Source: Acidobacteriota bacterium
GTDB lineage: Bacteria > Acidobacteriota > Vicinamibacteria > Vicinamibacterales > 2-12-FULL-66-21
Length of the DNA: 64,000 bases
NCBI GenBank assembly: GCA_003222675.1
Contig: QHWT01000069.1
Span: 1-64,000 of the forward strand
Direction: 5' to 3'
A program made the translations under genes and the position numbers. Below are positions 1 through 64,000 of the stretch, piece by piece (positions within the stretch are counted from its first letter, which is position 1; the number at the start of each line of letters is the position of its first letter). Under the pieces are notes generated by a model. The model saw nothing but the letters and a program-made list of their open reading frames with translations. It ran no database searches and was not told where the DNA came from.

Positions 1-1668
<1,668 letters not shown>

Positions 1669-1707
1669 GTGCTATGCCCTCGCTTTTCGAAGCTTTATAA
1701 CGTTACA

Positions 1708-1736
1708 AGTATAAAATGTGAGTAGACTTCAGTCAA
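1708..1736 (-). promoter_or_regulatory. Sigma70-like promoter of dnaK
   Basis: On the minus strand a -35 box TTGACT (1731-1736) and a -10 box TATACT (1708-1713) are separated by exactly 17 bases and lie about 40 bases before the dnaK start. A short GACT-N2-AGTC inverted repeat overlaps the -35 box. I see no CIRCE element. Confidence 0.75.
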
Positions 1737-1780
1737 GCCAGACGATGGAAATCTCGCGCGCCGGACCGGTTGGGCGTTGG

Positions 1781-1789
1781 TGCTATACT
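1781..1789 (+). promoter_or_regulatory. Possible extended -10 promoter for the FecR/DUF6600 gene
   Basis: TGCTATACT matches an extended -10 element (TG-n-TATACT) about 140 bases before the start at 1930. No convincing -35 box is present at the right distance, which is tolerated for extended -10 promoters. This is the only promoter-like match in the gap. Confidence 0.35.
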
Positions 1790-1814
1790 GCGAATTGCCA
1801 GCCCCGCCCATCGG

Positions 1815-1912
1815 GATTTTGTGATTTCCGCGATTTGTGATTTGGTGAATTGCGCTGAAATTGCCCAGTCCGCGTCAAAATCATCATTTCACTGAATCGG
1901 CACGTCACCCGA
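1815..1912. repeat. Inverted word repeat (GATTTGGTGA family)
   Basis: The left side carries degenerate copies of GTGATTTGGTGAATT and the right side their complements (AATCATCATTTCACTGAATC), so the transcript could fold into an imperfect hairpin. The same word family recurs at 3838-3949 and 27904-28018. Confidence 0.6.
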
Positions 1913-1929
1913 TCCACAGAGGCTTCCTT

Positions 1930-3837
1930 ATGTTCCGCCGCTTTCTGGCGTTTTTCACTGTTGCGGCGCTCGGCCTGGCTGTCCCCGTCTACGCCCAGGA
2001 ACAGGAACCGGACTACGGTGCACCGGCGCACGTCGCGTTTGTCGACGGCGCCGCCACGCTCGAACGCGAAGGACGTACAGAAACATCCGCCTTGAACATG
2101 CCGCTCCTGAGCGGCGATCGCCTTCGCACCGCCGAAGGGCGCGTGGAGGTGCTCTTCGAGGATGGGAGCGCGCTGCACCTGGACGAGCGCACGACGATCG
2201 ACGTGCAGTCCGACGATCTCCTGCGGCTGATCGATGGCCGCATCCGGCTCAGTCTCGCGGGCCCTTCGCGTCAGATCGATTACCGCATCGACTCCGCCGC
2301 GGGCTCCGTTCACATCACGCAGGCTGGTGAGTACCGCATTGCGATGGTGCACGGTGAACGCGAAACGCAGCTCGAGCTCGCGGTGTTGCGGGGCGCTGGC
2401 GAAATCTTCACCGACCAGGGTTCGACGCCGGTCAGGGCTGGTGAACGCGCGTATGCGAGCGACGGGCTCGCCCCTTCGTATCCTTACGTGTTCAATTCGG
2501 CGAATTGGGACGCATTTGATCGCTGGTCAGAGACGCGGCGCGACGTGCGTCTCGGCGTGTCGAGCCAGTATCTCCCCACATCGATGCAGACGTATGCACC
2601 GGAGTTCGATCAGTACGGCGACTGGCGCTACGCCCAGCCGTATGGCTACGTCTGGTATCCGCGCGTGGCCGGTGGATGGCGTCCTTATTACTACGGCCGC
2701 TGGATCTCGTATCCGCGGTACGGGTGGACGTGGGTCGGTCTCGATTTCTTCTCGTGGCCCACGCACCATTTCGGCCGCTGGGGCTTCTCCGCCGGCTCGT
2801 GGTTCTGGATCCCCGGCAACCGGTGGGCGCCGGCTTATGTCTCGTGGGCGTATGCGCCAGGCTACGTGAGCTGGTGCCCGCTCGGATTCAACAATCGCCC
2901 GGTCATCGCGATCAACCTGAATTTTGGCAGCCGGTACTACTCCCCCTGGAATGCCTGGACGGTGGTGAACGCCGGCCATTTCGGCGGCGCGTTCGTGAAT
3001 CAACGCGCCGTGTTCGTCGATCGGTTCGATCAGCGTCATCGACCCGTGTTCGTGACGCGGCCCGGCGCGCCGGCATTCCGCGACGTGGCGATTTCGAGGG
3101 GCTCGGCGCCCATTCGCTGGGCCGGCGCGCCGTCGCTTCCGGCTGAAGGCGGAAGCCGCCAGAATGCGCGACCCGACCGAGCGCGCGGCGCTGACACCGC
3201 TCGGCCGCGCGACAACTACTTCACACGCGGCGGCGACCGCGGCGAGCACGTCGCCGCGCCGGCGGCACCGAGCGCGACACGCAGCACACTGCCTGGGCCC
3301 TCGCGTCAGCCGCGGGATATCACGGCGCCCCGCGCCCCGAGACCGTACGAGGGACCTGTCCAGAGCCGTGCCGGCGGGTCACGTGACGCTAACGTCAGCG
3401 GGCAGCGCACCGCGCCGGACGGTGCGATACGACGCATCGAGCCGCGCGCCGGGGACAAGGCGGTCTACGCTCCGCGCGAAAGGATCGGCCGCGATCCGAG
3501 GCTGCCGTACTCGGCGCCGTCCGGGCCGGTGACTCAGGATCCCCGCACCGCGGCGCCGTACTACGATCGCCCGATGCGACGCGAACCTGCCCCGAACCGC
3601 GTTGACGGGCCGAGCCGGCCGGAGCGCGGCGGGATGGCAGTGCCGCGGGGCGACGGCGGTTCTCAGCGGCCATCATCCGGTGGTCAGGCCGCGCCAGGCC
3701 GGGTGGCGCCTCCTCCGCAGTCCGCGCCAGCTCCGGCGCCGCAGCGATCGGCTCCCGCCGAACGTTCACGCCCCTCCGGCGGGCAGTCCACCGGACAGGC
3801 AACCTCGCGTCGAGGGGGAGGCCGGGGCGGCCAATGA
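1930..3837 (+). CDS. Secreted FecR-domain / DUF6600-type protein with long disordered tail
   Basis: Predicted exported protein of 635 residues, probably periplasmic or surface-associated; its molecular role is unknown. A signal peptide covers about residues 1-22 (ends VPVYA), followed by a FecR-like beta domain (about 30-150) with the typical sequence around LLSGDRLRTAEGRVEVLFED. From about 225 to 330 comes a Trp/Tyr-rich region (YGDWRYAQPYGYVWYP and related runs) typical of the DUF6600 family. The rest, from about 400, is low complexity and rich in Arg, Pro, Ala and Gly. I chose the ATG at 1930 because it opens the signal peptide and has AGAGG upstream; the frame is open back to 1861. A REP-like palindrome sits inside the coding sequence at 3136-3166, at the start of the disordered tail. 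Confidence 0.85.
   Translation: MFRRFLAFFTVAALGLAVPVYAQEQEPDYGAPAHVAFVDGAATLEREGRTETSALNMPLLSGDRLRTAEGRVEVLFEDGSALHLDERTTIDVQSDDLLRLIDGRIRLSLAGPSRQIDYRIDSAAGSVHITQAGEYRIAMVHGERETQLELAVLRGAGEIFTDQGSTPVRAGERAYASDGLAPSYPYVFNSANWDAFDRWSETRRDVRLGVSSQYLPTSMQTYAPEFDQYGDWRYAQPYGYVWYPRVAGGWRPYYYGRWISYPRYGWTWVGLDFFSWPTHHFGRWGFSAGSWFWIPGNRWAPAYVSWAYAPGYVSWCPLGFNNRPVIAINLNFGSRYYSPWNAWTVVNAGHFGGAFVNQRAVFVDRFDQRHRPVFVTRPGAPAFRDVAISRGSAPIRWAGAPSLPAEGGSRQNARPDRARGADTARPRDNYFTRGGDRGEHVAAPAAPSATRSTLPGPSRQPRDITAPRAPRPYEGPVQSRAGGSRDANVSGQRTAPDGAIRRIEPRAGDKAVYAPRERIGRDPRLPYSAPSGPVTQDPRTAAPYYDRPMRREPAPNRVDGPSRPERGGMAVPRGDGGSQRPSSGGQAAPGRVAPPPQSAPAPAPQRSAPAERSRPSGGQSTGQATSRRGGGRGGQ
3136..3166. repeat. REP-like palindrome inside a coding sequence
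   Basis: CTTCCGGCTGAAGGCGGAAG followed by CCGCCAGAATG is a near copy of the element at 29161-29190 (CCGCCTGAAGGCGGAAG then CCACCAGAATG). Here it is translated in frame as part of the low-complexity tail. Confidence 0.7.
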
Positions 3838-3949
3838 GATTTGGTGATTTGGTGATCCGCTGATTTGGTGATCTGTCCACGGCGGGCCCAAACCAGCTAC
3901 CATGGGATCGATCACCAAATCACTGAATCCAACAATCACCAACTCGTCC
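3838..3949. repeat. Inverted word repeat (GATTTGGTGA family) between two genes
   Basis: Three to four copies of GATTTGGTGAT on the left face complements such as GATCACCAAATCACTGAATC on the right, forming a potential stem over about 110 bases. It fills the entire gap up to the next start codon. Confidence 0.7.
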
Positions 3950-3950
3950 G

Positions 3951-6209
3951 ATGGCTCGTTACGTCGTCAAGCTCGCGCGCAACGCGGGCATCGTCATTCT
4001 CTTCCTGATTGCGGCGACGCTCGGCACGGTCACGGGGGTCGTCTTCGCCTTCGCGAACGACCTGCCCCGCATCTCAGCGCTCGACGACTATTCGCCGAGC
4101 ACGATTACGCGCGTGTACGGCGCGCACGGCGATGTGGTTGGCGAGTTCGCGATCCAGCGCCGCGTCATCATCCGCTATCAGGACATCTCGCCCAACCTGC
4201 GCAACGCGATCCTCGCGGCGGAAGACGATACATTCTTTCAGCACTTCGGCTTGAGCATTCCGCACATCGTGGTTGCGGCGATTAAGGATTTGATCGAGTT
4301 CCGCAAGGCAGCCGGCGCCAGCACGCTGACGCAGCAGCTCACGCGCAAGCTGTTCCTCAAGGACGACAAGGCGTGGTCGCGCAAGGTGAAGGAAGCGCTC
4401 CTCACCATCCAGATCGAGAAGCGCTACACGAAAGAAGAGATCTTCACGCTCTACTGCAACCAGATGTATTTCGGCCACGGCGCCTATGGCGTCGAAGCGG
4501 CGTCGCGGCTGTATTTCGCGAAGTCCGCGAAGGATCTGACGATCGAGGAAGCGGCGCTCATCGCGGGCATTCTGCAGGGAAATGTCCGCCAGAGCCCATA
4601 CGTGAACATGGACGCCGCGCTGCGCAGGCGCAATTACGCGCTCGACCGGATGGCGGACGTCCACTTCATCACCCCGCAGCAGGCGGCGGAAGCCAAGAAG
4701 AAGCCGATTGTCACGCGGGGGGATCCATCGATGCAGTCGGCGACGACTGCGCCGTATTTCCTGGAGGAGGTCCGCAAGGAGCTCGAAGCGCGCTACGGCG
4801 CGAAGCAGTTGTACGAGAACGGCCTCACGGTGCAGACCGGGCTGGACCTCAAGCTGCAGGATGTGGCGAACCGCGCGCTGGACCAGGGCCTTCGGCGCAT
4901 CGATCACATTCACGGGTTCCGTAAGCCGCGCCGCAACATCCTCGACGAGCATCACGACATTGACACGTTCAAGCAGGCGCGATGGGAGCGGCCATTCGCG
5001 GTGAATGACGTCGTCGCTGCCGTGGTGACCGACGTTGACACGTCCGCGATCCGCCTGCGTGCCGGCGATTACCACGTCGCGATCGACAAGAAGGGATTCG
5101 CGTGGACGCACAAGACGCCGCCGCAGCTCCTGCGCCGCGGCGATCTCGTCGAGGCGAAACTGCTGACGATCGACGGGGTGTCGCACGCGGCGAGCGGGAC
5201 GATCGAGCAACCCCCTCTCGTCGAGGGTGCGGTGCTCGCGCTCGATAACCGCACAGGCCAGATCCGGATCATGACCGGCGGGTTCAGCTTCGATCGGAGC
5301 AAGTTCAACCGCGCGACGCAGGCATTCCGGCAGGTGGGTTCCGCGTTCAAGCCGTTCGTGTACACGACCGCCATCGATCGCGGTTACACGCCGACGACGA
5401 TCCTGCAGGACGTGCCGGTCAGCTTCACCGCAGGCCCCGGGCAACCGTTGTATTCACCGCAGAATTACGATCACAAGTTCGAAGGTCCGATCACGCTGCG
5501 GCACGCGCTTGAAGAGTCGCGCAACGTTCCGGCAGTACGTGTGATGGATCAGCTCGGTCCGAAGCAGGTGATCTCTTACGCGCGGCGCTTTGGCCTGACC
5601 TCGCCGCTTCCCCCTTACCTTCCCGTCGCGCTCGGCGCTGCCGAAGCCACGTTGCTGGAGATGACGAGCGCGTATTCGGTGTTTCCGAACCAGGGCGTCC
5701 GGATGACGCCTTACGCGGTCCTGAAGGTCACTGATCGCGAAGGCAACGTGCTCGAGGAGAACCGCCCTGAACCGAAGGATGCGATTCGCGCGGATACCGC
5801 TTTCGTCATGACGAACCTGCTGCGCGGCGTCGTGCAGCACGGAACGGCGGCAAAGGCCGCAGCGTTGAACTGGACAATCGGCGGCAAGACGGGCACCACC
5901 GACGATTTTTCCGACGCGTGGTTCATCGGCTTCGATCCCGACGTCACGCTGGCGGTGTGGGTTGGCTACGACCAGCGCAAGCCGCTGGGCCCCGGTATGA
6001 GCGGCGCGGAAGCCGCGCTGCCGATCTGGATCGAGATCATGAAAGCGTGGATTGGCGACCGCAAGGACCCACCGAAGTTCGACGCCCCCGGCAACATCGT
6101 GTTCGTCTCGGTCGACAAAGGCTCAGGATCGGCAACCGAGGACGCCGCTCCGGGATCGATCAACGAGGCGTTCATCGCCGGCACGCAGCCGGGCTCGATC
6201 AGGCAGTGA
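3951..6209 (+). CDS. Class A penicillin-binding protein (PBP1A-type transglycosylase/transpeptidase)
   Basis: Bifunctional peptidoglycan synthase of 752 residues anchored in the inner membrane by one N-terminal helix (about residues 11-34). The GT51 glycosyltransferase domain shows EDDTFFQHFG with the catalytic Glu at 91 and the STLTQQL motif. The transpeptidase domain carries all three active-site motifs: S464-A-F-K467, S523-R-N525 and K646-T-G. A small OB-like insert (about 330-410) lies between the two domains, as in PBP1A. It uses lipid II to polymerise and cross-link glycan strands. It starts at an ATG right after a hairpin repeat with no strong Shine-Dalgarno sequence. The three catalytic motifs make the call firm; the exact paralogue name (mrcA or ponA) is not assignable from sequence alone. 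Confidence 0.95.
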   Translation: MARYVVKLARNAGIVILFLIAATLGTVTGVVFAFANDLPRISALDDYSPSTITRVYGAHGDVVGEFAIQRRVIIRYQDISPNLRNAILAAEDDTFFQHFGLSIPHIVVAAIKDLIEFRKAAGASTLTQQLTRKLFLKDDKAWSRKVKEALLTIQIEKRYTKEEIFTLYCNQMYFGHGAYGVEAASRLYFAKSAKDLTIEEAALIAGILQGNVRQSPYVNMDAALRRRNYALDRMADVHFITPQQAAEAKKKPIVTRGDPSMQSATTAPYFLEEVRKELEARYGAKQLYENGLTVQTGLDLKLQDVANRALDQGLRRIDHIHGFRKPRRNILDEHHDIDTFKQARWERPFAVNDVVAAVVTDVDTSAIRLRAGDYHVAIDKKGFAWTHKTPPQLLRRGDLVEAKLLTIDGVSHAASGTIEQPPLVEGAVLALDNRTGQIRIMTGGFSFDRSKFNRATQAFRQVGSAFKPFVYTTAIDRGYTPTTILQDVPVSFTAGPGQPLYSPQNYDHKFEGPITLRHALEESRNVPAVRVMDQLGPKQVISYARRFGLTSPLPPYLPVALGAAEATLLEMTSAYSVFPNQGVRMTPYAVLKVTDREGNVLEENRPEPKDAIRADTAFVMTNLLRGVVQHGTAAKAAALNWTIGGKTGTTDDFSDAWFIGFDPDVTLAVWVGYDQRKPLGPGMSGAEAALPIWIEIMKAWIGDRKDPPKFDAPGNIVFVSVDKGSGSATEDAAPGSINEAFIAGTQPGSIRQ

Positions 6210-6411
6210 CCGACGCTGCCGATTGTTGACTGCAGGCGGCTGAGCAATCGCCACGCTTCGGTGTGCGGTGCTCGCTGAATGTCCGACTATTGCCGACGTT
6301 CACGAGCGGACGCTCCGTCCCACGACCGAGCGGTGCCGCCGGGGGATCGTTCCTAACCCGTTGGTTGGACAGCGTCAGGTCGGGCACGAGATCCGCAAGA
6401 TGGTCGCTTCC

Positions 6412-8823
6412 ATGAATCTCCTGCGCGACATCCGCTACGGCGTCCGCGTTCTCATCGGCAGCCCTGCGTTCGCCGCCGCATCCGTTGCGGTCATGGCGCT
6501 CGGCGTGGGCGTGTCGACAGCGGTCTTCTCGGTCATGCGCGGCGTCCTGGTGACGCCTCTTCCGTATCACGCGCCCGATCGAATAGTGCTCTTCCGCGCC
6601 GACGTGCCGGGATACGTCCATGAACCCGCGCTGACCGCAGACGAGCTTTCCGCGCTTCGCGAGCGCACGGACCTCTTCGAGTCGGTCGCGGTGATCAACG
6701 AGTCAGAGGGGAATCTCACCTCGCCCGACGACATGGCCGCCGTGACGGCGGCGTCGATCAGCGAAAACTTCTTCCAGACGCTCGGCGTTGCGCCGCTGCT
6801 CGGGCGGTCCGTCTCCTACGGCGACTTCGGAGAACAGTGGATCGCGGCGGTCGACATCAGCTACGAGGCATGGCAGCGCCACTTCCAGGGTGACCCCAGG
6901 ATTATCGGACGCCGCATCGAGGTGAACAACATCCCGGTGACAGTCGTCGGCGTGCTTCCGCCCGGGTTCCACCTGTATCTCGGTCCTGGCGTGACGGTCT
7001 CGACACGCGTCGACATCTGGTACCCGCGTTCCCCCGGTTACGATCGCGATCCCTTTCGCGGTCACGTGGTCATCGCGCGCCTGAGGGACGGCGTCGCGCT
7101 CGAGACCACCCGCGCGGCCGTGTCCGCGCTGGCAGCGAACCTCGTGGTGCAGCATCCCTCGAGCTATGCCACGGGACCCGTGCGTCTTTCGCTCAACACG
7201 CTCGACCGGGACGTCGTCAGCGAAGTGAAGCCGGCGCTGACGGCAATCGCGGGCGCCGTGACCTTCGTGCTGCTCATCGCGTGCGCGAACCTTGCGAACC
7301 TGCTGCTGGCGCGCGCGTCGGCGCGCGAACGCGAGCTGGGTGTCCGGATCGCGATTGGCGCGTCGCGCCGCGACATCGTGCGCCAACTGCTCGCGGAAGG
7401 GCTCGTCGTCGGAAGCCTTGGCGCGTGCGGCGGCCTGCTGCTTGCCGCGTGGGGCGTCGACGTGCTCGTCCGCCTCGCTCCCGCCGTCCTGCCGCACCTT
7501 GACATGATCCGAATCGACAACCATGCGGCGGCGTTTGCTGTCGTCGTGTCCGTCGTGTGCGCGGTGGTCGTGAGCCTCGTCCCCGCGCTCCACGTCACGA
7601 AGGGCAGCCTCGCGGACCGCATGAAGCGCGACCTCACATCACAGAGTGGAAGCAGGCTTCGCGGGGCGCTCGTCGCCAGTCAGCTCGCGTTGTCGCTCGT
7701 GCTGCTCGTCGGCGCCGGCCTGATGGTGCGGACATTCATCAGCATGCGCGCAGTGCCACTTGGATTCGATCCTTCGGACGCCCTGACGATGAACGTAGCG
7801 CTGCAGCTGCAGCGGTTCGGAACGGGACCAATCGATGAAGCAAGCGCCAGGACCCTTGCGTTCTATCACCAGCTTGCAGAGGCAGTGCGGGACATTCCCG
7901 GCGCGGAGCAGGTCGGCATCGGCCTTCCGGTTCCTCTGAGGGGCATCGGCTTCATCGCCGAACGGTTTGCGATTGACGCGTCCGGACCCCAATATCAGGC
8001 CGATGGCGTCCTCGCCCTCGCGGGATTCCTGGAAACGTTACGCGTTCCGCTGGTTGCCGGTCGGTACTTCACCGTCGCGGATGACGACCGGCCCGTCGTC
8101 ATTCTGGATCAGCGCCTGGCCGAGCAGCTGTGGCCGCACCAGTCAGCCATCGGCCGCCGCCTTCTCCTGAAGTCACTGCACGAAAAGTGGGTCGAAGTCG
8201 CCGGCGTCGTGGCGCACGTGCAGATGCAGGACGTGCGTCACAAAGATCCGCCGCAGATCTGGATGACATATGCGACGGAGTCCTATTCCGAACTGAACAT
8301 CGTCGTGCGCGCGCGAAATGCGTCCGCGCTGATATCGCCGGTAAAGAATGCCGTGCAGCGACTTGGTGCCGGTCGCCCGGTGCACGACGTCGCTCTGCTG
8401 GACGACTATGTCGCGGACGCAACTGCCGACACGCGGTTCGCGCTGCTCGTGCTTTTCGCATTTGCCGCGATCGCGGTCATCCTCGCGGCAATTGGAGTCT
8501 ACGGGGTGGTCGCGTTTGCGACCGCGAGACGCAGTCGGGAAATCGCTGTCCGCATCGCGCTCGGCGCAGACGCGCGCGGCATCGTGGCACTCGTGCTGCG
8601 GGACGGACTGGCATGGATCGCCGCCGGCCTGCTCACCGGGATCGGCGGCGCGCTGGTACTGTCACGCTATCTCGGCGCACTGCTGTTCAGGATTGGCGAC
8701 CGCGATCCGATCACGTTCGCGACGGTAGCGGTGCTGCTCGCGGCTGTCGCGCTCCTCGCTACCGCCCTCCCCGCCGTACGGGCGGTGTGGACGGACCCGA
8801 TGCTCGCCTTGCGCGCGGAGTAA
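6412..8823 (+). CDS. ADOP-type ABC transporter permease (MacB/FtsX family), intact
   Basis: Acidobacterial duplicated orphan permease of 803 residues, built from two FtsX-like halves each with a MacB-type periplasmic core. The N-terminal helix begins MNLLRDIRYGVRVLIG, followed by the first helix and the periplasmic domain up to about residue 280. A central permease block contains LLIACANLANLLLARAS, and a second block near the C-terminus contains IAVRIALGADARGI. No ATPase gene is adjacent, which is typical of these orphan permeases; the substrate is unknown. The ATG at 6412 was chosen because it matches the usual family start; an in-frame ATG at 6400 and a GTG at 6268 are possible. It serves as an intact reference for the broken paralogue at 34749-37386. 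Confidence 0.9.
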   Translation: MNLLRDIRYGVRVLIGSPAFAAASVAVMALGVGVSTAVFSVMRGVLVTPLPYHAPDRIVLFRADVPGYVHEPALTADELSALRERTDLFESVAVINESEGNLTSPDDMAAVTAASISENFFQTLGVAPLLGRSVSYGDFGEQWIAAVDISYEAWQRHFQGDPRIIGRRIEVNNIPVTVVGVLPPGFHLYLGPGVTVSTRVDIWYPRSPGYDRDPFRGHVVIARLRDGVALETTRAAVSALAANLVVQHPSSYATGPVRLSLNTLDRDVVSEVKPALTAIAGAVTFVLLIACANLANLLLARASARERELGVRIAIGASRRDIVRQLLAEGLVVGSLGACGGLLLAAWGVDVLVRLAPAVLPHLDMIRIDNHAAAFAVVVSVVCAVVVSLVPALHVTKGSLADRMKRDLTSQSGSRLRGALVASQLALSLVLLVGAGLMVRTFISMRAVPLGFDPSDALTMNVALQLQRFGTGPIDEASARTLAFYHQLAEAVRDIPGAEQVGIGLPVPLRGIGFIAERFAIDASGPQYQADGVLALAGFLETLRVPLVAGRYFTVADDDRPVVILDQRLAEQLWPHQSAIGRRLLLKSLHEKWVEVAGVVAHVQMQDVRHKDPPQIWMTYATESYSELNIVVRARNASALISPVKNAVQRLGAGRPVHDVALLDDYVADATADTRFALLVLFAFAAIAVILAAIGVYGVVAFATARRSREIAVRIALGADARGIVALVLRDGLAWIAAGLLTGIGGALVLSRYLGALLFRIGDRDPITFATVAVLLAAVALLATALPAVRAVWTDPMLALRAE

Positions 8824-8847
8824 TAAATACTGCGGATGCCTTAGGCG

Positions 8848-8948
8848 CGTTTCAAAACTACCGTAGCGCAGCCCTTCAGGGCTGCCCGGCCGCCGTCAAG
8901 CAGGCCTAAAGGCCCGCGCTACGCAAGGCCGCCGTTCAATTTGAAACG
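8848..8948. repeat. Nested inverted-repeat element between convergent genes
   Basis: Outer arms CGTTTCAAA (8848-8856) and TTTGAAACG (8940-8948) enclose inner arms GTAGCGC (8863-8869) and GCGCTACG (8916-8923). Inside these are two small palindromes, GCAGCCCTTCAGGGCTGC and AGGCCTAAAGGCC. It lies between the stop of the plus-strand permease and the stop of prfB, so it may end transcription from both sides, although no T-run follows. Confidence 0.8.
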
Positions 8949-8953
8949 AGCGT

Positions 8954-10094
8954 CTACACCTCCTCGTCCAGAGTCACCTCGGACAGCGCCCCGGCGGCCT
9001 TCTTCATCAAGTACGTTTTGATGAACCCGTCGATGTCGCCGTCGAGCACGCGGTTGATGTCCCCCACCTGCTCCTTCGTCCGGTGATCCTTCACCATCTG
9101 GTACGGATGGAGCACGTAGCTGCGGATCTGACTGCCGAAGGCGATATCGCGCTTTTCGCCACCGAGTTTGTCGAGCGTCGCCTGCTGCTCCTTCATCTTC
9201 AGATCGAATAGCCGCGCTCTCAGAACCTTCATCGCCTGCGCACGGTTCTTGTGCTGCGATCGCTCGTTCTGGCACGAGACGACGATGCCGGTCGGAAGGT
9301 GGGTGATGCGGACGGCGGAGTCGGTGACGTTGACGTGCTGGCCGCCCGCGCCGCTGGAGCGGTACGTGTCGACACGCAGGTCTTTCTCGTCGATGCCGAC
9401 CTCGATGTCCTCGGGCAGCTCGGGCCACACGTAGACCGACGCAAACGACGTGTGACGCCGCGCCGCCTGATCGAACGGCGAAATGCGGACGAGCCGATGG
9501 ACGCCCGCTTCCGCGAGCATGAGACCGTACGCGTAGTCGCCGTACACCTCGAATGTCGCGCTCTTGATGCCCGCTTCGTCGCCCGGCTGCTGATCCATGA
9601 CCTCGCGCTTGAAGCCGCGACGCTCCGTCCATCGCAGGTACATGCGCAGCAGCATCTCGGCCCAGTCCTGCGACTCGGTGCCGCCGGCGCCCGGATGGAT
9701 CGTGACGATCGCGTTCTTGCGATCGTGCTCGCCGCCGAGCATCTTCTTCGTTTCGCCGGCTTCGACTTCTTCGGCGAATTCATCGAGAGCGCGCGCCAGA
9801 TCGTCCGCGACCGGCTCCCCTGCCTGCGCCCACTCGACGAGCACGGCGAGGTCGTCTCCCCGACGCCGCAGTGAATCGGTCAGCCGCTGATCGTCCTCGA
9901 GCCGGCGGCGACGCTGCATCACCTTCTGCGCAGCCGCCTGGTCCTTCCAGAAGTCCGGCTCCGCAACGCGCTGTTCTATTCTCGAGAGTTCTTCCGCGGG
10001 ACGCGCGGCGTCAAAGATAGCTCCGCAGGTCGGAGGCGCGCTTGGCGAGATCCTGATACCGGCGGAGCTGCTCGTCTAACTGAATGGTCGGCAT
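8954..10094 (-). CDS. prfB: Peptide chain release factor 2, expressed through a programmed +1 frameshift
   Basis: Class I release factor recognising UAA and UGA. The reading frame begins at the ATG at 10094 ([20 protein letters not shown]...), reaches an in-frame UGA after 27 codons, and continues in the +1 frame from GAC at 10012 down to 8954, giving about 379 residues. The second part contains the stop-codon-recognising SPF motif (RISPFDQ) and the catalytic GGQ motif ([10 protein letters not shown]). RF2 is usually about 365 residues; the extra length is a short acidic tail ending TLDEEV. The frameshift site CTTTGAC makes synthesis depend on RF2 level, a conserved autoregulatory loop. It is followed downstream by a nested hairpin element. 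Confidence 0.96.
10009..10024 (-). promoter_or_regulatory. prfB: Programmed +1 frameshift site of prfB
   Basis: On the minus strand the sequence reads CGGAGCTATCTTTGACG. CTT is codon 27, TGA (10013-10011) is the in-frame stop, and slipping by one base gives CTT-GAC. The purine-rich CGGAG just upstream stands where the stimulatory internal Shine-Dalgarno sits in other prfB genes. The protein on both sides is RF2, so the shift is needed. Confidence 0.92.
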
Positions 10095-10145
10095 AAATGG
10101 CTTAGGGCTTGTGGCTCAGGGCTCGAGCTGGTTTATGGCTCACGG
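10095..10145. repeat. Degenerate direct repeat GGCTTAGGGCT / GGCTCACGGCT
   Basis: The gap between lnt and prfB is filled by degenerate copies of TGGCTCAGGGCT (GGCTTAGGGCTTGTGGCTC and so on). A related word reappears at about 63253-63276, at the end of the small membrane protein gene. Confidence 0.55.
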
Positions 10146-11741
10146 CTATTGTACCCGGGGTCGGCGCGTCGCCAGCAGCGCGGCGGCCGTTAGCATCACC
10201 GAGACCCATCCAATAAGGTCGCCGATGCGGCTGTAGATCGTGCGGGCGCTGATGAAATGGAGATCCGCCACCATTACCGCGCTCTGGAACATGTCCGACT
10301 TCTGCACGACGCGCCCGTAAGGATCCACGAACCCGCTGATGCCGGTGTTCGCAGCGCGCGCCAGATAGCGTCCCTGCTCGATGGCGCGCATCGAGGCCTG
10401 CTCCCAGTGCTGATACGCGGCCGACGACCAGCCATACCACGCATCGTTCGTGATCGTCGTCAGGAGCTCGCTGCCGCGTACCACGAACGAGCGGATCAGG
10501 CTCGAATAGATCACCTCGTAACAGATGGCGGTGCTCGCCATGTGTCCAGCGACCGGCAGCAGCACGGCATCGCGGCCCGCGGAGAAATCCGAAACTGCTT
10601 CCACGAGTGGGCCGACGAAAAACAGGATGCGCTTCAACGGCACGTACTCACCGAAGGGCACGAGGTGAATCTTGCGATAGATCGCGCCGGTGCTCCCGTC
10701 GGGCCGAACGAGGAAGGCCGCGTTGTAGTAGCGCGCCTCGGGAGGCTTGCCCATCGCAACCGGCCGGACCGGCTCGATCTGATCGCTGCCCAGCAGGATC
10801 GTGACGTGCGCTTCGCGCGCCAGCCGGCGCACGGCGTCGCCGCGGACGAGATCCTGCTCGTAGTAGTACGGCGTCGACGACTCTGGCCAGAGGATGAACC
10901 GGGCGCCGCGGCCGATCGCCTCGCGCGACATATCGATATAGCGCTGGGCGATCGCATCCATCAGCCCGCGGTCTCCGCGATACGCCTCGTCTTTCTGCTC
11001 CTGCGGGATATTCCCCTGCAGCACGGCCACGCGAATGGGCGTCCCCTCGGAGATGAGCGTCTGCGCGCGCACGCGCGCAGCGCCCCATGCCGCGGACGTG
11101 AGCACGAGCGCCGCCGTCACCGTCCCGATCTGCCAGCGCCGTGCGCTCTGTTCGAGCGCGGTATAGGCGGCGGCGGCGCTGACCATCGCGACGAATGCCG
11201 ACAATCCGTAAACACCGACCACGCTCGCAAGTTGCGCAACCGGCAGCACCGTCACCTGGCTGTAGCCGAGGAGCTCCCACGGAAAGCCGTCCCAGAGGTA
11301 GGTGCGTCCCATTTCGGTTGCGACCCACACGAACGGCGCAAGCAGCAGCGCGCGCGTGCCGAGTGCGCGAAACAGGCGTGATTGAATCCAGGCGAACATC
11401 GCCGGAAAAAGCGACAGGTACGCGACGAGCATCGCGGCCGCCAGCGCCGCAACCGGCGTCGCAAGCCCGCCAAACGTCGTCATCGTCTGGACCAGCCAGT
11501 AGAGCGTCCCGCCGAAGTAGACTGCGCCGGTCATGAGGCCGAGCCCGAACGGAGTGTGAATCCACGCAATCGGGGTCTGACCCCAGTGACCGGATCCGGA
11601 CGGCGGGGTCAGACCCCGGAGGGGCCCTGACACAGCGATCAGCAATGGCGCGAGCGCGATCCATGCGAGCGCCGGATGGCCGAATTTCGGGAAGCTGAGC
11701 GCGAGGACCGCGCCCGAAAGGAGCGCTAGTGCTGGACCCAG
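10146..11741 (-). CDS. lnt: Apolipoprotein N-acyltransferase
   Basis: Inner-membrane enzyme that adds the third acyl chain to the N-terminal Cys of lipoproteins. The C-terminal nitrilase domain has the full triad by motif: Glu287 (LWPESS), Lys357 (KIHLVPFGEYVP) and Cys407 (ICYEV), with spacing close to E. coli E267/K335/C387. Multiple hydrophobic helices precede it. The frame is open only from just after a stop at about 11765, and homologous sequence (LALLSGAVLALSFPKFGHPA) begins before any ATG. I therefore place the start at a CTG at 11741, inside the end of the SPOR gene; this start is uncertain, and TTG at 11645 would truncate the first helix. A pair of palindromes (11572-11617) is inserted in frame just after the first helix. 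Confidence 0.9.
   Translation of the reverse strand: MGPALALLSGAVLALSFPKFGHPALAWIALAPLLIAVSGPLRGLTPPSGSGHWGQTPIAWIHTPFGLGLMTGAVYFGGTLYWLVQTMTTFGGLATPVAALAAAMLVAYLSLFPAMFAWIQSRLFRALGTRALLLAPFVWVATEMGRTYLWDGFPWELLGYSQVTVLPVAQLASVVGVYGLSAFVAMVSAAAAYTALEQSARRWQIGTVTAALVLTSAAWGAARVRAQTLISEGTPIRVAVLQGNIPQEQKDEAYRGDRGLMDAIAQRYIDMSREAIGRGARFILWPESSTPYYYEQDLVRGDAVRRLAREAHVTILLGSDQIEPVRPVAMGKPPEARYYNAAFLVRPDGSTGAIYRKIHLVPFGEYVPLKRILFFVGPLVEAVSDFSAGRDAVLLPVAGHMASTAICYEVIYSSLIRSFVVRGSELLTTITNDAWYGWSSAAYQHWEQASMRAIEQGRYLARAANTGISGFVDPYGRVVQKSDMFQSAVMVADLHFISARTIYSRIGDLIGWVSVMLTAAALLATRRPRVQ
11572..11617. repeat. Palindrome pair GGGGTCTGACCCC / GGGGTCAGACCCC inside lnt
   Basis: Two 13-base palindromes (11572-11584 and 11605-11617) flank a 20-base spacer containing CCGGATCCGG. 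They are translated in lnt as a short Gly/Pro/Thr/Ser-rich stretch (LRGLTPPSGSGHWGQTP) between the first two membrane segments, where lnt homologues normally have only a short loop. Confidence 0.8.
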
Positions 11742-12406
11742 GGGTTGAACTGCTCTTCTTTTTCAAGCCGGCGCGCGACCTGCTCCGCTTCGCGGCGATC
11801 GCTGTAGCGTCCAACCTGCACGCGATAAATGGCGGGCGCCCCCGCGGGCGGATCGAGCACGAACGCAGGATAGCCCTTACCAGTGAGCCGACGCGCGATC
11901 GCGCCGGCCGCCGCGCGATCCTTGAGCGCGTGCACCTGCACGACCCACTCGCCGCGACGTCCGGATGACGGCGGGTTTGACGAGGGCAGTGCAGCGGGAG
12001 GCGGCGCGATCTTCGCTGACGCGCCTGCAGGGGGCGCGGGCGCCGGCGTTGGCTCGCTGCGCGGCTTCAACTGTTCTTTCGGCGCAGCGTCGGACTGCAG
12101 CCGCTGCGCGTAGCTCAAATCGTCTTCGGCTTCCTGCGCGGGCGCGGGAGGCTCGGCGGCAGGAGGTCCGGCGGCTGCGACAGTCGGAGGCGGCATCGAA
12201 GCGACGGGCTGCGGTGTCCCGGCCGCGACCGGGTCGCTCGTATCCGCGACGCGTTCCGTTCTGACGCCGCGCCCGACCTGCACTCCGCACAAAAAGATCA
12301 CCACCGCCACGATGGTCGTCGCCATGAACAGGAAGACAAGCTGTTTCCCGCTCAACTGGATTTCGTGAAACCCTTCGTCGATGTCGTGATGTGTCAGTTC
12401 AGTCAC
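11726..12406 (-). CDS. Membrane-anchored SPOR-domain protein
   Basis: Protein of 226 residues with a short cytoplasmic N-terminus (MTELTHHDIDEGFHEIQLSG), one membrane helix (about 21-43), a Pro/Ala-rich linker (about 55-145) and a C-terminal SPOR domain (about 150-224: GEWVVQVHALKDRAAAGAIA ... YRVQVGRYSDRREAEQVARR). SPOR domains bind denuded glycan strands at the septum, so a role in cell division or wall remodelling is likely but inferred. It ends inside the start region of lnt and lies two bases after the slipin gene, so the three are probably co-transcribed. Confidence 0.88.
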   Translation of the reverse strand: MTELTHHDIDEGFHEIQLSGKQLVFLFMATTIVAVVIFLCGVQVGRGVRTERVADTSDPVAAGTPQPVASMPPPTVAAAGPPAAEPPAPAQEAEDDLSYAQRLQSDAAPKEQLKPRSEPTPAPAPPAGASAKIAPPPAALPSSNPPSSGRRGEWVVQVHALKDRAAAGAIARRLTGKGYPAFVLDPPAGAPAIYRVQVGRYSDRREAEQVARRLEKEEQFNPWVQH

Positions 12407-12407
12407 G

Positions 12408-13163
12408 TTAGGTTCTATTGCGCCCCATCAACCACGTCATCAGCTCGATGGGCAACGGAAAGATGATCGTCGAGTTCTTCTCCGACGCGATTTCCGTGAG
12501 TGTCTGCAGGTAGCGCAGCGTGATCGTCACGGGCTCGGTCGCAATCACCTTCGCGGCCTGCGCCAATTTTTCGGATGCCTCGAGCTCGCCGGCTGCGTGA
12601 ATGATTTTAGCACGCTTCTCGCGCTCGGCTTCCGCCTGGCGCGCCATCGCGCGCTGCATGTCGGGCGGCAGATCGACGTGCTTCACTTCGACTGCCGACA
12701 CTTTGATTCCCCACGGATCCGTGTGCAGGTCGAGGATCTGCTGCAGCTGCTGATTGAGCCGCTCGCGTTCCGATAAAAGATCGTCGAGCTCCACCTGCCC
12801 GAGTACGCTCCTGAGCGTCGTCTGCGCAAGCTGCGACGTCGCGTAGTGGTAGCTCTCGACCTCCACGATCGCCTTGCGCGGCTCCATGACGCGGAAATAC
12901 ACAACCGCGTTGACCTTCACCGACACGTTGTCGCGCGTGATGACGTCCTGAGGCGGGACGTCCATGACAATGGTGCGCAGGCTGACGCGCACCATCTTGT
13001 CAATCGGCGCGAACACGAGAATCACGCCCGGCCCCTTGGGTTGGCTGAGCAGCTTTCCGAGCCGGAACACTACGGCGCGCTCATACTCGTTCAGGATTTT
13101 GATAGAGCTGAGCAGGTAGAACGCGATTACGACGAAGACGATCAGACTGGTCGATACCGGCAC
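12408..13163 (-). CDS. Slipin / stomatin-like SPFH membrane protein
   Basis: Protein of 251 residues with an N-terminal hairpin-like hydrophobic segment (about 5-22) followed by the SPFH/band-7 domain ([15 protein letters not shown] ... [22 protein letters not shown]) and a helical region rich in Ala, Glu and Lys (about 170-225) that normally drives oligomerisation. Slipins form membrane scaffolds and usually pair with an NfeD protease encoded next door; the gene at 13218-14519 is that partner. The start has an ATG at 13163 following a 54-base gap. The pair is a classic stomatin operon arrangement. Confidence 0.92.
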
Positions 13164-13217
13164 GACGCCTCCATTCGATGTCCGCGGGATCCGGCGAACG
13201 TCGGGGGAGACTCTACC

Positions 13218-14519
13218 TTACATCTTGGCGACGGTGAGCAGCAGTCCCTTGACGGAGGTCACGACAACCCTGTCTCCTGCATGTATCGGCTCGGGGGACG
13301 TAGCAGTCCAGATCTCCCCGTGGGTTGAAACCCGGCCAACGCCGCCCGGTTCAATGGAGGTCAGCGCCTCGGCCGTGGAGTGCAGCATCCCGCTTTCGCC
13401 AGTGATCGAGGCAAGGCGCTGAGCCTTCATGGCCAGCTGTACCAGGAACAGGATGATGGCCGAGAGCGTCAGCGTGATGGGCAGGATCGTACGCAGACCA
13501 ATCTGCATCTCAGGCAGCGGCGAGTCGATCAGCATCAGCGATCCGAACAGCAGGCTCGTGATCCCGCCGACTGCGAGCAGCCCATGGCTGGCGACCTTCA
13601 CCTCGAGTATGAGTAACGCGAAGCCAAACAGGATGAGCAGCACGCCGGCGTAGCTCACGGGGAGCACCTGCAGCGCGAAAAACGCAAGCAGGAGACAGAG
13701 TCCCCCGGCGACGCCCGGAAGAATGGCCCCCGGGCTCCACAATTCGATTGTCAGGCCAAGCGTGCCGAGGGTGAGCAAGAGGTACGCGATCTGCGGATGC
13801 GCGACGGCAGTCAGCACGCGCTCGGCCCACGTCATCTCGATCGTTCGCATCTCGGCCCCGGCCAGCGCGAGCGTTGTGCTGGCGCCATTGAACCGTCGAA
13901 TCGTTCGCCCGTCGAGCTTCCTCACCAGGTCCGCGACGTCCGTTGCGACGAAGTCGATGAGCGGCGGCGATGCCTTCAGCGCTTCCTGCTCGGTAAAGGA
14001 TCGGCTGTCGATCACCGCCTGCTCGACGAGCGTCACGTTGCGGCCGCGCTGCGTCGCGAGCGTGCGGGCGTACGCGGCGGTATCGGACGCGGCCTTTTTC
14101 GACATCACCTCGTCCATCTTCTCGCCCGTGCCCGTGACCGGGTGCGCGGCGCCGATGTGGGTGCCCGGCGCCATGGCCGCGACGTCGGCGGCCATCGTGA
14201 TCAGGAATCCGGCGGAGGCCGCACGGTTGCCCGAGGGGCCGACGAAAATCGCAACGGGCGTGCGCGCAGCGATGATGGCGTTGTTGATGTCGCGGGTGGA
14301 GTCGAGAAGCCCGCCCGGTGTGCGCAGCGTGAACACGATGAGCCGGGCCCCCTCGGCGTCCGCCTTCGCGATCGCCTTGCGCATGAACTCCGAGGTGACG
14401 GGATGGATGATGCCGTCCACCGTCGCCGTTTCGACGATGGGTGCGCGATCCGGGACGGCGCGCGCGATGATTGCAGCCGCCGCGACGATGATGACGACGA
14501 CCGGGGCGATGCGGCGCAT
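13218..14519 (-). CDS. NfeD-family membrane serine protease (stomatin operon partner)
   Basis: Protein of 433 residues: signal or anchor helix (about 4-20), a ClpP-like protease domain (about 28-235), several membrane helices (about 245-365) and a C-terminal OB-fold NfeD domain (about 375-433). The ClpP-like part shows the TPGG oxyanion segment (TLRTPGGLLDST, about 64-75) and the probable nucleophile Ser102 in GNRAASAGFLI, with Lys141/142 (MSKKAASDT) as the likely general base, as in the 1510-N protease of archaea. It is predicted to cleave the hydrophobic end of the neighbouring slipin or other membrane proteins. It sits three bases downstream of the TPR gene. Confidence 0.9.
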   Translation of the reverse strand: MRRIAPVVVIIVAAAAIIARAVPDRAPIVETATVDGIIHPVTSEFMRKAIAKADAEGARLIVFTLRTPGGLLDSTRDINNAIIAARTPVAIFVGPSGNRAASAGFLITMAADVAAMAPGTHIGAAHPVTGTGEKMDEVMSKKAASDTAAYARTLATQRGRNVTLVEQAVIDSRSFTEQEALKASPPLIDFVATDVADLVRKLDGRTIRRFNGASTTLALAGAEMRTIEMTWAERVLTAVAHPQIAYLLLTLGTLGLTIELWSPGAILPGVAGGLCLLLAFFALQVLPVSYAGVLLILFGFALLILEVKVASHGLLAVGGITSLLFGSLMLIDSPLPEMQIGLRTILPITLTLSAIILFLVQLAMKAQRLASITGESGMLHSTAEALTSIEPGGVGRVSTHGEIWTATSPEPIHAGDRVVVTSVKGLLLTVAKM

Positions 14520-14522
14520 GGC

Positions 14523-16136
14523 CTACTGGCCTCCTCTATCGATCCGCTCCTGTAACTGCTTCGCCTGGGCCGAACCCGGCTCCAGCGTCAACGCGCGCTG
14601 CACTTCAGCGCGTGCGCTCGTCACATCTTTCACAAGAAGATACGCCTCCGCGAGCGCAACGCGCGCGGCCGCGGTGTCCTGGCTCCAGATTGAAATCTTC
14701 AGCGCGTCGATCGCCTCCCGCGGGCGGCCGCCGCGCAGGTGAATCCGCCCGATCAACAGGTGCGCCTGCGCCTCGTACGGCGAGAGGAACACGGCACGAC
14801 GCAATTCCACCAGCGCCTCGGGGTCCTGCTCGCGTTCAAACAGCCGCCGCCCGCGCTCCAGGTGAAACTGCGCGAGATCCTGCTGATCGCGCTGCGCCGT
14901 GTTGACGATCGCCTGGTCCACCGATTGTGCGCGGCGTGGCTCGAGATCCGCCCGTGTCCGCTCGAGACGAGCAGGCAACGCGTCGGTCCCCCCACGTCGC
15001 GACGCATCCACGTACTTCGACGAGAGTTGCGCGGCGAGCTCGCGTTCGCGTCCGGCTTCTGCGGCGCGCCCCGCCGCTTCGAGCTCCGCGGCGAGCACCA
15101 CATGCGCGTCGCCGTCGGCGGGATTCCGGCGCAGCGCTTCGCGCAACCAGTAAATCGCTCCCTGCGGATCGCGATCGAGCGCGTACGCGTATCCCAGATT
15201 GAACAGGAAGTCTGGATCGTCCGGTTCGGCCTTTGCCGCCTGGGTGAAAAAGTACGTCGGTTTGCCGGTCTCCGCCGTCGACCCGCGCCTCACCTGCACG
15301 ACGCCGAGATTGTTCAGGACCGCGGCGCTGGGAGACTCGTCCTGCAGCGACTTCAGCACGGTGAAGGCGTCGTCGTACTGCTTCAGCCCCATCATCGAGA
15401 TCGCGGCAAGAAATCGCGCACGTCGCGCCGCCGGCGACGATCCGGCGACGCGCTTGACCGCCGCGAGCGCCGCGGCGTGGTCTCCCTGCGCCGTCCGCAC
15501 TTCCCACAGCGCAATGCGCGCGCGATCGTACGCAGGATCGAGCTTCAGCGCCGTCTCGAGAAATGTCGCCTGGCTGGCCGGTTGCTCCGCGAGCAAGCCT
15601 TTGATGTATTGCTCGAACGCCTGCAGCGGCGGCGAGGCGGTGGCGGTGATTGACCCCGCATCGCCTCCCGGCACGGCCCTCCGTGCGACCCGCAGAGCCA
15701 GCAGGAACAGGTCTTTCAGCTCCCCGCGCTCGGTCACGTCTTCACCGGCATGGCCGATGTCAATCCGGATCGGACGCAGCCGCACGTTGAGGACGTCGCC
15801 GTCCACCTGCACGTCTCCCACGATCACTTGCGACGCGCCCACGATCTGTCCGACGCGTATCACGGTCGCGCGGCTCAGCACCGCATTGGGCGGCAGGTGC
15901 AATTGGTCGTAAGCGCGCTCGCGCGCCGTCCGGGTGATGGCGCCCAGGCCTCGCGCGTTTATATCGTCGGTCACAAGGACTGCCAGCGCCTCGCCGAGCC
16001 AGTATGTTCGTGCATCGCGCGGCGGCGTCTCGAATGGGACGACGAGGATGCGCGGACCGGGGAGCGACGGCACGGGCGGAACCGGCAGACTCGTTTGCGC
16101 GAGACCGAGGCAGAACAACAGGGGTGCGGCGATCAT
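14523..16136 (-). CDS. Exported TPR protein with FlgO/TolB-like N-terminal domain
   Basis: Protein of 537 residues. The start at 16136 overlaps the stop of the upstream gene (ATGA, 16133-16136) and opens a signal-like hydrophobic N-terminus (MIAAPLLFCLGLAQTSLPVP). Residues about 25-160 look like the FlgO/CsgG/TolB-type fold (RILVVPFETPP ... IVGASQVIVGDVQVDGD). From about 190 to the end there are repeated TPR units (for example FLFNLGYAYALDRDPQGAIY and RGRRLFEREQDPEALVELRR). It probably acts as a periplasmic scaffold or assembly factor. It is followed immediately by the NfeD/slipin pair, so these genes may act on the same envelope process. Confidence 0.8.
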   Translation of the reverse strand: MIAAPLLFCLGLAQTSLPVPPVPSLPGPRILVVPFETPPRDARTYWLGEALAVLVTDDINARGLGAITRTARERAYDQLHLPPNAVLSRATVIRVGQIVGASQVIVGDVQVDGDVLNVRLRPIRIDIGHAGEDVTERGELKDLFLLALRVARRAVPGGDAGSITATASPPLQAFEQYIKGLLAEQPASQATFLETALKLDPAYDRARIALWEVRTAQGDHAAALAAVKRVAGSSPAARRARFLAAISMMGLKQYDDAFTVLKSLQDESPSAAVLNNLGVVQVRRGSTAETGKPTYFFTQAAKAEPDDPDFLFNLGYAYALDRDPQGAIYWLREALRRNPADGDAHVVLAAELEAAGRAAEAGRERELAAQLSSKYVDASRRGGTDALPARLERTRADLEPRRAQSVDQAIVNTAQRDQQDLAQFHLERGRRLFEREQDPEALVELRRAVFLSPYEAQAHLLIGRIHLRGGRPREAIDALKISIWSQDTAAARVALAEAYLLVKDVTSARAEVQRALTLEPGSAQAKQLQERIDRGGQ

Positions 16137-16735
16137 GCGGCGATCGCGGTGTCGCGCTCGCGGCCGTTCAGCGTGACGGAGAGCAGGCACCCCTTCTGGC
16201 CTCCGGCGGCGGCGCGGCATCGATTCACGTGCGCGTCGGCCGGCACGTCGAACAGCCGCAGCACGCGCGAGATGGCCGACGCGTAGAATCCGCACAACGG
16301 CAGAACGGACGCCTCCCGCACTTCACAGAAGAGCGAGCCGCGAAGATCAATCGACGCCGTGCCCTTCTTGACGCGGGTAATGGCGCGGGACCCCGGGTAG
16401 GTTGCGCGGACGAGCGCACGCGCCGTGCGCAGCGCGGCGCGCGCCCGCAGCGCCGGGGGCAACGCGCGCACGAACCGGCGCTCGAACGCGGGCACGTTCT
16501 CGTAGGTCCAGGCAGCCGCGTACTCGCCCGCGCGCGCGGTGATCGCGTTGTACGCGTCTCCTTCGCCGCGAAGAAAGCTGAGCACCGCCGACAGCGGCGC
16601 AAGACCGATCGTGCCTTCGCGCAATCCGGACACGTTCAACCAGTTCTCGTAGAATTCGAGACGGTTGGGCAGCAAATCGGCGATGGACTGGTGCAGGCTG
16701 GCGACGAGCACGCGTCCGATTCTGGGTTCACTCAT
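16133..16735 (-). CDS. Conserved hypothetical, distantly V4R-like
   Basis: Protein of 200 residues starting MSEPRIGRVLVASLHQSIAD. I do not recognise it with confidence. The layout, with an N-terminal helical part, a central stretch rich in Arg and Ala, and a C-terminal strand with Cys residues (NRCRAAAGGQKGCLLSV), recalls V4R/4-vinyl-reductase-like small-molecule-binding domains, but this is weak. It overlaps the TPR gene by four bases, so translation is probably coupled. Its start codon overlaps the start codon of the divergent mobA gene. The frame is open further upstream to 16849, but that part is antisense to mobA. Confidence 0.55.
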   Translation of the reverse strand: MSEPRIGRVLVASLHQSIADLLPNRLEFYENWLNVSGLREGTIGLAPLSAVLSFLRGEGDAYNAITARAGEYAAAWTYENVPAFERRFVRALPPALRARAALRTARALVRATYPGSRAITRVKKGTASIDLRGSLFCEVREASVLPLCGFYASAISRVLRLFDVPADAHVNRCRAAAGGQKGCLLSVTLNGRERDTAIAA

Positions 16736-17381
16736 GGTAACGTCGAGCGTGCGACACCGGGTCTCGGCGGCGATCCTGGCCGGCGGCCGAGCGACGCGGC
16801 TCGGCGGCGCGGACAAGGCGGCGCTTCTCATCGGCGGCGCGCGGATCATCGATCGTCAGATCGCCGAACTGGCGGCGGTCGCCGACGATCTCGCAATCAT
16901 CGCGAACGATCCCGCGCGGTACGCCGGCCTTCAGATTCCCGTCCAACCAGACGCGATGCCCGGCGCCGGGGCGCTCGGTGGAATCTACACCGCACTCGCG
17001 CGCGCGCGCCACGAGCGCGTGCTGGTCATCGCCTGTGATCTGCCGTTCGTCACGCGGGAGCTGCTCGCGAGGATCGTGGAAGACGCCGGGGACGGAGTGG
17101 ATGCCGTCGTGCCGCGGTCCGCGCGCGGGCCGCAGCCGCTCTGCGCCCTGTATACGCGCAGGTGCATGAACGCCATCGAGGCGCGCATCGCCCGTGGCGC
17201 GCTCGCCGTCTCGGACCTTGCCAGGGACGTGCGCGTGCGCGAGATCAGCGCCGAAGCGCTCGCGGCGTACGACCCTCATGGCCGATTGTTCGTGAACGTC
17301 AACACGCCGCATGATTACGCGCGCGCCAGGAATGCAGTGATGTCGGAACCGTTGCAAGATCGTATCACGGAAGAACAGTGA
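16734..17381 (+). CDS. mobA: Molybdenum cofactor guanylyltransferase
   Basis: Cytoplasmic nucleotidyltransferase of 215 residues that attaches GMP to molybdopterin. The N-terminus carries the signature LAGGRATRLGGADK (residues 15-28), and the middle has the metal-binding ACDLPFV motif. The C-terminus has VNVNTPHDY, typical of MobA. The ATG at 16734 overlaps the divergent start at 16735, and a GTG at 16749 would separate them. The stop overlaps the argS start (GTGA, 17378-17381), so the two are translationally coupled even though they are functionally unrelated. No other molybdopterin genes are in the window. Confidence 0.88.
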   Translation: MVTSSVRHRVSAAILAGGRATRLGGADKAALLIGGARIIDRQIAELAAVADDLAIIANDPARYAGLQIPVQPDAMPGAGALGGIYTALARARHERVLVIACDLPFVTRELLARIVEDAGDGVDAVVPRSARGPQPLCALYTRRCMNAIEARIARGALAVSDLARDVRVREISAEALAAYDPHGRLFVNVNTPHDYARARNAVMSEPLQDRITEEQ

Positions 17382-19453
17382 TTCTGCCCATTCACCACCT
17401 CGTTCGCAGCCATATGGCCGAGGCCGTCGGCCGGTTGTACGTCATTCCGCCGGAGGATGCCGTCATCGTCGACATGGCGCTCGAGACGCCCCCCCGCCGC
17501 GCGTTGGGAGACATCGCCGTCCCGATCGCGTTCGCCCTGGCGCGCCGGCTGCGCAAGGCGCCGCGCGCCATCGCGCAGGAACTGGCCGCCGCGCTTGGCC
17601 GGATTGATGGCATCGCACGCATCGAGGCCGCGCCGAACGGTTACATCAATTTTTTTCTGGATCGCGCCAAGTGGCTGCGCGAGTGGGCCTCTCAGGAATA
17701 CCGTGGCTTCCGCCTTCGGGCGCAAGGAGCTGCTCTGCACTCTCGTGAGGCGGACGGACACGGCAAAGTCATCGTCGAGCACACCGCGATCAATCCGAAC
17801 AAGGCAGCGCACATCGGCCACTTGCGCAACGCGACACTCGGCGACGCGTTCGGCCGGCTGCTGCGTTTCCAGGGCCGCCGTGTCGAAATCCAGAACTATA
17901 TTGACGACACCGGTGTGCAGGTCGCCGACGTCGTGGTCGGATTCCGCGAGCTCGAACAGAAATCCGTCGATGACGTGCGGGAGCTCGCTGAGTCGCCGCG
18001 TTTCGATTACTACTGCTGGGACCTCTACGCACGCGTCACCGAGTGGTATGCCGGGGACAAGGAACGGCTGAAGATCCGCGTGACGACGCTGCACGCGCTC
18101 GAGCACGGGGGCAACGACATCGCGACCATGGCGGCCTTCATCGCCGATCGCATCGTCCGCTGTCATTTGCGGACGATGGCAAGGATGAACATCGGATACG
18201 ACCTGTTGACGTGGGAGGGGGACATCCTGCGCCTGCATTTCTGGGCGCACGCGTTCGACTTTCTCAAGAAAACGGGCGCCGTCTACATGCAGACGGAGGG
18301 AAAGCTGAAGGGCTGCTGGGTAATGCGGATTGAGGAAGCGCCGGCGGAACCAGGCGCGCACCCCAACACCGACGTGGCTGCTGCGGAGCCATCAGACGAC
18401 CCCGAGCTGCAGGAGACGCGCGAGAAGGTGATCGTTCGATCCGACGGCACCGTCACCTATGTCGGCAAGGACATGGCCTACCAGCTCTGGAAATTCGGAC
18501 TGCTCGGCCGCGATTTTTTCTATCGCGAGTTCGAGCGCGGCACGACGCGCACGCTCTGGTCCACGACATCGGATAACGGTGCGGCATCATCCAAACCGCC
18601 ATCGTTCGGGCGCGCGTCAATGGTCTGCAACGTGATCGACACGCGTCAGTCGTACCTGCAGAAGCTGGTGAAGCAGGCGCTCGCGGTGCTCGGGTACACC
18701 AAGGAGGCGGAGCGCTCGATTCATTATTCGTATGAGATGGTGGCGCTGTCGCATGAAACCGCACGCGAGCTGGGATACGACACGAGCGAGGAAGCCGATA
18801 AGCCGTTCGTCGAGGTCTCCGGGCGCAAAGGCCTCGGCGTGAAGGCGGACGACCTGCTCGATCGCCTGAACGACAAGGCCGGAACGGAAGTCGCGCGCCG
18901 CAACCCGGAGTTCGCGCCCGACGACATCCGCCGCACCGCGGAGGCAATCGCGACGGCGGCGGTGCGATATTTCATGGTGAAGTTCTCGCGTGGCAAGGTG
19001 ATCGCCTTTGACATCGATGAAGCGCTCAGCTTCGAAGGCGAGAGCGGGCCCTACCTCCAGTACGCCACCGTGCGCGCGAATAACATCTTCGCGAAGCTGA
19101 AGGATCGCGAAGGGCTCGACGAGGCCGCGGTCACTACCGCTCTGGCCGATGCGCCACAGGATGCGCTCACCGACGGCTCGGACGACGCGCACGACTTGTG
19201 GGGACTCGTGCTCGAGGCGGCGAGGCTCGACGAGATCGTCGACCAGGCCGTTCGTACACTCGAGCTCTCGGTCGTCGCGAAGTATGCATTCGCGCTCGCG
19301 CAACAGTTCAATGGCTTCTACCATCGATTTCCCATCCTGGCCGAGGACCGCAAGGACGTGCGTCTGTGGCGTGCTGCAGCCGTGGCCTTCTACCGAGATC
19401 AGATGACCGAGGCGCTCGGATTGATGGGTTGTGCTGTGCCTGAAAGAATGTAG
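17378..19453 (+). CDS. argS: Arginyl-tRNA synthetase
   Basis: Class I synthetase charging tRNA-Arg, 691 residues, which is over 100 longer than the common bacterial form. An N-terminal additional domain (about 1-110) precedes the catalytic core with HIGH at 145-148 (AAHIGHLRNATLGD). The core also contains VIDTRQSYLQ, and a KMSKS-like loop is replaced by SGRKGLGVKADDLLD, as in many ArgS. The DALR-type anticodon-binding domain is C-terminal (FNGFYHRFPIL, ending GCAVPERM). It starts at GTG 17378 overlapping mobA. Two stretches look inserted: residues about 108-127, which contain a REP-like sequence at 17702-17722, and about 388-408 (STTSDNGAASSKPPSFG). Both are in frame. Confidence 0.94.
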   Translation: MILPIHHLVRSHMAEAVGRLYVIPPEDAVIVDMALETPPRRALGDIAVPIAFALARRLRKAPRAIAQELAAALGRIDGIARIEAAPNGYINFFLDRAKWLREWASQEYRGFRLRAQGAALHSREADGHGKVIVEHTAINPNKAAHIGHLRNATLGDAFGRLLRFQGRRVEIQNYIDDTGVQVADVVVGFRELEQKSVDDVRELAESPRFDYYCWDLYARVTEWYAGDKERLKIRVTTLHALEHGGNDIATMAAFIADRIVRCHLRTMARMNIGYDLLTWEGDILRLHFWAHAFDFLKKTGAVYMQTEGKLKGCWVMRIEEAPAEPGAHPNTDVAAAEPSDDPELQETREKVIVRSDGTVTYVGKDMAYQLWKFGLLGRDFFYREFERGTTRTLWSTTSDNGAASSKPPSFGRASMVCNVIDTRQSYLQKLVKQALAVLGYTKEAERSIHYSYEMVALSHETARELGYDTSEEADKPFVEVSGRKGLGVKADDLLDRLNDKAGTEVARRNPEFAPDDIRRTAEAIATAAVRYFMVKFSRGKVIAFDIDEALSFEGESGPYLQYATVRANNIFAKLKDREGLDEAAVTTALADAPQDALTDGSDDAHDLWGLVLEAARLDEIVDQAVRTLELSVVAKYAFALAQQFNGFYHRFPILAEDRKDVRLWRAAAVAFYRDQMTEALGLMGCAVPERM

Positions 19454-19455
19454 CT

Positions 19456-19549
19456 GCCAGCTGCCAGCTATCAGCTACGACCTATGGATGATCAGCAACT
19501 GGAGCCGGAAACTGGAGGCTGGAAGTTGGAAGCTTGAAGCTGGAAGCTG
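19456..19549. repeat. Inverted word repeat (CAGCTTCC family)
   Basis: CTGCCAGCTGCCAGCTATC on the left faces GGAGGCTGGAAGTTGGAAGC on the right. The right arm ends three bases before the next ATG and supplies the GGAAG purine tract that would serve as its ribosome-binding site. The same word family is found at 31460-31617 and 23345-23416. Confidence 0.65.
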
Positions 19550-19551
19550 AG

Positions 19552-20256
19552 ATGAAACCCACGATTGGAATCACCCGCTGTTCGAAGCTCGATGACTACA
19601 TCGAGTCGGTGAAGCATGCGGGCGGAGAGCCGGTCGTGCTCGAGCCCGGGGACGATCTGCGGGAGAGCCTCGCCCGTGTGGATGGCCTGCTGCTGAGCGG
19701 CGGGCCGGATGTCGACCCGCGGCTGTATGGCGAGACCCCTCATCCCTCGACCGTTGTCGATAGCGATCGCGACACGTTCGAAATCCCGCTGTCGCGCGAG
19801 GCGGTCGCGCGGGACGTCCCGCTGTTCGCGATCTGCCGCGGCGTGCAGGTGCTGAACGTCGCGGCGGGAGGCACGCTCGTGCAGGACATTCCGTCCGCGA
19901 TTAAATCAGAGCTCGATCACTCGATTCAGGAACCGAAGCACGCCGAGGCGCACGACGTGCGGGTCACTCCCGACACCCGGCTTGCTTCGGCGCTCACCCC
20001 GTCGCGTCAGCTCGACACCTGCTCGGTGAACAGCCGGCACCACCAGGCGGTCGCCCGCGTAGCCCCTTCGTTCGTCGTGTCCGCGGTCTCGTCCGACGGC
20101 ATTGTCGAGGCTATCGAGCGCCCCGAGTCCACATTTTGTGTGGGCGTGCAGTGGCATCCGGAGAACTTCTGGCGCACCGGCGAGTTCGACGGGTTATTCG
20201 AAGCGTTCGTCGAAGCTGCGCGGCAGCGGAGGGGCAACGAAGTAGGACGAAGGTAA
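19552..20256 (+). CDS. Class I glutamine-amidotransferase-like hydrolase (gamma-glutamyl-gamma-aminobutyrate hydrolase type, peptidase C26)
   Basis: Cytoplasmic hydrolase of 234 residues related to PuuD, which splits gamma-glutamyl-GABA. The nucleophile Cys is in FAICRGVQVLN, and the His/Glu pair is in VQWHPENF near the C-terminus. GGPDVDP near residue 48 is the usual oxyanion loop. No other putrescine-pathway genes are nearby, so the substrate is not fixed by context. The ATG at 19552 gives the family's usual start (MKPTIGITRC); the frame is open to a TTG at 19534, but that part is repeat sequence. The stop codon lies inside the left arm of the long inverted repeat at 20247-20358. Confidence 0.88.
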   Translation: MKPTIGITRCSKLDDYIESVKHAGGEPVVLEPGDDLRESLARVDGLLLSGGPDVDPRLYGETPHPSTVVDSDRDTFEIPLSREAVARDVPLFAICRGVQVLNVAAGGTLVQDIPSAIKSELDHSIQEPKHAEAHDVRVTPDTRLASALTPSRQLDTCSVNSRHHQAVARVAPSFVVSAVSSDGIVEAIERPESTFCVGVQWHPENFWRTGEFDGLFEAFVEAARQRRGNEVGRR

Positions 20257-20358
20257 CGGATCCTCCAAACGAAGCAACGAACAAACCGAAGCTCAACGAA
20301 GGGTCTTCGTTCGCCTCCGTTGTCTTCGTTGCTTCGTTTCGGGATCCGTTACCTTCGT
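20247..20358. repeat. Long near-perfect inverted repeat between convergent genes
   Basis: The left arm 20247-20281 and the right arm 20325-20358 are about 34 bases each and nearly perfect complements; they begin ACGAAGGTAACGGATCC and differ only around three bases in the middle. The loop itself contains a perfect 7-base hairpin (AACGAAG-GGT-CTTCGTT). It separates the plus-strand hydrolase from the minus-strand methyltransferase and may terminate both. Confidence 0.9.
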
Positions 20359-20373
20359 CATCTCCGCTCTCTC

Positions 20374-21663
20374 TTACTTCGTGCGCTCAAAAATCGCGAG
20401 ACTCTCCACGTGCGGCGTGTTCGGGAAGAGATCGAATGCGCGCAGTGAGGTCAGGAGGTAGCCCGCGTCGAGCAGGCGGCGCGTGTCGCGTGCGAGCGTC
20501 GCGGGATCGCACGAGACGTACACGATTCGCGGTGTCCTGTGCGTGATCACGGCCTCCAGCGCTTCCTTCGAAATCCCGGTGCGAGGCGGATCGACGATCG
20601 TGGTTGCGGCGGGACGGCCGCGCCGCGACGCCAGGTAATCTTCAACACGTGCGATCTGGGCCGCAATCTTCGGTTCGTACGGCCGCGCGTTCCGCCGCAG
20701 ATCGGCGCCGCTCGCACGATCGCCTTCGACGGCCGTGACCTCGAGATACCCCGCCGCGGCGAGCGACACGGCGAACAATCCGACCCCCGCGTAGAGATCG
20801 AGCACTTCACCGCTCTGCGGCACTGCCGCGACCACCGCGTTCACGAGATCGCCGAGCAGATACCGATTTCCCTGGAAGAATGATTCCGCGTGACGCAGGA
20901 GATCGCCGGACACTGCGCGGCCTCCGGTGATCACCGGGAGCGGATCGATGACGACCGCATCGCCGGACACGACCAGCTGACCTCCGGCATTCCGCGCGCT
21001 GAGGCCCAGCAGACCGGTATCGGTCACGATCCGATCCAGCAACGGTGGCGCAATGGCCGCGCCCGAGGCAAGTTCGAGGTGCGCGGCGCGCTGCGCGCCG
21101 GCGATGTTCTCGGTGATCGCCAGCGACGTGACGGAACCGCCGGCCGCGCGATCGATGGACGCCGCAATCCGCCGAACGGTCGCAATCGTCTCGGGCAGGA
21201 GCTGGCGGGTGAGCGCCGCGTCGCACAACTGGTGGGTGCCTTCGCGATAGAACCCGGTGCGGGTGCCTTGTACGTGAAGGCGTGCCCGCATGCGGTAGCC
21301 GTGCTCCGGCGATCCCGCGACGTCGATTGCAAAGTCGATCGGATGCCGCCCCAGGCGCGCGAAGGCGTCGCGGAGAACATCCGCCTTGATCGCCAGCTGC
21401 CGCGGATAGCAGATGTGCGCGTAGAGCGCGCCGCCGCACAGCGGATCGCCATCCGCCTCACGCCGGTCGGGCGATGGCTCGATCACCTCGCGCGCGACGG
21501 CGAAGGCGAGACGCTTGTCCACGCGCTCGATCCAGGCCTGCACGCGCTCGCCGGGAATCGCGCCGCGCACGAGCACGATCTGCCCGAAGTGGCGCGCGAT
21601 CATCCGGCCGCCGGCGGCCGGCTTCTCGATCGTCAGCTCGACCTGCTGGCCTTCGTGCAGCAT
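20374..21663 (-). CDS. 23S rRNA (uracil-5-)-methyltransferase, RlmD/RumA-like
   Basis: SAM-dependent RNA methyltransferase of 429 residues in the TrmA/RlmD family. An N-terminal TRAM domain (about 1-60, MLHEGQQVELTIEKPAAGGR) precedes the catalytic domain with TIVDPPRTG (about 361-369) and the nucleophile Cys385 in VSCDPATLARDTRR. Family members of the RlmD type usually hold a [4Fe-4S] cluster on four Cys. Here the region DPLCGGALYAHICYPRQ keeps only some of these, with CGGA in place of CGGC, so the cluster is probably absent. The target base (U1939, U747 or a tRNA U54) cannot be told from sequence. It starts at ATG 21663, directly after a repeat region. Confidence 0.9.
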   Translation of the reverse strand: MLHEGQQVELTIEKPAAGGRMIARHFGQIVLVRGAIPGERVQAWIERVDKRLAFAVAREVIEPSPDRREADGDPLCGGALYAHICYPRQLAIKADVLRDAFARLGRHPIDFAIDVAGSPEHGYRMRARLHVQGTRTGFYREGTHQLCDAALTRQLLPETIATVRRIAASIDRAAGGSVTSLAITENIAGAQRAAHLELASGAAIAPPLLDRIVTDTGLLGLSARNAGGQLVVSGDAVVIDPLPVITGGRAVSGDLLRHAESFFQGNRYLLGDLVNAVVAAVPQSGEVLDLYAGVGLFAVSLAAAGYLEVTAVEGDRASGADLRRNARPYEPKIAAQIARVEDYLASRRGRPAATTIVDPPRTGISKEALEAVITHRTPRIVYVSCDPATLARDTRRLLDAGYLLTSLRAFDLFPNTPHVESLAIFERTK

Positions 21664-21820
21664 AGGCTTCGGACTTCAGGCTTCGGACCTCGGACCTCGG
21701 GCTTCGGGCTTCAGGCTTCAGGTTCAGGCTTCAAACCTCAGGCTTCGGGTTCCACGCGGCCTCGGGTTCGAGCTTGACCCTGGAGCCTGAACCCCCTGAA
21801 GCCCGAAGCCTGAAGTCTGA
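21664..21820. repeat. Inverted word repeat (GGCTTCGGACTTCAGG family)
   Basis: The left half carries six to eight degenerate copies of GGCTTCGG/GGCTTCAGG and GGACCTCGG. The right end (about 21785-21820) carries their complements (CTGAAGCCCGAAGCCTGAAG), so the two ends pair over about 30 bases. The whole 160-base gap is made of this word. Confidence 0.8.
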
Positions 21821-21825
21821 AGCCA

Positions 21826-22560
21826 TTATTCAAATGTCAGGACCGGCAGCCCAATCTCTTCGCGCACGAGGCGTTCGAACGCGACGTCGACCGCCCGGCT
21901 GCGCGCGTCCGCGGGCATCCGAATCGCGAATGGCGCGATCTCCGCTTCCGCCTCCGTGCGGAGCGCGGCCGTGCGCGTGTCGCCCAGTTCCGCCGCGGCG
22001 GCGGCTACCAGTGTGCGATCGAGCTCGGCGAGACGGTCGATCAGCGCGCGCCGATCGTCGCCGCGCGCGTGCTTCGCTTCCGGCCGGATCCGGTCGACCT
22101 CACGCACGGCTTCATCAACGAGACGGTGAAATCTCTCCGAGCGGGCCGCGCCCGCGCGCGCCGCGGTCAGCCGCGTGATGATCCGCTCGAGATGACCCGG
22201 CAATGTGTCGCGGCGGCCTGTGCTCGCATCGGTTCCGGAGAGCGTCGGCTCCGCCCGATCGCCCGCAGGCGCGACGGTGGTTACACCGACTGCCCGTCGC
22301 CACTCATCAAACAAATCGAGGATGTCCGCTTCACAGAATTCGATTCGCACCGGCCGTCGGCGCGAACCCTTCGCGTAGTATCGTTCGCAGTACTGGTCTA
22401 TCCCGCGGTACGCGATCGTCAGCGGCACGCCTCGCATCGCCCATTCGCACACCTGTTCGAACACGGGCCCGACGATCCGGATCAGATGTCCTTCGTTCTT
22501 GCGGCACAGATACGTTTCAAGTTGTCGGCAGTATTCGGCGGGCTCGATCGACGTGTTCAT
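21826..22560 (-). CDS. Conserved hypothetical protein downstream of coaX
   Basis: Protein of 244 residues that I do not recognise. The N-terminal third (MNTSIEPAEYCRQLETYLCR ... IRIVGPVFEQVCEWAMRGVP) has an alpha/beta look with three Cys, followed by a helical region and a C-terminal helical part rich in Ala, Arg and Glu (about 120-235). No signal peptide or membrane segment is visible. It starts at ATG 22560, overlapping the coaX stop (ATGA), so it is translationally coupled to coaX. The frame is open upstream to 22881, but that part is antisense to coaX. Confidence 0.6.
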   Translation of the reverse strand: MNTSIEPAEYCRQLETYLCRKNEGHLIRIVGPVFEQVCEWAMRGVPLTIAYRGIDQYCERYYAKGSRRRPVRIEFCEADILDLFDEWRRAVGVTTVAPAGDRAEPTLSGTDASTGRRDTLPGHLERIITRLTAARAGAARSERFHRLVDEAVREVDRIRPEAKHARGDDRRALIDRLAELDRTLVAAAAAELGDTRTAALRTEAEAEIAPFAIRMPADARSRAVDVAFERLVREEIGLPVLTFE

Positions 22561-23336
22561 CGCGAGTGGCGTTCCCAGATCAATCGGAGGCCGTCGAGCG
22601 TGAGATTGGCATCCACGTGCTGGATGGCTCGGCTTTCGCCCGAGAGGACGTCGGCAAGGCCGCCGGTCGCGATGACGATCGCCTGCTCCCCTCCCTCGAG
22701 CTCCTTCCGGATCCGCCGCACGAGACCGTCGACCATCTCGACATAACCGAAGAAGAGGCCCGATTGCATCGCGCCTACGGTGTTCTGTCCAATCACCGTG
22801 GAAGGCTTCCGGACCTCGACCCGAGGCAGCCGCGCGGCACGCTGAAAAAGCGCTTCGGCGGAGATCCCGATGCCCGGACAAATCACGCCGCCGAGATACT
22901 CCCCTCCGCGCGAAATGATGTCGAACGTCGTGCCCGTCCCGAAGTCGACAACGATCAGCGGCACGCCGTCCTTTCCGTACTTGTCACGCGCCGCAACCGC
23001 GTTGACGATGCGATCGGCGCCAACGTCGCCGACGGGCGAGTAGCGGACCGGCATGCCCGCGTTCGTCGCATCGACGATGAGCGCCGTACGATGGAAGTAA
23101 CGCTCGGACATTTCTTCCATCGGCCGCGTCAGCGGCGGCACGACCGACGCGATCACGATGCCCAGCAGGTCGGTCACGCGCACGCCGGTCTGCTCGAACA
23201 GGCGCGTGACGAAAATTCCGAGCTCGTCGGCCGTCCGCTCGCGAAGCGCCGCAAGCCTCCAGCTGTGTGTCAGGCGATCGCCGTCGAAGACGCCGATCGT
23301 CACGTTCGTGTTGCCAACGTCAATCGCGAGCAGCAT
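22557..23336 (-). CDS. coaX: Type III pantothenate kinase
   Basis: Cytoplasmic kinase of 259 residues catalysing the first step of coenzyme A synthesis; the type III enzymes are not feedback-inhibited by CoA. It belongs to the ASKHA fold: the phosphate-1 motif is DVGNTNVTIGVFDG (residues 6-19), followed by GADRIVNAVAA and VVDFGTGTTFDII in the middle, all conserved in CoaX. It is next to birA, as in many bacteria, where the two are often adjacent or fused. Start ATG 23336. Confidence 0.95.
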   Translation of the reverse strand: MLLAIDVGNTNVTIGVFDGDRLTHSWRLAALRERTADELGIFVTRLFEQTGVRVTDLLGIVIASVVPPLTRPMEEMSERYFHRTALIVDATNAGMPVRYSPVGDVGADRIVNAVAARDKYGKDGVPLIVVDFGTGTTFDIISRGGEYLGGVICPGIGISAEALFQRAARLPRVEVRKPSTVIGQNTVGAMQSGLFFGYVEMVDGLVRRIRKELEGGEQAIVIATGGLADVLSGESRAIQHVDANLTLDGLRLIWERHSR

Positions 23337-23344
23337 AGGTCAAG

Positions 23345-23416
23345 AAGCGACGAGCTAGAAGCTCGGAGCTGGATAGCACGTGACACGGTTCACTCTAGCT
23401 CCTGGCTCCCAGCTCC
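23345..23416. repeat. Inverted word repeat (GAGCTAGAAGCTCGGAGCTGG family)
   Basis: GAGCTAGAAGCTCGGAGCTG at about 23350-23370 faces CTCTAGCTCCTGGCTCCCAG at about 23393-23412, which read back gives the same word. It fills the coaX-birA gap. Confidence 0.65.
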
Positions 23417-24270
23417 TACACCCAGCGGATCTCGCCCGACAGGATACGATCGATCCCGGTTGCCGTGCGGGCGAGGAGCGCGCCGTCGGGCGCGAGCCCC
23501 GCCGTCACACCCGTGAGTGTGACGCCACCCGGACCATCCCACTCGATGCGCGCGCCCCTCGCGGATGGTGCCAGCGCGAGCCACCTCACGAGCAGCGCGG
23601 CAGGACCACCCGCTTCGATCTCGGTAAGCGCGCGGTTCAACGCGACCAGCGTCTGCGCGAGCACGAGCCCTGCATCGACCGTGCGTCCGAGCTCCGACTC
23701 GATCGACGTCGCGCGATCGGTTAGCTCCGGCGGGAACGCCGCGGGGAGCAGGTTGATTCCGTACCCGAGCACGACGTGCTGCACCTGCTGGCCGTCGCTC
23801 ACCGCTTCGGCGAGAATCCCGGCGAGCTTGCGCCGCGCGCGGAATCCTGCGCTGCCCACGGTGACGACATCGTTCGGCCACTTGATCTCAACAGGAAGGG
23901 CTGTTGCGGCGCGGATGCCTTCCGCGACCGCCACGCCGCCGGCCAGTGTGATCCACGGCGCGAGCGTCACGTGACGGATGATCGTGGATACGTACAAGCC
24001 GGCGCCTGCTGGGGAGAACCATGTCCGGCCAAGCCGTCCGCGACCCGCCGTCTGCGCGCCGGCCACGATGACCGTGCCTTCGGGCTCACCACGCTCCGCG
24101 GCCCGCATGGCGAGATCGTTGGTGGAGCCTGCTTCATCGTGGTACTGAAATCGTGTGCCGAACACCCCCCGCTCGTTGGCTGTCGCATCGAGCGCTGCTT
24201 GGATGTCTCTGACAATCGAAGGGCTCGAAGTTAGAGAAGAGGGCCGAAGGATCTTCTCTTTAGTTTTCAA
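23416..24270 (-). CDS. birA: Biotin-[acetyl-CoA-carboxylase] ligase
   Basis: Biotin protein ligase of 284 residues that activates biotin with ATP and attaches it to the biotin carrier protein. The biotinyl-AMP loop is AGRGRLGRTWFSP (about 75-87), followed by the catalytic KWPNDVV around 129-135. The small C-terminal SH3-like domain is present. There is no N-terminal winged helix, so it is the mono-functional (class I) form without repressor activity. The start is a TTG at 24270 with GAAGGAG upstream; both the first 20 residues and the Shine-Dalgarno sequence lie in repeat-derived sequence, so the true start is uncertain. Confidence 0.93.
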   Translation of the reverse strand: MKTKEKILRPSSLTSSPSIVRDIQAALDATANERGVFGTRFQYHDEAGSTNDLAMRAAERGEPEGTVIVAGAQTAGRGRLGRTWFSPAGAGLYVSTIIRHVTLAPWITLAGGVAVAEGIRAATALPVEIKWPNDVVTVGSAGFRARRKLAGILAEAVSDGQQVQHVVLGYGINLLPAAFPPELTDRATSIESELGRTVDAGLVLAQTLVALNRALTEIEAGGPAALLVRWLALAPSARGARIEWDGPGGVTLTGVTAGLAPDGALLARTATGIDRILSGEIRWV

Positions 24271-24325
24271 TGAAGCTCCTTCGACGCTCCTTCGATTCCT
24301 CGGACACCTTCGATTCCTTCGATGT
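24208..24325. repeat. Inverted word repeat (TCGAAGGA family) spanning the birA start
   Basis: CTCCTTCGACGCTCCTTCG and similar copies (24275-24325) face ATCGAAGGGCTCGAAG (about 24214-24230). On the minus strand this reads as repeated GAAGGAG, so the repeat provides the likely ribosome-binding site of birA. Confidence 0.6.
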
Positions 24326-24328
24326 CCG

Positions 24329-25189
24329 TCAGGAACGCAGCGGTTCCAGCTCGAAGCTCAGATCGGCGGCGGGCGCCGAGTGCGTCAGCGCGCCGACCGA
24401 GACATAATCGGCGCCGGTCGCGGCGAGTTCAGGCAGCCGCTCGATCGTGACGCCGCCGGAGATCTCCACCTGCGCGCGACCGCGCGCGCGACCGACTGCT
24501 TCACGAATCTCTTCGGCGGACAGATTGTCCACGAGGATGATGTCCGCCTCCGCCTGCAACGCTTCGTCGACCTGCGCCAGGCTTTGCGCCTCCACTTCAA
24601 TCGGCATCTCGGGCTTTGCAGCCTTCATGCGCCTTACTGCTTCGAGCACGCCTCCGGCGAGCCGCACGTGGTTGTCCTTGATCAGGATGCCATCATCGAG
24701 GCCGGAACGATGGTTCGTGCCGCTCCCCGCGCGCACGGCGTACTTCTCCAGCGCGCGCAGCGTCGGTGTGGTCTTCCGCGTGTCGAGCACGGTGATGCGG
24801 CCGCCGCTGGCCGCGACGAAGCGTCGCGTGACGGTCGCGATCCCGGAGAGCCGCTGCAGGAAGTTCAATGCCGTCCGCTCAGCGGTGAGCATTGGCGCGG
24901 CGTGCCCCGTCAGCTCGGCGGCGACATCGCCCGGCTCACACGGCTCACCGTCGTGCTTCAGGCCGCTGAACGTGCAGCCGGGATCGAGCTGGCGGAACGT
25001 CTCCGCGGCGACGTCGAGTCCCGCGATGACGCAGTGGCTCTTCGCGATGATGACGCCGCGCGCTCTGAGATCCGATGGCACGGTGGCCTCCGTCGTGACG
25101 TCTCCCCATCCGAGATCTTCGGCAAGCGCCCGGCGCACCGTCTCGCGATAGAGCGCCGGGTCGAGGGCCTGAAACGGAATCGTCTTCAT
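24329..25189 (-). CDS. nadC: Nicotinate-nucleotide pyrophosphorylase (quinolinate phosphoribosyltransferase)
   Basis: De novo NAD pathway enzyme of 286 residues converting quinolinate and PRPP to nicotinate mononucleotide. The N-terminal part contains ALAEDLGWGDVTTEA; the barrel contains TRKTTPTLRALEKYAVRAGSGTNHRSGLDD in overlapping parts, where the Arg, Lys and His contacts to quinolinate are conserved. LDDGILIKDNHV and the C-terminal ISGGVTIERL phosphate loop complete the signature. No nadA or nadB is in the window. Start ATG 25189. Confidence 0.96.
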   Translation of the reverse strand: MKTIPFQALDPALYRETVRRALAEDLGWGDVTTEATVPSDLRARGVIIAKSHCVIAGLDVAAETFRQLDPGCTFSGLKHDGEPCEPGDVAAELTGHAAPMLTAERTALNFLQRLSGIATVTRRFVAASGGRITVLDTRKTTPTLRALEKYAVRAGSGTNHRSGLDDGILIKDNHVRLAGGVLEAVRRMKAAKPEMPIEVEAQSLAQVDEALQAEADIILVDNLSAEEIREAVGRARGRAQVEISGGVTIERLPELAATGADYVSVGALTHSAPAADLSFELEPLRS

Positions 25190-25213
25190 TCGGCGCGCTC
25201 CTCAGCCTGGCGA

Positions 25214-25303
25214 GGCTGCTGAAAACGCAGCTTGGATGCTGAATGTCAAATCCCGAATGCCGGATTTCAATTAGTTGCAACCATTCAGCATTCGGCATCG
25301 ACA
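25214..25303. repeat. Inverted word repeat (GATGCTGAATGCC family)
   Basis: GGATGCTGAATGTCAAATCC and CGAATGCCGG on the left face CCATTCAGCATTCGGCATC on the right. The same word appears at 34685-34740 and 44023-44099. It lies between nadC and valS. Confidence 0.65.
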
Positions 25304-25323
25304 TCGGCTTTTTCAACAAGCTG

Positions 25324-27903
25324 TTACGGTTCCGACCCCGCAAGCTCCACGACGACCTCGAGCGCGTCAGCCGTTTCAACGACGAGATCCTGAATCAGGC
25401 CCGACGCGCGGAGGTCAGCTTCGGCCGACGACAGGAGCGGACGATCGGCCGCCGGCACACGCACGACCGCGCGCGTCACCAGCGTCTTCAACGGCCGCTG
25501 CTCCTCCGATTTCTTTTTTCGAATCTCTCCGAGAACGGCTGCCGCGAGCCCGAGCGCACGCACCGCCTCATCCTGCTCGCCACCCGCCGCGCGGAACAGT
25601 TCGTCGGCTCCGGGCCACGACGCGGCGTGGATCGATCCCGGGCGCCACCACGACCACACTTCTTCAGTGACGAATGGCAGGAACGGCGCGAAGACGCGCA
25701 GCAATGCCGAGAGCGCGACGAGCAGCGCCGCGTTTGCGGACGCCGCGGCGGCCGGCCCCTGATCTCCGTAACGCCGCGATTTCACGAGCTCGAGATAGTT
25801 GTCGCAGAAAAACCAGAAGAGCGATTCACTCCGCTCGAGGACGCGCGCGTAGTTGCAATCCTCGAGGTCGTCGGTTGATTCGCGAACGAGGCGTCCAATC
25901 ATCGTCAGCAGTCCTCGATCGACCGCTGCGACCACTTCTCCGCTCCCTTCCGCGTTCGCGAGCACGAACTTCGATGCGTTCAGCAGCTTGATCGCGAGGC
26001 GCCGCCCGACCTTCATCTGCCCGGTGTCGAAGGCGGTGTCGGTTCCCGGCCGGCCGCTCGCGGCCCAATAGCGCACGCCGTCGGACCCGTGCTCCTCGAG
26101 CAGGCCCTTCGGGGTGACGACGTTCCCCTTGGATTTCGACATTTTCTTGCGATCGGGATCGAGTACCCATCCCGAAATCGCCGCGTTGGTCCACGGCAGC
26201 GTGCCGAACTCGAGCTCCGCCCGCAGCACGGTCGAGAACAGCCACGTCCGGATGATGTCGTGCGCCTGGGGACGAACGTCCATGGGGAACACGCGCGCAA
26301 ACAGATCGGGATCCTCGAGCCAACCACCCGCGATCTGCGGGGTCAGCGACGAGGTCGCCCATGTGTCCATGACGTCGGGGTCGCCGCCAAAGCCCCCCGG
26401 CTGATCCCGCTGCTCAGCGCGGTAGCCGTCGGGGATGTCGGTGGACGGATCGATCGGCAGGCGATCTTCACGCGGCAGTATCGGGTGTATGTAGTCGCGC
26501 GTCCCGTCTTCGAGCATGGGATACCAGACTGGAAACGGCACACCGAAGAACCGCTGTCGGCTGATGCACCAGTCGCCATTGAGCCCGTTGATCCAGTTCT
26601 CGAGCCGCGCCTGCATGTAAGGTGGATGCCACCGCAGCTCGCGCGCGCGCTGCAGCAGCGCGTCTCGAAACGCCATCGTCCTGACGAACCACTGACGGCT
26701 CGTGACGATCTCGAGTGGACGGTCCCCTTTCTCGTAGAACTTCACCGCGTGGGTGATCGGACGCGGCTCCCCGACGAGATCGCCGCTCTGCTGCAGCAGC
26801 TCGACGACCTTCGCACGCGCCTTCGCGGCAGAGAGGTTCGTCAATTGATCGTACGCCTGCTGCGCCCGCGCGGAGTTGTCCGCTTCCCATCCTTCGCTGC
26901 CCCACGCCACGGGACGCAGGGCGCCGTTCGGCTGGATGATCGCGCGCACGGGGAGCGAGAGCGCGCGCCACCACAGGACGTCCGTGACGTCGCCGAACGT
27001 GCAGATCATCGCGATGCCGGACCCCTTTTCGGGATCGGCGAGCTCGTGCGCCTTCACGGGCACGCGGACGCCGAACAGCGGCGTGATGACGTCCTTGCCG
27101 AAGAGCGGCCTGTACCGCTCGTCGTCTGGATGCGCGACGAGCGCCACGCACGCCGGGATCAGCTCGGGCCGGGTCGTTTCGATGAAGACCGGCTCCCCCT
27201 CGTCGCGCGCAAATTTGATGCGGTGGTATGCGCCGGGCTGCTCGCGATCCTCGAGCTCCGCCTGTGCGACGGCTGTGCGGAAGTCCACGTCCCACAACGT
27301 TGGCGCTTCGAGTTGATAGGCGTGGCCCTTGTGGAACAGGCGGAGAAATGACAGCTGCGAGATCCGCTGCGCGCGGCGATCGATCGTCGCATAGGTCATG
27401 CCCCAGTCGACCGAGAGTCCGAGATAGCGCCACAGCGCCTCGAACGCCTTCTCGTCTTCAGCCGTCAACCGCGCGCACAGCTCGATGAAATTCGGACGCG
27501 ACACTGACATCGGCTGCTTGCCAGGTTTGTCCGGCGCCTGGAAGTTCGGATCGTACGGCAGCGATGGATCGCAGCGGACGCCGAAGTAGTTCTGCACGCG
27601 ACGCTCGGTGGGAAGGCCGTTGTCGTCCCATCCCATCGGGTAGAAGACGGCCTTGCCGCGCATGCGCTGGAAGCGCGCGATGACGTCGGTATGCGTATAG
27701 GAAAACACGTGGCCGACGTGCAGTGAACCGCTGACGGTCGGCGGTGGCGTATCGATCGAATAGACCGCGGTGCGCGGGCGCGTGCGATCGAAGCGATAGA
27801 CGCCCGACTCGTCCCAGCGCGCCATCCACTTGGCTTCGAGCCCTTCGAGCGCCGGTTTCTCCGGCACGCGCACGGGATGGTTCAGGTCCAGGCCAGAGGG
27901 CAT
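25324..27903 (-). CDS. valS: Valyl-tRNA synthetase
   Basis: Class I synthetase of 859 residues charging tRNA-Val and editing threonine. The HIGH-type motif is HVGH at 62-65 in SGSLHVGHVFSYT, and KMSKS is at 587-591 (KKMSKSKGN). A CP1 editing domain lies between them (about 200-400), and the anticodon-binding helices are at the C-terminus. The typical C-terminal coiled coil of E. coli ValS is reduced, in line with the shorter length. The ATG at 27903 opens a normal N-terminus (MPSGLDLNHPVRVPEKPALE); the frame extends to 27981, but that part is repeat sequence. Confidence 0.95.
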   Translation of the reverse strand: MPSGLDLNHPVRVPEKPALEGLEAKWMARWDESGVYRFDRTRPRTAVYSIDTPPPTVSGSLHVGHVFSYTHTDVIARFQRMRGKAVFYPMGWDDNGLPTERRVQNYFGVRCDPSLPYDPNFQAPDKPGKQPMSVSRPNFIELCARLTAEDEKAFEALWRYLGLSVDWGMTYATIDRRAQRISQLSFLRLFHKGHAYQLEAPTLWDVDFRTAVAQAELEDREQPGAYHRIKFARDEGEPVFIETTRPELIPACVALVAHPDDERYRPLFGKDVITPLFGVRVPVKAHELADPEKGSGIAMICTFGDVTDVLWWRALSLPVRAIIQPNGALRPVAWGSEGWEADNSARAQQAYDQLTNLSAAKARAKVVELLQQSGDLVGEPRPITHAVKFYEKGDRPLEIVTSRQWFVRTMAFRDALLQRARELRWHPPYMQARLENWINGLNGDWCISRQRFFGVPFPVWYPMLEDGTRDYIHPILPREDRLPIDPSTDIPDGYRAEQRDQPGGFGGDPDVMDTWATSSLTPQIAGGWLEDPDLFARVFPMDVRPQAHDIIRTWLFSTVLRAELEFGTLPWTNAAISGWVLDPDRKKMSKSKGNVVTPKGLLEEHGSDGVRYWAASGRPGTDTAFDTGQMKVGRRLAIKLLNASKFVLANAEGSGEVVAAVDRGLLTMIGRLVRESTDDLEDCNYARVLERSESLFWFFCDNYLELVKSRRYGDQGPAAAASANAALLVALSALLRVFAPFLPFVTEEVWSWWRPGSIHAASWPGADELFRAAGGEQDEAVRALGLAAAVLGEIRKKKSEEQRPLKTLVTRAVVRVPAADRPLLSSAEADLRASGLIQDLVVETADALEVVVELAGSEP

Positions 27904-28018
27904 ATCTGGGAAAGAATATCGTGATTTGGCGATTTTCAGATTTGGTGATTTGGTGACTCGTGGGCGCGAAACGATCCGCAATCACCACATCACTGAATCA
28001 CTCGACCACCGAATCGAT
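27904..28018. repeat. Inverted word repeat (GATTTGGTGA family)
   Basis: GATTTGGCGATTTTCAGATT and GGTGATTTGGTGAC on the left face CAATCACCACATCACTGAATC and ACCACCGAATCGATTCACC on the right. It fills the gap between the response regulator and valS, and is the same family as 1815-1912 and 3838-3949. Confidence 0.7.
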
Positions 28019-29122
28019 TCACCGGTGCTGCTTGATGCGCTCGATCTCCTCGCGGACGAGCCGTTCGGCGACGTCGAGCACGGTGGGACGCGTCTGGTCC
28101 GTGAGGCGGGCGAGCACGCGCTGGGCGATCTCCTCGACGACTTGATCGCTAATCGCCGGCGTGGCCTGCTGGCCCGGCGCGGCAGACGGGGAGATCTGCA
28201 ATTGCTGTTCGGCGCTGAGGAGGGCGGCAAACGCCTCCACCAGCGACGGTGACGCGGCAGGTGCCGGCGCCGATGTCTGGGCGGATATTGGCGCAGACAC
28301 GGCGGCGGCTGGCGGCGTCGATCCGGCCGCAGGCGCCGGACGCGGCGGCTCGGGCGCGACCGATGCCGGTGGCGGAGCGGCGGGTCGGACGGGGTCACCC
28401 GCGAGCTGCGGATCCCATGACGAGAGATCGACAGGACCTTCATCGCGTCGCGCGGGCGGCGGCGGAGCGGCCGCTTGCGGGGACGTACCAGACAGCGGGA
28501 TCGCCTCGCGTCGCGGCGATGGCGGCGGCGCCGGCGCCTGGGGTCGGGCCTGAGGCGCAGGCGGTGCGGCAGCCGGCGGCTCGGCCGTGCCCATGGACGT
28601 GAACGCCGCGTCCAGTCGATCGAAGTAGGCTTCGAGCGGATCGGGCGCGTTTGTTTCGTGCGTAGTCGCGACCGGACGCAGATCGGTGTCGCCCGCGGCG
28701 GGTCTGACGGGCCCCTTGGTGGCGGGCGCACTGCCCCACAACCCGGCGGGCCTGCGGCCGGCGAGGAGCTCCTTGACTCGATTGATGACCATCTGGGGCT
28801 CGAATGGCTTCACCAGCACACCGTCGCATCCGACCGCACGCGCACGCGTTTCGTCGATCGGCTCGAATGCGCCGGTGAGCAGCACGACGGGCACGTGCGC
28901 CAGCGCGGGGTTTCCCTTGATGAACGCCGCAACCTCGTAGCCATCACGCTCGGGCATGCCGATGTCCGCGAGCACGATGTCGGGACGATCGCGCTCGGCC
29001 CGTTCGATCGCCTGCTGACCGTTGCCGACCGCGATGACCTGCACGTCTTCGTCCGCGAACGTGAGCTCGATGACGCGCTGGATCGTGACGCTGTCGTCGG
29101 CCAGCAGCAGCTTGTGGGGCAT
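28019..29122 (-). CDS. Response regulator with receiver domain and long Pro/Ala-rich linker
   Basis: Protein of 367 residues. The receiver domain (about 3-118) has the acidic pair Asp9/Asp10, the phosphorylation site Asp53 (VLADIGMPERDG), Thr83 and Lys105 (VLVKPF). A Pro/Ala-rich linker of about 170 residues follows, ending in a helical segment (about 320-367, DQVVEEIAQRVLARLTDQ ... LVREEIERIKQHR) like that found at the end of FrzS-like or acidobacterial single-domain regulators. No DNA-binding domain is present, so it probably acts by protein contact. The start MPHKLLLADDS at 29122 fits the family; the frame runs further upstream only over repeat and antisense sequence. No histidine kinase is adjacent. 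Confidence 0.85.
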   Translation of the reverse strand: MPHKLLLADDSVTIQRVIELTFADEDVQVIAVGNGQQAIERAERDRPDIVLADIGMPERDGYEVAAFIKGNPALAHVPVVLLTGAFEPIDETRARAVGCDGVLVKPFEPQMVINRVKELLAGRRPAGLWGSAPATKGPVRPAAGDTDLRPVATTHETNAPDPLEAYFDRLDAAFTSMGTAEPPAAAPPAPQARPQAPAPPPSPRREAIPLSGTSPQAAAPPPPARRDEGPVDLSSWDPQLAGDPVRPAAPPPASVAPEPPRPAPAAGSTPPAAAVSAPISAQTSAPAPAASPSLVEAFAALLSAEQQLQISPSAAPGQQATPAISDQVVEEIAQRVLARLTDQTRPTVLDVAERLVREEIERIKQHR

Positions 29123-29160
29123 GCCTACATGATAAACCGGTTCTTCCGCAGAGATCGCGA

Positions 29161-29190
29161 TCCTTCCGCCTGAAGGCGGAAGCCACCAGA
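29161..29190. repeat. REP-like palindrome upstream of the membrane protein gene
   Basis: TTCCGCCTGAAGGCGGAAG is a perfect stem with a TGAA loop, followed by CCACCAGAATG. It is a member of the dispersed family also found at 3136-3166, 50216-50288 and 61536-61560, and lies about 10 bases before the next start. Confidence 0.8.
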
Positions 29191-29198
29191 ATGAGTGG

Positions 29199-31055
29199 AT
29201 GACCCGCCGCCGGTCGCTCATTACGATCCTGGACGCCATCGCAATTGTGCTCGCCAGCGCCGCGATGGTGATCGGGCTCGGCGGACGCGCCGAGACCACC
29301 ATGCTCGGCGTCCGCGTCCTCCTGCTCAGCCCATGGCGGCCGGCGCTGCTGGCGGTCACGATTGCCGCGATCCGCTTCGCGATCGCACCGCGCACCAGCG
29401 TGCTGCCCGCACTGCTCAACCAGACCCGTACGAGTGCGCTCCAGGACGGGCGAGCACGATTCATCGTCTCCCCAGCCAGACCGCGAATCCTGTGGTTGTA
29501 CGCGGTGGCCGCAGTCGCCGGATCGCTCCTCTGGTTGACGCCGCATCTTCTGCATCCGCGATTCGTGACGGACCACGGCGATCCAATCTTTTCTGCGTGG
29601 CGGCTCGGTCGATTCGCCGAGCAGCTCGCGCATGACCCTCGCCACCTGTTCGACGGCAGAATCTTCTACCCCGCGGCCGAGACCCTCACCTATTCAGATG
29701 CGACGGTACTCGAGGGGCTGGTCGCGGCCCCATTCATTCTCGGCGGCGCCGACCCATTGATCGTCTCGAATGTGTTGTTCCTGACGACGTTCCCGCTCGG
29801 TGCGCTTGCGTTCTTTTATACCGCGTGGCGGCTGACGCTCGATGCGCGCGCCGCCCTCATCGCCGGCATCCTGGGGGCGTTGTATCCATTTCATTGGGAG
29901 CATTACAGCCACCTCGAGTTGCAGTTCACATGCTTCATCCCGCTCGCGATCGTCACACTGCTCTCCTGGCTCGCGAAGCCGACCGTCCGGCGCGGCGCGA
30001 CCCTGGCCCTGGTCGTGACGGCGCAATGGCTCGCCTGCATGTACCTCGGCCTGATGCTGATGATGTTCCTGGTGCCGTTCGCCATCATCATCGCAATTGC
30101 GTGGCGGGTGCGTCCCGATCTCGCACTGGCGAAGAGCATCGCGTGCGCTGCGGTGATCATCGTGACCGGCTTCGCGGCGCTTGGACTGCCGTACATGCTG
30201 AGCCGCCGGGCGCGCGGAGACCGGCCGTTCGCGCTGATCGGCTTCTTCAGCGCGACTGCCAGCGAGTACATGCACCCCTCCGGCAGGCTGGCTTCTTACG
30301 AGTGGATCAGCCGCGAGCACAACCGGCTCGAGCGCGAAATGCTTCCCGGCCTCGCGGTCCTTGCGCTCGCCGGTATCGGGATCGTGCCCCCGGTTGGCGC
30401 AGTGAGGATCGCGTGCATCACGTCGGGCGCAATGGCGTTCGACTGGTCGCTCGGCGCGAACGGGCTGACGTACGACGACCTCTACCGGTGGGTCCTGCCG
30501 TTCCGCGGCCTGCGCGTGCCGCCGCGGTTCAGTGTCTTCTTCGGAAGCGCGCTCGTGCTGCTCTCAGCCTTCGGATCCGCGCGAATATTCAGGTGGACCA
30601 CACAACGCTTTGGCTCGACCGTGATGTTCGCGGTCGCAGTCGCGGCAGCGCTGGTCGATACTCGGCCCGGGCTGAAACTGATCGACTACTGGCGCTGGAC
30701 GCCTTCGATTTATGCAGCGGTCACACCAGACGCGGTGCTCGCGGAATTCCCGTTCGATCACAACGTCGACTACATGTACTTTTCATTGAGCCATGGCGCG
30801 CGTCTGCTCAACGGCTACAGCGGCTTCGTCCCTGTGCCCTATATGGAAGTCCAGAACGAGCTGGCAGATTTCCCCTCGGAGCCGTCCTTCGACACACTTC
30901 GACGCGTCGGGATCACGCACGTCACGGTCAACTGCCGCTTCTATGGTGCGCGCTGCACGGGCGTACTGGACGTTCTGGATGCGAACGCCGGCGTACGGCT
31001 GAAGGCGTCGGGACGGTGGGAACGGGCCGACGTTCGGTTGTACGAGCTGCGCTAG
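29199..31055 (+). CDS. Multi-pass membrane protein, probable GT-C-fold glycosyltransferase
   Basis: Protein of 618 residues with about ten hydrophobic segments spread from residue 8 to 490 and a soluble C-terminal domain (about 500-618). The first periplasmic loop contains [11 protein letters not shown], an Asp-containing motif in the position of the catalytic acid of GT-C glycosyltransferases. The loop [11 protein letters not shown] later is also typical of this group. The donor would be a lipid-linked sugar and the acceptor is unknown. There are no neighbouring glycan genes. The start [16 protein letters not shown] at 29199 directly follows a REP-like palindrome, and the stop overlaps the convergent mutase gene by four bases (31052-31055). 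Confidence 0.75.
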
Positions 31056-31459
31056 ATGGCCTCGGCGCGGGGCCGGACATTGGCGTTGATGAAGTCGATG
31101 ATCTCCTGCATGGGGCTTCCAGGCAGGAAGATGCCGCGCACGCCGATCGCCTGGAGCTTCGGGATATCGACATCAGGGATGATTCCGCCAATCACGACCA
31201 GCACATCGTCGAGCGCTTTCTCCTTGAGCAGGTCCATCACGCGCGGGCAGATGTGCATGTGCGCGCCGGACAGAATCGACAGGCCGATCACGTCGGCGTC
31301 TTCCTGCAGGGCGGCGCCGACAATCTGTTCCGGCGTCTGACGCAGGCCCGTGTAAATGACTTCCATTCCGGCATCACGGAGCGCGCGCGCGATGACCTTC
31401 GCGCCACGATCGTGGCCGTCCAGTCCGGGTTTGGCGATGACAACGCGGATCTTCTGCAT
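31052..31459 (-). CDS. Methylmalonyl-CoA mutase C-terminal, cobalamin-binding subunit
   Basis: Stand-alone B12-binding domain of 135 residues. The DxHxxG motif is D14-G-H16-D-R-G19; His16 is the lower axial ligand of cobalamin. It continues with GLSILSGAH (about 59-67) and [10 protein letters not shown], where the dimethylbenzimidazole tail binds. It works with the large subunit at 31618-33282 to interconvert methylmalonyl-CoA and succinyl-CoA. In this lineage the two domains are separate genes on the same strand, separated by a 158-base repeat region. No epimerase or MeaB chaperone gene is in the window. Confidence 0.95.
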
Positions 31460-31617
31460 CTCAGCTTCCAGCTTCCAGCTTCCAGCTTCCAGCTTCCAGC
31501 TTCCAGCTTCCAGCTTCCAGCTATCAGCTTCCAGCCTTCAGCTTCAAGCTTCGAGCGTTAGCTTCCAGCTGGTAGCTGGTGGCTGGCGGCTGATGGCTGA
31601 TGGCTGGCGGCTGGCAG
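31460..31617. repeat. Tandem and inverted word repeat (CAGCTTC family)
   Basis: About eight perfect copies of the 7-base unit CAGCTTC at 31463-31520 lead into degenerate copies. The right half has the complementary purine-rich word GGCTGGCGGCTGATGGCTGA in tandem, so the two halves can pair. It fills the whole gap between the two mutase genes and ends at the stop of the upstream one. Confidence 0.85.
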
Positions 31618-33282
31618 CTAGATCAACGGCGTCTCTTCGTATTCCCCCCAAACGTCCCGGAGCGCGTCGCACATTTCGCCGACGGTGGCATACGCGCGCA
31701 CGGCATCGAGCAATGGATACATGGTATTGCCCTTGCCGCGGGCGGTTTCCCTCAATGCATCGAGCGCAAAGCGCACCTTGTCGTTGTCGCGCGTTGTCCG
31801 CAGCGCTTCGAGCCGCGCGAGCTGGCGGTTCGCCGTACTGTCGTCGATGTACAGGATCGGAATCGGCTTCTCGTCCTCCTGCACGAAATCGTTCACGCCG
31901 ACGATGATCTTGTCGCGCGCCTCGACCGACTGCTGGAAGCGGTACGAGGCCTCGGCGATCTCTCTCTGCGGGAACCCCTGCTCGATCGCCTCGACCATCC
32001 CGCCCATGCGGTCGATGATGTCGAAGTACTCCCTGGCGCCGCGTTCCATGTCGAGCGTGAGCCGCTCGACGAAGTACGAGCCGCCGAGCGGATCCACCGT
32101 GTTCGTGACGCCGCTCTCGTGCGCGATGATCTGCTGGGTGCGCAGCGCCAGCGTCGCTGCTTCCGCCGTCGGAAGCGCGAGCGCCTCGTCGAGCGAGTTC
32201 GTATGCAGCGACTGCGTGCCGCCGAGGACCGCCGCCAGCGCCTGGAGTGCGGTGCGCACGACATTGTTGTACGGCTGCTGCGCGGTGAGCGATACGCCCG
32301 CCGTCTGCGTATGGAAACGCAGCTTGCACGATCGCTCGTGCTTCGCGCCGAAGCGATCGCGCATGATCTCAGCCCACAGCTTACGGGCGGCCCGGAACTT
32401 GGCGATCTCCTCGAAGAAGTCGCTGTGCGAGTTGAAGAAGAACGAGATGCGGGGCGCGAAGTCGTCGACGTCGAGGCCTGCATCGATCGCGTATTGCACG
32501 TATTCGATGCCGTCGCGCAGCGTGAACGCGAGCTCCTGCAGCGACGTCGAGCCGGCCTCACGGATGTGATAACCGCTCACCGACACCGTATTCCACCTCG
32601 GCACTTCCTTCGAGCAGAACGCGAAGACGTCGGTGATGAGCCGCATCGACTGGCGCGGCGGATAGATGTACTCCTTCTGCGCGATGAATTCCTTCAGGAT
32701 GTCGTTCTGAATGGTGCCGGAGAGCTGCTTCCAGTCCGCACCTTGCTTCTCCGCGACCGCGAGATACATCGCGAAGATCATCGGCGCGGGCGAGTTGATC
32801 GTCATCGACGTCGTAATGTCGCCGAGCGCGATGCCGTCGAAGAGGCGCTCCATATCGGCGAGCGACACGATGCTGACGCCGCACTTGCCGACTTCACCGA
32901 GCGACAGCTCGTGATCCGGATCGCGTCCCATCAGCGTCGGCAGATCGAACGCGACGCTGAGGCCGCCGCCACCCGCGTTCAGCAGCGCCTTGAATCGCCC
33001 GTTGGTTTCCTCCGGGGTGCCGAACCCGGCGAACTGCCGCATCGTCCAGAGCCTGCCGCGGTACCCCGCTGGATGAATGCCGCGGGTGTACGGGAACTGA
33101 CCGGGATCGTTGAGGTCACGCGTATAGTCGAATCCCGGTAGATCCTCTTTCGTGTAGAGACGATCGATCGGCCGCCCTGAAATCGTCGTGAGCGGGATCG
33201 AACGCTCCGGCGCTTTCTTCAACGCCGGTTCGAGCACCTCGCGTTCCCAACGCTGCCTGGCCGTCTCCGCGGCGGTCTTCAT
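31618..33282 (-). CDS. Methylmalonyl-CoA mutase large subunit (N-terminal domain)
   Basis: Protein of 554 residues forming the TIM-barrel catalytic part of B12-dependent mutase. It has the family signatures RPIDRLYT at the start, [20 protein letters not shown] around 69-88, [19 protein letters not shown] and [18 protein letters not shown] around 315-332, and [17 protein letters not shown] towards the end. It lacks the B12-binding domain, which is the separate gene at 31052-31459. The start at 33282 ([12 protein letters not shown]) is the first Met with family-like sequence after it. Divergent promoters for this gene and gdhA must lie in the 145-base gap up to 33427. Confidence 0.95.
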
Positions 33283-33385
33283 GTGACTAATTATATCCAC
33301 GCCGGTGCCGTTCCTCGGGCTGCGCACATGCCCTCGCCTTGACTAAGGCGAACGTCACAAAGTAGCTTGGTCTGTTTTCATCCGT

Positions 33386-33416
33386 GCGGCCGCCGATGGG
33401 AGGGGCCGCCCTTTTT
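33386..33416 (+). terminator. Hairpin followed by T-run just before gdhA (attenuator-like)
   Basis: GCGGCC (33386-33391) and GGCCGC (33404-33409) form a 6-base perfect stem with a 12-base loop, and are followed by CCTTTTT (33410-33416). It lies 12 bases before the gdhA start, on the same strand. In this position it cannot end an upstream gene, since the neighbour is divergent, so it could attenuate gdhA or occlude its ribosome-binding site. Confidence 0.5.
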
Positions 33417-33427
33417 CCCGGAGAGTC

Positions 33428-34678
33428 ATGGAAACAGGCGGAAGCATCTTCAACGCGATGCTCCAGGAATTCGATGGCGCCGCGCGTTTATTGGGCCTCG
33501 ACCCGGGCGTCTGGAAGATCCTCACGCATCCGAAGCGACAGATCACGGTCTCGCTTCCCGTGCAGATGGACAACGGCGAGATCGAGGTCTTCACCGGCTA
33601 CCGCGTCCAATACAACATCACGCTCGGCCCCGCGAAAGGCGGCATCCGTTATCACCCCGGCGTGACGCTCGATGAAGTGACCGCGCTTGCCGCGTGGATG
33701 ACGTGGAAGTGCGCGGTCGCGCACGTCCCCTTCGGCGGCGGCAAGGGAGGCATCATCGTCGATCCGAATCGCCTGTCCCGGCGCGAGCTCGAGGCGCTCA
33801 CGCGCCGCTACATCGCCGAGATCGTGGACGCGATCGGGCCCGAGAAGGACGTGCCGGCGCCTGACGTGAACACCAACGATCAGATCATGGCGTGGATCAT
33901 GGACACCTACAGCATGCACGTCGGCCACACCGCCACCGCCGTCGTCACAGGAAAACCAATCGAAATGGGCGGCTCGCTCGGCCGGCGCGAGGCGACGGGA
34001 CGCGGCGTGATGATCGTCACGCGCGAAGCAGCCAAGCATCTCGGCCTGGAAATCAAGGAAGCGCGCGTCGCCGTCCAGGGCTTCGGCAACGTCGGGTCTG
34101 TGTCGGCCGACCTCCTCTCGAAGCAGGGCGCGAGGATCGTCGCGGTCACCGACTGGAAAGGTGGCGTCTACAACGACAAGGGACTCGACATCACGAAAAT
34201 GCTCGATTACGCGAAGCAGCACAAGAGCATCGACGGTTTCCCGGGCGGCGAGACCATCGACAACCCGAAGCTGTTCGCGCTCGACGTGGACGTGCTCGTG
34301 CCGGCCGCGCTCGAAAACCAGATCACGTTGGAGAACGCGCCGACCATCAGGGCGAAGATCGTGGCGGAGGGGGCCAACGGTCCGACCACGCCGGATGCGC
34401 ACAAGTACCTGCACGAGCGCGGCGTGTTCGTGATCCCCGACATCCTCGCGAACGCCGGCGGCGTCACCACTTCCTATTTCGAATGGGTCCAGGATCGCCA
34501 CGGCTACTTCTGGGAGGAAGACGAGGTCAACAAGCGCCTCGAGGCGAAGATGTGCGAAGCGTTCAAGGACGTGCTCGACACGTCGATCCGCTACAAGACC
34601 GACCTGCGCACCGCCGCCTACCTCGTCGCGATCAGCCGCGTCGCGACCGTCACGAAAATGCGCGGCATGTACGCGTGA
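33428..34678 (+). CDS. Glutamate dehydrogenase (Glu/Leu/Phe/Val family)
   Basis: NAD(P)-dependent oxidative deaminase of 416 residues linking glutamate and 2-oxoglutarate. The substrate-binding domain has [13 protein letters not shown] (68-80) and the catalytic lysine region [14 protein letters not shown] with Lys106. The Rossmann domain has the GFGNVG dinucleotide motif at about 218-223. The C-terminal segment ([20 protein letters not shown]) is typical of the family. Length is normal. The ATG at 33428 follows a GGAG Shine-Dalgarno sequence. A hairpin with a T-run lies right upstream (33386-33416). NAD or NADP preference is not evident. Confidence 0.95.
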
Positions 34679-34684
34679 TACCGT

Positions 34685-34740
34685 CAATGCTAAATGCTGA
34701 ATGCCAAAAAGGCTTGGCATTGGCATTGGCATTTGCAGAG
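34685..34740. repeat. Inverted word repeat (AATGCTGAATGCC family)
   Basis: AATGCTAAATGCTGAATGCC on the left faces GGCATTGGCATTGGCATTTG on the right. It lies between the stops of gdhA and the convergent permease gene, where a bidirectional terminator would be expected. Confidence 0.7.
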
Positions 34741-34748
34741 TACCGTCA

Positions 34749-37386
34749 CTACCAATCTCTCAACACCGTCATTGGATCAATCCTGGCCGCACGTCGCGCG
34801 GGAAGCCATGCGGCGAACGCGGCCACCGCGGCCAGCACCAGCGCCGAGCCTGCGAATGTCACCGGGTCGCGCGGTTCGAGCCCGTAGAGTAGCGTGCGCA
34901 CGAACGTCGATGCCCACGCCGATAGACATGCGCCCAGCAGGACTCCCCATCCCACCAACCAGGCGATGCGCCGCAGCATCAGTCGCACCACGCCATCGGT
35001 GCTCGCGCCCAGAGCCATCCTGATGCCGATCTCCGCGCGGCGCGAGACGACGGCATATGCCGTGACGCCGTAGAGTCCCACGGCCGAGAGCACCAGGCCG
35101 AGGATGCCGAAGAATGCGGCGAGCGCCGCGACCAGCCGCTCCTGCGTGAGTGCCGCGTTGATCTGCTCGTCGAGCGATCGGAACGACAGCACCGCCGTTG
35201 GATCTTCTTTCGCGATCGCGGCTGCAACATCCTTCGCGACGCCTGACCACGACCCTGCAGCAGCGCCGACCGCGATGGTCGCGACTGACGGCGGACCGTC
35301 CCACTGCCGGAGCGGCAAGTACACGGTCGGTTCCATCGGCGCGCGCAGCGAGCGGTACACCGCATCCTCCACCACGCCGACCACCTCGTACACAGGATGC
35401 CCCGAACCGGGGCTCGGGCCGACGGTGGTGAACGTGGCGCCCAGCGCCGGGCGCCCGCCGAAGAACCGTCGTTCGAACGTGCGGTTGACGATGGCGACAC
35501 CGGGTGAGCCCGGACGATCGCGGCTGTCGAAGTCGCGTCCCGCGGACAGGCGCACGCCGAAGGTGCCGAACCATCCGGGACTGAGCACATTGACCCACGT
35601 CATGCGCTCGCGCTGTGACAGCGCCGAGCCTGGCGGCACCGCAATCATCGTATTCATTCCTGCGCGCGCGATCGGCGTCGTAAACGACACGACCGCGGCG
35701 GACACGCCCGGGACGCTACGCGCGGCATCACCGAGCCGCTCGAACAGCGCGCTCCTCTCGAGACCGGCGACCGGATTCCGGTCGACGTTTGCGTTCACCA
35801 GCAGCAGGCCGCCGCGGGTAAATCCCGCGTCGCGCGTCGCGAGGGCGAAGAATGTCCGGGTGAACAGCCCGGCTGCGACGACGAGCGTCAGCGACAAGGC
35901 GACCTGTATGACAACGGTAGCCTGGCGGATGCTGCCGCGGCGTTCGAACGAACTGCTGCGGCCGTGCTCCTTCAGCGCCTCCATCGGCGACAGGCGGCTC
36001 ACACCCCATGCGGGCGCCACTGCGAAGAGGATGGTCGCGATCGCGCTGACGCCGCTGATGAAGCCAAGCACCCGCCAATCGAGCCCGAGATCGAGTCGCA
36101 CGGTCGCTGCGAACGTGGTCAGCTGCGCCACCACGGCGCGGCTTCCCCAGGCGGCGAACACGGCACCCAGCAGCGCGCCGCCCGCCGCGAGCAGCAGCCC
36201 TTCGGCAAGCAGCTGCCGCGCGACGCGGGTTCGCGCAGGCGATCAGCAGCACGAGCGCCACCACCCACAGCATCGCCGTCAGCGGCGCGCCGTACTGACG
36301 CCGGAGCGGCGATCGCCCCTGCGGCGACGCCACGAGCGCGAACGGATCCGCGAGGTACTTCTGGCGGGCGTCGGCCGAGCGTCCAGGAGGCATGGTCGCC
36401 TGGCGGATCTCGGGTTGGAGCGCCAGCAGCTGCGCCGTCGCCTGCTCCGCGGTGACGCCAGGCTTCAGCCGCGCCATGATGTTCATCCACCAGACCGAGC
36501 GCCCATCCAGCGCGTGGTTCCGCGGCCTGACGAGGGGCTCAGTGCCAAGCGGGATCGCAACATCGAACACGCCGCCGACGTCCGGACCGAAGAACCTCGC
36601 CGGCGTCACGCCGACGATCGTAAACGGGACGCGCTCGATCGTGAGCGTGCGTCCGATGACGCCCGGGTTGCCGCCGAAACGGCGCCGCCAGAACCCGTAG
36701 CCGATCACCGCGACGGCGCCATCCGGTCCGCCGCCCCTGACGTCGTCACTCGCACGAACGGTGCGGCCCAGCATCGGCGACACACCGAGCACCTCGAACA
36801 GGCTGCCGCTGACCCACAATCCTTCGACCATGTCGCTCGCGGACGTCGATGAGAGATTGAACTTGTCAGTGGCCCACGCAAACGCCCCCTCGGAAAACTC
36901 CTGCTGGCGATCCCGCACCGCCTCCCAGATGGGATTCGTCCAGGACGTATCGCCTGACGGGTTGCCCGATGAAGGCGTTTCTCCAAGCAGCACCAGCCGA
37001 TCGGGGTCCCGAACCGGCAGCGGCTTGAGCGCCAGGCTGTTGAGAATCGTGAACAGCGCAGTGACGCCGCCGATGCCGAGCGCGAGCGACACGACGGCAA
37101 ACAGCGTCACGATCGGCGCCGCCCGGACCGCCCGCCATGCGTCGCGCCAATCGACGGTCAGCATTCCGCGCATCGTGAGACCTCCTGCGCGATCCGCGAT
37201 CGCGAACCGAATCGTATCGATGACTGTGACGCACCAGAACATGAATGTCGCGCGCCTTCCCTTCGCGCGCGCGCGGTCCAGCTCGCACGAGAAGGCATGA
37301 TGCATGGCCGTCCCGAATCGCGCGCGCGTGCGCGCGGAGTACGACCTGAGCAGACCCGCGAAGACGCGATCGGCGCGGGACGTCAT
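34749..37386 (-). pseudogene. ADOP-type ABC permease split by an internal deletion and frameshift
   Basis: Orphan permease like the intact one at 6412-8823, preceded by PadR. The start at 37386 (MTSRADRVFAGLLRSYSART) belongs to the usual PadR-linked cytoplasmic N-terminal extension. The first part reads normally to LLIACAN at about 36229, then shifts frame; the rest of the protein (RVARQLLAEGLLLAAGG ... PMTVLRDW) continues in another frame to 34749. Compared with the intact paralogue in this window, about 26 residues (LANLLLARAS and onwards) are missing at the junction, a loss of about 77 bases. The start overlaps the padR stop by four bases. This is either a genuine inactivated gene or an assembly error; the two halves are otherwise well preserved. 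Confidence 0.85.
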
Positions 37387-37733
37387 GCGCGACCTCGTCG
37401 CGATGCCGGACGAAGGGCGTCGAGCGCCGCGACCAGAGCGGCGAGCCGGTCGCGTTCGCGCGCAAGGACCTGCCGTCCAGGTGCCGTGATCCGATAGTAG
37501 GCGCCGCGACGGGGATCGTCGCCGGCAGGTCCCGCCGCTTCCTCGACGAGTCCCTCGTCAAGAAGTTTCGACAGGTGGCGGTAGAAGGAGCCGGTGCTCA
37601 GCCGGATGCTGCCGCCGGACCGCTCGCGGATGCGCTGCATGGCCGCGTAGCCGTGTACGGGGCCGTCGGCGAGGGCGAGAAGGATGTGAAAGACGGCGGG
37701 CTTGAGCGGCGCGGATATGTCCGTTTTGGACAT
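37383..37733 (-). CDS. PadR-family transcriptional regulator
   Basis: Winged-helix regulator of 116 residues: LKPAVFHILLALADGPVHGYA and RERSGGSIRLSTGSFYRHLSK form the PadR DNA-binding domain, followed by a wing (RRGAYYRITAPGRQVL) and a short dimerisation helix. It ends inside the start of the ADOP permease gene (ATGA, 37383-37386), the classic arrangement in which PadR controls the permease operon. The effector is unknown. Because the permease is broken, the regulator may be orphaned. Confidence 0.92.
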   Translation of the reverse strand: MSKTDISAPLKPAVFHILLALADGPVHGYAAMQRIRERSGGSIRLSTGSFYRHLSKLLDEGLVEEAAGPAGDDPRRGAYYRITAPGRQVLARERDRLAALVAALDALRPASRRGRA

Positions 37734-37747
37734 GTCTAGAGTGTAGC

Positions 37748-37856
37748 ACGAACGGAGGACGGAGGACCCGCCTTCGCCGCTATGCGGCTTCGGCGAGGCA
37801 GGCGGCGATCGGATATCCGGACCTCGAACCTCGGACCTCGAACCTCGGTCCTCTGT
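37748..37856. repeat. Mixed inverted repeats between padR and the VWFA gene
   Basis: CGCCTTCGCCGCTATGCGGC followed by TTCGGCG is a strong hairpin, and further on GGACCTCGAACCTC is directly repeated. Outer words ACGGAGGACGGAGGA and TCCTCTGTC can pair across the gap. No gene is seen here. Confidence 0.55.
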
Positions 37857-40046
37857 CTACGTTCCCACCTTGAAGCCGATCATCTGCTGGGCAGTGTTGT
37901 CGGCGCTCTTTGCGTCGATCTCGAGGATGTACTCTGCGGCGGCGAGCGGCGCGAGGATGAAATCGATCTGAAACGGCTGGCCGGCCGCGGCCTGAACGGG
38001 AATGTCGGACATGCGCTGCCCCGCGCGATTCAGGAGCTTTGCCGTGACCTCCGGCGTCCCCCCGCCATTGGCGTACGCGTCGAAGCGGATCAGCAGGCGC
38101 TCCGTGCGGCTGAAGTCGCGGCTGACCGTAGGCACGGCGGCGGGATTGTTGCGCGCCTGCACGAACTCGCGCGCGGTGCGCGCACGAAAGACCTTCGGTG
38201 TACCGATGGAGACCTGCGTCTTCGTGAAATCGGGGACTGTCAGCGTACGCGTCGTCGAATCAATGACCTGCCCTCGCTCCGATTCGACGATCATCCGGAG
38301 CTCGATCGATCCAGGCGGCACGTCGAAGCTGGTGCTCGCGCCCGCCGTGACGGCTGGGGCAGTCGGCGCGTTCGCGGGCACCCCGAGGGGCGGCGACGCG
38401 CTGTCAGAAGCGGGCGCCGCATCGGCGTTCGGTACGCGGCCGCGGAAGAGCGGCCGGCCGTCCTCCGCTGTGGCCGTCAGCGAGACGCGCGCGGCGATGT
38501 CGGATCCCCGACGATCGGCCCCGGATCCGCCGATCGGTTCCCACACGAACGTCAGGCGCGACTGCCCGTTCTGCCCGCGCTCGGTGCCTATCCAGAACCG
38601 CGCGGCACGTGCCGCGCTCGCCGGCTCCGCGATCGCGCTGAGCGCGTTCGACACGGCGGGCGGTGGGCCCTCTTTGGGCGGCGCGCTCGCCTTCGCCACG
38701 TCTTCCACCGTGTAGGCCCAGTACCCTTTGCGCGACCGCACTTCGACACCGGGTCGCTTCACGCGCACGTCGATGTTGTGGAACTTTCCGTCGGTCGGCG
38801 CCGCGGCCGACGTATAGCCAATCAGGTAATAGCCGCTCGCGTCGCGCATGATCTGCTTCATGCCTGTCCCGAGATCGTTCCGATTGACGATCGCGCGCCC
38901 GTCAGTGTTGTCCGCCACGATCCTCAGCGTGTCGATCGACTGCGTCAGGTTGCGCTTGTCCGTCTGCAGGCCGACACCCTGCTCGACGCCGTACTCGAAC
39001 GCGGCGAGCCCGCGTGGATCGACGGCGTAGATCGACGTGTTGTTGCGGTTGCACGTGTCGTACACTTCCCGCAGACGATTCATCAGGTCCGCTTCATTGA
39101 AGAACGCGTTTGACTGGGAGCGAGGATCGTTTGCCGCCTCGACGCCGGGCGACACTCTGCCGCCGAGGCCCGGCATTGCGGCCGACGTGTCGTTCAGCTG
39201 CGGCGGGATCGAGCTCATGAACCCTTCGCTGACGAAGATGATCGACTTGCGGCCGTCGCGCATGCCGCCAAGCCGCACCGCCGCGCCTTTCACCGCGCTC
39301 ATCGAGACGTCGTTACGGATCGCTTCGACGGTCGCCGTCGGATAGTAGTAGTAGCGCTCCTCGAATTCGTTTCTCGGCTCGTAGATGCCCTTGCGCCCCT
39401 CGAACTTCGTGATGGCGCTGACCAGCGACTCCCGATTGCGAGTGAACGTGAGCGCCGTGACGGGCGTCAGCGGATACATGATCGCAACCATGTCCTGCGG
39501 CCCGAGCTGGTTCTGCACGAAGTCGAGCAGCGGCTTCCGCACGGCCAGGTCGCTTCCGCGGCGCACGTGATAGTCGTCGAGCAGAATCACGAAGAGCCGC
39601 ACGTTCGGCAGCTTGGCCTCGCGCTCCTCGTCCTCGAGGCTGCGAATCTCTTTCGGCGGCGTCGCCGCTTCCGCTACCGGATCGATCTTGACGACCTCGA
39701 ACGTTTCGACGCGCTGCGATTTCTTGTCTTCGCGGACCTCGAAATCGTCCTTGCCCAGGTCCAGCACGACGTCGCCGGACTTCTTGTCCGTGACAATGAC
39801 GTCGACACTGACGAAGTTGATGCCGCCACGGAAGACCGGACGCTGCTCCGCTGGCTGCTGTGGATTAGCTGGAGGCTGCCCGGCGGGCGGCTGTGCGGGT
39901 TGCGGCTGTGCGGGCGGCGTCTGCTGCTGCGCCTCGACCGATGCCGGCGCAGCCCTGAGCTCGTCGATGGGCGCGGGCATCGCGACGGCCAGCAGGAGGA
40001 TCACGCATGCGGTGGAGAGGAGTCGAAAGCTCGCGCGCATAACCAT
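37857..40046 (-). CDS. VWFA-related secreted protein (acidobacterial type)
   Basis: Exported protein of 729 residues of the acidobacterial VWFA-related family. A signal peptide (about 1-25) and a Pro/Gln-rich stretch precede the domain start RGGINFVSVDVIVTDKKSG, which is characteristic. The von Willebrand A domain follows; its MIDAS-like DxDxS site is replaced by LLDDYHVRRGSD around 155-166. The C-terminal part (about 500-729) looks like beta sandwiches. The role is unknown. The start is divergent from the acyl-CoA dehydrogenase, 67 bases away. Confidence 0.88.
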   Translation of the reverse strand: MVMRASFRLLSTACVILLLAVAMPAPIDELRAAPASVEAQQQTPPAQPQPAQPPAGQPPANPQQPAEQRPVFRGGINFVSVDVIVTDKKSGDVVLDLGKDDFEVREDKKSQRVETFEVVKIDPVAEAATPPKEIRSLEDEEREAKLPNVRLFVILLDDYHVRRGSDLAVRKPLLDFVQNQLGPQDMVAIMYPLTPVTALTFTRNRESLVSAITKFEGRKGIYEPRNEFEERYYYYPTATVEAIRNDVSMSAVKGAAVRLGGMRDGRKSIIFVSEGFMSSIPPQLNDTSAAMPGLGGRVSPGVEAANDPRSQSNAFFNEADLMNRLREVYDTCNRNNTSIYAVDPRGLAAFEYGVEQGVGLQTDKRNLTQSIDTLRIVADNTDGRAIVNRNDLGTGMKQIMRDASGYYLIGYTSAAAPTDGKFHNIDVRVKRPGVEVRSRKGYWAYTVEDVAKASAPPKEGPPPAVSNALSAIAEPASAARAARFWIGTERGQNGQSRLTFVWEPIGGSGADRRGSDIAARVSLTATAEDGRPLFRGRVPNADAAPASDSASPPLGVPANAPTAPAVTAGASTSFDVPPGSIELRMIVESERGQVIDSTTRTLTVPDFTKTQVSIGTPKVFRARTAREFVQARNNPAAVPTVSRDFSRTERLLIRFDAYANGGGTPEVTAKLLNRAGQRMSDIPVQAAAGQPFQIDFILAPLAAAEYILEIDAKSADNTAQQMIGFKVGT

Positions 40047-40113
40047 TTAGACGCCCCGCGCCAGCGCCCAGCCGGAAAGGACGGGCAGGAACGGCAATGA
40101 TAACATTCCGGGA

Positions 40114-41292
40114 ATGTCCGAACAGATTCTCGAGCGTACGCAGCCGCTGACGCTGCTGGCGGAAGACGAACGAATTTTCCGCGACAGTGTGCGTGAATTT
40201 GCCGAGGCTCAGGTCAGGCCGCTCGTGCGCGAAATGGATGAGCACGCGAAGATCCCCCGCGCGCTGGTCGACAAGCTCTTCGATCTCGGCGTAATGGCGA
40301 TCGAGATACCGGAGACCTACGGCGGCACCGGCGCCACCTTCTTTCATTCGGTGCTCGCGGTCGAGGAACTGTCGCGCGTCGATCCATCCGTGGGCGTCCT
40401 GGTCGACGTGCAGAACACGCTCGTCGTCAACGCGCTGATGCGCTGGGGCAGCGACGATATCAAGCGTCGTTACCTGACAAAGATGGCGGCCAGTAGCGTT
40501 GGCGCCTACGCCCTGTCGGAAGCGGGATCCGGCAGCGATGCGTTCGCGCTCGCGACGCGTGGGCGGGAAGTGAGAGATGCCGATGGTGATGGCTACGTTC
40601 TGACGGGACGCAAGCTCTGGATCACGAATGGCAACGAGGCGGATGTCTTCCTCGTATTCGCGACAGTCAATCCGGATGCGGGCTATCGCGGCATCACCGC
40701 GTTCGTCGTCGAACGCGGGTTCCCGGGGTTCACCGTCGGCAGGAAAGAAGACAAGCTCGGCATTCGTGCGAGCAGCACGTGCGAGCTGATCTTCGAGGAC
40801 TGCCGCGTGCCGGAGGGGAACGTGCTCGGCGAGGTCGGGAAGGGATACAAAAGCGCAATTGAAACACTGAACGAAGGACGCATCGGGATCGGCGCCCAGA
40901 TGATTGGTCTGGCAAAGGGCGCGCTCGACCACGCGATCACGTACACGAAGGAACGCAAACAGTTCGGCAAAGCCATCGCGGAGTTCCAGGCCGTCCAGCA
41001 CCAGCTCGCGCGCGCCGCCGTCGACGTGGAGGCGGCGACGCTGACCGTCTACAACGCCGCGCGCCTGCGCGACGCGGGCCGGCCGTTCCTCACCGAAGCA
41101 GCCATCTGCAAGATTTTTGCGTCGGAAGTCGCCGAGCGCGTCGCGTCACTCGCCGTGAATCTGTTCGGGGGCAACGGCTTCGTGAAGGAATATCCCGTCG
41201 AAAAGCTGTATCGCGACGCGAAGATCGGACAGATCTACGAAGGAACGTCCAACCTGCAGCTGCAGACCATTGCCAAGCAACTGCTCGGGTGA
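40114..41292 (+). CDS. Acyl-CoA dehydrogenase (short or branched-chain type)
   Basis: FAD flavoenzyme of 392 residues for the first step of acyl-CoA beta-oxidation. Residues about 1-120 form the helical N-terminal domain, AYALSEAGSGSDAF (about 136-149) binds flavin and substrate, and KLWITNGNEADVFLVFA follows. The catalytic base is the Glu in IYEGTSNLQ, at about residue 376. The overall pattern is nearest to short/branched-chain enzymes. Together with methylmalonyl-CoA mutase and the second dehydrogenase it fits branched-chain amino acid or odd-chain fatty acid breakdown. The 3' end overlaps the convergent PRC-barrel frame by about 200 bases. Confidence 0.94.
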   Translation: MSEQILERTQPLTLLAEDERIFRDSVREFAEAQVRPLVREMDEHAKIPRALVDKLFDLGVMAIEIPETYGGTGATFFHSVLAVEELSRVDPSVGVLVDVQNTLVVNALMRWGSDDIKRRYLTKMAASSVGAYALSEAGSGSDAFALATRGREVRDADGDGYVLTGRKLWITNGNEADVFLVFATVNPDAGYRGITAFVVERGFPGFTVGRKEDKLGIRASSTCELIFEDCRVPEGNVLGEVGKGYKSAIETLNEGRIGIGAQMIGLAKGALDHAITYTKERKQFGKAIAEFQAVQHQLARAAVDVEAATLTVYNAARLRDAGRPFLTEAAICKIFASEVAERVASLAVNLFGGNGFVKEYPVEKLYRDAKIGQIYEGTSNLQLQTIAKQLLG

Positions 41293-41968
41293 CCGCGCCG
41301 TGGATGCGTCCTGCTCTCGTGGCTTCCGCCCCCGGCTGCGCCCGCTCGCCGTCGTGCGGGCTCACGTCGCCGCCGTCCTGCGAACGATCGCGCGCAGTGA
41401 CACTTTCGCGATCGAACGTTTCGCGTGCGGGCGCGACGCCGTCGCGAGCGACGCGGATGTCGCGATCGGCCACACGCGCCAGGTCCCGGAAATGGTCGGG
41501 CCTGTAGTAGTCGCCCTTCCACCAGTCGGGCTGCGAGTAGTGGCGCACGGTATCGTACTGAAACACCGCGTCCGCACTGCGCGCCTCGTCCGGGCAGCAC
41601 GCCACTGACATCCGCTGCTCGAACGCGCGCATCTCAGCGTCAGAAAACTTGCGGAAGCGATCGGCGTCGAACTCGGGATAACGACGAATCGCGTCCTTCG
41701 TCACATCGACCGTGAGGGCACGCCGCCCGGGATCGAGTTGGGCATGACCGATCGGCACGAGAAACCGGCGCGAGGTAAACCAGCCGCCGGAGTCGACCAC
41801 CGCGTAGAATACGCGGCCCGACGTCGACTCCAGGACGAAACCGTCGAGATCGCCCAGCTTGCTGCCGTCGGCGCCCCGAACGTCGAGACCGTCGAAGTCG
41901 ACGATGGAGTCATCGATATCATCGGCGTCGAGATATCGCAGGCGTGAGTTGTAGAAGTCAGTATCCAT
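41090..41968 (-). CDS. PRC-barrel domain protein with eroded C-terminus
   Basis: Predicted protein of 292 residues; only about the first 200 look genuine. The N-terminus MDTDFYNSRLRYLDADDIDD leads into a PRC-barrel beta domain (KLGDLDGFVLESTSGRVFYA ... RRFLVPIGHAQLDPGRRALT). Sequence up to about residue 185 (QPDWWKGDYYRPDHFRDLAR) looks like a conserved family. After about residue 215 the frame enters a REP-like sequence (41318-41340) and then runs antisense into the dehydrogenase gene, so the natural stop seems lost. The function is unknown; PRC barrels often bind RNA or photosynthetic reaction-centre-like partners. An ATG at 41992 is an alternative start. Confidence 0.65.
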   Translation of the reverse strand: MDTDFYNSRLRYLDADDIDDSIVDFDGLDVRGADGSKLGDLDGFVLESTSGRVFYAVVDSGGWFTSRRFLVPIGHAQLDPGRRALTVDVTKDAIRRYPEFDADRFRKFSDAEMRAFEQRMSVACCPDEARSADAVFQYDTVRHYSQPDWWKGDYYRPDHFRDLARVADRDIRVARDGVAPARETFDRESVTARDRSQDGGDVSPHDGERAQPGAEATRAGRIHGAVTRAVAWQWSAAAGWTFLRRSVRSSRRDTAFRRDIPSRSRCPRTDSRRVTRRARRLPTQKSCRWLLR

Positions 41969-42009
41969 GAGGGTTTCGGCAGCAAGAATCATCCCAATCG
42001 CTGAATCCG

Positions 42010-43161
42010 TCACACGCCCGATTCCCCGAGCACGTGCTCTGCAATGACCATGCGCTGCACTTCCGAGGTGCCCTGGTAAATCTCTGTCGCGCGCACGTCG
42101 CGGAACAGGCGCTCGACGACCGCGCCTCTGCGATAGCCGTGCGACGCGAGGATCTGCATCGCACGATCGGCGGCGTGGTGCGCCGCTTCCGACGCACTGA
42201 GCTTCGCCATCGCGGCTTCGAGCGTCGGCCGCTCGCCGCGCTGGCGCGCGTCGGCAGCCTTGAGCATCAGCATCCGCGCCGCATCGAGCTCGGTTGCGCT
42301 GTCTGCGAGCATCCACTGGATCGCCTGGTAGTTGGCGATCGGCTGGCCGAACGCTTCGTGTTGTTTCGCATGAGCGATCGCGGCATCGAGGGCCGCCTGG
42401 CCGACGCCGAGCGCCTGCGCGGCGATCGCGACGCGCCCGCCGTCGAGCGCCCACATTGCGACCTGGAAGCCGTCGCCGGGACCACCGAGGAGCGCATCCG
42501 CCTCGACACGGACGTCGTTGAACTGCAGGTCCACGCAGCCAAGGCCGCGCACGCCCAGCGAGTCGGGGGTCGCGAGACGCTTGATGCCGGGCGTGTCGAG
42601 AGGCACCAGGAACGCGCCGATGCCGCGCCCGCGGCTCCCCGGCTGCGTCGCCGCGAAGACGATGGCCACGGTCGCTGCCTCCGCGTTCGCGACCCAGACC
42701 TTGCGGCCATTCAGCACGTATCCTTGCTCATCCAGCCGTGCGACGGTCTGCTGGTTTGCGGCATCGGATCCCGCGTGCTCCTCCGACAGCGCAAACGCGC
42801 CGATCCCGTTGCCCGTGACCAGCTGACGCAACCACGTCTGCTTCTGCGCATCCGTGCCGAACTTGTGGATGGGTTCCGCGACGAGCGAGTTGTTCACGCT
42901 TGCAATGACGGAAATGACGGCGCTGGCACGTGCGATGGCCTCGAGCGCGAGCGCGTAACTGATGTAGTCCCGGCCCGCACCGCCCCACGCCGCCGGAATC
43001 GTGACGCCGAGCAGGCCGCGGGCCGCCACCTCCTTCACGAGCTCGCGTGGGAACACGCCGCGCTCGTCGATCACCGCTGCCGCCGGCGCAATCCGCGTCC
43101 TCGCAAACTCCGCGATGTGCGTCTGGAAGGCCTTCTGGTCGTCGGTCAAATCGAGAATCAT
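42010..43161 (-). CDS. Acyl-CoA dehydrogenase, second copy
   Basis: FAD-dependent dehydrogenase of 383 residues. The fold and flavin motif AFALSEEHAGSDAANQQT are normal, and KVWVANAEAATVAIVFAA follows. The catalytic-base segment reads IYQGTSEVQ, with Gln where many family members have Glu, and the alternative Glu position in the helix before GGRVAIAAQALG is also not Glu, so activity is not assured. It lies on the minus strand directly upstream of the PRC-barrel gene, with which it may be co-transcribed. The start at 43161 (MILDLTDDQKAFQTHIAEFA) is typical of the family. Confidence 0.92.
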   Translation of the reverse strand: MILDLTDDQKAFQTHIAEFARTRIAPAAAVIDERGVFPRELVKEVAARGLLGVTIPAAWGGAGRDYISYALALEAIARASAVISVIASVNNSLVAEPIHKFGTDAQKQTWLRQLVTGNGIGAFALSEEHAGSDAANQQTVARLDEQGYVLNGRKVWVANAEAATVAIVFAATQPGSRGRGIGAFLVPLDTPGIKRLATPDSLGVRGLGCVDLQFNDVRVEADALLGGPGDGFQVAMWALDGGRVAIAAQALGVGQAALDAAIAHAKQHEAFGQPIANYQAIQWMLADSATELDAARMLMLKAADARQRGERPTLEAAMAKLSASEAAHHAADRAMQILASHGYRRGAVVERLFRDVRATEIYQGTSEVQRMVIAEHVLGESGV

Positions 43162-43235
43162 CGTCGCCCACAGGGTATCCCAGTTGCGGCGGGCGGCCGT
43201 GTATAACGCCGCACCCTCTGCAACGAGGAAACGCG

Positions 43236-43445
43236 ATGCTCAACTCGTCAGGTCGGTGGCCGGCGCTCTTCGCGGCGTGTTTCGGCGCAGCCGTGTTCGC
43301 ATGCGGTGGCAAGACACCCGTATCCCCTACGGTGCCGCCATCGCCCGCTCGACGGCCTTGGAGTACGTGCGCTCCCGGCTCACCCGCAGTGTCTCTTCGA
43401 GAAGGTCCGCAGGTAACACAAGATTTGTGCGTTTCATCTGCATAA
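43236..43445 (+). CDS. Small predicted lipoprotein, possibly a gene remnant
   Basis: Frame of 69 residues with GAGGAA seven bases before its ATG. A hydrophobic N-terminus ends in a plausible lipobox, VFAC, followed by GGKTPVSPTVPPSP, a typical lipoprotein tether in this group. After that the sequence turns Arg/Ser-rich and ends quickly, so it looks truncated or frameshifted. No function can be given. Confidence 0.35.
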   Translation: MLNSSGRWPALFAACFGAAVFACGGKTPVSPTVPPSPARRPWSTCAPGSPAVSLREGPQVTQDLCVSSA

Positions 43446-43521
43446 CGTGCCATACCCAAACCAGCGAACGCAACGGGCCTCGCGTCAGGGTGCGCCGGTG
43501 CCTAGACGTCGGGCGTGGACT

Positions 43522-44022
43522 TTAACGTGGCGTATCGAGCGCGAGCCGCTCGAAGATCGGCCGCAGCCGATCGGCGCTGACGGGGAGTTCCTCGGGCAGC
43601 ACGCGCGTCTGGCCGACGACGGTCATGAAGTTCGTGTCGCCGCTCCAGCGCGGGACGATGTGCATGTGCACATGATCCAGGATGCCCGCGCCCGCGGCCT
43701 TCCCAAGGTTGATCCCCATGTTCATTCCGTGCGGCGCGTAGGCTTCGGTCAGCGCGATCTCCGCGCGCCGCGTCAGCTCCATCATTTCGCACAGTTCGTC
43801 CGGCGTCATGGACGTGAGCGTCGGGATATGCCGGTTGGGGATCACCATCAGGTGACCGTTGTTGTAGGGAAACAGGTTAAGGATGATGAAACAGCTGGCA
43901 CCGCGGAAAAGGATGAGAGGTGCGGCGTCGCTGTCGGTGAGGGCGGTGCAGAAAACGCAGTCCGTGGAATGACGCGCGCCGGTGATGTAGGCGAGACGCC
44001 ACGGACTCCACAGGTGATCCAT
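43522..44022 (-). CDS. HIT-domain nucleotide-binding protein
   Basis: Histidine-triad protein of 166 residues. The HIT motif is HVHMHIVPRW, near residue 118, and the N-terminal MDHLWSPWRLAYI is typical of the Ap4A-hydrolase or GalT-like branch. Two Cys in CVFC are near residue 27, as in zinc-binding HIT proteins. The enzyme would hydrolyse nucleotide phosphoramidates or adenylated compounds. The ATG at 44022 was chosen; the open frame further upstream is repeat sequence. Confidence 0.9.
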   Translation of the reverse strand: MDHLWSPWRLAYITGARHSTDCVFCTALTDSDAAPLILFRGASCFIILNLFPYNNGHLMVIPNRHIPTLTSMTPDELCEMMELTRRAEIALTEAYAPHGMNMGINLGKAAGAGILDHVHMHIVPRWSGDTNFMTVVGQTRVLPEELPVSADRLRPIFERLALDTPR

Positions 44023-44099
44023 GTCTATGCTGAATGCCGAATGCCGAATGCTGAATACCGATCGTTCAGCATTCAGCATTTCGCATTCAGCATTCTTCG
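44023..44099. repeat. Inverted word repeat (GAATGCTGAAT family)
   Basis: ATGCTGAATGCCGAATGCCG then AATGCTGAA on the left face TTCAGCATTCAGCATTTCGC and ATTCAGCATTC on the right. The arms pair over about 30 bases with few mismatches. It fills the gap between the HU-type gene and the HIT gene. Confidence 0.85.
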
Positions 44100-44459
44100 T
44101 CAGACTCCGGCGAGGTCCGACGAGCCGGTCAGCGCGGGTGGCACCGTTGGAGCCGGTGCATCAGTCTCGCGGTTGATCAGCTCCTTCAGCTCTTTCCCCG
44201 GCTTGAAGTACGGCACCTTCTTCGGCGGAACGTCCACCTTGTCCCCCGTTTTCGGGTTGCGTCCCTTGCGCGGCTCGCGCCGGCGCAGACGGAAGCTGCC
44301 GAATCCCCGCAACTCGATCTTCTCGCCGCGGTGCAGCGCGTCGATGATGCTCTTGAAGACCGTGTCGACAATGACTTCCGAATGCTTCTTCGTGAGATCG
44401 GACACTCGCGAGACTTCCTCGACGAGCTCCGCCTTCGTCATGCTTCCACCGGTGTTCAT
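44100..44459 (-). CDS. HU/IHF-family DNA-binding protein
   Basis: Nucleoid protein of 119 residues, or 113 if started at the second Met (MTKAELVEEVSRVSDLTKKH). The body has the signature GFGSFRLRRREPRKGRNPKT of the beta arm. A C-terminal extension of about 25 residues (ETDAPAPTVPPALTGSSDLA) goes beyond the usual 90-95. It is the first gene downstream of rpsA on the same strand, as is ihfB in many bacteria, which makes it IHF-beta-like by context. HU and IHF cannot be told apart with certainty here. Confidence 0.9.
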   Translation of the reverse strand: MNTGGSMTKAELVEEVSRVSDLTKKHSEVIVDTVFKSIIDALHRGEKIELRGFGSFRLRRREPRKGRNPKTGDKVDVPPKKVPYFKPGKELKELINRETDAPAPTVPPALTGSSDLAGV

Positions 44460-44477
44460 AGAGGCTCCCTTCGGTCG

Positions 44478-44598
44478 CTGCTCGGTTCACGGTTCACGGT
44501 GCACGGTGCACGGTTCGGCGGTTCACGGTTCCGAACCTAGAACCCTGAACCGTGAACCCGTGAACCCGTGAACCGTGAACCGTGAACCGTGAACCCGT
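44478..44598. repeat. Tandem and inverted word repeat (GGTTCAC family)
   Basis: GGTTCACGGTTCACGGTGCA is repeated on the left, and GTGAACCGTGAACCGTGAAC is repeated on the right, giving a long potential stem of 7-base units. It fills the gap between rpsA and the HU gene. The spacing is not CRISPR-like: units are contiguous and have no spacers. Confidence 0.85.
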
Positions 44599-46332
44599 TT
44601 ACTGCTGGTGTTTGAAGTGATCGCCCAGCGTCGCTTCGGGGCGTCCCGTCGTTTCCGTGTACGCCTCCCAGTCGGCGCGGAACTCGTCGTTCTTCAGCGC
44701 GCGGATGCTCAGTCCGATCTTCCGCTCCGCGGGAATCAGCTTGATGATCTTCATCTGGTAGCTCTCGCCCACCTGAAGATCCAGCTTCTCGTCCTTCCCC
44801 TTGTGATGCGAATCATCGAACTCCGACACGTGGATCAGCCCTTCGATCCCCTCCGCCAGTTCGACGAACGCGCCGAAGTTGGTCATCCGGACCACTTTGC
44901 CTTCGACCGTGTCGCCGACGTGGTGCTGGGTGAAGAACTCGTCCCAGATGTCGGTCTGCAGTTGCTTGAGGCCGAGCGACAGACGCTGGTTCTCGGCGTC
45001 GATGTTCAGCACCATCGCCTCGACGGTGTCCCCCTTTTTCAGGGCTTCCGACGGGTGCTTCAGGCGCTTGCTCCACGACATATCCGAGATGTGGATCAGG
45101 CCGTCGATGCCCTCCTCGACTTCGACGAACGCGCCGAACTCGGTCAGGTTGCGGACCTTGCCGGAGATCGTCGTGCCGATCGGGTACTTCTCCGACAGCT
45201 CGTGCCACGGATTGCTCTCGACCTGCTTGAGGCCGAGGGAAATCCGGCGCGCACCCGGATCGACGCCGAGCACCATCGCTTCCACCGTATCGCCGACGTT
45301 GAGGATCTTCGACGGGTGCTTCACGCGCTTGCTCCACGACATCTCGCTGACGTGGATCAGACCCTCGACGCCCGGCTCGAGCTCGACGAACGCGCCGTAA
45401 TCCGTGAGGCTCACGACCTTCCCCGACAGGCGCGCGCCCACCGGATAGCGCTCGATCACATTGGACCACGGATCGTTCTTCAGCTGCTTGTGGCCGAGCG
45501 ACACGCGTTCGGTCGCCGGGTCGTACTTCAGCACAATGACGTCGATCTCCTGGTTGACCTGGAAGAGCTCCGACGGGTGCGTCACCCGGCCCCAGGACAT
45601 GTCAGTGATGTGGAGCAGGCCATCGATCCCGCCGAGATCGATGAAGGCGCCGTAGTCCGTGATGTTCTTGACCACGCCGCTGAGGACCTTGCCCTCGGCG
45701 AGTGTGTCGAGCGTGTGCTTCTTCTTCTCCGCGTTCTCCTCTTCGAGGAGCACCTTGCGGGACAGCACGATGTTGCCGCGCTTCTTGTTGACCTTGATGA
45801 CGCGCATGCGCAGTTCCTGGCCGCGCAGGGCATCGAGGTTGCGCACGGGACGGACGTCGATCTGCGAACCGGGCAGGAACGCGCGGACGCCGATGTCCAC
45901 GGCGAGGCCGCCCTTGATGCGCTCGATGACGCGGCCGATGACGACCTTACGCTCGGCGTAGGCCTTCTCGACCTCGTCCCAAATCTTCATTTTCTCGGCC
46001 TTCTCGCGCGAGAGGACGACGTAACCCTCGCGGTCCTCGGTGCGCTCGAGCAGCACGTCGACGGTATCGCCGGGCTGCACGGTGATCTGGCCGGTTTCAT
46101 CAACGAACTCGTCGACCGGGATGATCCCCTCGGACTTGTAGCCGACGTCGACGATGACTTCGGACGGGGTGACCTTGAGCACCGTCCCCTTCACGACCTC
46201 GCCTTCCGCGATGTTGCGGAAGCTGTTATCGTAAAGATCCAGGAGGCGAGCGTACTCCTGAGGATCGATCTGATCGTCGAGCGTTGCGCCACCTCCTTGT
46301 GGAATGATCTGCAGCGATTTGTCAGTTGCCAT
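44599..46332 (-). CDS. rpsA: 30S ribosomal protein S1
   Basis: RNA-binding ribosomal protein of 577 residues that helps mRNA to load onto the 30S subunit. Six S1 domains follow one another; each later domain opens with a GxV-type strand and contains FGAFVE- or YGAFVE-like segments (for example LTDYGAFVELEPGVEGLIHV). The true start is the ATG at 46332 (MATDKSLQIIPQGGG). E. coli S1 is 557 residues, so the length is normal. A promoter lies upstream of this gene (46425-46454); the HU-type gene follows about 140 bases downstream of its stop. Confidence 0.97.
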   Translation of the reverse strand: MATDKSLQIIPQGGGATLDDQIDPQEYARLLDLYDNSFRNIAEGEVVKGTVLKVTPSEVIVDVGYKSEGIIPVDEFVDETGQITVQPGDTVDVLLERTEDREGYVVLSREKAEKMKIWDEVEKAYAERKVVIGRVIERIKGGLAVDIGVRAFLPGSQIDVRPVRNLDALRGQELRMRVIKVNKKRGNIVLSRKVLLEEENAEKKKHTLDTLAEGKVLSGVVKNITDYGAFIDLGGIDGLLHITDMSWGRVTHPSELFQVNQEIDVIVLKYDPATERVSLGHKQLKNDPWSNVIERYPVGARLSGKVVSLTDYGAFVELEPGVEGLIHVSEMSWSKRVKHPSKILNVGDTVEAMVLGVDPGARRISLGLKQVESNPWHELSEKYPIGTTISGKVRNLTEFGAFVEVEEGIDGLIHISDMSWSKRLKHPSEALKKGDTVEAMVLNIDAENQRLSLGLKQLQTDIWDEFFTQHHVGDTVEGKVVRMTNFGAFVELAEGIEGLIHVSEFDDSHHKGKDEKLDLQVGESYQMKIIKLIPAERKIGLSIRALKNDEFRADWEAYTETTGRPEATLGDHFKHQQ

Positions 46333-46424
46333 GCTGAGCCGATCTCCTTCTACACGTACTTGCCGGGATTTCAGCTCCGGCGGGCTGTGATATTGCAATC
46401 GCGTTCTGTTGCGATAAGCAATAC

Positions 46425-46454
46425 ATTATCTATCACTTACGGGCGCTTGGTCAA
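46425..46454 (-). promoter_or_regulatory. Sigma70-like promoter of rpsA
   Basis: On the minus strand TTGACC (46449-46454) and GATAAT (46425-46430) are separated by 18 bases. They lie about 95 bases before the rpsA start in an AT-rich patch of an otherwise GC-rich region, and just upstream of the divergent DUF6335 gene. Confidence 0.6.
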
Positions 46455-46497
46455 GGCCGCGGATCCCGCGAATCCGTAATCCGAAAGGACCGTCCTG

Positions 46498-47283
46498 ATG
46501 GCGAGGAAACCCGCACGCAAGGCGAAAGGGCAGAGAAATACCCCCTCGAAGCGCAAGGCAGGCGCCGGGTCCCGGGCGGCGGCCCGAAGCGGGGCCGGTG
46601 CCCGGAAAACGTCCAGGGCGAAGCGAAATACCGGCCGCAGAACCGCCGGAGCAAAGACCCCGCAGGGAAAGGCTCGTCGGAAGCAAGCGACCAATCCGCC
46701 CAGGCCAGGAAAGCGCAGAGCGGCACGCGGCAAGACGAAAGCCGCACGCTCGCGTGGCGGGACGGGCCGCGAGGAGACGCTCGCCCAGACGCCGGAAACG
46801 GGACGCTCGGTCCGCGGTATTACGAATCCAATGCCGACCCGGCGATCGACAGGCACCGCTGCCGGCGCTGGCGGCACGCGGCGCGCGCCGGGCCTCGAAC
46901 GCGAGCGCAAGCAGCTGCGCGAAATCGAGGAATCGATTCCCGGTCCCCCGTCGAGCCTCAACATGGATCGTCACGGATCCGCGGCGCGGACGGGCCGCGC
47001 GAATCTCCGTCACGCCAAGCACGAACACACCGAGACGAGCCCCGCGATGACCGGCGGCGACGTCGATGCGGATTGGGAAGATGCGTACGCCGTCGGCGAC
47101 GAAGCGCCGGGTGGCGACAATCCGACACCCGATCAAGATGTCGTCGACGACATCGGCCGCGCGCTGGGCGTCGAGTACCAAGACAACGAGGAGTTGAAAG
47201 GGGCCGACAAGATCGCCGACCGCGACAAGAAGCGGTGGGAATTGGATCCGGCGTCAGCCGAGGACTACAAGGACCGGGACTGA
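46498..47283 (+). CDS. DUF6335-type protein with histone H1-like basic N-terminus
   Basis: Protein of 261 residues of two parts. Residues about 1-135 are Lys/Arg/Ala-rich and resemble an H1-like DNA-binding tail (for example RKPARKAKGQRN and SRAKRNTGRR). Residues about 175-261 are acidic and well conserved in style (TGGDVDADWEDAYAVGDEAP ... QDVVDDIGRALGVEYQDNEE), matching the DUF6335 family, whose function is unknown. GAAAGGA precedes the ATG at 46498. The gene is divergent from rpsA. A role in nucleoid or nucleic-acid contact is an inference from the tail only. Confidence 0.75.
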   Translation: MARKPARKAKGQRNTPSKRKAGAGSRAAARSGAGARKTSRAKRNTGRRTAGAKTPQGKARRKQATNPPRPGKRRAARGKTKAARSRGGTGREETLAQTPETGRSVRGITNPMPTRRSTGTAAGAGGTRRAPGLERERKQLREIEESIPGPPSSLNMDRHGSAARTGRANLRHAKHEHTETSPAMTGGDVDADWEDAYAVGDEAPGGDNPTPDQDVVDDIGRALGVEYQDNEELKGADKIADRDKKRWELDPASAEDYKDRD

Positions 47284-47299
47284 GCCTTTCTTGCTTCGC

Positions 47300-47410
47300 T
47301 CGGTGGGGCCCCTTAAGATTCCCCACCTCGCTGCGCGCTCGGGCCGCCGCTTTGCGGCGGTTCCCTCCGGCCCTCGCTTGCGGCCGCAGGCGCTCTTTCG
47401 CATTTTGCAT
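47300..47410. repeat. GC-rich hairpin element shared with the start of rluB
   Basis: Read on the minus strand, the sequence GCGCCTGCGGCC...AGCGAGG...GAACCGCCGCAAAGCGGCGGC...CGAGCG parallels 49317-49440 on the plus strand. It covers the 3' end of cmk and the gap behind it. GCCGCCGCTTTGCGGCGG is a perfect small hairpin. Confidence 0.6.
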
Positions 47411-48062
47411 TCACAATCGTTAGCACGCTCTCGATCACGCTCTCGATGGGAATACCCGTCGTATCGATCACGATCGCATCGCTCGCTACTGCGAGCGGCG
47501 ACGCGGCCCGCGTCGAATCGCTCTTGTCCCGGTCCGCCAGCGCGATCGCGACTTCCGACAACTGCGTCCCTTTCGAGCTCGTATGCGCCGGATCCGCCGC
47601 GCGGCGCCGGGCGCGCTCCTCGGGCGACGCGTCGAGATAGATCTTCACGTCCGCATCGGGAAACACGACAGTCCCGATATCTCGTCCTTCCATCACGATT
47701 CCGCCGTCGGCGCCGTAGACGCGCTGGTGCGCCACGAGCGCGCGCCGCACGGCAGGATGACGAGCCACCGTCGTTGCGGCCGCGTCGATCTCCGGCGTGC
47801 GGATCGCCGCGGACACGTCGTCGCCGTCGATGACTACGCGGCCCTGCGCGAGATCGAACGTGGCGCGCTCGCCGATTGCCGCAATCGCGGCTTCGTCGGC
47901 CAGATCGATCCTGTCCTGGCGGGCCTTCCACGCGACCGCGCGATACATGGCGCCCGTGTCTATGTGCCGGTATCGAAGCCGGGCGGCGACGGCGCGCGCG
48001 ACAGTCCCCTTGCCGGCACCCGACGGGCCGTCGATGGCGACGATTAAGGGCTTCTTGCTCAC
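47313..48062 (-). CDS. cmk: Cytidylate kinase
   Basis: Nucleoside monophosphate kinase of 249 residues converting CMP/dCMP to the diphosphates. The P-loop is GPSGAGKGT (12-20), followed by YRHIDTGAMYRAVAWKA and the GRDIGTVVFPDADVKIYLDA motif with the lid Arg residues ARRR. The start is a GTG at 48062 (MSKKPLIVAIDGPS). The last 30 or so residues (CERAPAAASEGRREPPQSGG ...) are repeat-derived, since the natural stop seems to have been displaced by the GC-rich element. cmk next to rpsA is a common bacterial arrangement; here the DUF6335 gene lies between them. Confidence 0.95.
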   Translation of the reverse strand: MSKKPLIVAIDGPSGAGKGTVARAVAARLRYRHIDTGAMYRAVAWKARQDRIDLADEAAIAAIGERATFDLAQGRVVIDGDDVSAAIRTPEIDAAATTVARHPAVRRALVAHQRVYGADGGIVMEGRDIGTVVFPDADVKIYLDASPEERARRRAADPAHTSSKGTQLSEVAIALADRDKSDSTRAASPLAVASDAIVIDTTGIPIESVIESVLTIVNAKCERAPAAASEGRREPPQSGGPSAQRGGES

Positions 48063-48090
48063 GCTGCTATTATCCCCTGCACACAAAAAA

Positions 48091-49272
48091 ATGGCGGCGG
48101 TCCCCTTTTTTCGTGGCATACGGGCGATTCTGCTCGCGATTGCCGCCGTTCTGCTGGTCGCGGCCGGAGATGTAGCGATGCGCACCTACCGACGAGGGGC
48201 CGCGTTCGTCGTGCAGGCGGCCGGCATAGAAGGCGTTGCCCGCCGCGTGGCGGGCTGGCAGACCGTGCCTGTCAGCCAGACGCTGAACGGATACACGGTG
48301 CCGTGGCATGGCGGGACGCTGAAGGCACACGCCTATCAGCCCTATCGAGTGCTTGGACGCGGAATCATGCTGGTCCCCGGCGTCCACGCCGCGGGGATTG
48401 ACGAGCCGCGGCTCGTGGCCTTCGCGCGCGACCTCGCGTCAATGGGCCACCCGGTGCTGACGGTCGAACTTCCCGATCTGGTGCACTACCAAATCACCCC
48501 GCGCACGACTGACATGATCGAGGACGCAGCCACCTGGATGCTGCGGGGCGCCGAGTACCGCGGCGACGACGGGCGCATCGGCATGATGGGGATCAGTTTC
48601 GGCGGCGGTCTGACGATTGTGGCGGCGGCACGTCCATCGATCAGGGACAAGGTCGCGTTCGCGATGTCGTTCGGCGGGCATGGCGATCTGCCGCGGACGC
48701 TCAGATATCTGTGCACGGGCATCCAGCCGGATGGCGCAGCGCGGCCGCCGCACGACTACGGCCTGGCGATCGTGCTGCTCGGCGCCGCCGATAACGTCGT
48801 GCCGCGCCAGCAGGTCCAGCCGCTGCGCGACGCGATCCTGTCGTTCCTCGAAGCCTCGCGGCTGGACATGGTGGACAAGCCGAGGGCCGCGGCGGAGTTC
48901 GCGCGCGCGAAGTCGCTCGAAGCGACGCTCGCCGAGCCGTCACGGACGTATATGGGTTACGTGAACGCGCGCGACGTGAAACGGCTCGGACCGATTCTGC
49001 TGCCGCACATGGCGGCACTTGGCGGCGATCCCGCGCTCTCCCCGTCACGTTCCGCCGCGCCCGCGTGCCCCGTTTACCTGCTGCACGGCACCGACGACAA
49101 CGTCGTCCCCGCGATCGAATCGGTGCTGCTCGCAAAGGATTTGCGCGCGCGCGGCGTGACCGTCCATCAGCTCGCAACGCCCCTCATCACACACGCGGAA
49201 GTCGACCGCAGTTCCACCGCCAGTGCCATCTGGCGCCTGATAGACTTCTGGTCGGATCTGCTGGATGAGTAG
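48091..49272 (+). CDS. Membrane-anchored alpha/beta hydrolase
   Basis: Protein of 393 residues with an N-terminal hydrophobic anchor (about 8-27) and an alpha/beta-hydrolase domain. The nucleophile elbow is MGISFGGG with Ser169; the catalytic Asp is probably in LLHGTDDNVVP near residue 335, and the His in PLITHAEV near 370. VPGVHAAGIDEPR holds the oxyanion loop. The substrate is unknown, probably an ester or lipid. The gene is divergent from cmk (28-base gap) and overlaps a possible rluB start. ATG 48091 is chosen; 48178 would lose the anchor. Confidence 0.82.
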   Translation: MAAVPFFRGIRAILLAIAAVLLVAAGDVAMRTYRRGAAFVVQAAGIEGVARRVAGWQTVPVSQTLNGYTVPWHGGTLKAHAYQPYRVLGRGIMLVPGVHAAGIDEPRLVAFARDLASMGHPVLTVELPDLVHYQITPRTTDMIEDAATWMLRGAEYRGDDGRIGMMGISFGGGLTIVAAARPSIRDKVAFAMSFGGHGDLPRTLRYLCTGIQPDGAARPPHDYGLAIVLLGAADNVVPRQQVQPLRDAILSFLEASRLDMVDKPRAAAEFARAKSLEATLAEPSRTYMGYVNARDVKRLGPILLPHMAALGGDPALSPSRSAAPACPVYLLHGTDDNVVPAIESVLLAKDLRARGVTVHQLATPLITHAEVDRSSTASAIWRLIDFWSDLLDE

Positions 49273-49432
49273 ACAGAAGTCAGGAGACAGGAGGCAGGAG
49301 GCAGAACACAGAATGCGCCTGCGGCCCGAGCGAGGCGGCGGAGCGAACCGGCGCGAAGCGCCGGCGCCGAGCGAGCGCGAGCGAGAGCCTTCAGCTGCCG
49401 CGTCGGGGGTGGGGCCCCGACGCGATTCGAAA
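49273..49432. repeat. Direct repeat GGAGACAGGAGGCAG and GC-rich element before rluB
   Basis: After the hydrolase stop come degenerate copies of AGTCAGGAGACAGGAGGCAG, then a GC-rich element similar to 47300-47410. Both are open in the rluB frame, so they could be translated as an Arg/Glu-rich N-terminal extension from 49265 or 49313. Confidence 0.55.
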
Positions 49433-50215
49433 ATGCCGGGCCCCGCGAGCATTGAGAAGAGCAGACAGCCCGCAGAGCACGGACCTGAACGTCTTCAAAA
49501 GATCCTCTCCGCCGCCGGCGTCGCCTCCCGACGACTCTCAGAAGAACTGATCACCCAGGGGCGGGTATCGGTGAACGGCACGGTCGTCACCGAGCTCGGG
49601 ACGAAAGCGGACCCCGCGCGCGACGAGATCAAAGTGGACGGCAGGCGCATCCGCGTCGAGCAGCGCCGCGTTTACATCCTCCTCAACAAGCCCCGCGGCT
49701 ACGTGACGACGCGCAGCGATCCCGAGGGACGGCCGACCGTCATGGACCTGGTGACGCGCGTGCGCGAGTACGTCTACCCCGTGGGCCGGCTGGATTACGA
49801 CTCGGAGGGGTTGCTGCTGCTGACCAACGACGGCGAGCTCGCGTCCCGCCTCACGCATCCGCGCCACGAGGTGGAACGCATCTACGAGGCGCGCGTCAAG
49901 GGCCTGCCCGACGCTCACGAGCTCGACCGGCTCGCACGCGGCCTCGTCATCGAAGGACGCCGCACGTCGCGCGCGCGCGTCACCGTTGTGCAGATGCGCG
50001 AGACACCAGGTGGTTCGCAAGCGATTATCGAGATCGCGATTCATGAAGGGCGTCAGCGTCAGGTGCGGAAAATGTTCGACGCCATCGGCCACCCCGTCGT
50101 CCGCTTGCGTCGCGTCGCGATCGGACCGATCACAGACGACGAGATGCCGCCGGGACACTACCGTGAACTGACGCCGCGAGAACTCTCAGCGCTGAGAAAA
50201 GCGGCAGGACTCTGA
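49433..50215 (+). CDS. Ribosomal large-subunit pseudouridine synthase, RluB/RsuA family
   Basis: Enzyme of 260 residues (from ATG 49433) that turns uridine into pseudouridine in rRNA. The N-terminal S4 domain (ERLQKILSAAGVASRRLSEE) is followed by the catalytic domain with the Asp in PVGRLDYDSEGLLLLTNDG and the IHEGRQRQVRKM motif. RluB (U2605) is the best guess by the combination of S4 and motif; RluE or RsuA types cannot be excluded. The frame is open to 49265, but that part is repeat sequence, so the start is uncertain. The stop is 1-2 bases before the REP pair at 50216. In many bacteria rluB is next to scpA/scpB, as here, though these are on the opposite strand. Confidence 0.9.
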   Translation: MPGPASIEKSRQPAEHGPERLQKILSAAGVASRRLSEELITQGRVSVNGTVVTELGTKADPARDEIKVDGRRIRVEQRRVYILLNKPRGYVTTRSDPEGRPTVMDLVTRVREYVYPVGRLDYDSEGLLLLTNDGELASRLTHPRHEVERIYEARVKGLPDAHELDRLARGLVIEGRRTSRARVTVVQMRETPGGSQAIIEIAIHEGRQRQVRKMFDAIGHPVVRLRRVAIGPITDDEMPPGHYRELTPRELSALRKAAGL

Positions 50216-50288
50216 CTTCCACCTGAAGGTGGAAGCCACATGGTTCTTCCAAAAGAAAGTCTCGTGGCTTCCGCCTTCAGGCGGAAGT
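50216..50288. repeat. REP pair in inverted orientation (REPIN-like)
   Basis: CTTCCACCTGAAGGTGGAAG (50217-50236) and CTTCCGCCTTCAGGCGGAAG (50268-50287) are two 20-base hairpins with four-base loops, in opposite orientation, each flanked inside by GCCAC/GTGGC. The spacer is about 20 bases. It lies between the convergent rluB and scpB stops. Confidence 0.88.
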
Positions 50289-50951
50289 TCAGTGCACCGT
50301 CTCCCCATCCTCCGCCATCCCTTCCGCTCGCTCGGGTTCCTCCGCAGCCGCCTGCTCTTCTGTGGCCTCGAACGGCAACGGCGACGTCGTAATGGTGGGC
50401 TCCGACAGCGCCCCGGGCAGCTCGAAGCCGAGCGCGTCGGACAGCTCGTCGACTTTTGGGAGATCGCTGATGTCGTTCAGACCGAAGCGCTCGAGGAACT
50501 CACGCGTCGTGCCATACATGAATGGACGGCCAACCACCTGCTTGCGGCCGACCGTCTTCACCAGCTTGCGTTCGATGAGCGTCGACAGCACGCCCGTGCT
50601 GCTGCTGACCCCGCGGATCTCGGCAATCTCCAGCGCCGTCACCGGCTGCTTATAGGCGATCACCGCGAGCGTTTCGAGTGACTGCACGGAGAGCTTCTGG
50701 GTAGTGCGCTCGTGGAACAGCTGGCGCACCCATTCGTGCAGCTCCGGCTTCGTCGTGATTTGGTAGCCGCCGGCGACTTCGACGAGCTGCAGGCCGCCCG
50801 GACGCTCGTAGTCCGCGCGCACGGCTGCGAGCGCCGTGTCGACATCTTCCTTCGGCTCGCTGTCGAGCAGCTTGTACAACTGCTTCAGCGTGACGGGCTC
50901 CGGAGACGCGAAGATCAACGCCTCGATAATCGGTTTCAGATGGTCGGACAC
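50289..50951 (-). CDS. scpB: Segregation and condensation protein B
   Basis: Partner of the SMC-ScpA condensin complex, 220 residues, two winged-helix domains. The N-terminal part has KPIIEALIFASPEPVTLKQL; the second includes VSSSTGVLSTLIERKLVKTV and PFMYGTTREFLERFGLNDIS, which are signatures. A Glu/Ala-rich tail of about 35 residues ends the protein. The start is GTG 50951, two bases after the scpA stop (50953-50955), so the two are co-translated; the open frame upstream lies over scpA. It would act in chromosome segregation. Confidence 0.94.
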   Translation of the reverse strand: MSDHLKPIIEALIFASPEPVTLKQLYKLLDSEPKEDVDTALAAVRADYERPGGLQLVEVAGGYQITTKPELHEWVRQLFHERTTQKLSVQSLETLAVIAYKQPVTALEIAEIRGVSSSTGVLSTLIERKLVKTVGRKQVVGRPFMYGTTREFLERFGLNDISDLPKVDELSDALGFELPGALSEPTITTSPLPFEATEEQAAAEEPERAEGMAEDGETVH

Positions 50952-50952
50952 C

Positions 50953-51807
50953 TTATTCGCCCTCTTTCTTTGCGGCGTCTGCCACGTGTTGCGCGTGCTC
51001 TGCCACGTGTTGCGCGTGTACTTCTTCCGGATCGTGCAGCGGCCGCGGCGCATCCGCCGGGCGCTGGCGCTTGTAAACACGGATCGGGCCGACGACCCCG
51101 CTCTGAAACACGCGAATCAGCTTCAACCGGATCATCTCGAGCAGCGCGAGGAAGGTGACGACGAGGCCGGCGCGCGTCTGCACGTCCTCGAAGAGATCCT
51201 CGAAGCCGCACGCCTCCGTCTCCGACAGGCGGGAGAGCAGCTGCTCGATTCGATCCTCGATCCGAATCTGCTCCGCGGGAAGATAAACCTTCGGCCGCGC
51301 CTTCGAGCGCTCGACGACGGCGCGGAAAGCGGTGATCAGGCTGAAGAGATCGACCTCGACTTCCGGCTCCGGCGCTTCGCCGGCGATCTCGAGCACCGGG
51401 CCATCCGCGCGCGTCCACTGGGCGCTGCGCAGCGTCTCGCGCTCGTGCAGCAGTTCAGCGGCCGCCTTGAACTTCTGATGTTCGAGCAGCCGGCGGATGA
51501 GCGCTTCGCGCGGATCCTCTTCCGGATCCTCCTGCGTCGGGTCTGGCCGCGGCAGCAGCATGCGCGACTTGATGTGAATCAGCGTCGCGGCCATGACGAG
51601 GAATTCCCCCGCGACATCCAGGTTCATCTCCTGCATCAGGTCGATGTACTCGACGTATTGCGACGTGATCAGCGCGATCGGGATGTCGTAGATATTGAGC
51701 TCGTGCTTCTTGATCAGGTGCAGCAGCAGATCGAGGGGGCCCTCGAAGTTCTGCAGGCGGACCGGGTACGCCTCGAGGATCGATTCGAATTCCTGTTGAT
51801 GTTCCAT
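50953..51807 (-). CDS. scpA: Segregation and condensation protein A
   Basis: Kleisin subunit of the bacterial condensin, 284 residues. It starts MEHQQEFESILEAY and has the kleisin signature RLQNFEGPLDLLLHLIKKHE (about 17-36). A winged-helix C-terminal domain lies at about 180-250 (VTFLALLEMIRLKLIRVFQ). The extreme C-terminus carries two copies of a 7-residue unit (EHAQHVA) from a 21-base tandem repeat at 50980-51021. It is upstream of scpB on the same strand. Confidence 0.95.
   Translation of the reverse strand: MEHQQEFESILEAYPVRLQNFEGPLDLLLHLIKKHELNIYDIPIALITSQYVEYIDLMQEMNLDVAGEFLVMAATLIHIKSRMLLPRPDPTQEDPEEDPREALIRRLLEHQKFKAAAELLHERETLRSAQWTRADGPVLEIAGEAPEPEVEVDLFSLITAFRAVVERSKARPKVYLPAEQIRIEDRIEQLLSRLSETEACGFEDLFEDVQTRAGLVVTFLALLEMIRLKLIRVFQSGVVGPIRVYKRQRPADAPRPLHDPEEVHAQHVAEHAQHVADAAKKEGE
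50980..51021. repeat. Two-copy 21-base tandem repeat in scpA
   Basis: TGCCACGTGTTGCGCGTGCT and TGCCACGTGTTGCGCGTGTA are contiguous 21-base units in frame; they encode the doubled EHAQHVA segment at the end of ScpA. Confidence 0.85.
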
Positions 51808-51834
51808 AGTGATTGCCGGATCGAAAGACCCGGC

Positions 51835-52781
51835 CTACCTGTAACTGAGGTTGACCGCGTGCCGCACCCGTTCCATGGTTTCCTCGGCGATCCCGCGCGC
51901 CTTGCGCGAGCCCTCGACGAGAATCTCTTTCAGCACGGACGGCTTGGAGATCAACTGCGCCCGGCGCGCGCGCATCGGATCGAGATGCGCGTTCAGCGCC
52001 TTCGCCAGCTTCGTCTTCACCTCGACGTCTCCGACTTTTCCGGCACGATAGCGCGACTTGAGATCATCGACCTCCGCCGTGTCCGGGTTGAACGCGTCGT
52101 GGTACATGAACACGGGGTTACCTTCGACGGTGCCGGGCACGTCTGCCCGCACCCGCTTCGGATCGGTGTACATCTGCTTCACCTTCTTCACGACGGTATC
52201 CGCATCATCCGACAGATCGATGGTATTTCCATAGCTCTTGCTCATTTTCCGGTTATCGAGCCCGGGCAGACGCGGAAAAGTCGTCAGCAGCGGCTGCGGT
52301 TCGACGAACAGCTCGCCATAGAAGTTGTGGAACCGTCGCACGATCTCACGGCTCAACTCGAGGTGCGGCACCTGGTCCTCACCGACCGGCACATAGTGCG
52401 CGTCATAAATAATGACGTCCGCAGTCTGGAGCAATGGATAGCCGAGGAACCCGAGCGTCGACAGGTCCTTGTCGGTGATCTGCTCCATCTGTTCCTTGTA
52501 GGTCGGCACGCGCTCGAGCCAGGGAATCGGGATCGTCATCGACAGGAGCAGGAACAGCTCCGCGTGTTCCGGGCCGCAATCCAGTCGGCCACCATATCGT
52601 AGGCGCTCTCGACGATCCCGGACGTATCGGCGTAGTCACTGGTCAACGCATGCCAGTCGGCGACGAAATACAAGCAGTCGTACGTGTCCTGCAGCGGCGT
52701 CCAATTGTTCAACGCGCCGACGAGATGGCCAAGATGCAGCTTGCCGGTCGGCCGCATGCCGGAGACGACGCGCGGTTTCAC
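51835..52781 (-). pseudogene. trpS: Tryptophanyl-tRNA synthetase split by an internal frameshift
   Basis: Class I synthetase. The N-terminal piece starts at GTG 52781 (overlapping the site-2 protease stop) with the TGKLHLGHLVG motif and reads ADWHALTSDYADTSGIVESA ... DWIAA. It then leaves the frame at about 52570. The rest, EHAELFLLLSMTIPIPWLERV..., continues in another frame to 51835 and keeps NRKMSKSYGNTIDLS and the C-terminal helix. Compared with family members about 16 residues (GIDPE ... QSLVP) are missing at the junction, a loss of about 46 bases. The protein would otherwise be normal, about 330 residues. Since charging of tRNA-Trp is essential, either another trpS exists or the junction is an assembly error. 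Confidence 0.88.
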
Positions 52782-53461
52782 GGAAGCAGGATCCTCATCA
52801 CGGCTCTCGTGGGCGGCACGACAATCGCTGACGCCAGGCCTGTAAACATCATCGCGTAGAGCACGAGAAACCCGTATTGGCGCAGCTGCGAGTAGCGCGT
52901 GGCGACACGTGGCGGCAACAGCCCCAGGAGCACGTTCCCACCATCCAGCGGCGGCACTGGAATAAGGTTGAAGAACGCGAGCAGCAGATTGATCTGAATG
53001 GCGAGAAACAGAACGTCCAACGGCATCGCCCACGGCGCCGAGACTGCCCCACCAACCATCACGATCCGGAGCAGTGCCGCGGCGACAACGGCCTGCAGCA
53101 GGTTGCTGATCGGTCCCGCGGCGGCGACCAGCATGAAATCACGTCTCGGGTGACCGAGATTGCGGGCGTTCACCGGCACCGGCTTCGCCCACCCGATCAA
53201 CGGCAGATGGCTGACGGCGGCAATCAGCGGCAGCAGCACCGTGCCGATCGGATCAATGTGCGCGAGCGGATTCAGCGACACGCGCCCGAGCGCGCGTGCC
53301 GTCCGGTCACCCAGACGATCGGCGGTCCACGCGTGTGCCGCTTCGTGGATCGTCAGCGAGATCAGGAGCACGCCGAATCCGACGGCGATGCTCAATAGAT
53401 CGATATCGTGCAAGGAACGCGTGGTGAAATGCCGATGCTGAACTGCAGAAAAGGCGGCCAC
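52778..53461 (-). CDS. Site-2 protease family zinc metalloprotease
   Basis: Intramembrane protease of 227 residues (from GTG 53461; a TTG at 53413 would remove 16 residues). The zinc motif is HEAAH (39-43) within the first helix, and the third zinc ligand is in PVPPLDGGNVLLGLLP (about 166-181). It has about five membrane segments and no PDZ domain, as in the short RseP/S2P-like family. The stop overlaps the trpS start (GTGA, 52778-52781). The substrate is unknown. Confidence 0.9.
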   Translation of the reverse strand: MAAFSAVQHRHFTTRSLHDIDLLSIAVGFGVLLISLTIHEAAHAWTADRLGDRTARALGRVSLNPLAHIDPIGTVLLPLIAAVSHLPLIGWAKPVPVNARNLGHPRRDFMLVAAAGPISNLLQAVVAAALLRIVMVGGAVSAPWAMPLDVLFLAIQINLLLAFFNLIPVPPLDGGNVLLGLLPPRVATRYSQLRQYGFLVLYAMMFTGLASAIVVPPTRAVMRILLP

Positions 53462-53774
53462 CGCTGGCCGCCAGGACGCTTAAGAGTATGCGAAAGCCGC
53501 GTGTTTATCAAGCATTCGTCCACGCCGAGCAGCGAATTGCCTCAGCAGGTCTCTGCGAATTTGGGACGGCGCAGACCGTCGCCGATGCATCGAGCGGTCG
53601 CCATGACACTCCTCGAGGCGCCGCTTGCTGGCGTTCGGCCCCTCGATGCCGCGCGTTCCTCCGGTAGGTTCGAATAACAAAGTGTACTCGGGCAGGACGG
53701 AAACGTGTATAAGAAGGGTTCGACGACGGAGGCGCGCCGTGAAAATAGACGCGCCTCACCGTCGATGATGCGCT
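53462..53774. other. Non-coding gap upstream of the surface-antigen cluster
   Basis: About 310 bases between divergent genes with no plausible coding frame and no clear tandem repeat. ATAAC followed by GTGTATAAGAAGG at about 53704-53717 might hold a -10-like TATAAG, but no -35 is convincing. Confidence 0.5.
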
Positions 53775-55007
53775 ATGGCTTCCAACACTCGACCGAGCGT
53801 ACGAAAGTGTTCGCTCCTTGCGGCCGCGGCGATTGCCGCTGCGATCGCGCGTCCGTCCGCTGCGCAGGAACCGACGCCCGATACGAGGACTGCGCTCATC
53901 GCGCAGCGCCAGGCAGAGAAGGCGCCGACGCTGCATCCCTACGAGCCCAGTCGCGTCGAGGCGACCGTCGATCGTCTCGAGGACATGTTCGTCAACGGCA
54001 CGGTGCACTGGCATCCGTTCTTCGAGAACGCGTACGCGGGCGGCGGATTCACGCTCGGCGCGGGCTACATGGCGCACCTGAGCGCGTACAACACCCTGGA
54101 TTTGCGCGGCAGCATCACGATCTCAGGCTACAAGCGGATCGAAGCGGCATTCACGGCGCCGCGGATATTCGAGCGCCGCGGCGTGCTGTCGGTCGTCGGC
54201 GGCTGGCGCGAGGCAACCGCAGTCGGGTTCTACGGATTCGGGACGGCTGGCACATCGTCACACGATCGCGTCAACTACGGGTTCAAGCAACCGTACGCGT
54301 CCGGGATGGTTGACGTCTATCCGACGCGACAGTTGCTCTTGATCGGCGGCGGCCTCGAACTGTCGCAGTGGGACCAGGAATCGGGCAGCGGCACCGCTCC
54401 ATCCATTGAGACCCGCTACACGCCGTCGACCCTCGTCGGCCTGGGCGCGAAGCCAACGTATCTGCACTCGCAGGCGCGCGTGGGACTCGATTGGCGCACG
54501 TCGCCCGGATATTCGCGGCGTGGCGGCTTCTACTCCATTACCTTCCACGATTTTCATGACCGGGATCACCGCTACGGATTCGACCAGATCGATTACGACG
54601 CCATCCAGCATCTGCCGCTCCTCCGCGAGACGTGGGTGCTGGCCCTGCACGGCCGCGTCGAATCGTCGATGGACAAGAACGGTGAAGATATTCCCTTCTT
54701 CATGCTGCCCGCGCTCGGCGGCGGCTCGACGCTCCGCGGTTTCGCCAGCTGGCGGTTTCGCGATCGCCACAGCCTGCTGATGCAGGCGGAGTGGCGCGTG
54801 ATGACCAACCGCTTCATGGACATGGCGCTCTTCTACGACACGGGAAAGGTCGCGAGCCGGAGCAGCAACCTGGACTTCGACGGCCTGAAGAGCGACTACG
54901 GGATCGGCTTCCGCCTGCACGGGCCGATGGTCACGCCGGTTCGCATCGAGCTGGCGAAGAGCAACGAGGGATTCGCGATCGTCTTCTCCTCGAAGGCGCC
55001 TTTCTGA
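53775..55007 (+). CDS. Outer-membrane beta-barrel, bacterial surface antigen (D15/BamA C-terminal) type
   Basis: Exported protein of 410 residues. A signal peptide covers about 1-30 (ends ARPSAA). The rest (about 75-410) is a barrel of alternating hydrophobic strands with the BamA-like signature ALGGGSTLRGFASWRFRDRH around 315-334, and ends in a phenylalanine (SSKAPF) as outer-membrane barrels do. There are no POTRA domains, so it is not a BamA itself. It may be a pore or export channel for partners. It is the first gene of a three-gene cluster followed, 9 bases later, by the gene at 55017. Confidence 0.85.
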   Translation: MASNTRPSVRKCSLLAAAAIAAAIARPSAAQEPTPDTRTALIAQRQAEKAPTLHPYEPSRVEATVDRLEDMFVNGTVHWHPFFENAYAGGGFTLGAGYMAHLSAYNTLDLRGSITISGYKRIEAAFTAPRIFERRGVLSVVGGWREATAVGFYGFGTAGTSSHDRVNYGFKQPYASGMVDVYPTRQLLLIGGGLELSQWDQESGSGTAPSIETRYTPSTLVGLGAKPTYLHSQARVGLDWRTSPGYSRRGGFYSITFHDFHDRDHRYGFDQIDYDAIQHLPLLRETWVLALHGRVESSMDKNGEDIPFFMLPALGGGSTLRGFASWRFRDRHSLLMQAEWRVMTNRFMDMALFYDTGKVASRSSNLDFDGLKSDYGIGFRLHGPMVTPVRIELAKSNEGFAIVFSSKAPF

Positions 55008-55016
55008 GGCCGACCG

Positions 55017-56658
55017 ATGACACGCACCGCTGCCTTGCTCGCATTCGTGGTGGCGCTCGCCGGCGCGGCGTTGCCGGCCGCGACGCCGCGCTTTTACAAC
55101 GACGATCCCATCGCGCGTGAACCGGAACTACAAAGCGCGGCCGGTGCCCAGGCAGAAAATATCGGGCTGTTCTACGAGCTCTCCTACAACCTGCTCGTGA
55201 CGACGAACTACAAAGCCTCCAACACGCGGGCGCAGAACCGGCGCGCGCGCTGTCTCCAGCGACGAGCTCCTGCGCGGACCGAACAGCGGACCGCCGCCGA
55301 ATCCCGAGCGGTGGGTGCTGATTCGCGAAAAATCGACCGGCTATGCGCCCGGATTCACCGCGAAGGATGGCAACGGCGAAACCTGGTTCCTGTCGTTCGA
55401 CCCTCCGAAGAATCCAGAGGGAGCGACGGCTGCGATGGTCGTCGCGACAAAACTGTTCTGGGCGCTCGGCTATAACCAGGTAGAGACGTTCCTTACGACG
55501 ATCGATCCGCGCAACATCCAGATCGATCCTCATGCGACGATCCGACGGCCCAACGGAAAGCGGACGCCGATGACGAACGATGATCTGGCCGCCGTCCTCG
55601 AGCGCGCTGCGCGCAACGCGAACGGTACGTATCGCGCCGCCGCCGGCCGTTTGCTCCAGGGCAAGATTCTGGGCGGGTTCAGGTACGAAGGCACGCGTCC
55701 GGACGATCCCAACGACATCGTGCCGCACGAACACCGGCGCGAGCTGCGCGCACTGCGTGTCTTCGGCGCATGGACGAACCTGACGGACCTGAAAGCGAGC
55801 AACACGCTCGACGCGCTGGTCGCCACGGACGGCCACCCGGTCGTGAAGCACTATCTGCAGGACGTCGGATCGACATTCGGGATGGCCGCCAACGGCCCGC
55901 ACGACTGGGATGAAGGTTGGGAGTACTCGTATGAAGGCGGCAGCACACGCCGCCGGATGGCCACGCTCGGCTTTGCGCTGAAGCCGTGGCAGACGATGCG
56001 CGTCACCCAGTATTCGTCGATCGGCCGTTTCGAAGGGCAGCGCTTCGATCCCACGACCTGGAAACCGCACACGCCGACGACCGCGTACATGGAAATGCGC
56101 GAGGACGATGCGTTCTGGGCGGCGCGGAGGGTGATGGCGTTCAGCGACGACCTGATTCGGACAGCGGTCCAGGCGGGGCAGTTCAGCGATGCAGCCGCCG
56201 AACAGCATCTGGCCGCGGTGCTGATTCAGCGACGCGACAAAATCGCTCGCGCGTACCTTCCAAAGCTCAATCCAATCGTGAACCCGCGACTCAGCGCGAA
56301 CGGATCGCTCACGTTCGAGAATGCCGCCGTCGAAGCGCGCGTCGCGGAGCACGCGCCCGCGTATCACGCGACGTGGTTCCAGTTCGACAACGCGACCGGA
56401 CAGACACGCCCGCTGGGAGCAACCCGCAGCACGACGACAACGGTTGCCGCCCCGTCCGGGCTGCCTGCCGCAACGGACACTTTCGTGGCAGTCGATCTGT
56501 CGGGGGACACGAACGCGTATCCATCGTGGCGGCAACCGGTGCGCGTGTATTTCCGTCGTGCGTCCGACGCATGGTCCCTCGTCGGCCTCGATCGTCAAGC
56601 CGATCGACCCGCAACCGCCGACAGACGGAGCACACCAACGCGGGACCACGACCGATAG
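55017..56658 (+). pseudogene. Secreted protein with kinase-like core, split by a frameshift
   Basis: Two frames together encode a protein of about 560 residues. The first part begins at ATG 55017 (MTRTAALLAFVVALAGAALP, signal peptide) and reads LFYELSYNLLVTTNYKASNT. At about 55237 it leaves the frame, and the second part continues with AVSSDELLRGPNSGPPPNPE ... to 56658. Near-homologues have about 17 more residues here. The later part has VFGAWTNLTDLKASNTLDA and KHYLQDVGSTFG, which resemble a kinase catalytic loop (D-x4-N) and a D-x-G motif. The position where such proteins have a catalytic Lys (K in FxKFDPP) is Ser (FLSFDPP). The function is unknown; a pseudokinase is possible. Confidence 0.55.
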
Positions 56659-56686
56659 CGGCTCCCGACACACGAAGATCAGGACA

Positions 56687-59248
56687 ATGCGCTGGGGGAC
56701 AGTTCTGGCGGGTGCGTCAATCGTCGCCGCGACAGCGGCAACGGTGCATGCACAACAGGCGCAAAAGGTCACAGCGGGCGCGGAGTTCGACGTCTCCGAC
56801 ACGGCGCGCCGCTGGCTTGGAAACGGCTACCGGGATGTCTGGGCCGAACCCTTCGAGGCGCCCGTGCTGGATCTCTCCCGCGAAGGCGGTGGCCTGGAGC
56901 CTGTGCGGCAAGTCGGACAACTGCAGACGGCGGGGCTCGCGTTCGTTGGCGCGGATGGAAATTCGTACACGTTTCGATCGCTCCACAAGGAACCCGAACG
57001 GATCCTGCCGCCCGAGTGGCGGAACAGTTGGCCCGCGAAGGTGCTGCACGATGCAACATCAGCGACCCATCCGGCCGCTGCCGTCATCCTGCCCGTGCTC
57101 GCCGAAGCCGCGCGCGTCCTCCACACGGAGCCACGGCTCGTCGTGATGCCCGACGATCCGCGGCTGGCGGCGTTTCGCTCCAGGTTCGCGAATCAGCTCG
57201 GCACGATCGAGGAATACCCGACAGCCGCTGCTCCCGGACACGCCGGCTTCCATGGCGCGACGGCGATCGTCTCCTCCTCCGCTCTCTGGACCCGGTGGTT
57301 AGAGGGGCCCGAGAACCGCATCGACACGCGCGCGTTTCTTCGAGCGCGCATCCTTGATCTCTTCGTGGAGAACTACGACCGCCGGCGTGGACAATGGCGC
57401 TGGATGCAGATTCCCGGTCAGCCGCGCTGGCAGCCGCTGCCCGAGGATCCCGACATGGTGTTCGTCCGCCACGACGGTCTCGTCGCTGCCGGCATGCGTG
57501 GTCGTCAACCGACATTGCTGGCGTTCTCGGACGACTTTCCGTCGAACCTCGAAGGCCCCACGCGCAATGCCGCGGAAGTCGATCGCTGGCTCCTCACCGA
57601 TCTCGAAGGTCCCGTGTTCACCGACACGGCGCGCGAGCTGCAGGCGGCGTGGACCGACGAGGTGATCGATCGCGCAATCGCACAAATGCCGAAGGAATGG
57701 CAGAGGGTCGACCATGGGTTCCTGGCGCAGTCGCTGCGCGCGCGACGCGCCGCACTCGTCCCTTACGTCGAGCATTTCTACCGCTACCTCGCGCGTGCGG
57801 TCGATGTTCATCTGACCAATCGCGACGAGCGGGTCTCGATCGCGACGGCCGACGACGGTTCAGCGACGCTGACGGCCACCGCCTCTGGCGAGACCGGCCC
57901 GTACTACTCGCGCCGATTCCTGCCAGCCGAGACGCGCGAAGTTCGCGTCTATCTGCACGGCGGCGTCGATCGTGTCGAGCGGACGGGGCGCTCGCGGCGC
58001 ATTCATATCCGCCTGATTGCCGACGGCGGCAACAAGATCGTGATGTCGGGCAACCGCACGTCCGAGGTCTGGGCCGAGGCCGGGCACGTAACCGGCGACC
58101 GGCTGAAACAGGAAGGCCCGTGGAAGAATCCGGAGCCCATCAAGGACGCCCCGTGGCTCGAGCCGCGCAGCTACGGTTCGCTGACGCTCTGGGAGCCGAT
58201 TGCCTGGATTGCGCCGGATGTCGGCTTCGTGCTGGGCGCCGGATGGACGCACACCGTGTACGGTTTCAGGAGCGAGCCCTTCGCGCAGGAGCACACGCTG
58301 AAAGCGGGATGGTCGTTCGGCGGTTCCAGCGGCAAGGTGCAGTACGACGGCTTGTTCAATCGACCGGGATCGCGTCTCGGCTATGGTGTCCGCACGTTCC
58401 TCTCCGGCGTCGAGCAGATCAATTACTTCGGCCTGGGGAACGAGACGCCCGAGCAGTCGAACAAGTCCCGCTATCATTCGCGCCAGAGCGTGATATCGCT
58501 CGCGCCGGCGCTTCGTTACATCCCCTCGAGGGCCTTCTCGATCACGATCGGACCGGAGATCCGCTACTCGCGCTCGGGGCAGACCGCAGGTTCGCTGTTG
58601 TTCGAGCAGAAACCGTACGGCACGGGCGATTTCAATCTCGTCGCGCTGCGTGGCGGCGTCGAGCTCGATACGCGGAAGACGTCCAGGACGAGCGTGCTCG
58701 ACGTGACCAGCGGCGTGCCCGCGGGAGACGCGGCAGCGGATCTGCCGCCCGGCCGGGGCCTTCTCGCGCTGGCCTCGGCGTCGGTGACGCCCGGCGCGTG
58801 GGACGTCACGGAGACCTACAGCGCGATCGACGGCTCGATCGCGGCCTACATCGGCAACACGCACGTGCAGCTCGCGAGCAGAATCGGCGGAAAGCGACTG
58901 TTCGGCGAATATCCGTGGTTCGACGCAGCGTCGATCGGCGGACGCAACGATCGCGGCTATCACAGTCATCGATTCGCGGGCGACGGATCGTTGTACGGCA
59001 ACGTCGAGATCCGCATGTACTTCGGACCACCGCGTTTTTCGTCGGTGTTCCCGGTACGGTTCGGCCTCGTCGGATTCGTGGATACCGGACGCGTCTGGCT
59101 CGAGGGACAAACGTCCCATCAATGGCATCCGTCGGCGGGCGGTGGGCTGCTCATGAAACCGATTGGAACCGGGATCGTCCTGCGGGCTGCCGTTGCTGCC
59201 GGATCGGAAGGCCCCCTGCTCTACATCGGGTCCGGTTTCCGTTTCTGA
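56687..59248 (+). CDS. Outer-membrane barrel fused to a kinase-like domain
   Basis: Protein of 853 residues. A signal peptide covers about 1-23. Residues about 85-400 form a conserved domain with FRSLHKEPERILP, HPAAAVILPVLAEA, LVVMPDDPRL, FVENYDRRRGQWRWM and LPEDPDMVF, in that order; related proteins of Bacteroidota read DWDRHxDQWRW and RDRDQAF here, which look like a kinase catalytic loop and metal-binding Asp. Residues about 500-853 are a D15-like barrel ending FRF. The gene is 28 bases after the previous gene (AGGA Shine-Dalgarno). Its partner barrel lies at 53775-55007. Function is unknown; an outer-surface or periplasmic phosphotransferase is an inference. Confidence 0.75.
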   Translation: MRWGTVLAGASIVAATAATVHAQQAQKVTAGAEFDVSDTARRWLGNGYRDVWAEPFEAPVLDLSREGGGLEPVRQVGQLQTAGLAFVGADGNSYTFRSLHKEPERILPPEWRNSWPAKVLHDATSATHPAAAVILPVLAEAARVLHTEPRLVVMPDDPRLAAFRSRFANQLGTIEEYPTAAAPGHAGFHGATAIVSSSALWTRWLEGPENRIDTRAFLRARILDLFVENYDRRRGQWRWMQIPGQPRWQPLPEDPDMVFVRHDGLVAAGMRGRQPTLLAFSDDFPSNLEGPTRNAAEVDRWLLTDLEGPVFTDTARELQAAWTDEVIDRAIAQMPKEWQRVDHGFLAQSLRARRAALVPYVEHFYRYLARAVDVHLTNRDERVSIATADDGSATLTATASGETGPYYSRRFLPAETREVRVYLHGGVDRVERTGRSRRIHIRLIADGGNKIVMSGNRTSEVWAEAGHVTGDRLKQEGPWKNPEPIKDAPWLEPRSYGSLTLWEPIAWIAPDVGFVLGAGWTHTVYGFRSEPFAQEHTLKAGWSFGGSSGKVQYDGLFNRPGSRLGYGVRTFLSGVEQINYFGLGNETPEQSNKSRYHSRQSVISLAPALRYIPSRAFSITIGPEIRYSRSGQTAGSLLFEQKPYGTGDFNLVALRGGVELDTRKTSRTSVLDVTSGVPAGDAAADLPPGRGLLALASASVTPGAWDVTETYSAIDGSIAAYIGNTHVQLASRIGGKRLFGEYPWFDAASIGGRNDRGYHSHRFAGDGSLYGNVEIRMYFGPPRFSSVFPVRFGLVGFVDTGRVWLEGQTSHQWHPSAGGGLLMKPIGTGIVLRAAVAAGSEGPLLYIGSGFRF

Positions 59249-59334
59249 GCGAGGCGCGTTGAATCGGTCTGATGTTCCACGATCGGTCGTGGGACTGTGG
59301 CACACACGTCGAGGCCCGTTCGTCCCGGCTGTTT

Positions 59335-60234
59335 TCATTGACTACCGCGCTCGCGACGAAGCAGCCGGCGTCCTCTCTCCAGCTCCTTACGCCTTTCTGC
59401 GGTCAGCTCGGGAAATGCCAGGTCGAGCTCCTCGAGCGCATGTACGACCGTGGCCGCCACGACCCAGCGCGCAAACCATTTGTCGTCCGCCGGGACCACC
59501 ACCCACGGCGCGTGCGGCGCGGCGGTGTGGCGAATGGCGTCTTCGTACGCGTCCGCATAATCGTTCCAGCGCTCCCGCTCGCGGAGGTCACCGAGAGAAA
59601 ACTTCCACTGCTTTTCCGGTTCTTCAAGGCGCTTTGCAAAGCGCTTGGCCTGCTCCTTCTTCGACAGGTGCAGAAAAAACTTGAGGATGGTGTATCCGTT
59701 CCGGGCGAGGTAGCGCTCGAAGGCGTTGATATCCTCGAACCGTTCCTTCCAGATGTGCCTGGTGATCAGCGGCCGCGGGATCTGCTGCTTGTCGAGGAGC
59801 TCCGGGTGCACGCGCACGACGAGCACCTCCTCATAATAGGAGCGGTTGAAGATGCCGATACGCCCCCGCTCGGGCAGACAGACGAGATTGCGCCAGAGAA
59901 AATCGTGATCGAGATCCTGGGCCGACGGCTGCTTGAATGAAAACACCTGGCAGCCTTGAGGGTTGATACCGGACATCACGTGCTTGATCACGCCATCTTT
60001 GCCGGCGGCGTCCATCGCCTGAAAAATCAGCAGCACGCCCCAACGATCCTGGGCATAGAGCTTTTCCTGAAGATCGCGCAGCCGGGAGACCCCCTCCTGC
60101 ACGACCTGCTCGGCGAATCCTTTGTCCGTCTTGAATCCATCGGTACCTCGAGGATCGATCTGTTTCAGTCTGAAATGGCGACCATCGCTCACGACGTACC
60201 GCGCGATCAGCTTGTCCGTCCGGATCTTGCTCAT
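59335..60234 (-). CDS. Polyphosphate kinase 2 family enzyme
   Basis: Polyphosphate:nucleotide phosphotransferase of 299 residues (from ATG 60234). The Walker A motif is MDAAGKDG (about 74-81), the Walker B motif is IFNRSYYEEVL, and IWKERFEDINAFERYLARNG is the typical lid region. The C-terminal DLRERERWNDYADAYEDAIR and HAPWVVVPADDKWFARWVV are conserved in the class. Single-domain PPK2 usually phosphorylates ADP or AMP with polyphosphate; the class is not certain. It is the last gene of a minus-strand run next to uvrC. Confidence 0.93.
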   Translation of the reverse strand: MSKIRTDKLIARYVVSDGRHFRLKQIDPRGTDGFKTDKGFAEQVVQEGVSRLRDLQEKLYAQDRWGVLLIFQAMDAAGKDGVIKHVMSGINPQGCQVFSFKQPSAQDLDHDFLWRNLVCLPERGRIGIFNRSYYEEVLVVRVHPELLDKQQIPRPLITRHIWKERFEDINAFERYLARNGYTILKFFLHLSKKEQAKRFAKRLEEPEKQWKFSLGDLRERERWNDYADAYEDAIRHTAAPHAPWVVVPADDKWFARWVVAATVVHALEELDLAFPELTAERRKELERGRRLLRRERGSQ

Positions 60235-60305
60235 GAACCATCCCCGCTTCTGCCACATCGGCCGGTGCAGGAGATATTACCGGCTGCGGAGCGATCGCCG
60301 ACGGG

Positions 60306-62459
60306 TCAGCCGCGAACGGCGGCGAAATGCGCCAGCACGGCATCCGCGCATTTCACGCCGACGACGGCCGTCAATTCCTCGCGGTTTGCGCGGCGCACGC
60401 CGGCGACGCTGCCGAACGCGGTCAGCAGCGCCTTGCGACGGCGCGGCCCGACGCCGCCAATGCGATCGAGCTCCGACTGCAGGTCGCGCTTCGCACGCGA
60501 CTGCCGATGGAACGTGACGGCGAAGCGGTGCGCCTCGTCGCGGATCCGCTGAATCAGCAGCAGGGCCGGGCTGTTTGGTGTGAGCGCAATCGGGTCGACG
60601 TGCTCGCGCGTGAAGAGCAGCTCCTCCTTTTTCGCGATGCCGACCGCCACGATGTTCGCCAGCCCGAGCTCCTCCAGCGCGTGATACGCGGCCGCGAGCT
60701 GCCCCTTGCCGCCATCGATGATGATCAAGTCCGGAAACGGTCCGCCGTTCTCCATCACCTTCTTGTACCGGCGCAGCACGACTTCGTGCATGGAGGCGAA
60801 GTCGTTGAGGATGCGGGACGCGGGCTCCGGGGTGCGGGGTGCGGGGTCCGGGGTGCGGGGTGCGGGGTCCGGGGTGCGGGGTGCGGGGTCCGGGGTGCGG
60901 GGTGCGGGGTCCGGGGTGCGGGGCGCGGGGTGCGGGGTGCGCAGTTCGAAGTCGGTCGAACCAGAGTGCTGCATTTCCGCGCCCCGCGTCCCCTGTCCCG
61001 CATCCCGGCTGGGTATTTCCGCGCCCCCCGCCCCGCGCCCCGCACCGTGGATCCGGAACTTCCGGTACTCCGCCCGCTTCATCCTGCCGTCCTCGCACAC
61101 GACCATCGACGCGACGGTCTCGCTGCCCTGGATCGTGGAGATGTCGAAGCATTCGATACGCCGCGGGATGGCCGGCAGGTTGAGGACGGCGCGGAGCGTT
61201 TCGAGCGCGTCGTAGTGCGCCGCGACGTTCTCGTTGAACCGCGTCTGATACGCGACCTGCGCATTCCGGGCCGCGAGATCGAGCAGTCCTCGCTTCTCGC
61301 CGCGTTTTGGGACAATCAGCCGGACGCGGTGATCGGATCGATCCGTCAGCCAGGCTTCAATCACTTCGCTTTCAGACTCACTCAGCGCAACCGGCAGGTG
61401 CACTTCCGGCGGCGCGGGATGTTCGGAATAGAACTGCTCGAGCGCGGCTTGAAGGACCTCCTCTTCCCCGCCTTCGGCTCGCCGCGGCTTCGGCGGCGCC
61501 TCGCCAGAGTCCGCGGGGATCTCAGCGCGAGCGGCGGGCGCCTGAAGGCGGAAGCCACCTCGTTCGATTTGGGAATCGGGCTCGTGCTGAATGTTCGAGT
61601 CCGTGACGAGCTCGATCCGCTCGACCACTTTCCCGCCGCGAACCTGGAACACCTGCACGACGGCGCCGGCCGGGCCGACCTTCAGGCCGAACGCATCGCG
61701 ATCCCCGAGCTCCGTGCCGGCCATCTTCTGCTGGCGCTGGCGCACCGTGTCGATCGTGCGAATCGCGTCGCGCAGCTGTGCGGCCTGCTCGAAGCGTTCC
61801 TCGAGCGCCGCCTCGGTCATCCGCTGCCTCAGATCGGCAACCAGCTCGTCGTTGCGTCCCTCGAGAAAGAGTTTCGTATGCTGCACGGCCACCGCGTATG
61901 TCTCCTCCGAGCAAATCTCGCGCACGCACGGCGCGATGCACCGCCGGATGTCGAACTCCAGGCACGGCCGCGGCCGCTCGCCCGTAATCACCTCGTTGCA
62001 CGATCGAATGCCGAACAGCCGGTGCGTCAGCGCCATCGTCCGCCGTCCAAGCTTGGCCGGCATGAACGGCCCCGCATAGAAGTGATCGTCTTTCTCCACG
62101 CGCCGCGCGACCAGCACGCGCGGGAACGGCTCCCCCGTGGTCAGCTGGAGGTAGGGATAGTTCTTGTCGTCGCGAAGCAGGATGTTGTACTTCGGCGCGC
62201 GCTGTTTGATCAGATGGTTCTCGAGCGCCAGCGCCTCCACGACCGAGTCCGTGACGATGAACTCGACGCGCGACGCTTCATCGAGCAGCGCATCGATGCG
62301 CGGACTCATGCCCTGCGCGCCGAGATAGCTGCGCACCCGATCGCGCAGCACGCGCGCCTTGCCGATGTACAGAGTCTCTCCGCCCCCGTTGTAATAGAGG
62401 TAGACGCCGGGCTGCTCCGGCAGGCGGGAAATCTGGCCCTTGAGGTCCTGAATCGGCAT
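60306..62459 (-). CDS. uvrC: Excinuclease ABC subunit C with in-frame repeat expansion
   Basis: Nucleotide-excision repair endonuclease of 717 residues, about 100 longer than usual. The GIY-YIG domain is at about 10-95 (PGVYLYYNGGGETLYIGKAR), the UvrB-binding motif at about 205-240, the RNase H-like domain at about 420-640 and the helix-hairpin-helix pair at the C-terminus (LDRIGGVGPRRRKALLTAFG). Two stretches are not normal: about 295-335, holding a REP-like palindrome (61536-61560), and about 472-547, with six 7-residue units (RTPDPAP and variants) encoded by 21-base tandem repeats. The second lies inside the RNase H domain, between EYRKFRI and NDFASMHEVVLRRYKK, so it would extend a surface loop of the catalytic domain. 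Confidence 0.95.
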   Translation of the reverse strand: MPIQDLKGQISRLPEQPGVYLYYNGGGETLYIGKARVLRDRVRSYLGAQGMSPRIDALLDEASRVEFIVTDSVVEALALENHLIKQRAPKYNILLRDDKNYPYLQLTTGEPFPRVLVARRVEKDDHFYAGPFMPAKLGRRTMALTHRLFGIRSCNEVITGERPRPCLEFDIRRCIAPCVREICSEETYAVAVQHTKLFLEGRNDELVADLRQRMTEAALEERFEQAAQLRDAIRTIDTVRQRQQKMAGTELGDRDAFGLKVGPAGAVVQVFQVRGGKVVERIELVTDSNIQHEPDSQIERGGFRLQAPAARAEIPADSGEAPPKPRRAEGGEEEVLQAALEQFYSEHPAPPEVHLPVALSESESEVIEAWLTDRSDHRVRLIVPKRGEKRGLLDLAARNAQVAYQTRFNENVAAHYDALETLRAVLNLPAIPRRIECFDISTIQGSETVASMVVCEDGRMKRAEYRKFRIHGAGRGAGGAEIPSRDAGQGTRGAEMQHSGSTDFELRTPHPAPRTPDPAPRTPDPAPRTPDPAPRTPDPAPRTPEPASRILNDFASMHEVVLRRYKKVMENGGPFPDLIIIDGGKGQLAAAYHALEELGLANIVAVGIAKKEELLFTREHVDPIALTPNSPALLLIQRIRDEAHRFAVTFHRQSRAKRDLQSELDRIGGVGPRRRKALLTAFGSVAGVRRANREELTAVVGVKCADAVLAHFAAVRG
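60826..60942. repeat. 21-base tandem repeat inside uvrC
   Basis: About five copies of a 21-base unit (GGGGTGCGGGGTCCGGGGTG plus one base) are contiguous and in frame; on the coding strand they give RTPDPAP and variants. Units are perfect in the centre and degrade at both ends. Nothing like spacer sequence separates them, so it is not CRISPR. Confidence 0.9.
61536..61560. repeat. REP-like palindrome inside uvrC
   Basis: GGCGCCTGAAGGCGGAAGCC reads as one arm and loop of the dispersed palindrome also present at 29161-29190 and 50268-50287, followed by ACC. It is translated in frame (RGGFRLQAPA). Confidence 0.65.
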
Positions 62460-62512
62460 GGACTACACTGTGTTGTTTCCGGCGAAGATCTGAACCTTCC
62501 ATTATATCAGCG

Positions 62513-63079
62513 ATGACTTTTACCGGGCTCGTCGGGCGGATCTGCATGTTCCCGCTGCGCGCGATTATCAGAACGTGCGTCGCCTTCAGGATTCACCCCA
62601 ACATTCTCACGTTCGTCGGCGTGATCATCAACGCGGGCGCCGCGTGGCAGCTCGCCCAGGGACGCTTCGTCCCCGCCGGCATCGTCATGATTGTCGCGAA
62701 CATCTTCGACTTCATCGACGGCAAGGTCGCGGTCGAGCTCGGCGTGATCGACCGCTTCTCGGACATTCTGCTGTTCATCGGCCTCATTTACCTCTACTCG
62801 CACCTGGGACGCACGGACTACGTCATGGTGACGTCGCTCGCGATGATGTTCGCCATTATGACGAGCTATACGCGGGCGCGGGCCGAATCAATGATCACGA
62901 AGTGCAAGGTCGGCTTCATGGAACGTCCCGAGCGGATCGTGCTGTTCATGATCGGCGCCTTCACGAATCGGATGGCGGGCGTGCTGTGGGTGATCCTGGT
63001 GCTGTCGATCTTCACGGTTGCGGATCGCGTGATCCACACCTATCGCGAACTGCGCCAGCCGCGCGAGGCCGTGGCATGA
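62513..63079 (+). CDS. CDP-alcohol phosphatidyltransferase-like protein with compacted catalytic motif
   Basis: Membrane protein of 188 residues with about five hydrophobic segments. Enzymes of this family carry D-x2-D-G-x2-A-R-x8-G-x3-D-x3-D. Here the start (DFIDGKVA) is present, but the Arg is replaced by Val and the next Gly comes after only three residues (VELGVIDRFSD). About 11-15 residues of the family's catalytic region seem to be missing without a frameshift, so the protein is probably inactive as read. It would otherwise act in phospholipid head-group transfer in the inner membrane. It is translationally coupled (ATGA, 63076-63079) to the following small gene. The motif could also have been lost by an assembly error. 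Confidence 0.75.
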   Translation: MTFTGLVGRICMFPLRAIIRTCVAFRIHPNILTFVGVIINAGAAWQLAQGRFVPAGIVMIVANIFDFIDGKVAVELGVIDRFSDILLFIGLIYLYSHLGRTDYVMVTSLAMMFAIMTSYTRARAESMITKCKVGFMERPERIVLFMIGAFTNRMAGVLWVILVLSIFTVADRVIHTYRELRQPREAVA

Positions 63080-63384
63080 AGAACCCCGCCACTCTTCCCG
63101 GCCGCGTTCTCTGGAACGCGTTCTTCTGGACCTACGAGCGCGCCACGTGGCAGTACGACGCGATGGTCATCGCCATACTCGCCTTCGTGTGGCTGACGCC
63201 GCCCGACTGGCTCCGAGATCCGACCGCGCAGGGGATGGGACCTATCGGCGCCGGTGAGCCACGAGTCCTGAGCCATCACACGTCGTCTCGTTCATCGTGT
63301 AGCCCAAGATCGAGCGTCTTACCCGTGAAGTGGATGTCGTTCGAGGCGATCTTGTCGCGGAGCAGTCGGCGCGCGGCGCCGTAG
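63076..63384 (+). CDS. Small membrane protein with eroded C-terminus
   Basis: Starts at the ATG inside the stop of the preceding gene. The first 55 or so residues (MKNPATLPGRVLWNAFFWTY ... FVWLTPPDWL) look real, with one membrane helix (about 29-45). After that, from GAGEPRVLSHH, the frame runs through a GAGCCACGAGTCCTGAGCC word and then antisense to the next gene to 63384, so the true stop was probably lost. No function is recognised; the coupling suggests a partner of the phosphatidyltransferase-like protein. Confidence 0.55.
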   Translation: MKNPATLPGRVLWNAFFWTYERATWQYDAMVIAILAFVWLTPPDWLRDPTAQGMGPIGAGEPRVLSHHTSSRSSCSPRSSVLPVKWMSFEAILSRSSRRAAP

Positions 63385-63830
63385 TACGGTTCGGGCACGA
63401 TCAGCCGGCGCGCGAAATTCCGCCACCGGTACATCAGGACGAGCGTGATCTGCTCTCCCTCGCGCCAGGTAAGTCCGCCGATCCGCGAGTAGGGCAGAAA
63501 CCCCGCCTCCGTCCAGATTCCATCTTCGTAAAAGCCGCGGCCGATTCTCAGGCTCAGCGGCATCACGTACACGTAGTAAATCAGCATCATCACTTCGCCG
63601 AAGACCTGCACCGGGTGCATCCGCAGGACGACGAGCTTGTAAATGATGAGGAGCCCGAGCAGCGCGCCAACGGCAAGAAACAATGTGTAGAGAGGCGGCC
63701 GCCTGCCCGGCCACGTCAGCAACGCGGACGATTTCAGCCGACGGAAATGGATGAATTGAAAGAGCAGACGGAGGTTGACGACCAGGAACCCAGCACCGAG
63801 GACGAGCAGCACGTCGGGAAGCAGCCGCAT
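63276..63830 (-). CDS. Conserved membrane protein of unknown function
   Basis: Protein of 184 residues with about four hydrophobic segments in the first 110 (for example MRLLPDVLLVLGAGFLVVNL and LYTLFLAVGALLGLLIIYKL) and a soluble C-terminal part of about 75 residues (YEDGIWTEAGFLPYSRIGGL ... RRLLRDKIASNDIHFTGKTL). The IGGLTWREGEQI region resembles DUF5673-like membrane proteins, but I cannot name it. It overlaps the convergent small gene by about 109 bases, which is one sign that the latter has lost its own stop. Confidence 0.7.
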   Translation of the reverse strand: MRLLPDVLLVLGAGFLVVNLRLLFQFIHFRRLKSSALLTWPGRRPPLYTLFLAVGALLGLLIIYKLVVLRMHPVQVFGEVMMLIYYVYVMPLSLRIGRGFYEDGIWTEAGFLPYSRIGGLTWREGEQITLVLMYRWRNFARRLIVPEPYYGAARRLLRDKIASNDIHFTGKTLDLGLHDERDDV

Positions 63831-63845
63831 GAAGCGACTGTTATC

Positions 63846-64000
63846 TTACTGTCCGAGTCGCGGATCGAAGCAATGCCTGCAGCGCGCTTCGTAGGTCCCC
63901 TGCGCGCCGACGAGCACGCGCTCGCTGCTCGCGACGAGGCGCTGCGTGTGGTTGGCGGGGGCGCCGCACACCATGCAGATCGCCAGCGTCTTCGTGATGT
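63846..64000 (-). CDS. tdk: Thymidine kinase, 3' end only
   Basis: The C-terminal 51 residues are in the window (…[20 protein letters not shown] ... [15 protein letters not shown]). The four zinc ligands are visible as CMVC and CRHC, typical of type II thymidine kinases. It would phosphorylate thymidine with ATP. The start lies beyond the window edge. Confidence 0.9.

Follow-up and report, generated by a model that had tools for sequence, protein, structure and literature searches.

Kinase-like genes paired with or fused to Omp85-type barrels in an Acidobacteriota genome: a possible extracytoplasmic phosphotransfer module

We analyzed a 64,000-nucleotide stretch of DNA (the window; contig QHWT01000069.1, assembly GCA_003222675.1) from a soil bacterium of the Acidobacteriota. 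A first-pass annotation, made from the sequence without database searches, had described a cluster of two outer-membrane barrels and a secreted protein, with kinase-like motifs in two of the three products. All three genes and every motif it quoted are where that annotation had placed them (Table 1). We refer to the kinase-like families represented by genes 2 and 3 as KIN-M and KIN-F, respectively.

Table 1. Positions of genes, domains and motifs of the cluster within the window.
Feature	Coordinates	Strand	Basis
Gene 1, lone Omp85-type outer-membrane barrel	53775..55007	+	Pfam Omp85 match; KIN-M neighbor elsewhere
KIN-M 5' fragment, signal peptide and N-terminus	55017..55475	+	Homologous frame lost after about 55228
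KIN-M deletion junction, ~50 bp, out-of-frame	55222..55240	+	DNA alignment with intact relatives G017 and G003
KIN-M kinase-like part, second frame	55228..56658	+	Open; first start codon 55315
KIN-M beta3 Lys position (FVKFD in P0004), Ser in window	55393..55395	+	Family alignment
KIN-M catalytic-loop motif TDLKASNTLD (D-x-[KR]-x-x-N)	55783..55812	+	Family alignment
KIN-M metal-binding (DFG-like) motif YLQDVGSTFG	55852..55881	+	Family alignment
Gene 3 (KIN-F), exported kinase-like domain and Omp85-type barrel, 853 aa	56687..59248	+	
KIN-F kinase-like domain, about residues 26-395	56762..57871	+	AF2 model, Foldseek PDB matches
FRSLHKEP, candidate ATP-binding Lys101	56972..56995	+	Lys conserved in family
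ENYDRRRGQWRW, catalytic-loop motif (Asp231)	57368..57403	+	D, R invariant; CtkA loop match
EDPDMVF, metal-binding motif (Asp254, Asp256)	57443..57463	+	D-x-D invariant
KIN-F C-terminal barrel	58163..59245	+	Barrel-profile match; NCBIfam Omp85_fam residues 688-853

Gene 1 encodes a 410 amino acid protein with a signal-peptide-like N-terminus. Consistent with membership of the Omp85 superfamily, its C-terminal residues 269–395 match the Pfam Omp85 barrel profile (PF01103, E 1.8e-9, 38 bits against a cut-off of 24); the Pfam search found no other domain. POTRA profiles did not match the protein, which sets it apart from BamA, TamA and TpsB, and the scant sequence between signal peptide and barrel leaves little space for a POTRA domain. 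The absence of an N-terminal extension is shared with the noNterm Omp85 subfamily (Heinz and Lithgow, PMC4104836), from which gene 1 differs in being part of an operon-like pair with KIN-M. The text of that paper mentions neither Acidobacteria nor kinases.

The region from 55017 to 56658 spans more than one reading frame: beyond about 55228 the homologous sequence continues in a different, open frame. As judged by alignment, this region is KIN-M, a gene for an exported kinase-like protein, interrupted by an out-of-frame deletion of ~50 bp that, compared with intact relatives, removed the near-invariant KIN-M motif NTxxEVPDSSWF. The KIN-M family profile matches the window from 55228 to 56601, and the second-frame part shares 67% identity with the intact G017 protein. 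Across the family, motifs occur in the kinase-type order; D-x-[KR]-x-x-N and the D-x-G Asp show no or almost no variation. The window copy has the beta3 Lys replaced by Ser and the alphaC Glu by Met, a loss common to a subclade of intact KIN-M genes. Set against the features of an active kinase (Lys, Glu, catalytic Asp, metal-binding Asp and an intact frame), the window KIN-M falls short. Weak Pfam matches to HipA_2 in 11 of 30 KIN-M members (best 8e-4) and to HipA_C in two (best 8e-5) make KIN-M look like a remotely HipA-like atypical-kinase-fold domain. A PDB sequence search with KIN-M returned nothing useful, and a model of the intact KIN-M protein P0004, built from a two-row alignment, was too poor for a fold search (pLDDT 43).

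The gene 3 product also has a signal-peptide-like N-terminus. Its C-terminal residues 688–853 match NCBIfam Omp85_fam (NF047779, E 6.3e-17), and we count this region as an Omp85 superfamily barrel despite a score below the 200-bit curated cut-off. The barrel is fused to KIN-F in the complete open reading frames examined. Among 17 KIN-F homologues, the D-R of the catalytic loop and the D-x-D of the metal-binding motif are invariant, and the Lys of FRSLHKEP is conserved in every aligned member that covers the position; as in KIN-M, this conservation exceeds what chance resemblance of the motifs would give. The window KIN-F retains Lys101, Asp231-Arg232 and Asp254/Asp256, and thus has, at the level of sequence, the Lys, catalytic Asp and metal-binding Asp of an active kinase.

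KIN-F resembles CtkA in its catalytic loop. An AF2 model of residues 26–500 was of moderate confidence (pLDDT 63, pTM 0.65), and its best 50 Foldseek matches in the PDB all belong to the kinase superfamily, including Vps34 (E 3.4e-3, prob 0.87), FAM20 (prob 0.92) and CotH. FAM20 and CotH had been named in advance as folds for comparison; the matches are weak, with none of the 50 listed reaching E<=1e-3 and TM values of at most 0.34. CotH family membership is not indicated: the Pfam PF08757 match reaches 10.8 bits (E 0.35) against a cut-off of 23.8. The N-terminal part of KIN-F, going by the CtkA-like loop and the fold search, looks like an atypical-kinase-fold domain. Both non-barrel parts thus bear out their first description as kinase-like. 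The accompanying suggestion that both are pseudokinases is likely to hold for the window KIN-M, with its lost Lys and Glu and broken frame, and is not indicated for KIN-F, which keeps its core residues.

A gene 1 homologue adjoins KIN-M at 50 of 51 loci, and KIN-F lies near this pair only in the window, in G262 and in G003 (divergent). We therefore rejected a conserved three-gene operon, for which a neighborhood survey had been proposed; the conserved unit is the barrel plus KIN-M. Genes of this kind are spread over Acidobacteriota, and the KIN-F family extends to Gammaproteobacteria and to Bacteroidota, where relatives had been anticipated and occur in Hymenobacter and Persicobacter. We found no relatives on viral contigs and no KIN-M relatives on plasmids. 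Profile–profile comparison of KIN-M with KIN-F produced no alignment and hence no detectable kinship. A third exported kinase-like family, KIN-S, has its motifs in register with both, though without significance. Phosphatase genes or fusions adjoin KIN-S genes.

We observed that genes of the ATP/ADP-transporter family (NTT; Pfam TLC) are associated with these kinase-like genes. An NTT gene lies less than 5 kb from KIN-M at 21 of 51 loci, in eight cases directly downstream on the same strand, and is absent from that distance at the other 30. NTT genes also lie beside KIN-F in 6 of 15 cases (G047, G262 and four Granulosicoccus-group MAGs), with G075 a further case, and one locus (G029, L082) combines NTT, barrel, KIN-M, two KIN-S genes and a phosphatase. 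Six of seven linked putative transporters pass the 21-bit cut-off of PF03219; the seventh (L025) has no match. Across 297 genomes, in tests that ignore shared ancestry, NTT is present in 120 overall, in 48 of 51 with KIN-M, 7 of 8 with KIN-F and 59 of 59 with KIN-S. Among Acidobacteriota genomes with at least one of the three families, 80 of 84 have an NTT and none was detected in four; 40 of the 120 NTT genomes carry none of the families. A control family, tannase, showed little association (NTT in 34 of 70 genomes, p 0.07). A binomial p-value for adjacency presupposes independence, and we place no weight on it. The window contains no NTT gene; the source genome yielded just two NTTs, both of the long (HEAT-type) form and encoded on one other contig.

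Several known systems share features with the cluster. HipA, HipA-like kinases and CtkA (PDB 3akj) have similar spacing of catalytic loop and metal-binding motif, but KIN-M and KIN-F are predicted to be exported and are paired with or fused to an Omp85 barrel, and the HipB-like partner of HipA was not seen beside them. The atypical kinases FAM20 (secretory) and CotH (spore coat) work outside the cytosol; unlike KIN-F they lack a barrel, and neither gives KIN-F an over-cut-off family-level sequence match. Two-partner secretion (TpsA/TpsB) and the type Vd protein PlpD likewise combine an exported protein with an Omp85-superfamily barrel, in adjacent genes or as a fusion; here no POTRA was found, the passenger is kinase-like and the family is NTT-associated. 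Profiles for the TpsA secretion domain, TpsB and POTRA matched none of genes 1–3. The transporter genes that accompany KIN-M, KIN-F and KIN-S in other genomes belong to the NTT/TLC family, whose characterized members function in intracellular parasites and plastids (PMC5381601, a paper whose text makes no mention of kinases). As judged against the open-access PMC literature, the novelty lies in the combination, with each part assignable to a known superfamily.

We propose, with about an even chance of being right, that the cluster represents, in partly decayed form, an extracytoplasmic, ATP-fed phosphotransfer module coupled to outer-membrane barrels. The basis lies in the sequences: exported kinase-motif proteins come with an Omp85-type barrel, which for KIN-M is a lone barrel encoded in an operon-like arrangement and for KIN-F is part of the same protein, and NTT-type nucleotide transporter genes accompany both. 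In such a module, NTT would deliver ATP to the periplasm and take ADP or another nucleotide in return, and the kinase-like proteins would transfer phosphate from that ATP to a periplasmic, lipid or surface target. The barrel may anchor the kinase-like proteins at the outer membrane or pass them through; where related genomes encode exported calcineurin-like phosphatases, these could take the phosphate off. In the window, KIN-F retains its core residues but KIN-M lacks Lys and Glu as well as a continuous frame, so the working parts here are probably limited to KIN-F and the barrels.

The kinase-fold domains may instead have a role other than phosphorylation, such as AMPylation, another transfer reaction or pseudokinase scaffolding, with barrel and exported partner forming a structural or envelope-assembly unit to which NTT may still supply nucleotide. 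The intact KIN-M subclade without Lys and Glu, in which G117 keeps an NTT directly downstream, argues for this, as do the Gln that replaces the kinase Asn in most KIN-F members (DRHxxQWRW) and a Hymenobacter copy with DFGKH in place of DWDRH. We nonetheless consider it rather unlikely, since the majority of KIN-M members and almost every KIN-F member keep the catalytic and metal-binding Asp, and phosphatases accompany KIN-S.

Still less likely, in our view, is a secretion system in which the barrel translocates an incidental kinase-like passenger to the surface or outside; the tight pairing and the fused form do resemble the TpsA/TpsB and PlpD layouts, but the lone barrel has little sequence before it and no POTRA, and the NTT link would be left unaccounted for. 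Such secretion would be compatible with the phosphotransfer module. We regard as improbable that NTT and exported kinase-like genes merely share lineages and neighborhoods for unrelated reasons, for instance in nucleotide salvage islands. The NTT genomes without any of the three families and the KIN-M loci without a nearby NTT would fit such uncoupled genes; against them stand the tannase control and the operon-like adjacency of three kinase-like families across many bacterial families and another phylum.

Returning to the phosphotransfer reading, its wider form is an outer-envelope phosphorylation system with NTT-exported ATP, several exported atypical kinase families, reversal by calcineurin-like phosphatases and a kinase positioned at the outer membrane by Omp85 barrels, to which we give slightly less than an even chance. 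The periplasm is generally regarded as ATP-free, so exported kinases would have to draw energy from somewhere; an NTT gene adjoining exported kinase-like genes is a concrete, testable candidate for the supply. Major et al. 2017 (PMC5381601) left open what NTTs do in free-living bacteria, and this linkage suggests a function for them there. If true, the outer-envelope phosphorylation system would explain why many free-living bacteria retain NTTs, and Omp85 barrels would gain a new kind of partner.

The three genes, closely spaced on contig C57 of a 7.16-Mb genome (G000), encode a lone Omp85-type barrel, an exported kinase-like protein (KIN-M) and a second exported kinase-like protein fused to a barrel (KIN-F). 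In KIN-F, a signal-peptide-like start precedes a domain of ~370 residues and a beta-rich stretch, and an Omp85-type barrel forms the C-terminus.

Coordinates of the cluster, its flanking genes and features at other loci
Feature	Location	Strand	Remarks
Genes 1-3	53775-59248	+	intergenic gaps 9 and 28 bases
Gene 1 (lone barrel)	53775-55007	+	410 aa; signal-peptide-like N-terminus; single Omp85 domain
Gene 2 (KIN-M)	55017-56658	+	
Gene 3 (KIN-F)	56687-59248	+	853 aa; signal-peptide-like N-terminus
Candidate PPK2-type polyphosphate kinase (by eye)	59335-60258	-	downstream of cluster, facing it
UvrC-like ORF (by eye)	60306-62459	-	short peptide repeat APRTPDP... within 60700-61000, encoded by direct DNA repeat
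P0008 gene	L155:6780-10538		Hymenobacter radiodurans plasmid
Exported kinase-like protein (G047)	L018:14312-15679		GDRKAPN and IIQDLGATFG; remote similarity to KIN-M; ~4-5 kb from transporter gene and KIN-F
847-aa open frame (G305:C21)	L084:2895-5339		spans transporter and lone barrel; possibly a fusion, or a missing stop

Across 17 KIN-F homologues D-R and D-x-D are invariant, and the lysine of FRSLxK is present in every aligned member covering that position. A KIN-F profile matched the catalytic loop of CtkA (LLGNFDRHNGNW, E 0.036). An AlphaFold2 model built from 10 sequences (mean pLDDT 63, pTM 0.65) gave no Foldseek match in the PDB at E<=1e-3, and all 50 of the 50 matches listed were kinase-superfamily proteins (Vps34/PI3K, FAM20, CotH, MSMEG_1954, mTOR and protein kinases). 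The first-pass annotation had looked to structure prediction for a kinase fold; for KIN-F the modelling makes a good but not conclusive case, and the predicted KIN-M structure reached only pLDDT 43.

The KIN-M alignment contains kinase motifs in order: a beta3 lysine (FxxKFDP), a glutamate in the helix that follows, then D-x-[KR]-x-x-N and D-x-G. Among 30 homologues, 11 weakly matched Pfam HipA_2 (best 8e-4) and two weakly matched HipA_C (8e-5). KIN-M and KIN-F do not align with one another.

The window's KIN-M, the only copy in its genome, is broken, with signal peptide and N-terminus in one frame and the remainder in another. Compared with the intact genes of genomes G017 and G003, it lacks ~50 bp at ~55228, including NTxxEVPDSSWFTNR, a motif near-invariant among the 30 homologues. 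The remainder retains 67% identity to the G017 protein, which suggests a recent break, or perhaps an error of assembly. The window and a subclade whose genes are otherwise intact (G017, G014, G117 and G029) have serine or glutamine for the beta3 lysine and another residue for the glutamate, with later motifs kept; these shared losses therefore probably predate the frame break.

KIN-M occurs in 51/297 genomes of the phylum and KIN-F in 8/297. The nearest matches to the window's KIN-F are in the MAGs 'Acidobacteria bacterium isolate gp6 AA38' and 'Vicinamibacterales bacterium'; beyond the phylum, KIN-F occurs in Granulosicoccus-group and Robiginitomaculum MAGs and on plasmids of Hymenobacter, Persicobacter and Parabacteroides. 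The 1252-aa Hymenobacter protein P0008 (WP_133271096.1) has a phosphoesterase-like N-terminus (assigned by eye; no Pfam match), followed by a KIN-F domain in which DFGKH replaces DWDRH, and ends in a barrel-like part. The three-gene order described by the first-pass annotation is not general, because only the window, G003 and G262 have KIN-F and KIN-M no more than 5 kb apart; what proved general is the KIN-F-barrel fusion and the pairing of KIN-M with a gene 1 homologue within 300 bp (50 of 51 loci, two of which, L017 and L021, are identical DNA). At the sole exception (L137), KIN-M lies at a contig end.

A survey of neighbours found genes for TLC-family ATP/ADP transporters (NTTs) beside KIN genes. 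In a systematic scan of fetched loci, an NTT lay within 5 kb of KIN-M at 21/51 loci and within 1 kb at 11; at L116, L119, L121, L127, L133, L134, L153 and L081 it is immediately downstream on the same strand. For KIN-F, 6/15 loci have an NTT within 2 kb, and G075 also has an NTT divergent from KIN-F. At L074 (G088) and L075 (G060), KIN-F adjoins an exported animal-type haem peroxidase (PF03098), not an NTT. A single cluster in G262 (L073) unites barrel-KIN-M, NTT and KIN-F, and G029 (L082), of the same order as the window, has an NTT, the barrel and KIN-M together with a phosphatase and a pair of small genes for exported kinase-like proteins.

A third family, KIN-S (~275 aa), scored 27.2 bits against Pfam PI3_PI4_kinase, barely above the 27.1 cut-off, and matched FAM20A among PDB sequences (2.6e-5). 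Its neighbours include NTTs and calcineurin-like phosphatases (Metallophos 2.4e-13); single ORFs at L162, L167, L171, L173 and L176 carry both domains and are probable phosphatase-kinase fusions. At L159, L168 and L176, a standalone NTT clusters with small exported PI3K/FAM20-like kinases of the KIN-S family, a degenerate paralogue and a calcineurin-like phosphatase that is also exported. KIN-S-NTT proximity (13/15) is biased because many loci were fetched for containing an NTT.

Genome-level counts are free of that bias. NTTs occur in 120/297 genomes overall, rising to 48/51 with KIN-M (Fisher p 9e-19), 7/8 with KIN-F (p 0.008) and 59/59 with KIN-S (p 8e-29), versus 34/70 for a tannase control family of similar frequency (p 0.07), all p values being uncorrected for shared ancestry. 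By Pfam model alone, the KIN-M contrast is 40/51 versus 37/246. The window contains no NTT; the only NTTs found in its genome are a divergent pair on contig C64 (1065 and 1232 aa), and the genome has two KIN-S genes outside the window.

No role is known for NTTs in bacteria that live freely (PMC5381601), and the word 'kinase' is absent from the text of that paper. Our search, which covered open-access papers, found no description of exported kinase-like proteins combined with barrels and NTTs. At the level of sequence, we show predicted exported proteins with kinase-type motifs, coupled to barrels in two forms and linked to NTTs. In such a system the NTT would supply ATP, phosphotransfer would occur outside the cytoplasm, phosphatases could reverse it, and the barrel may serve as anchor or export route; the window's copy is probably reduced to KIN-F and the barrels.
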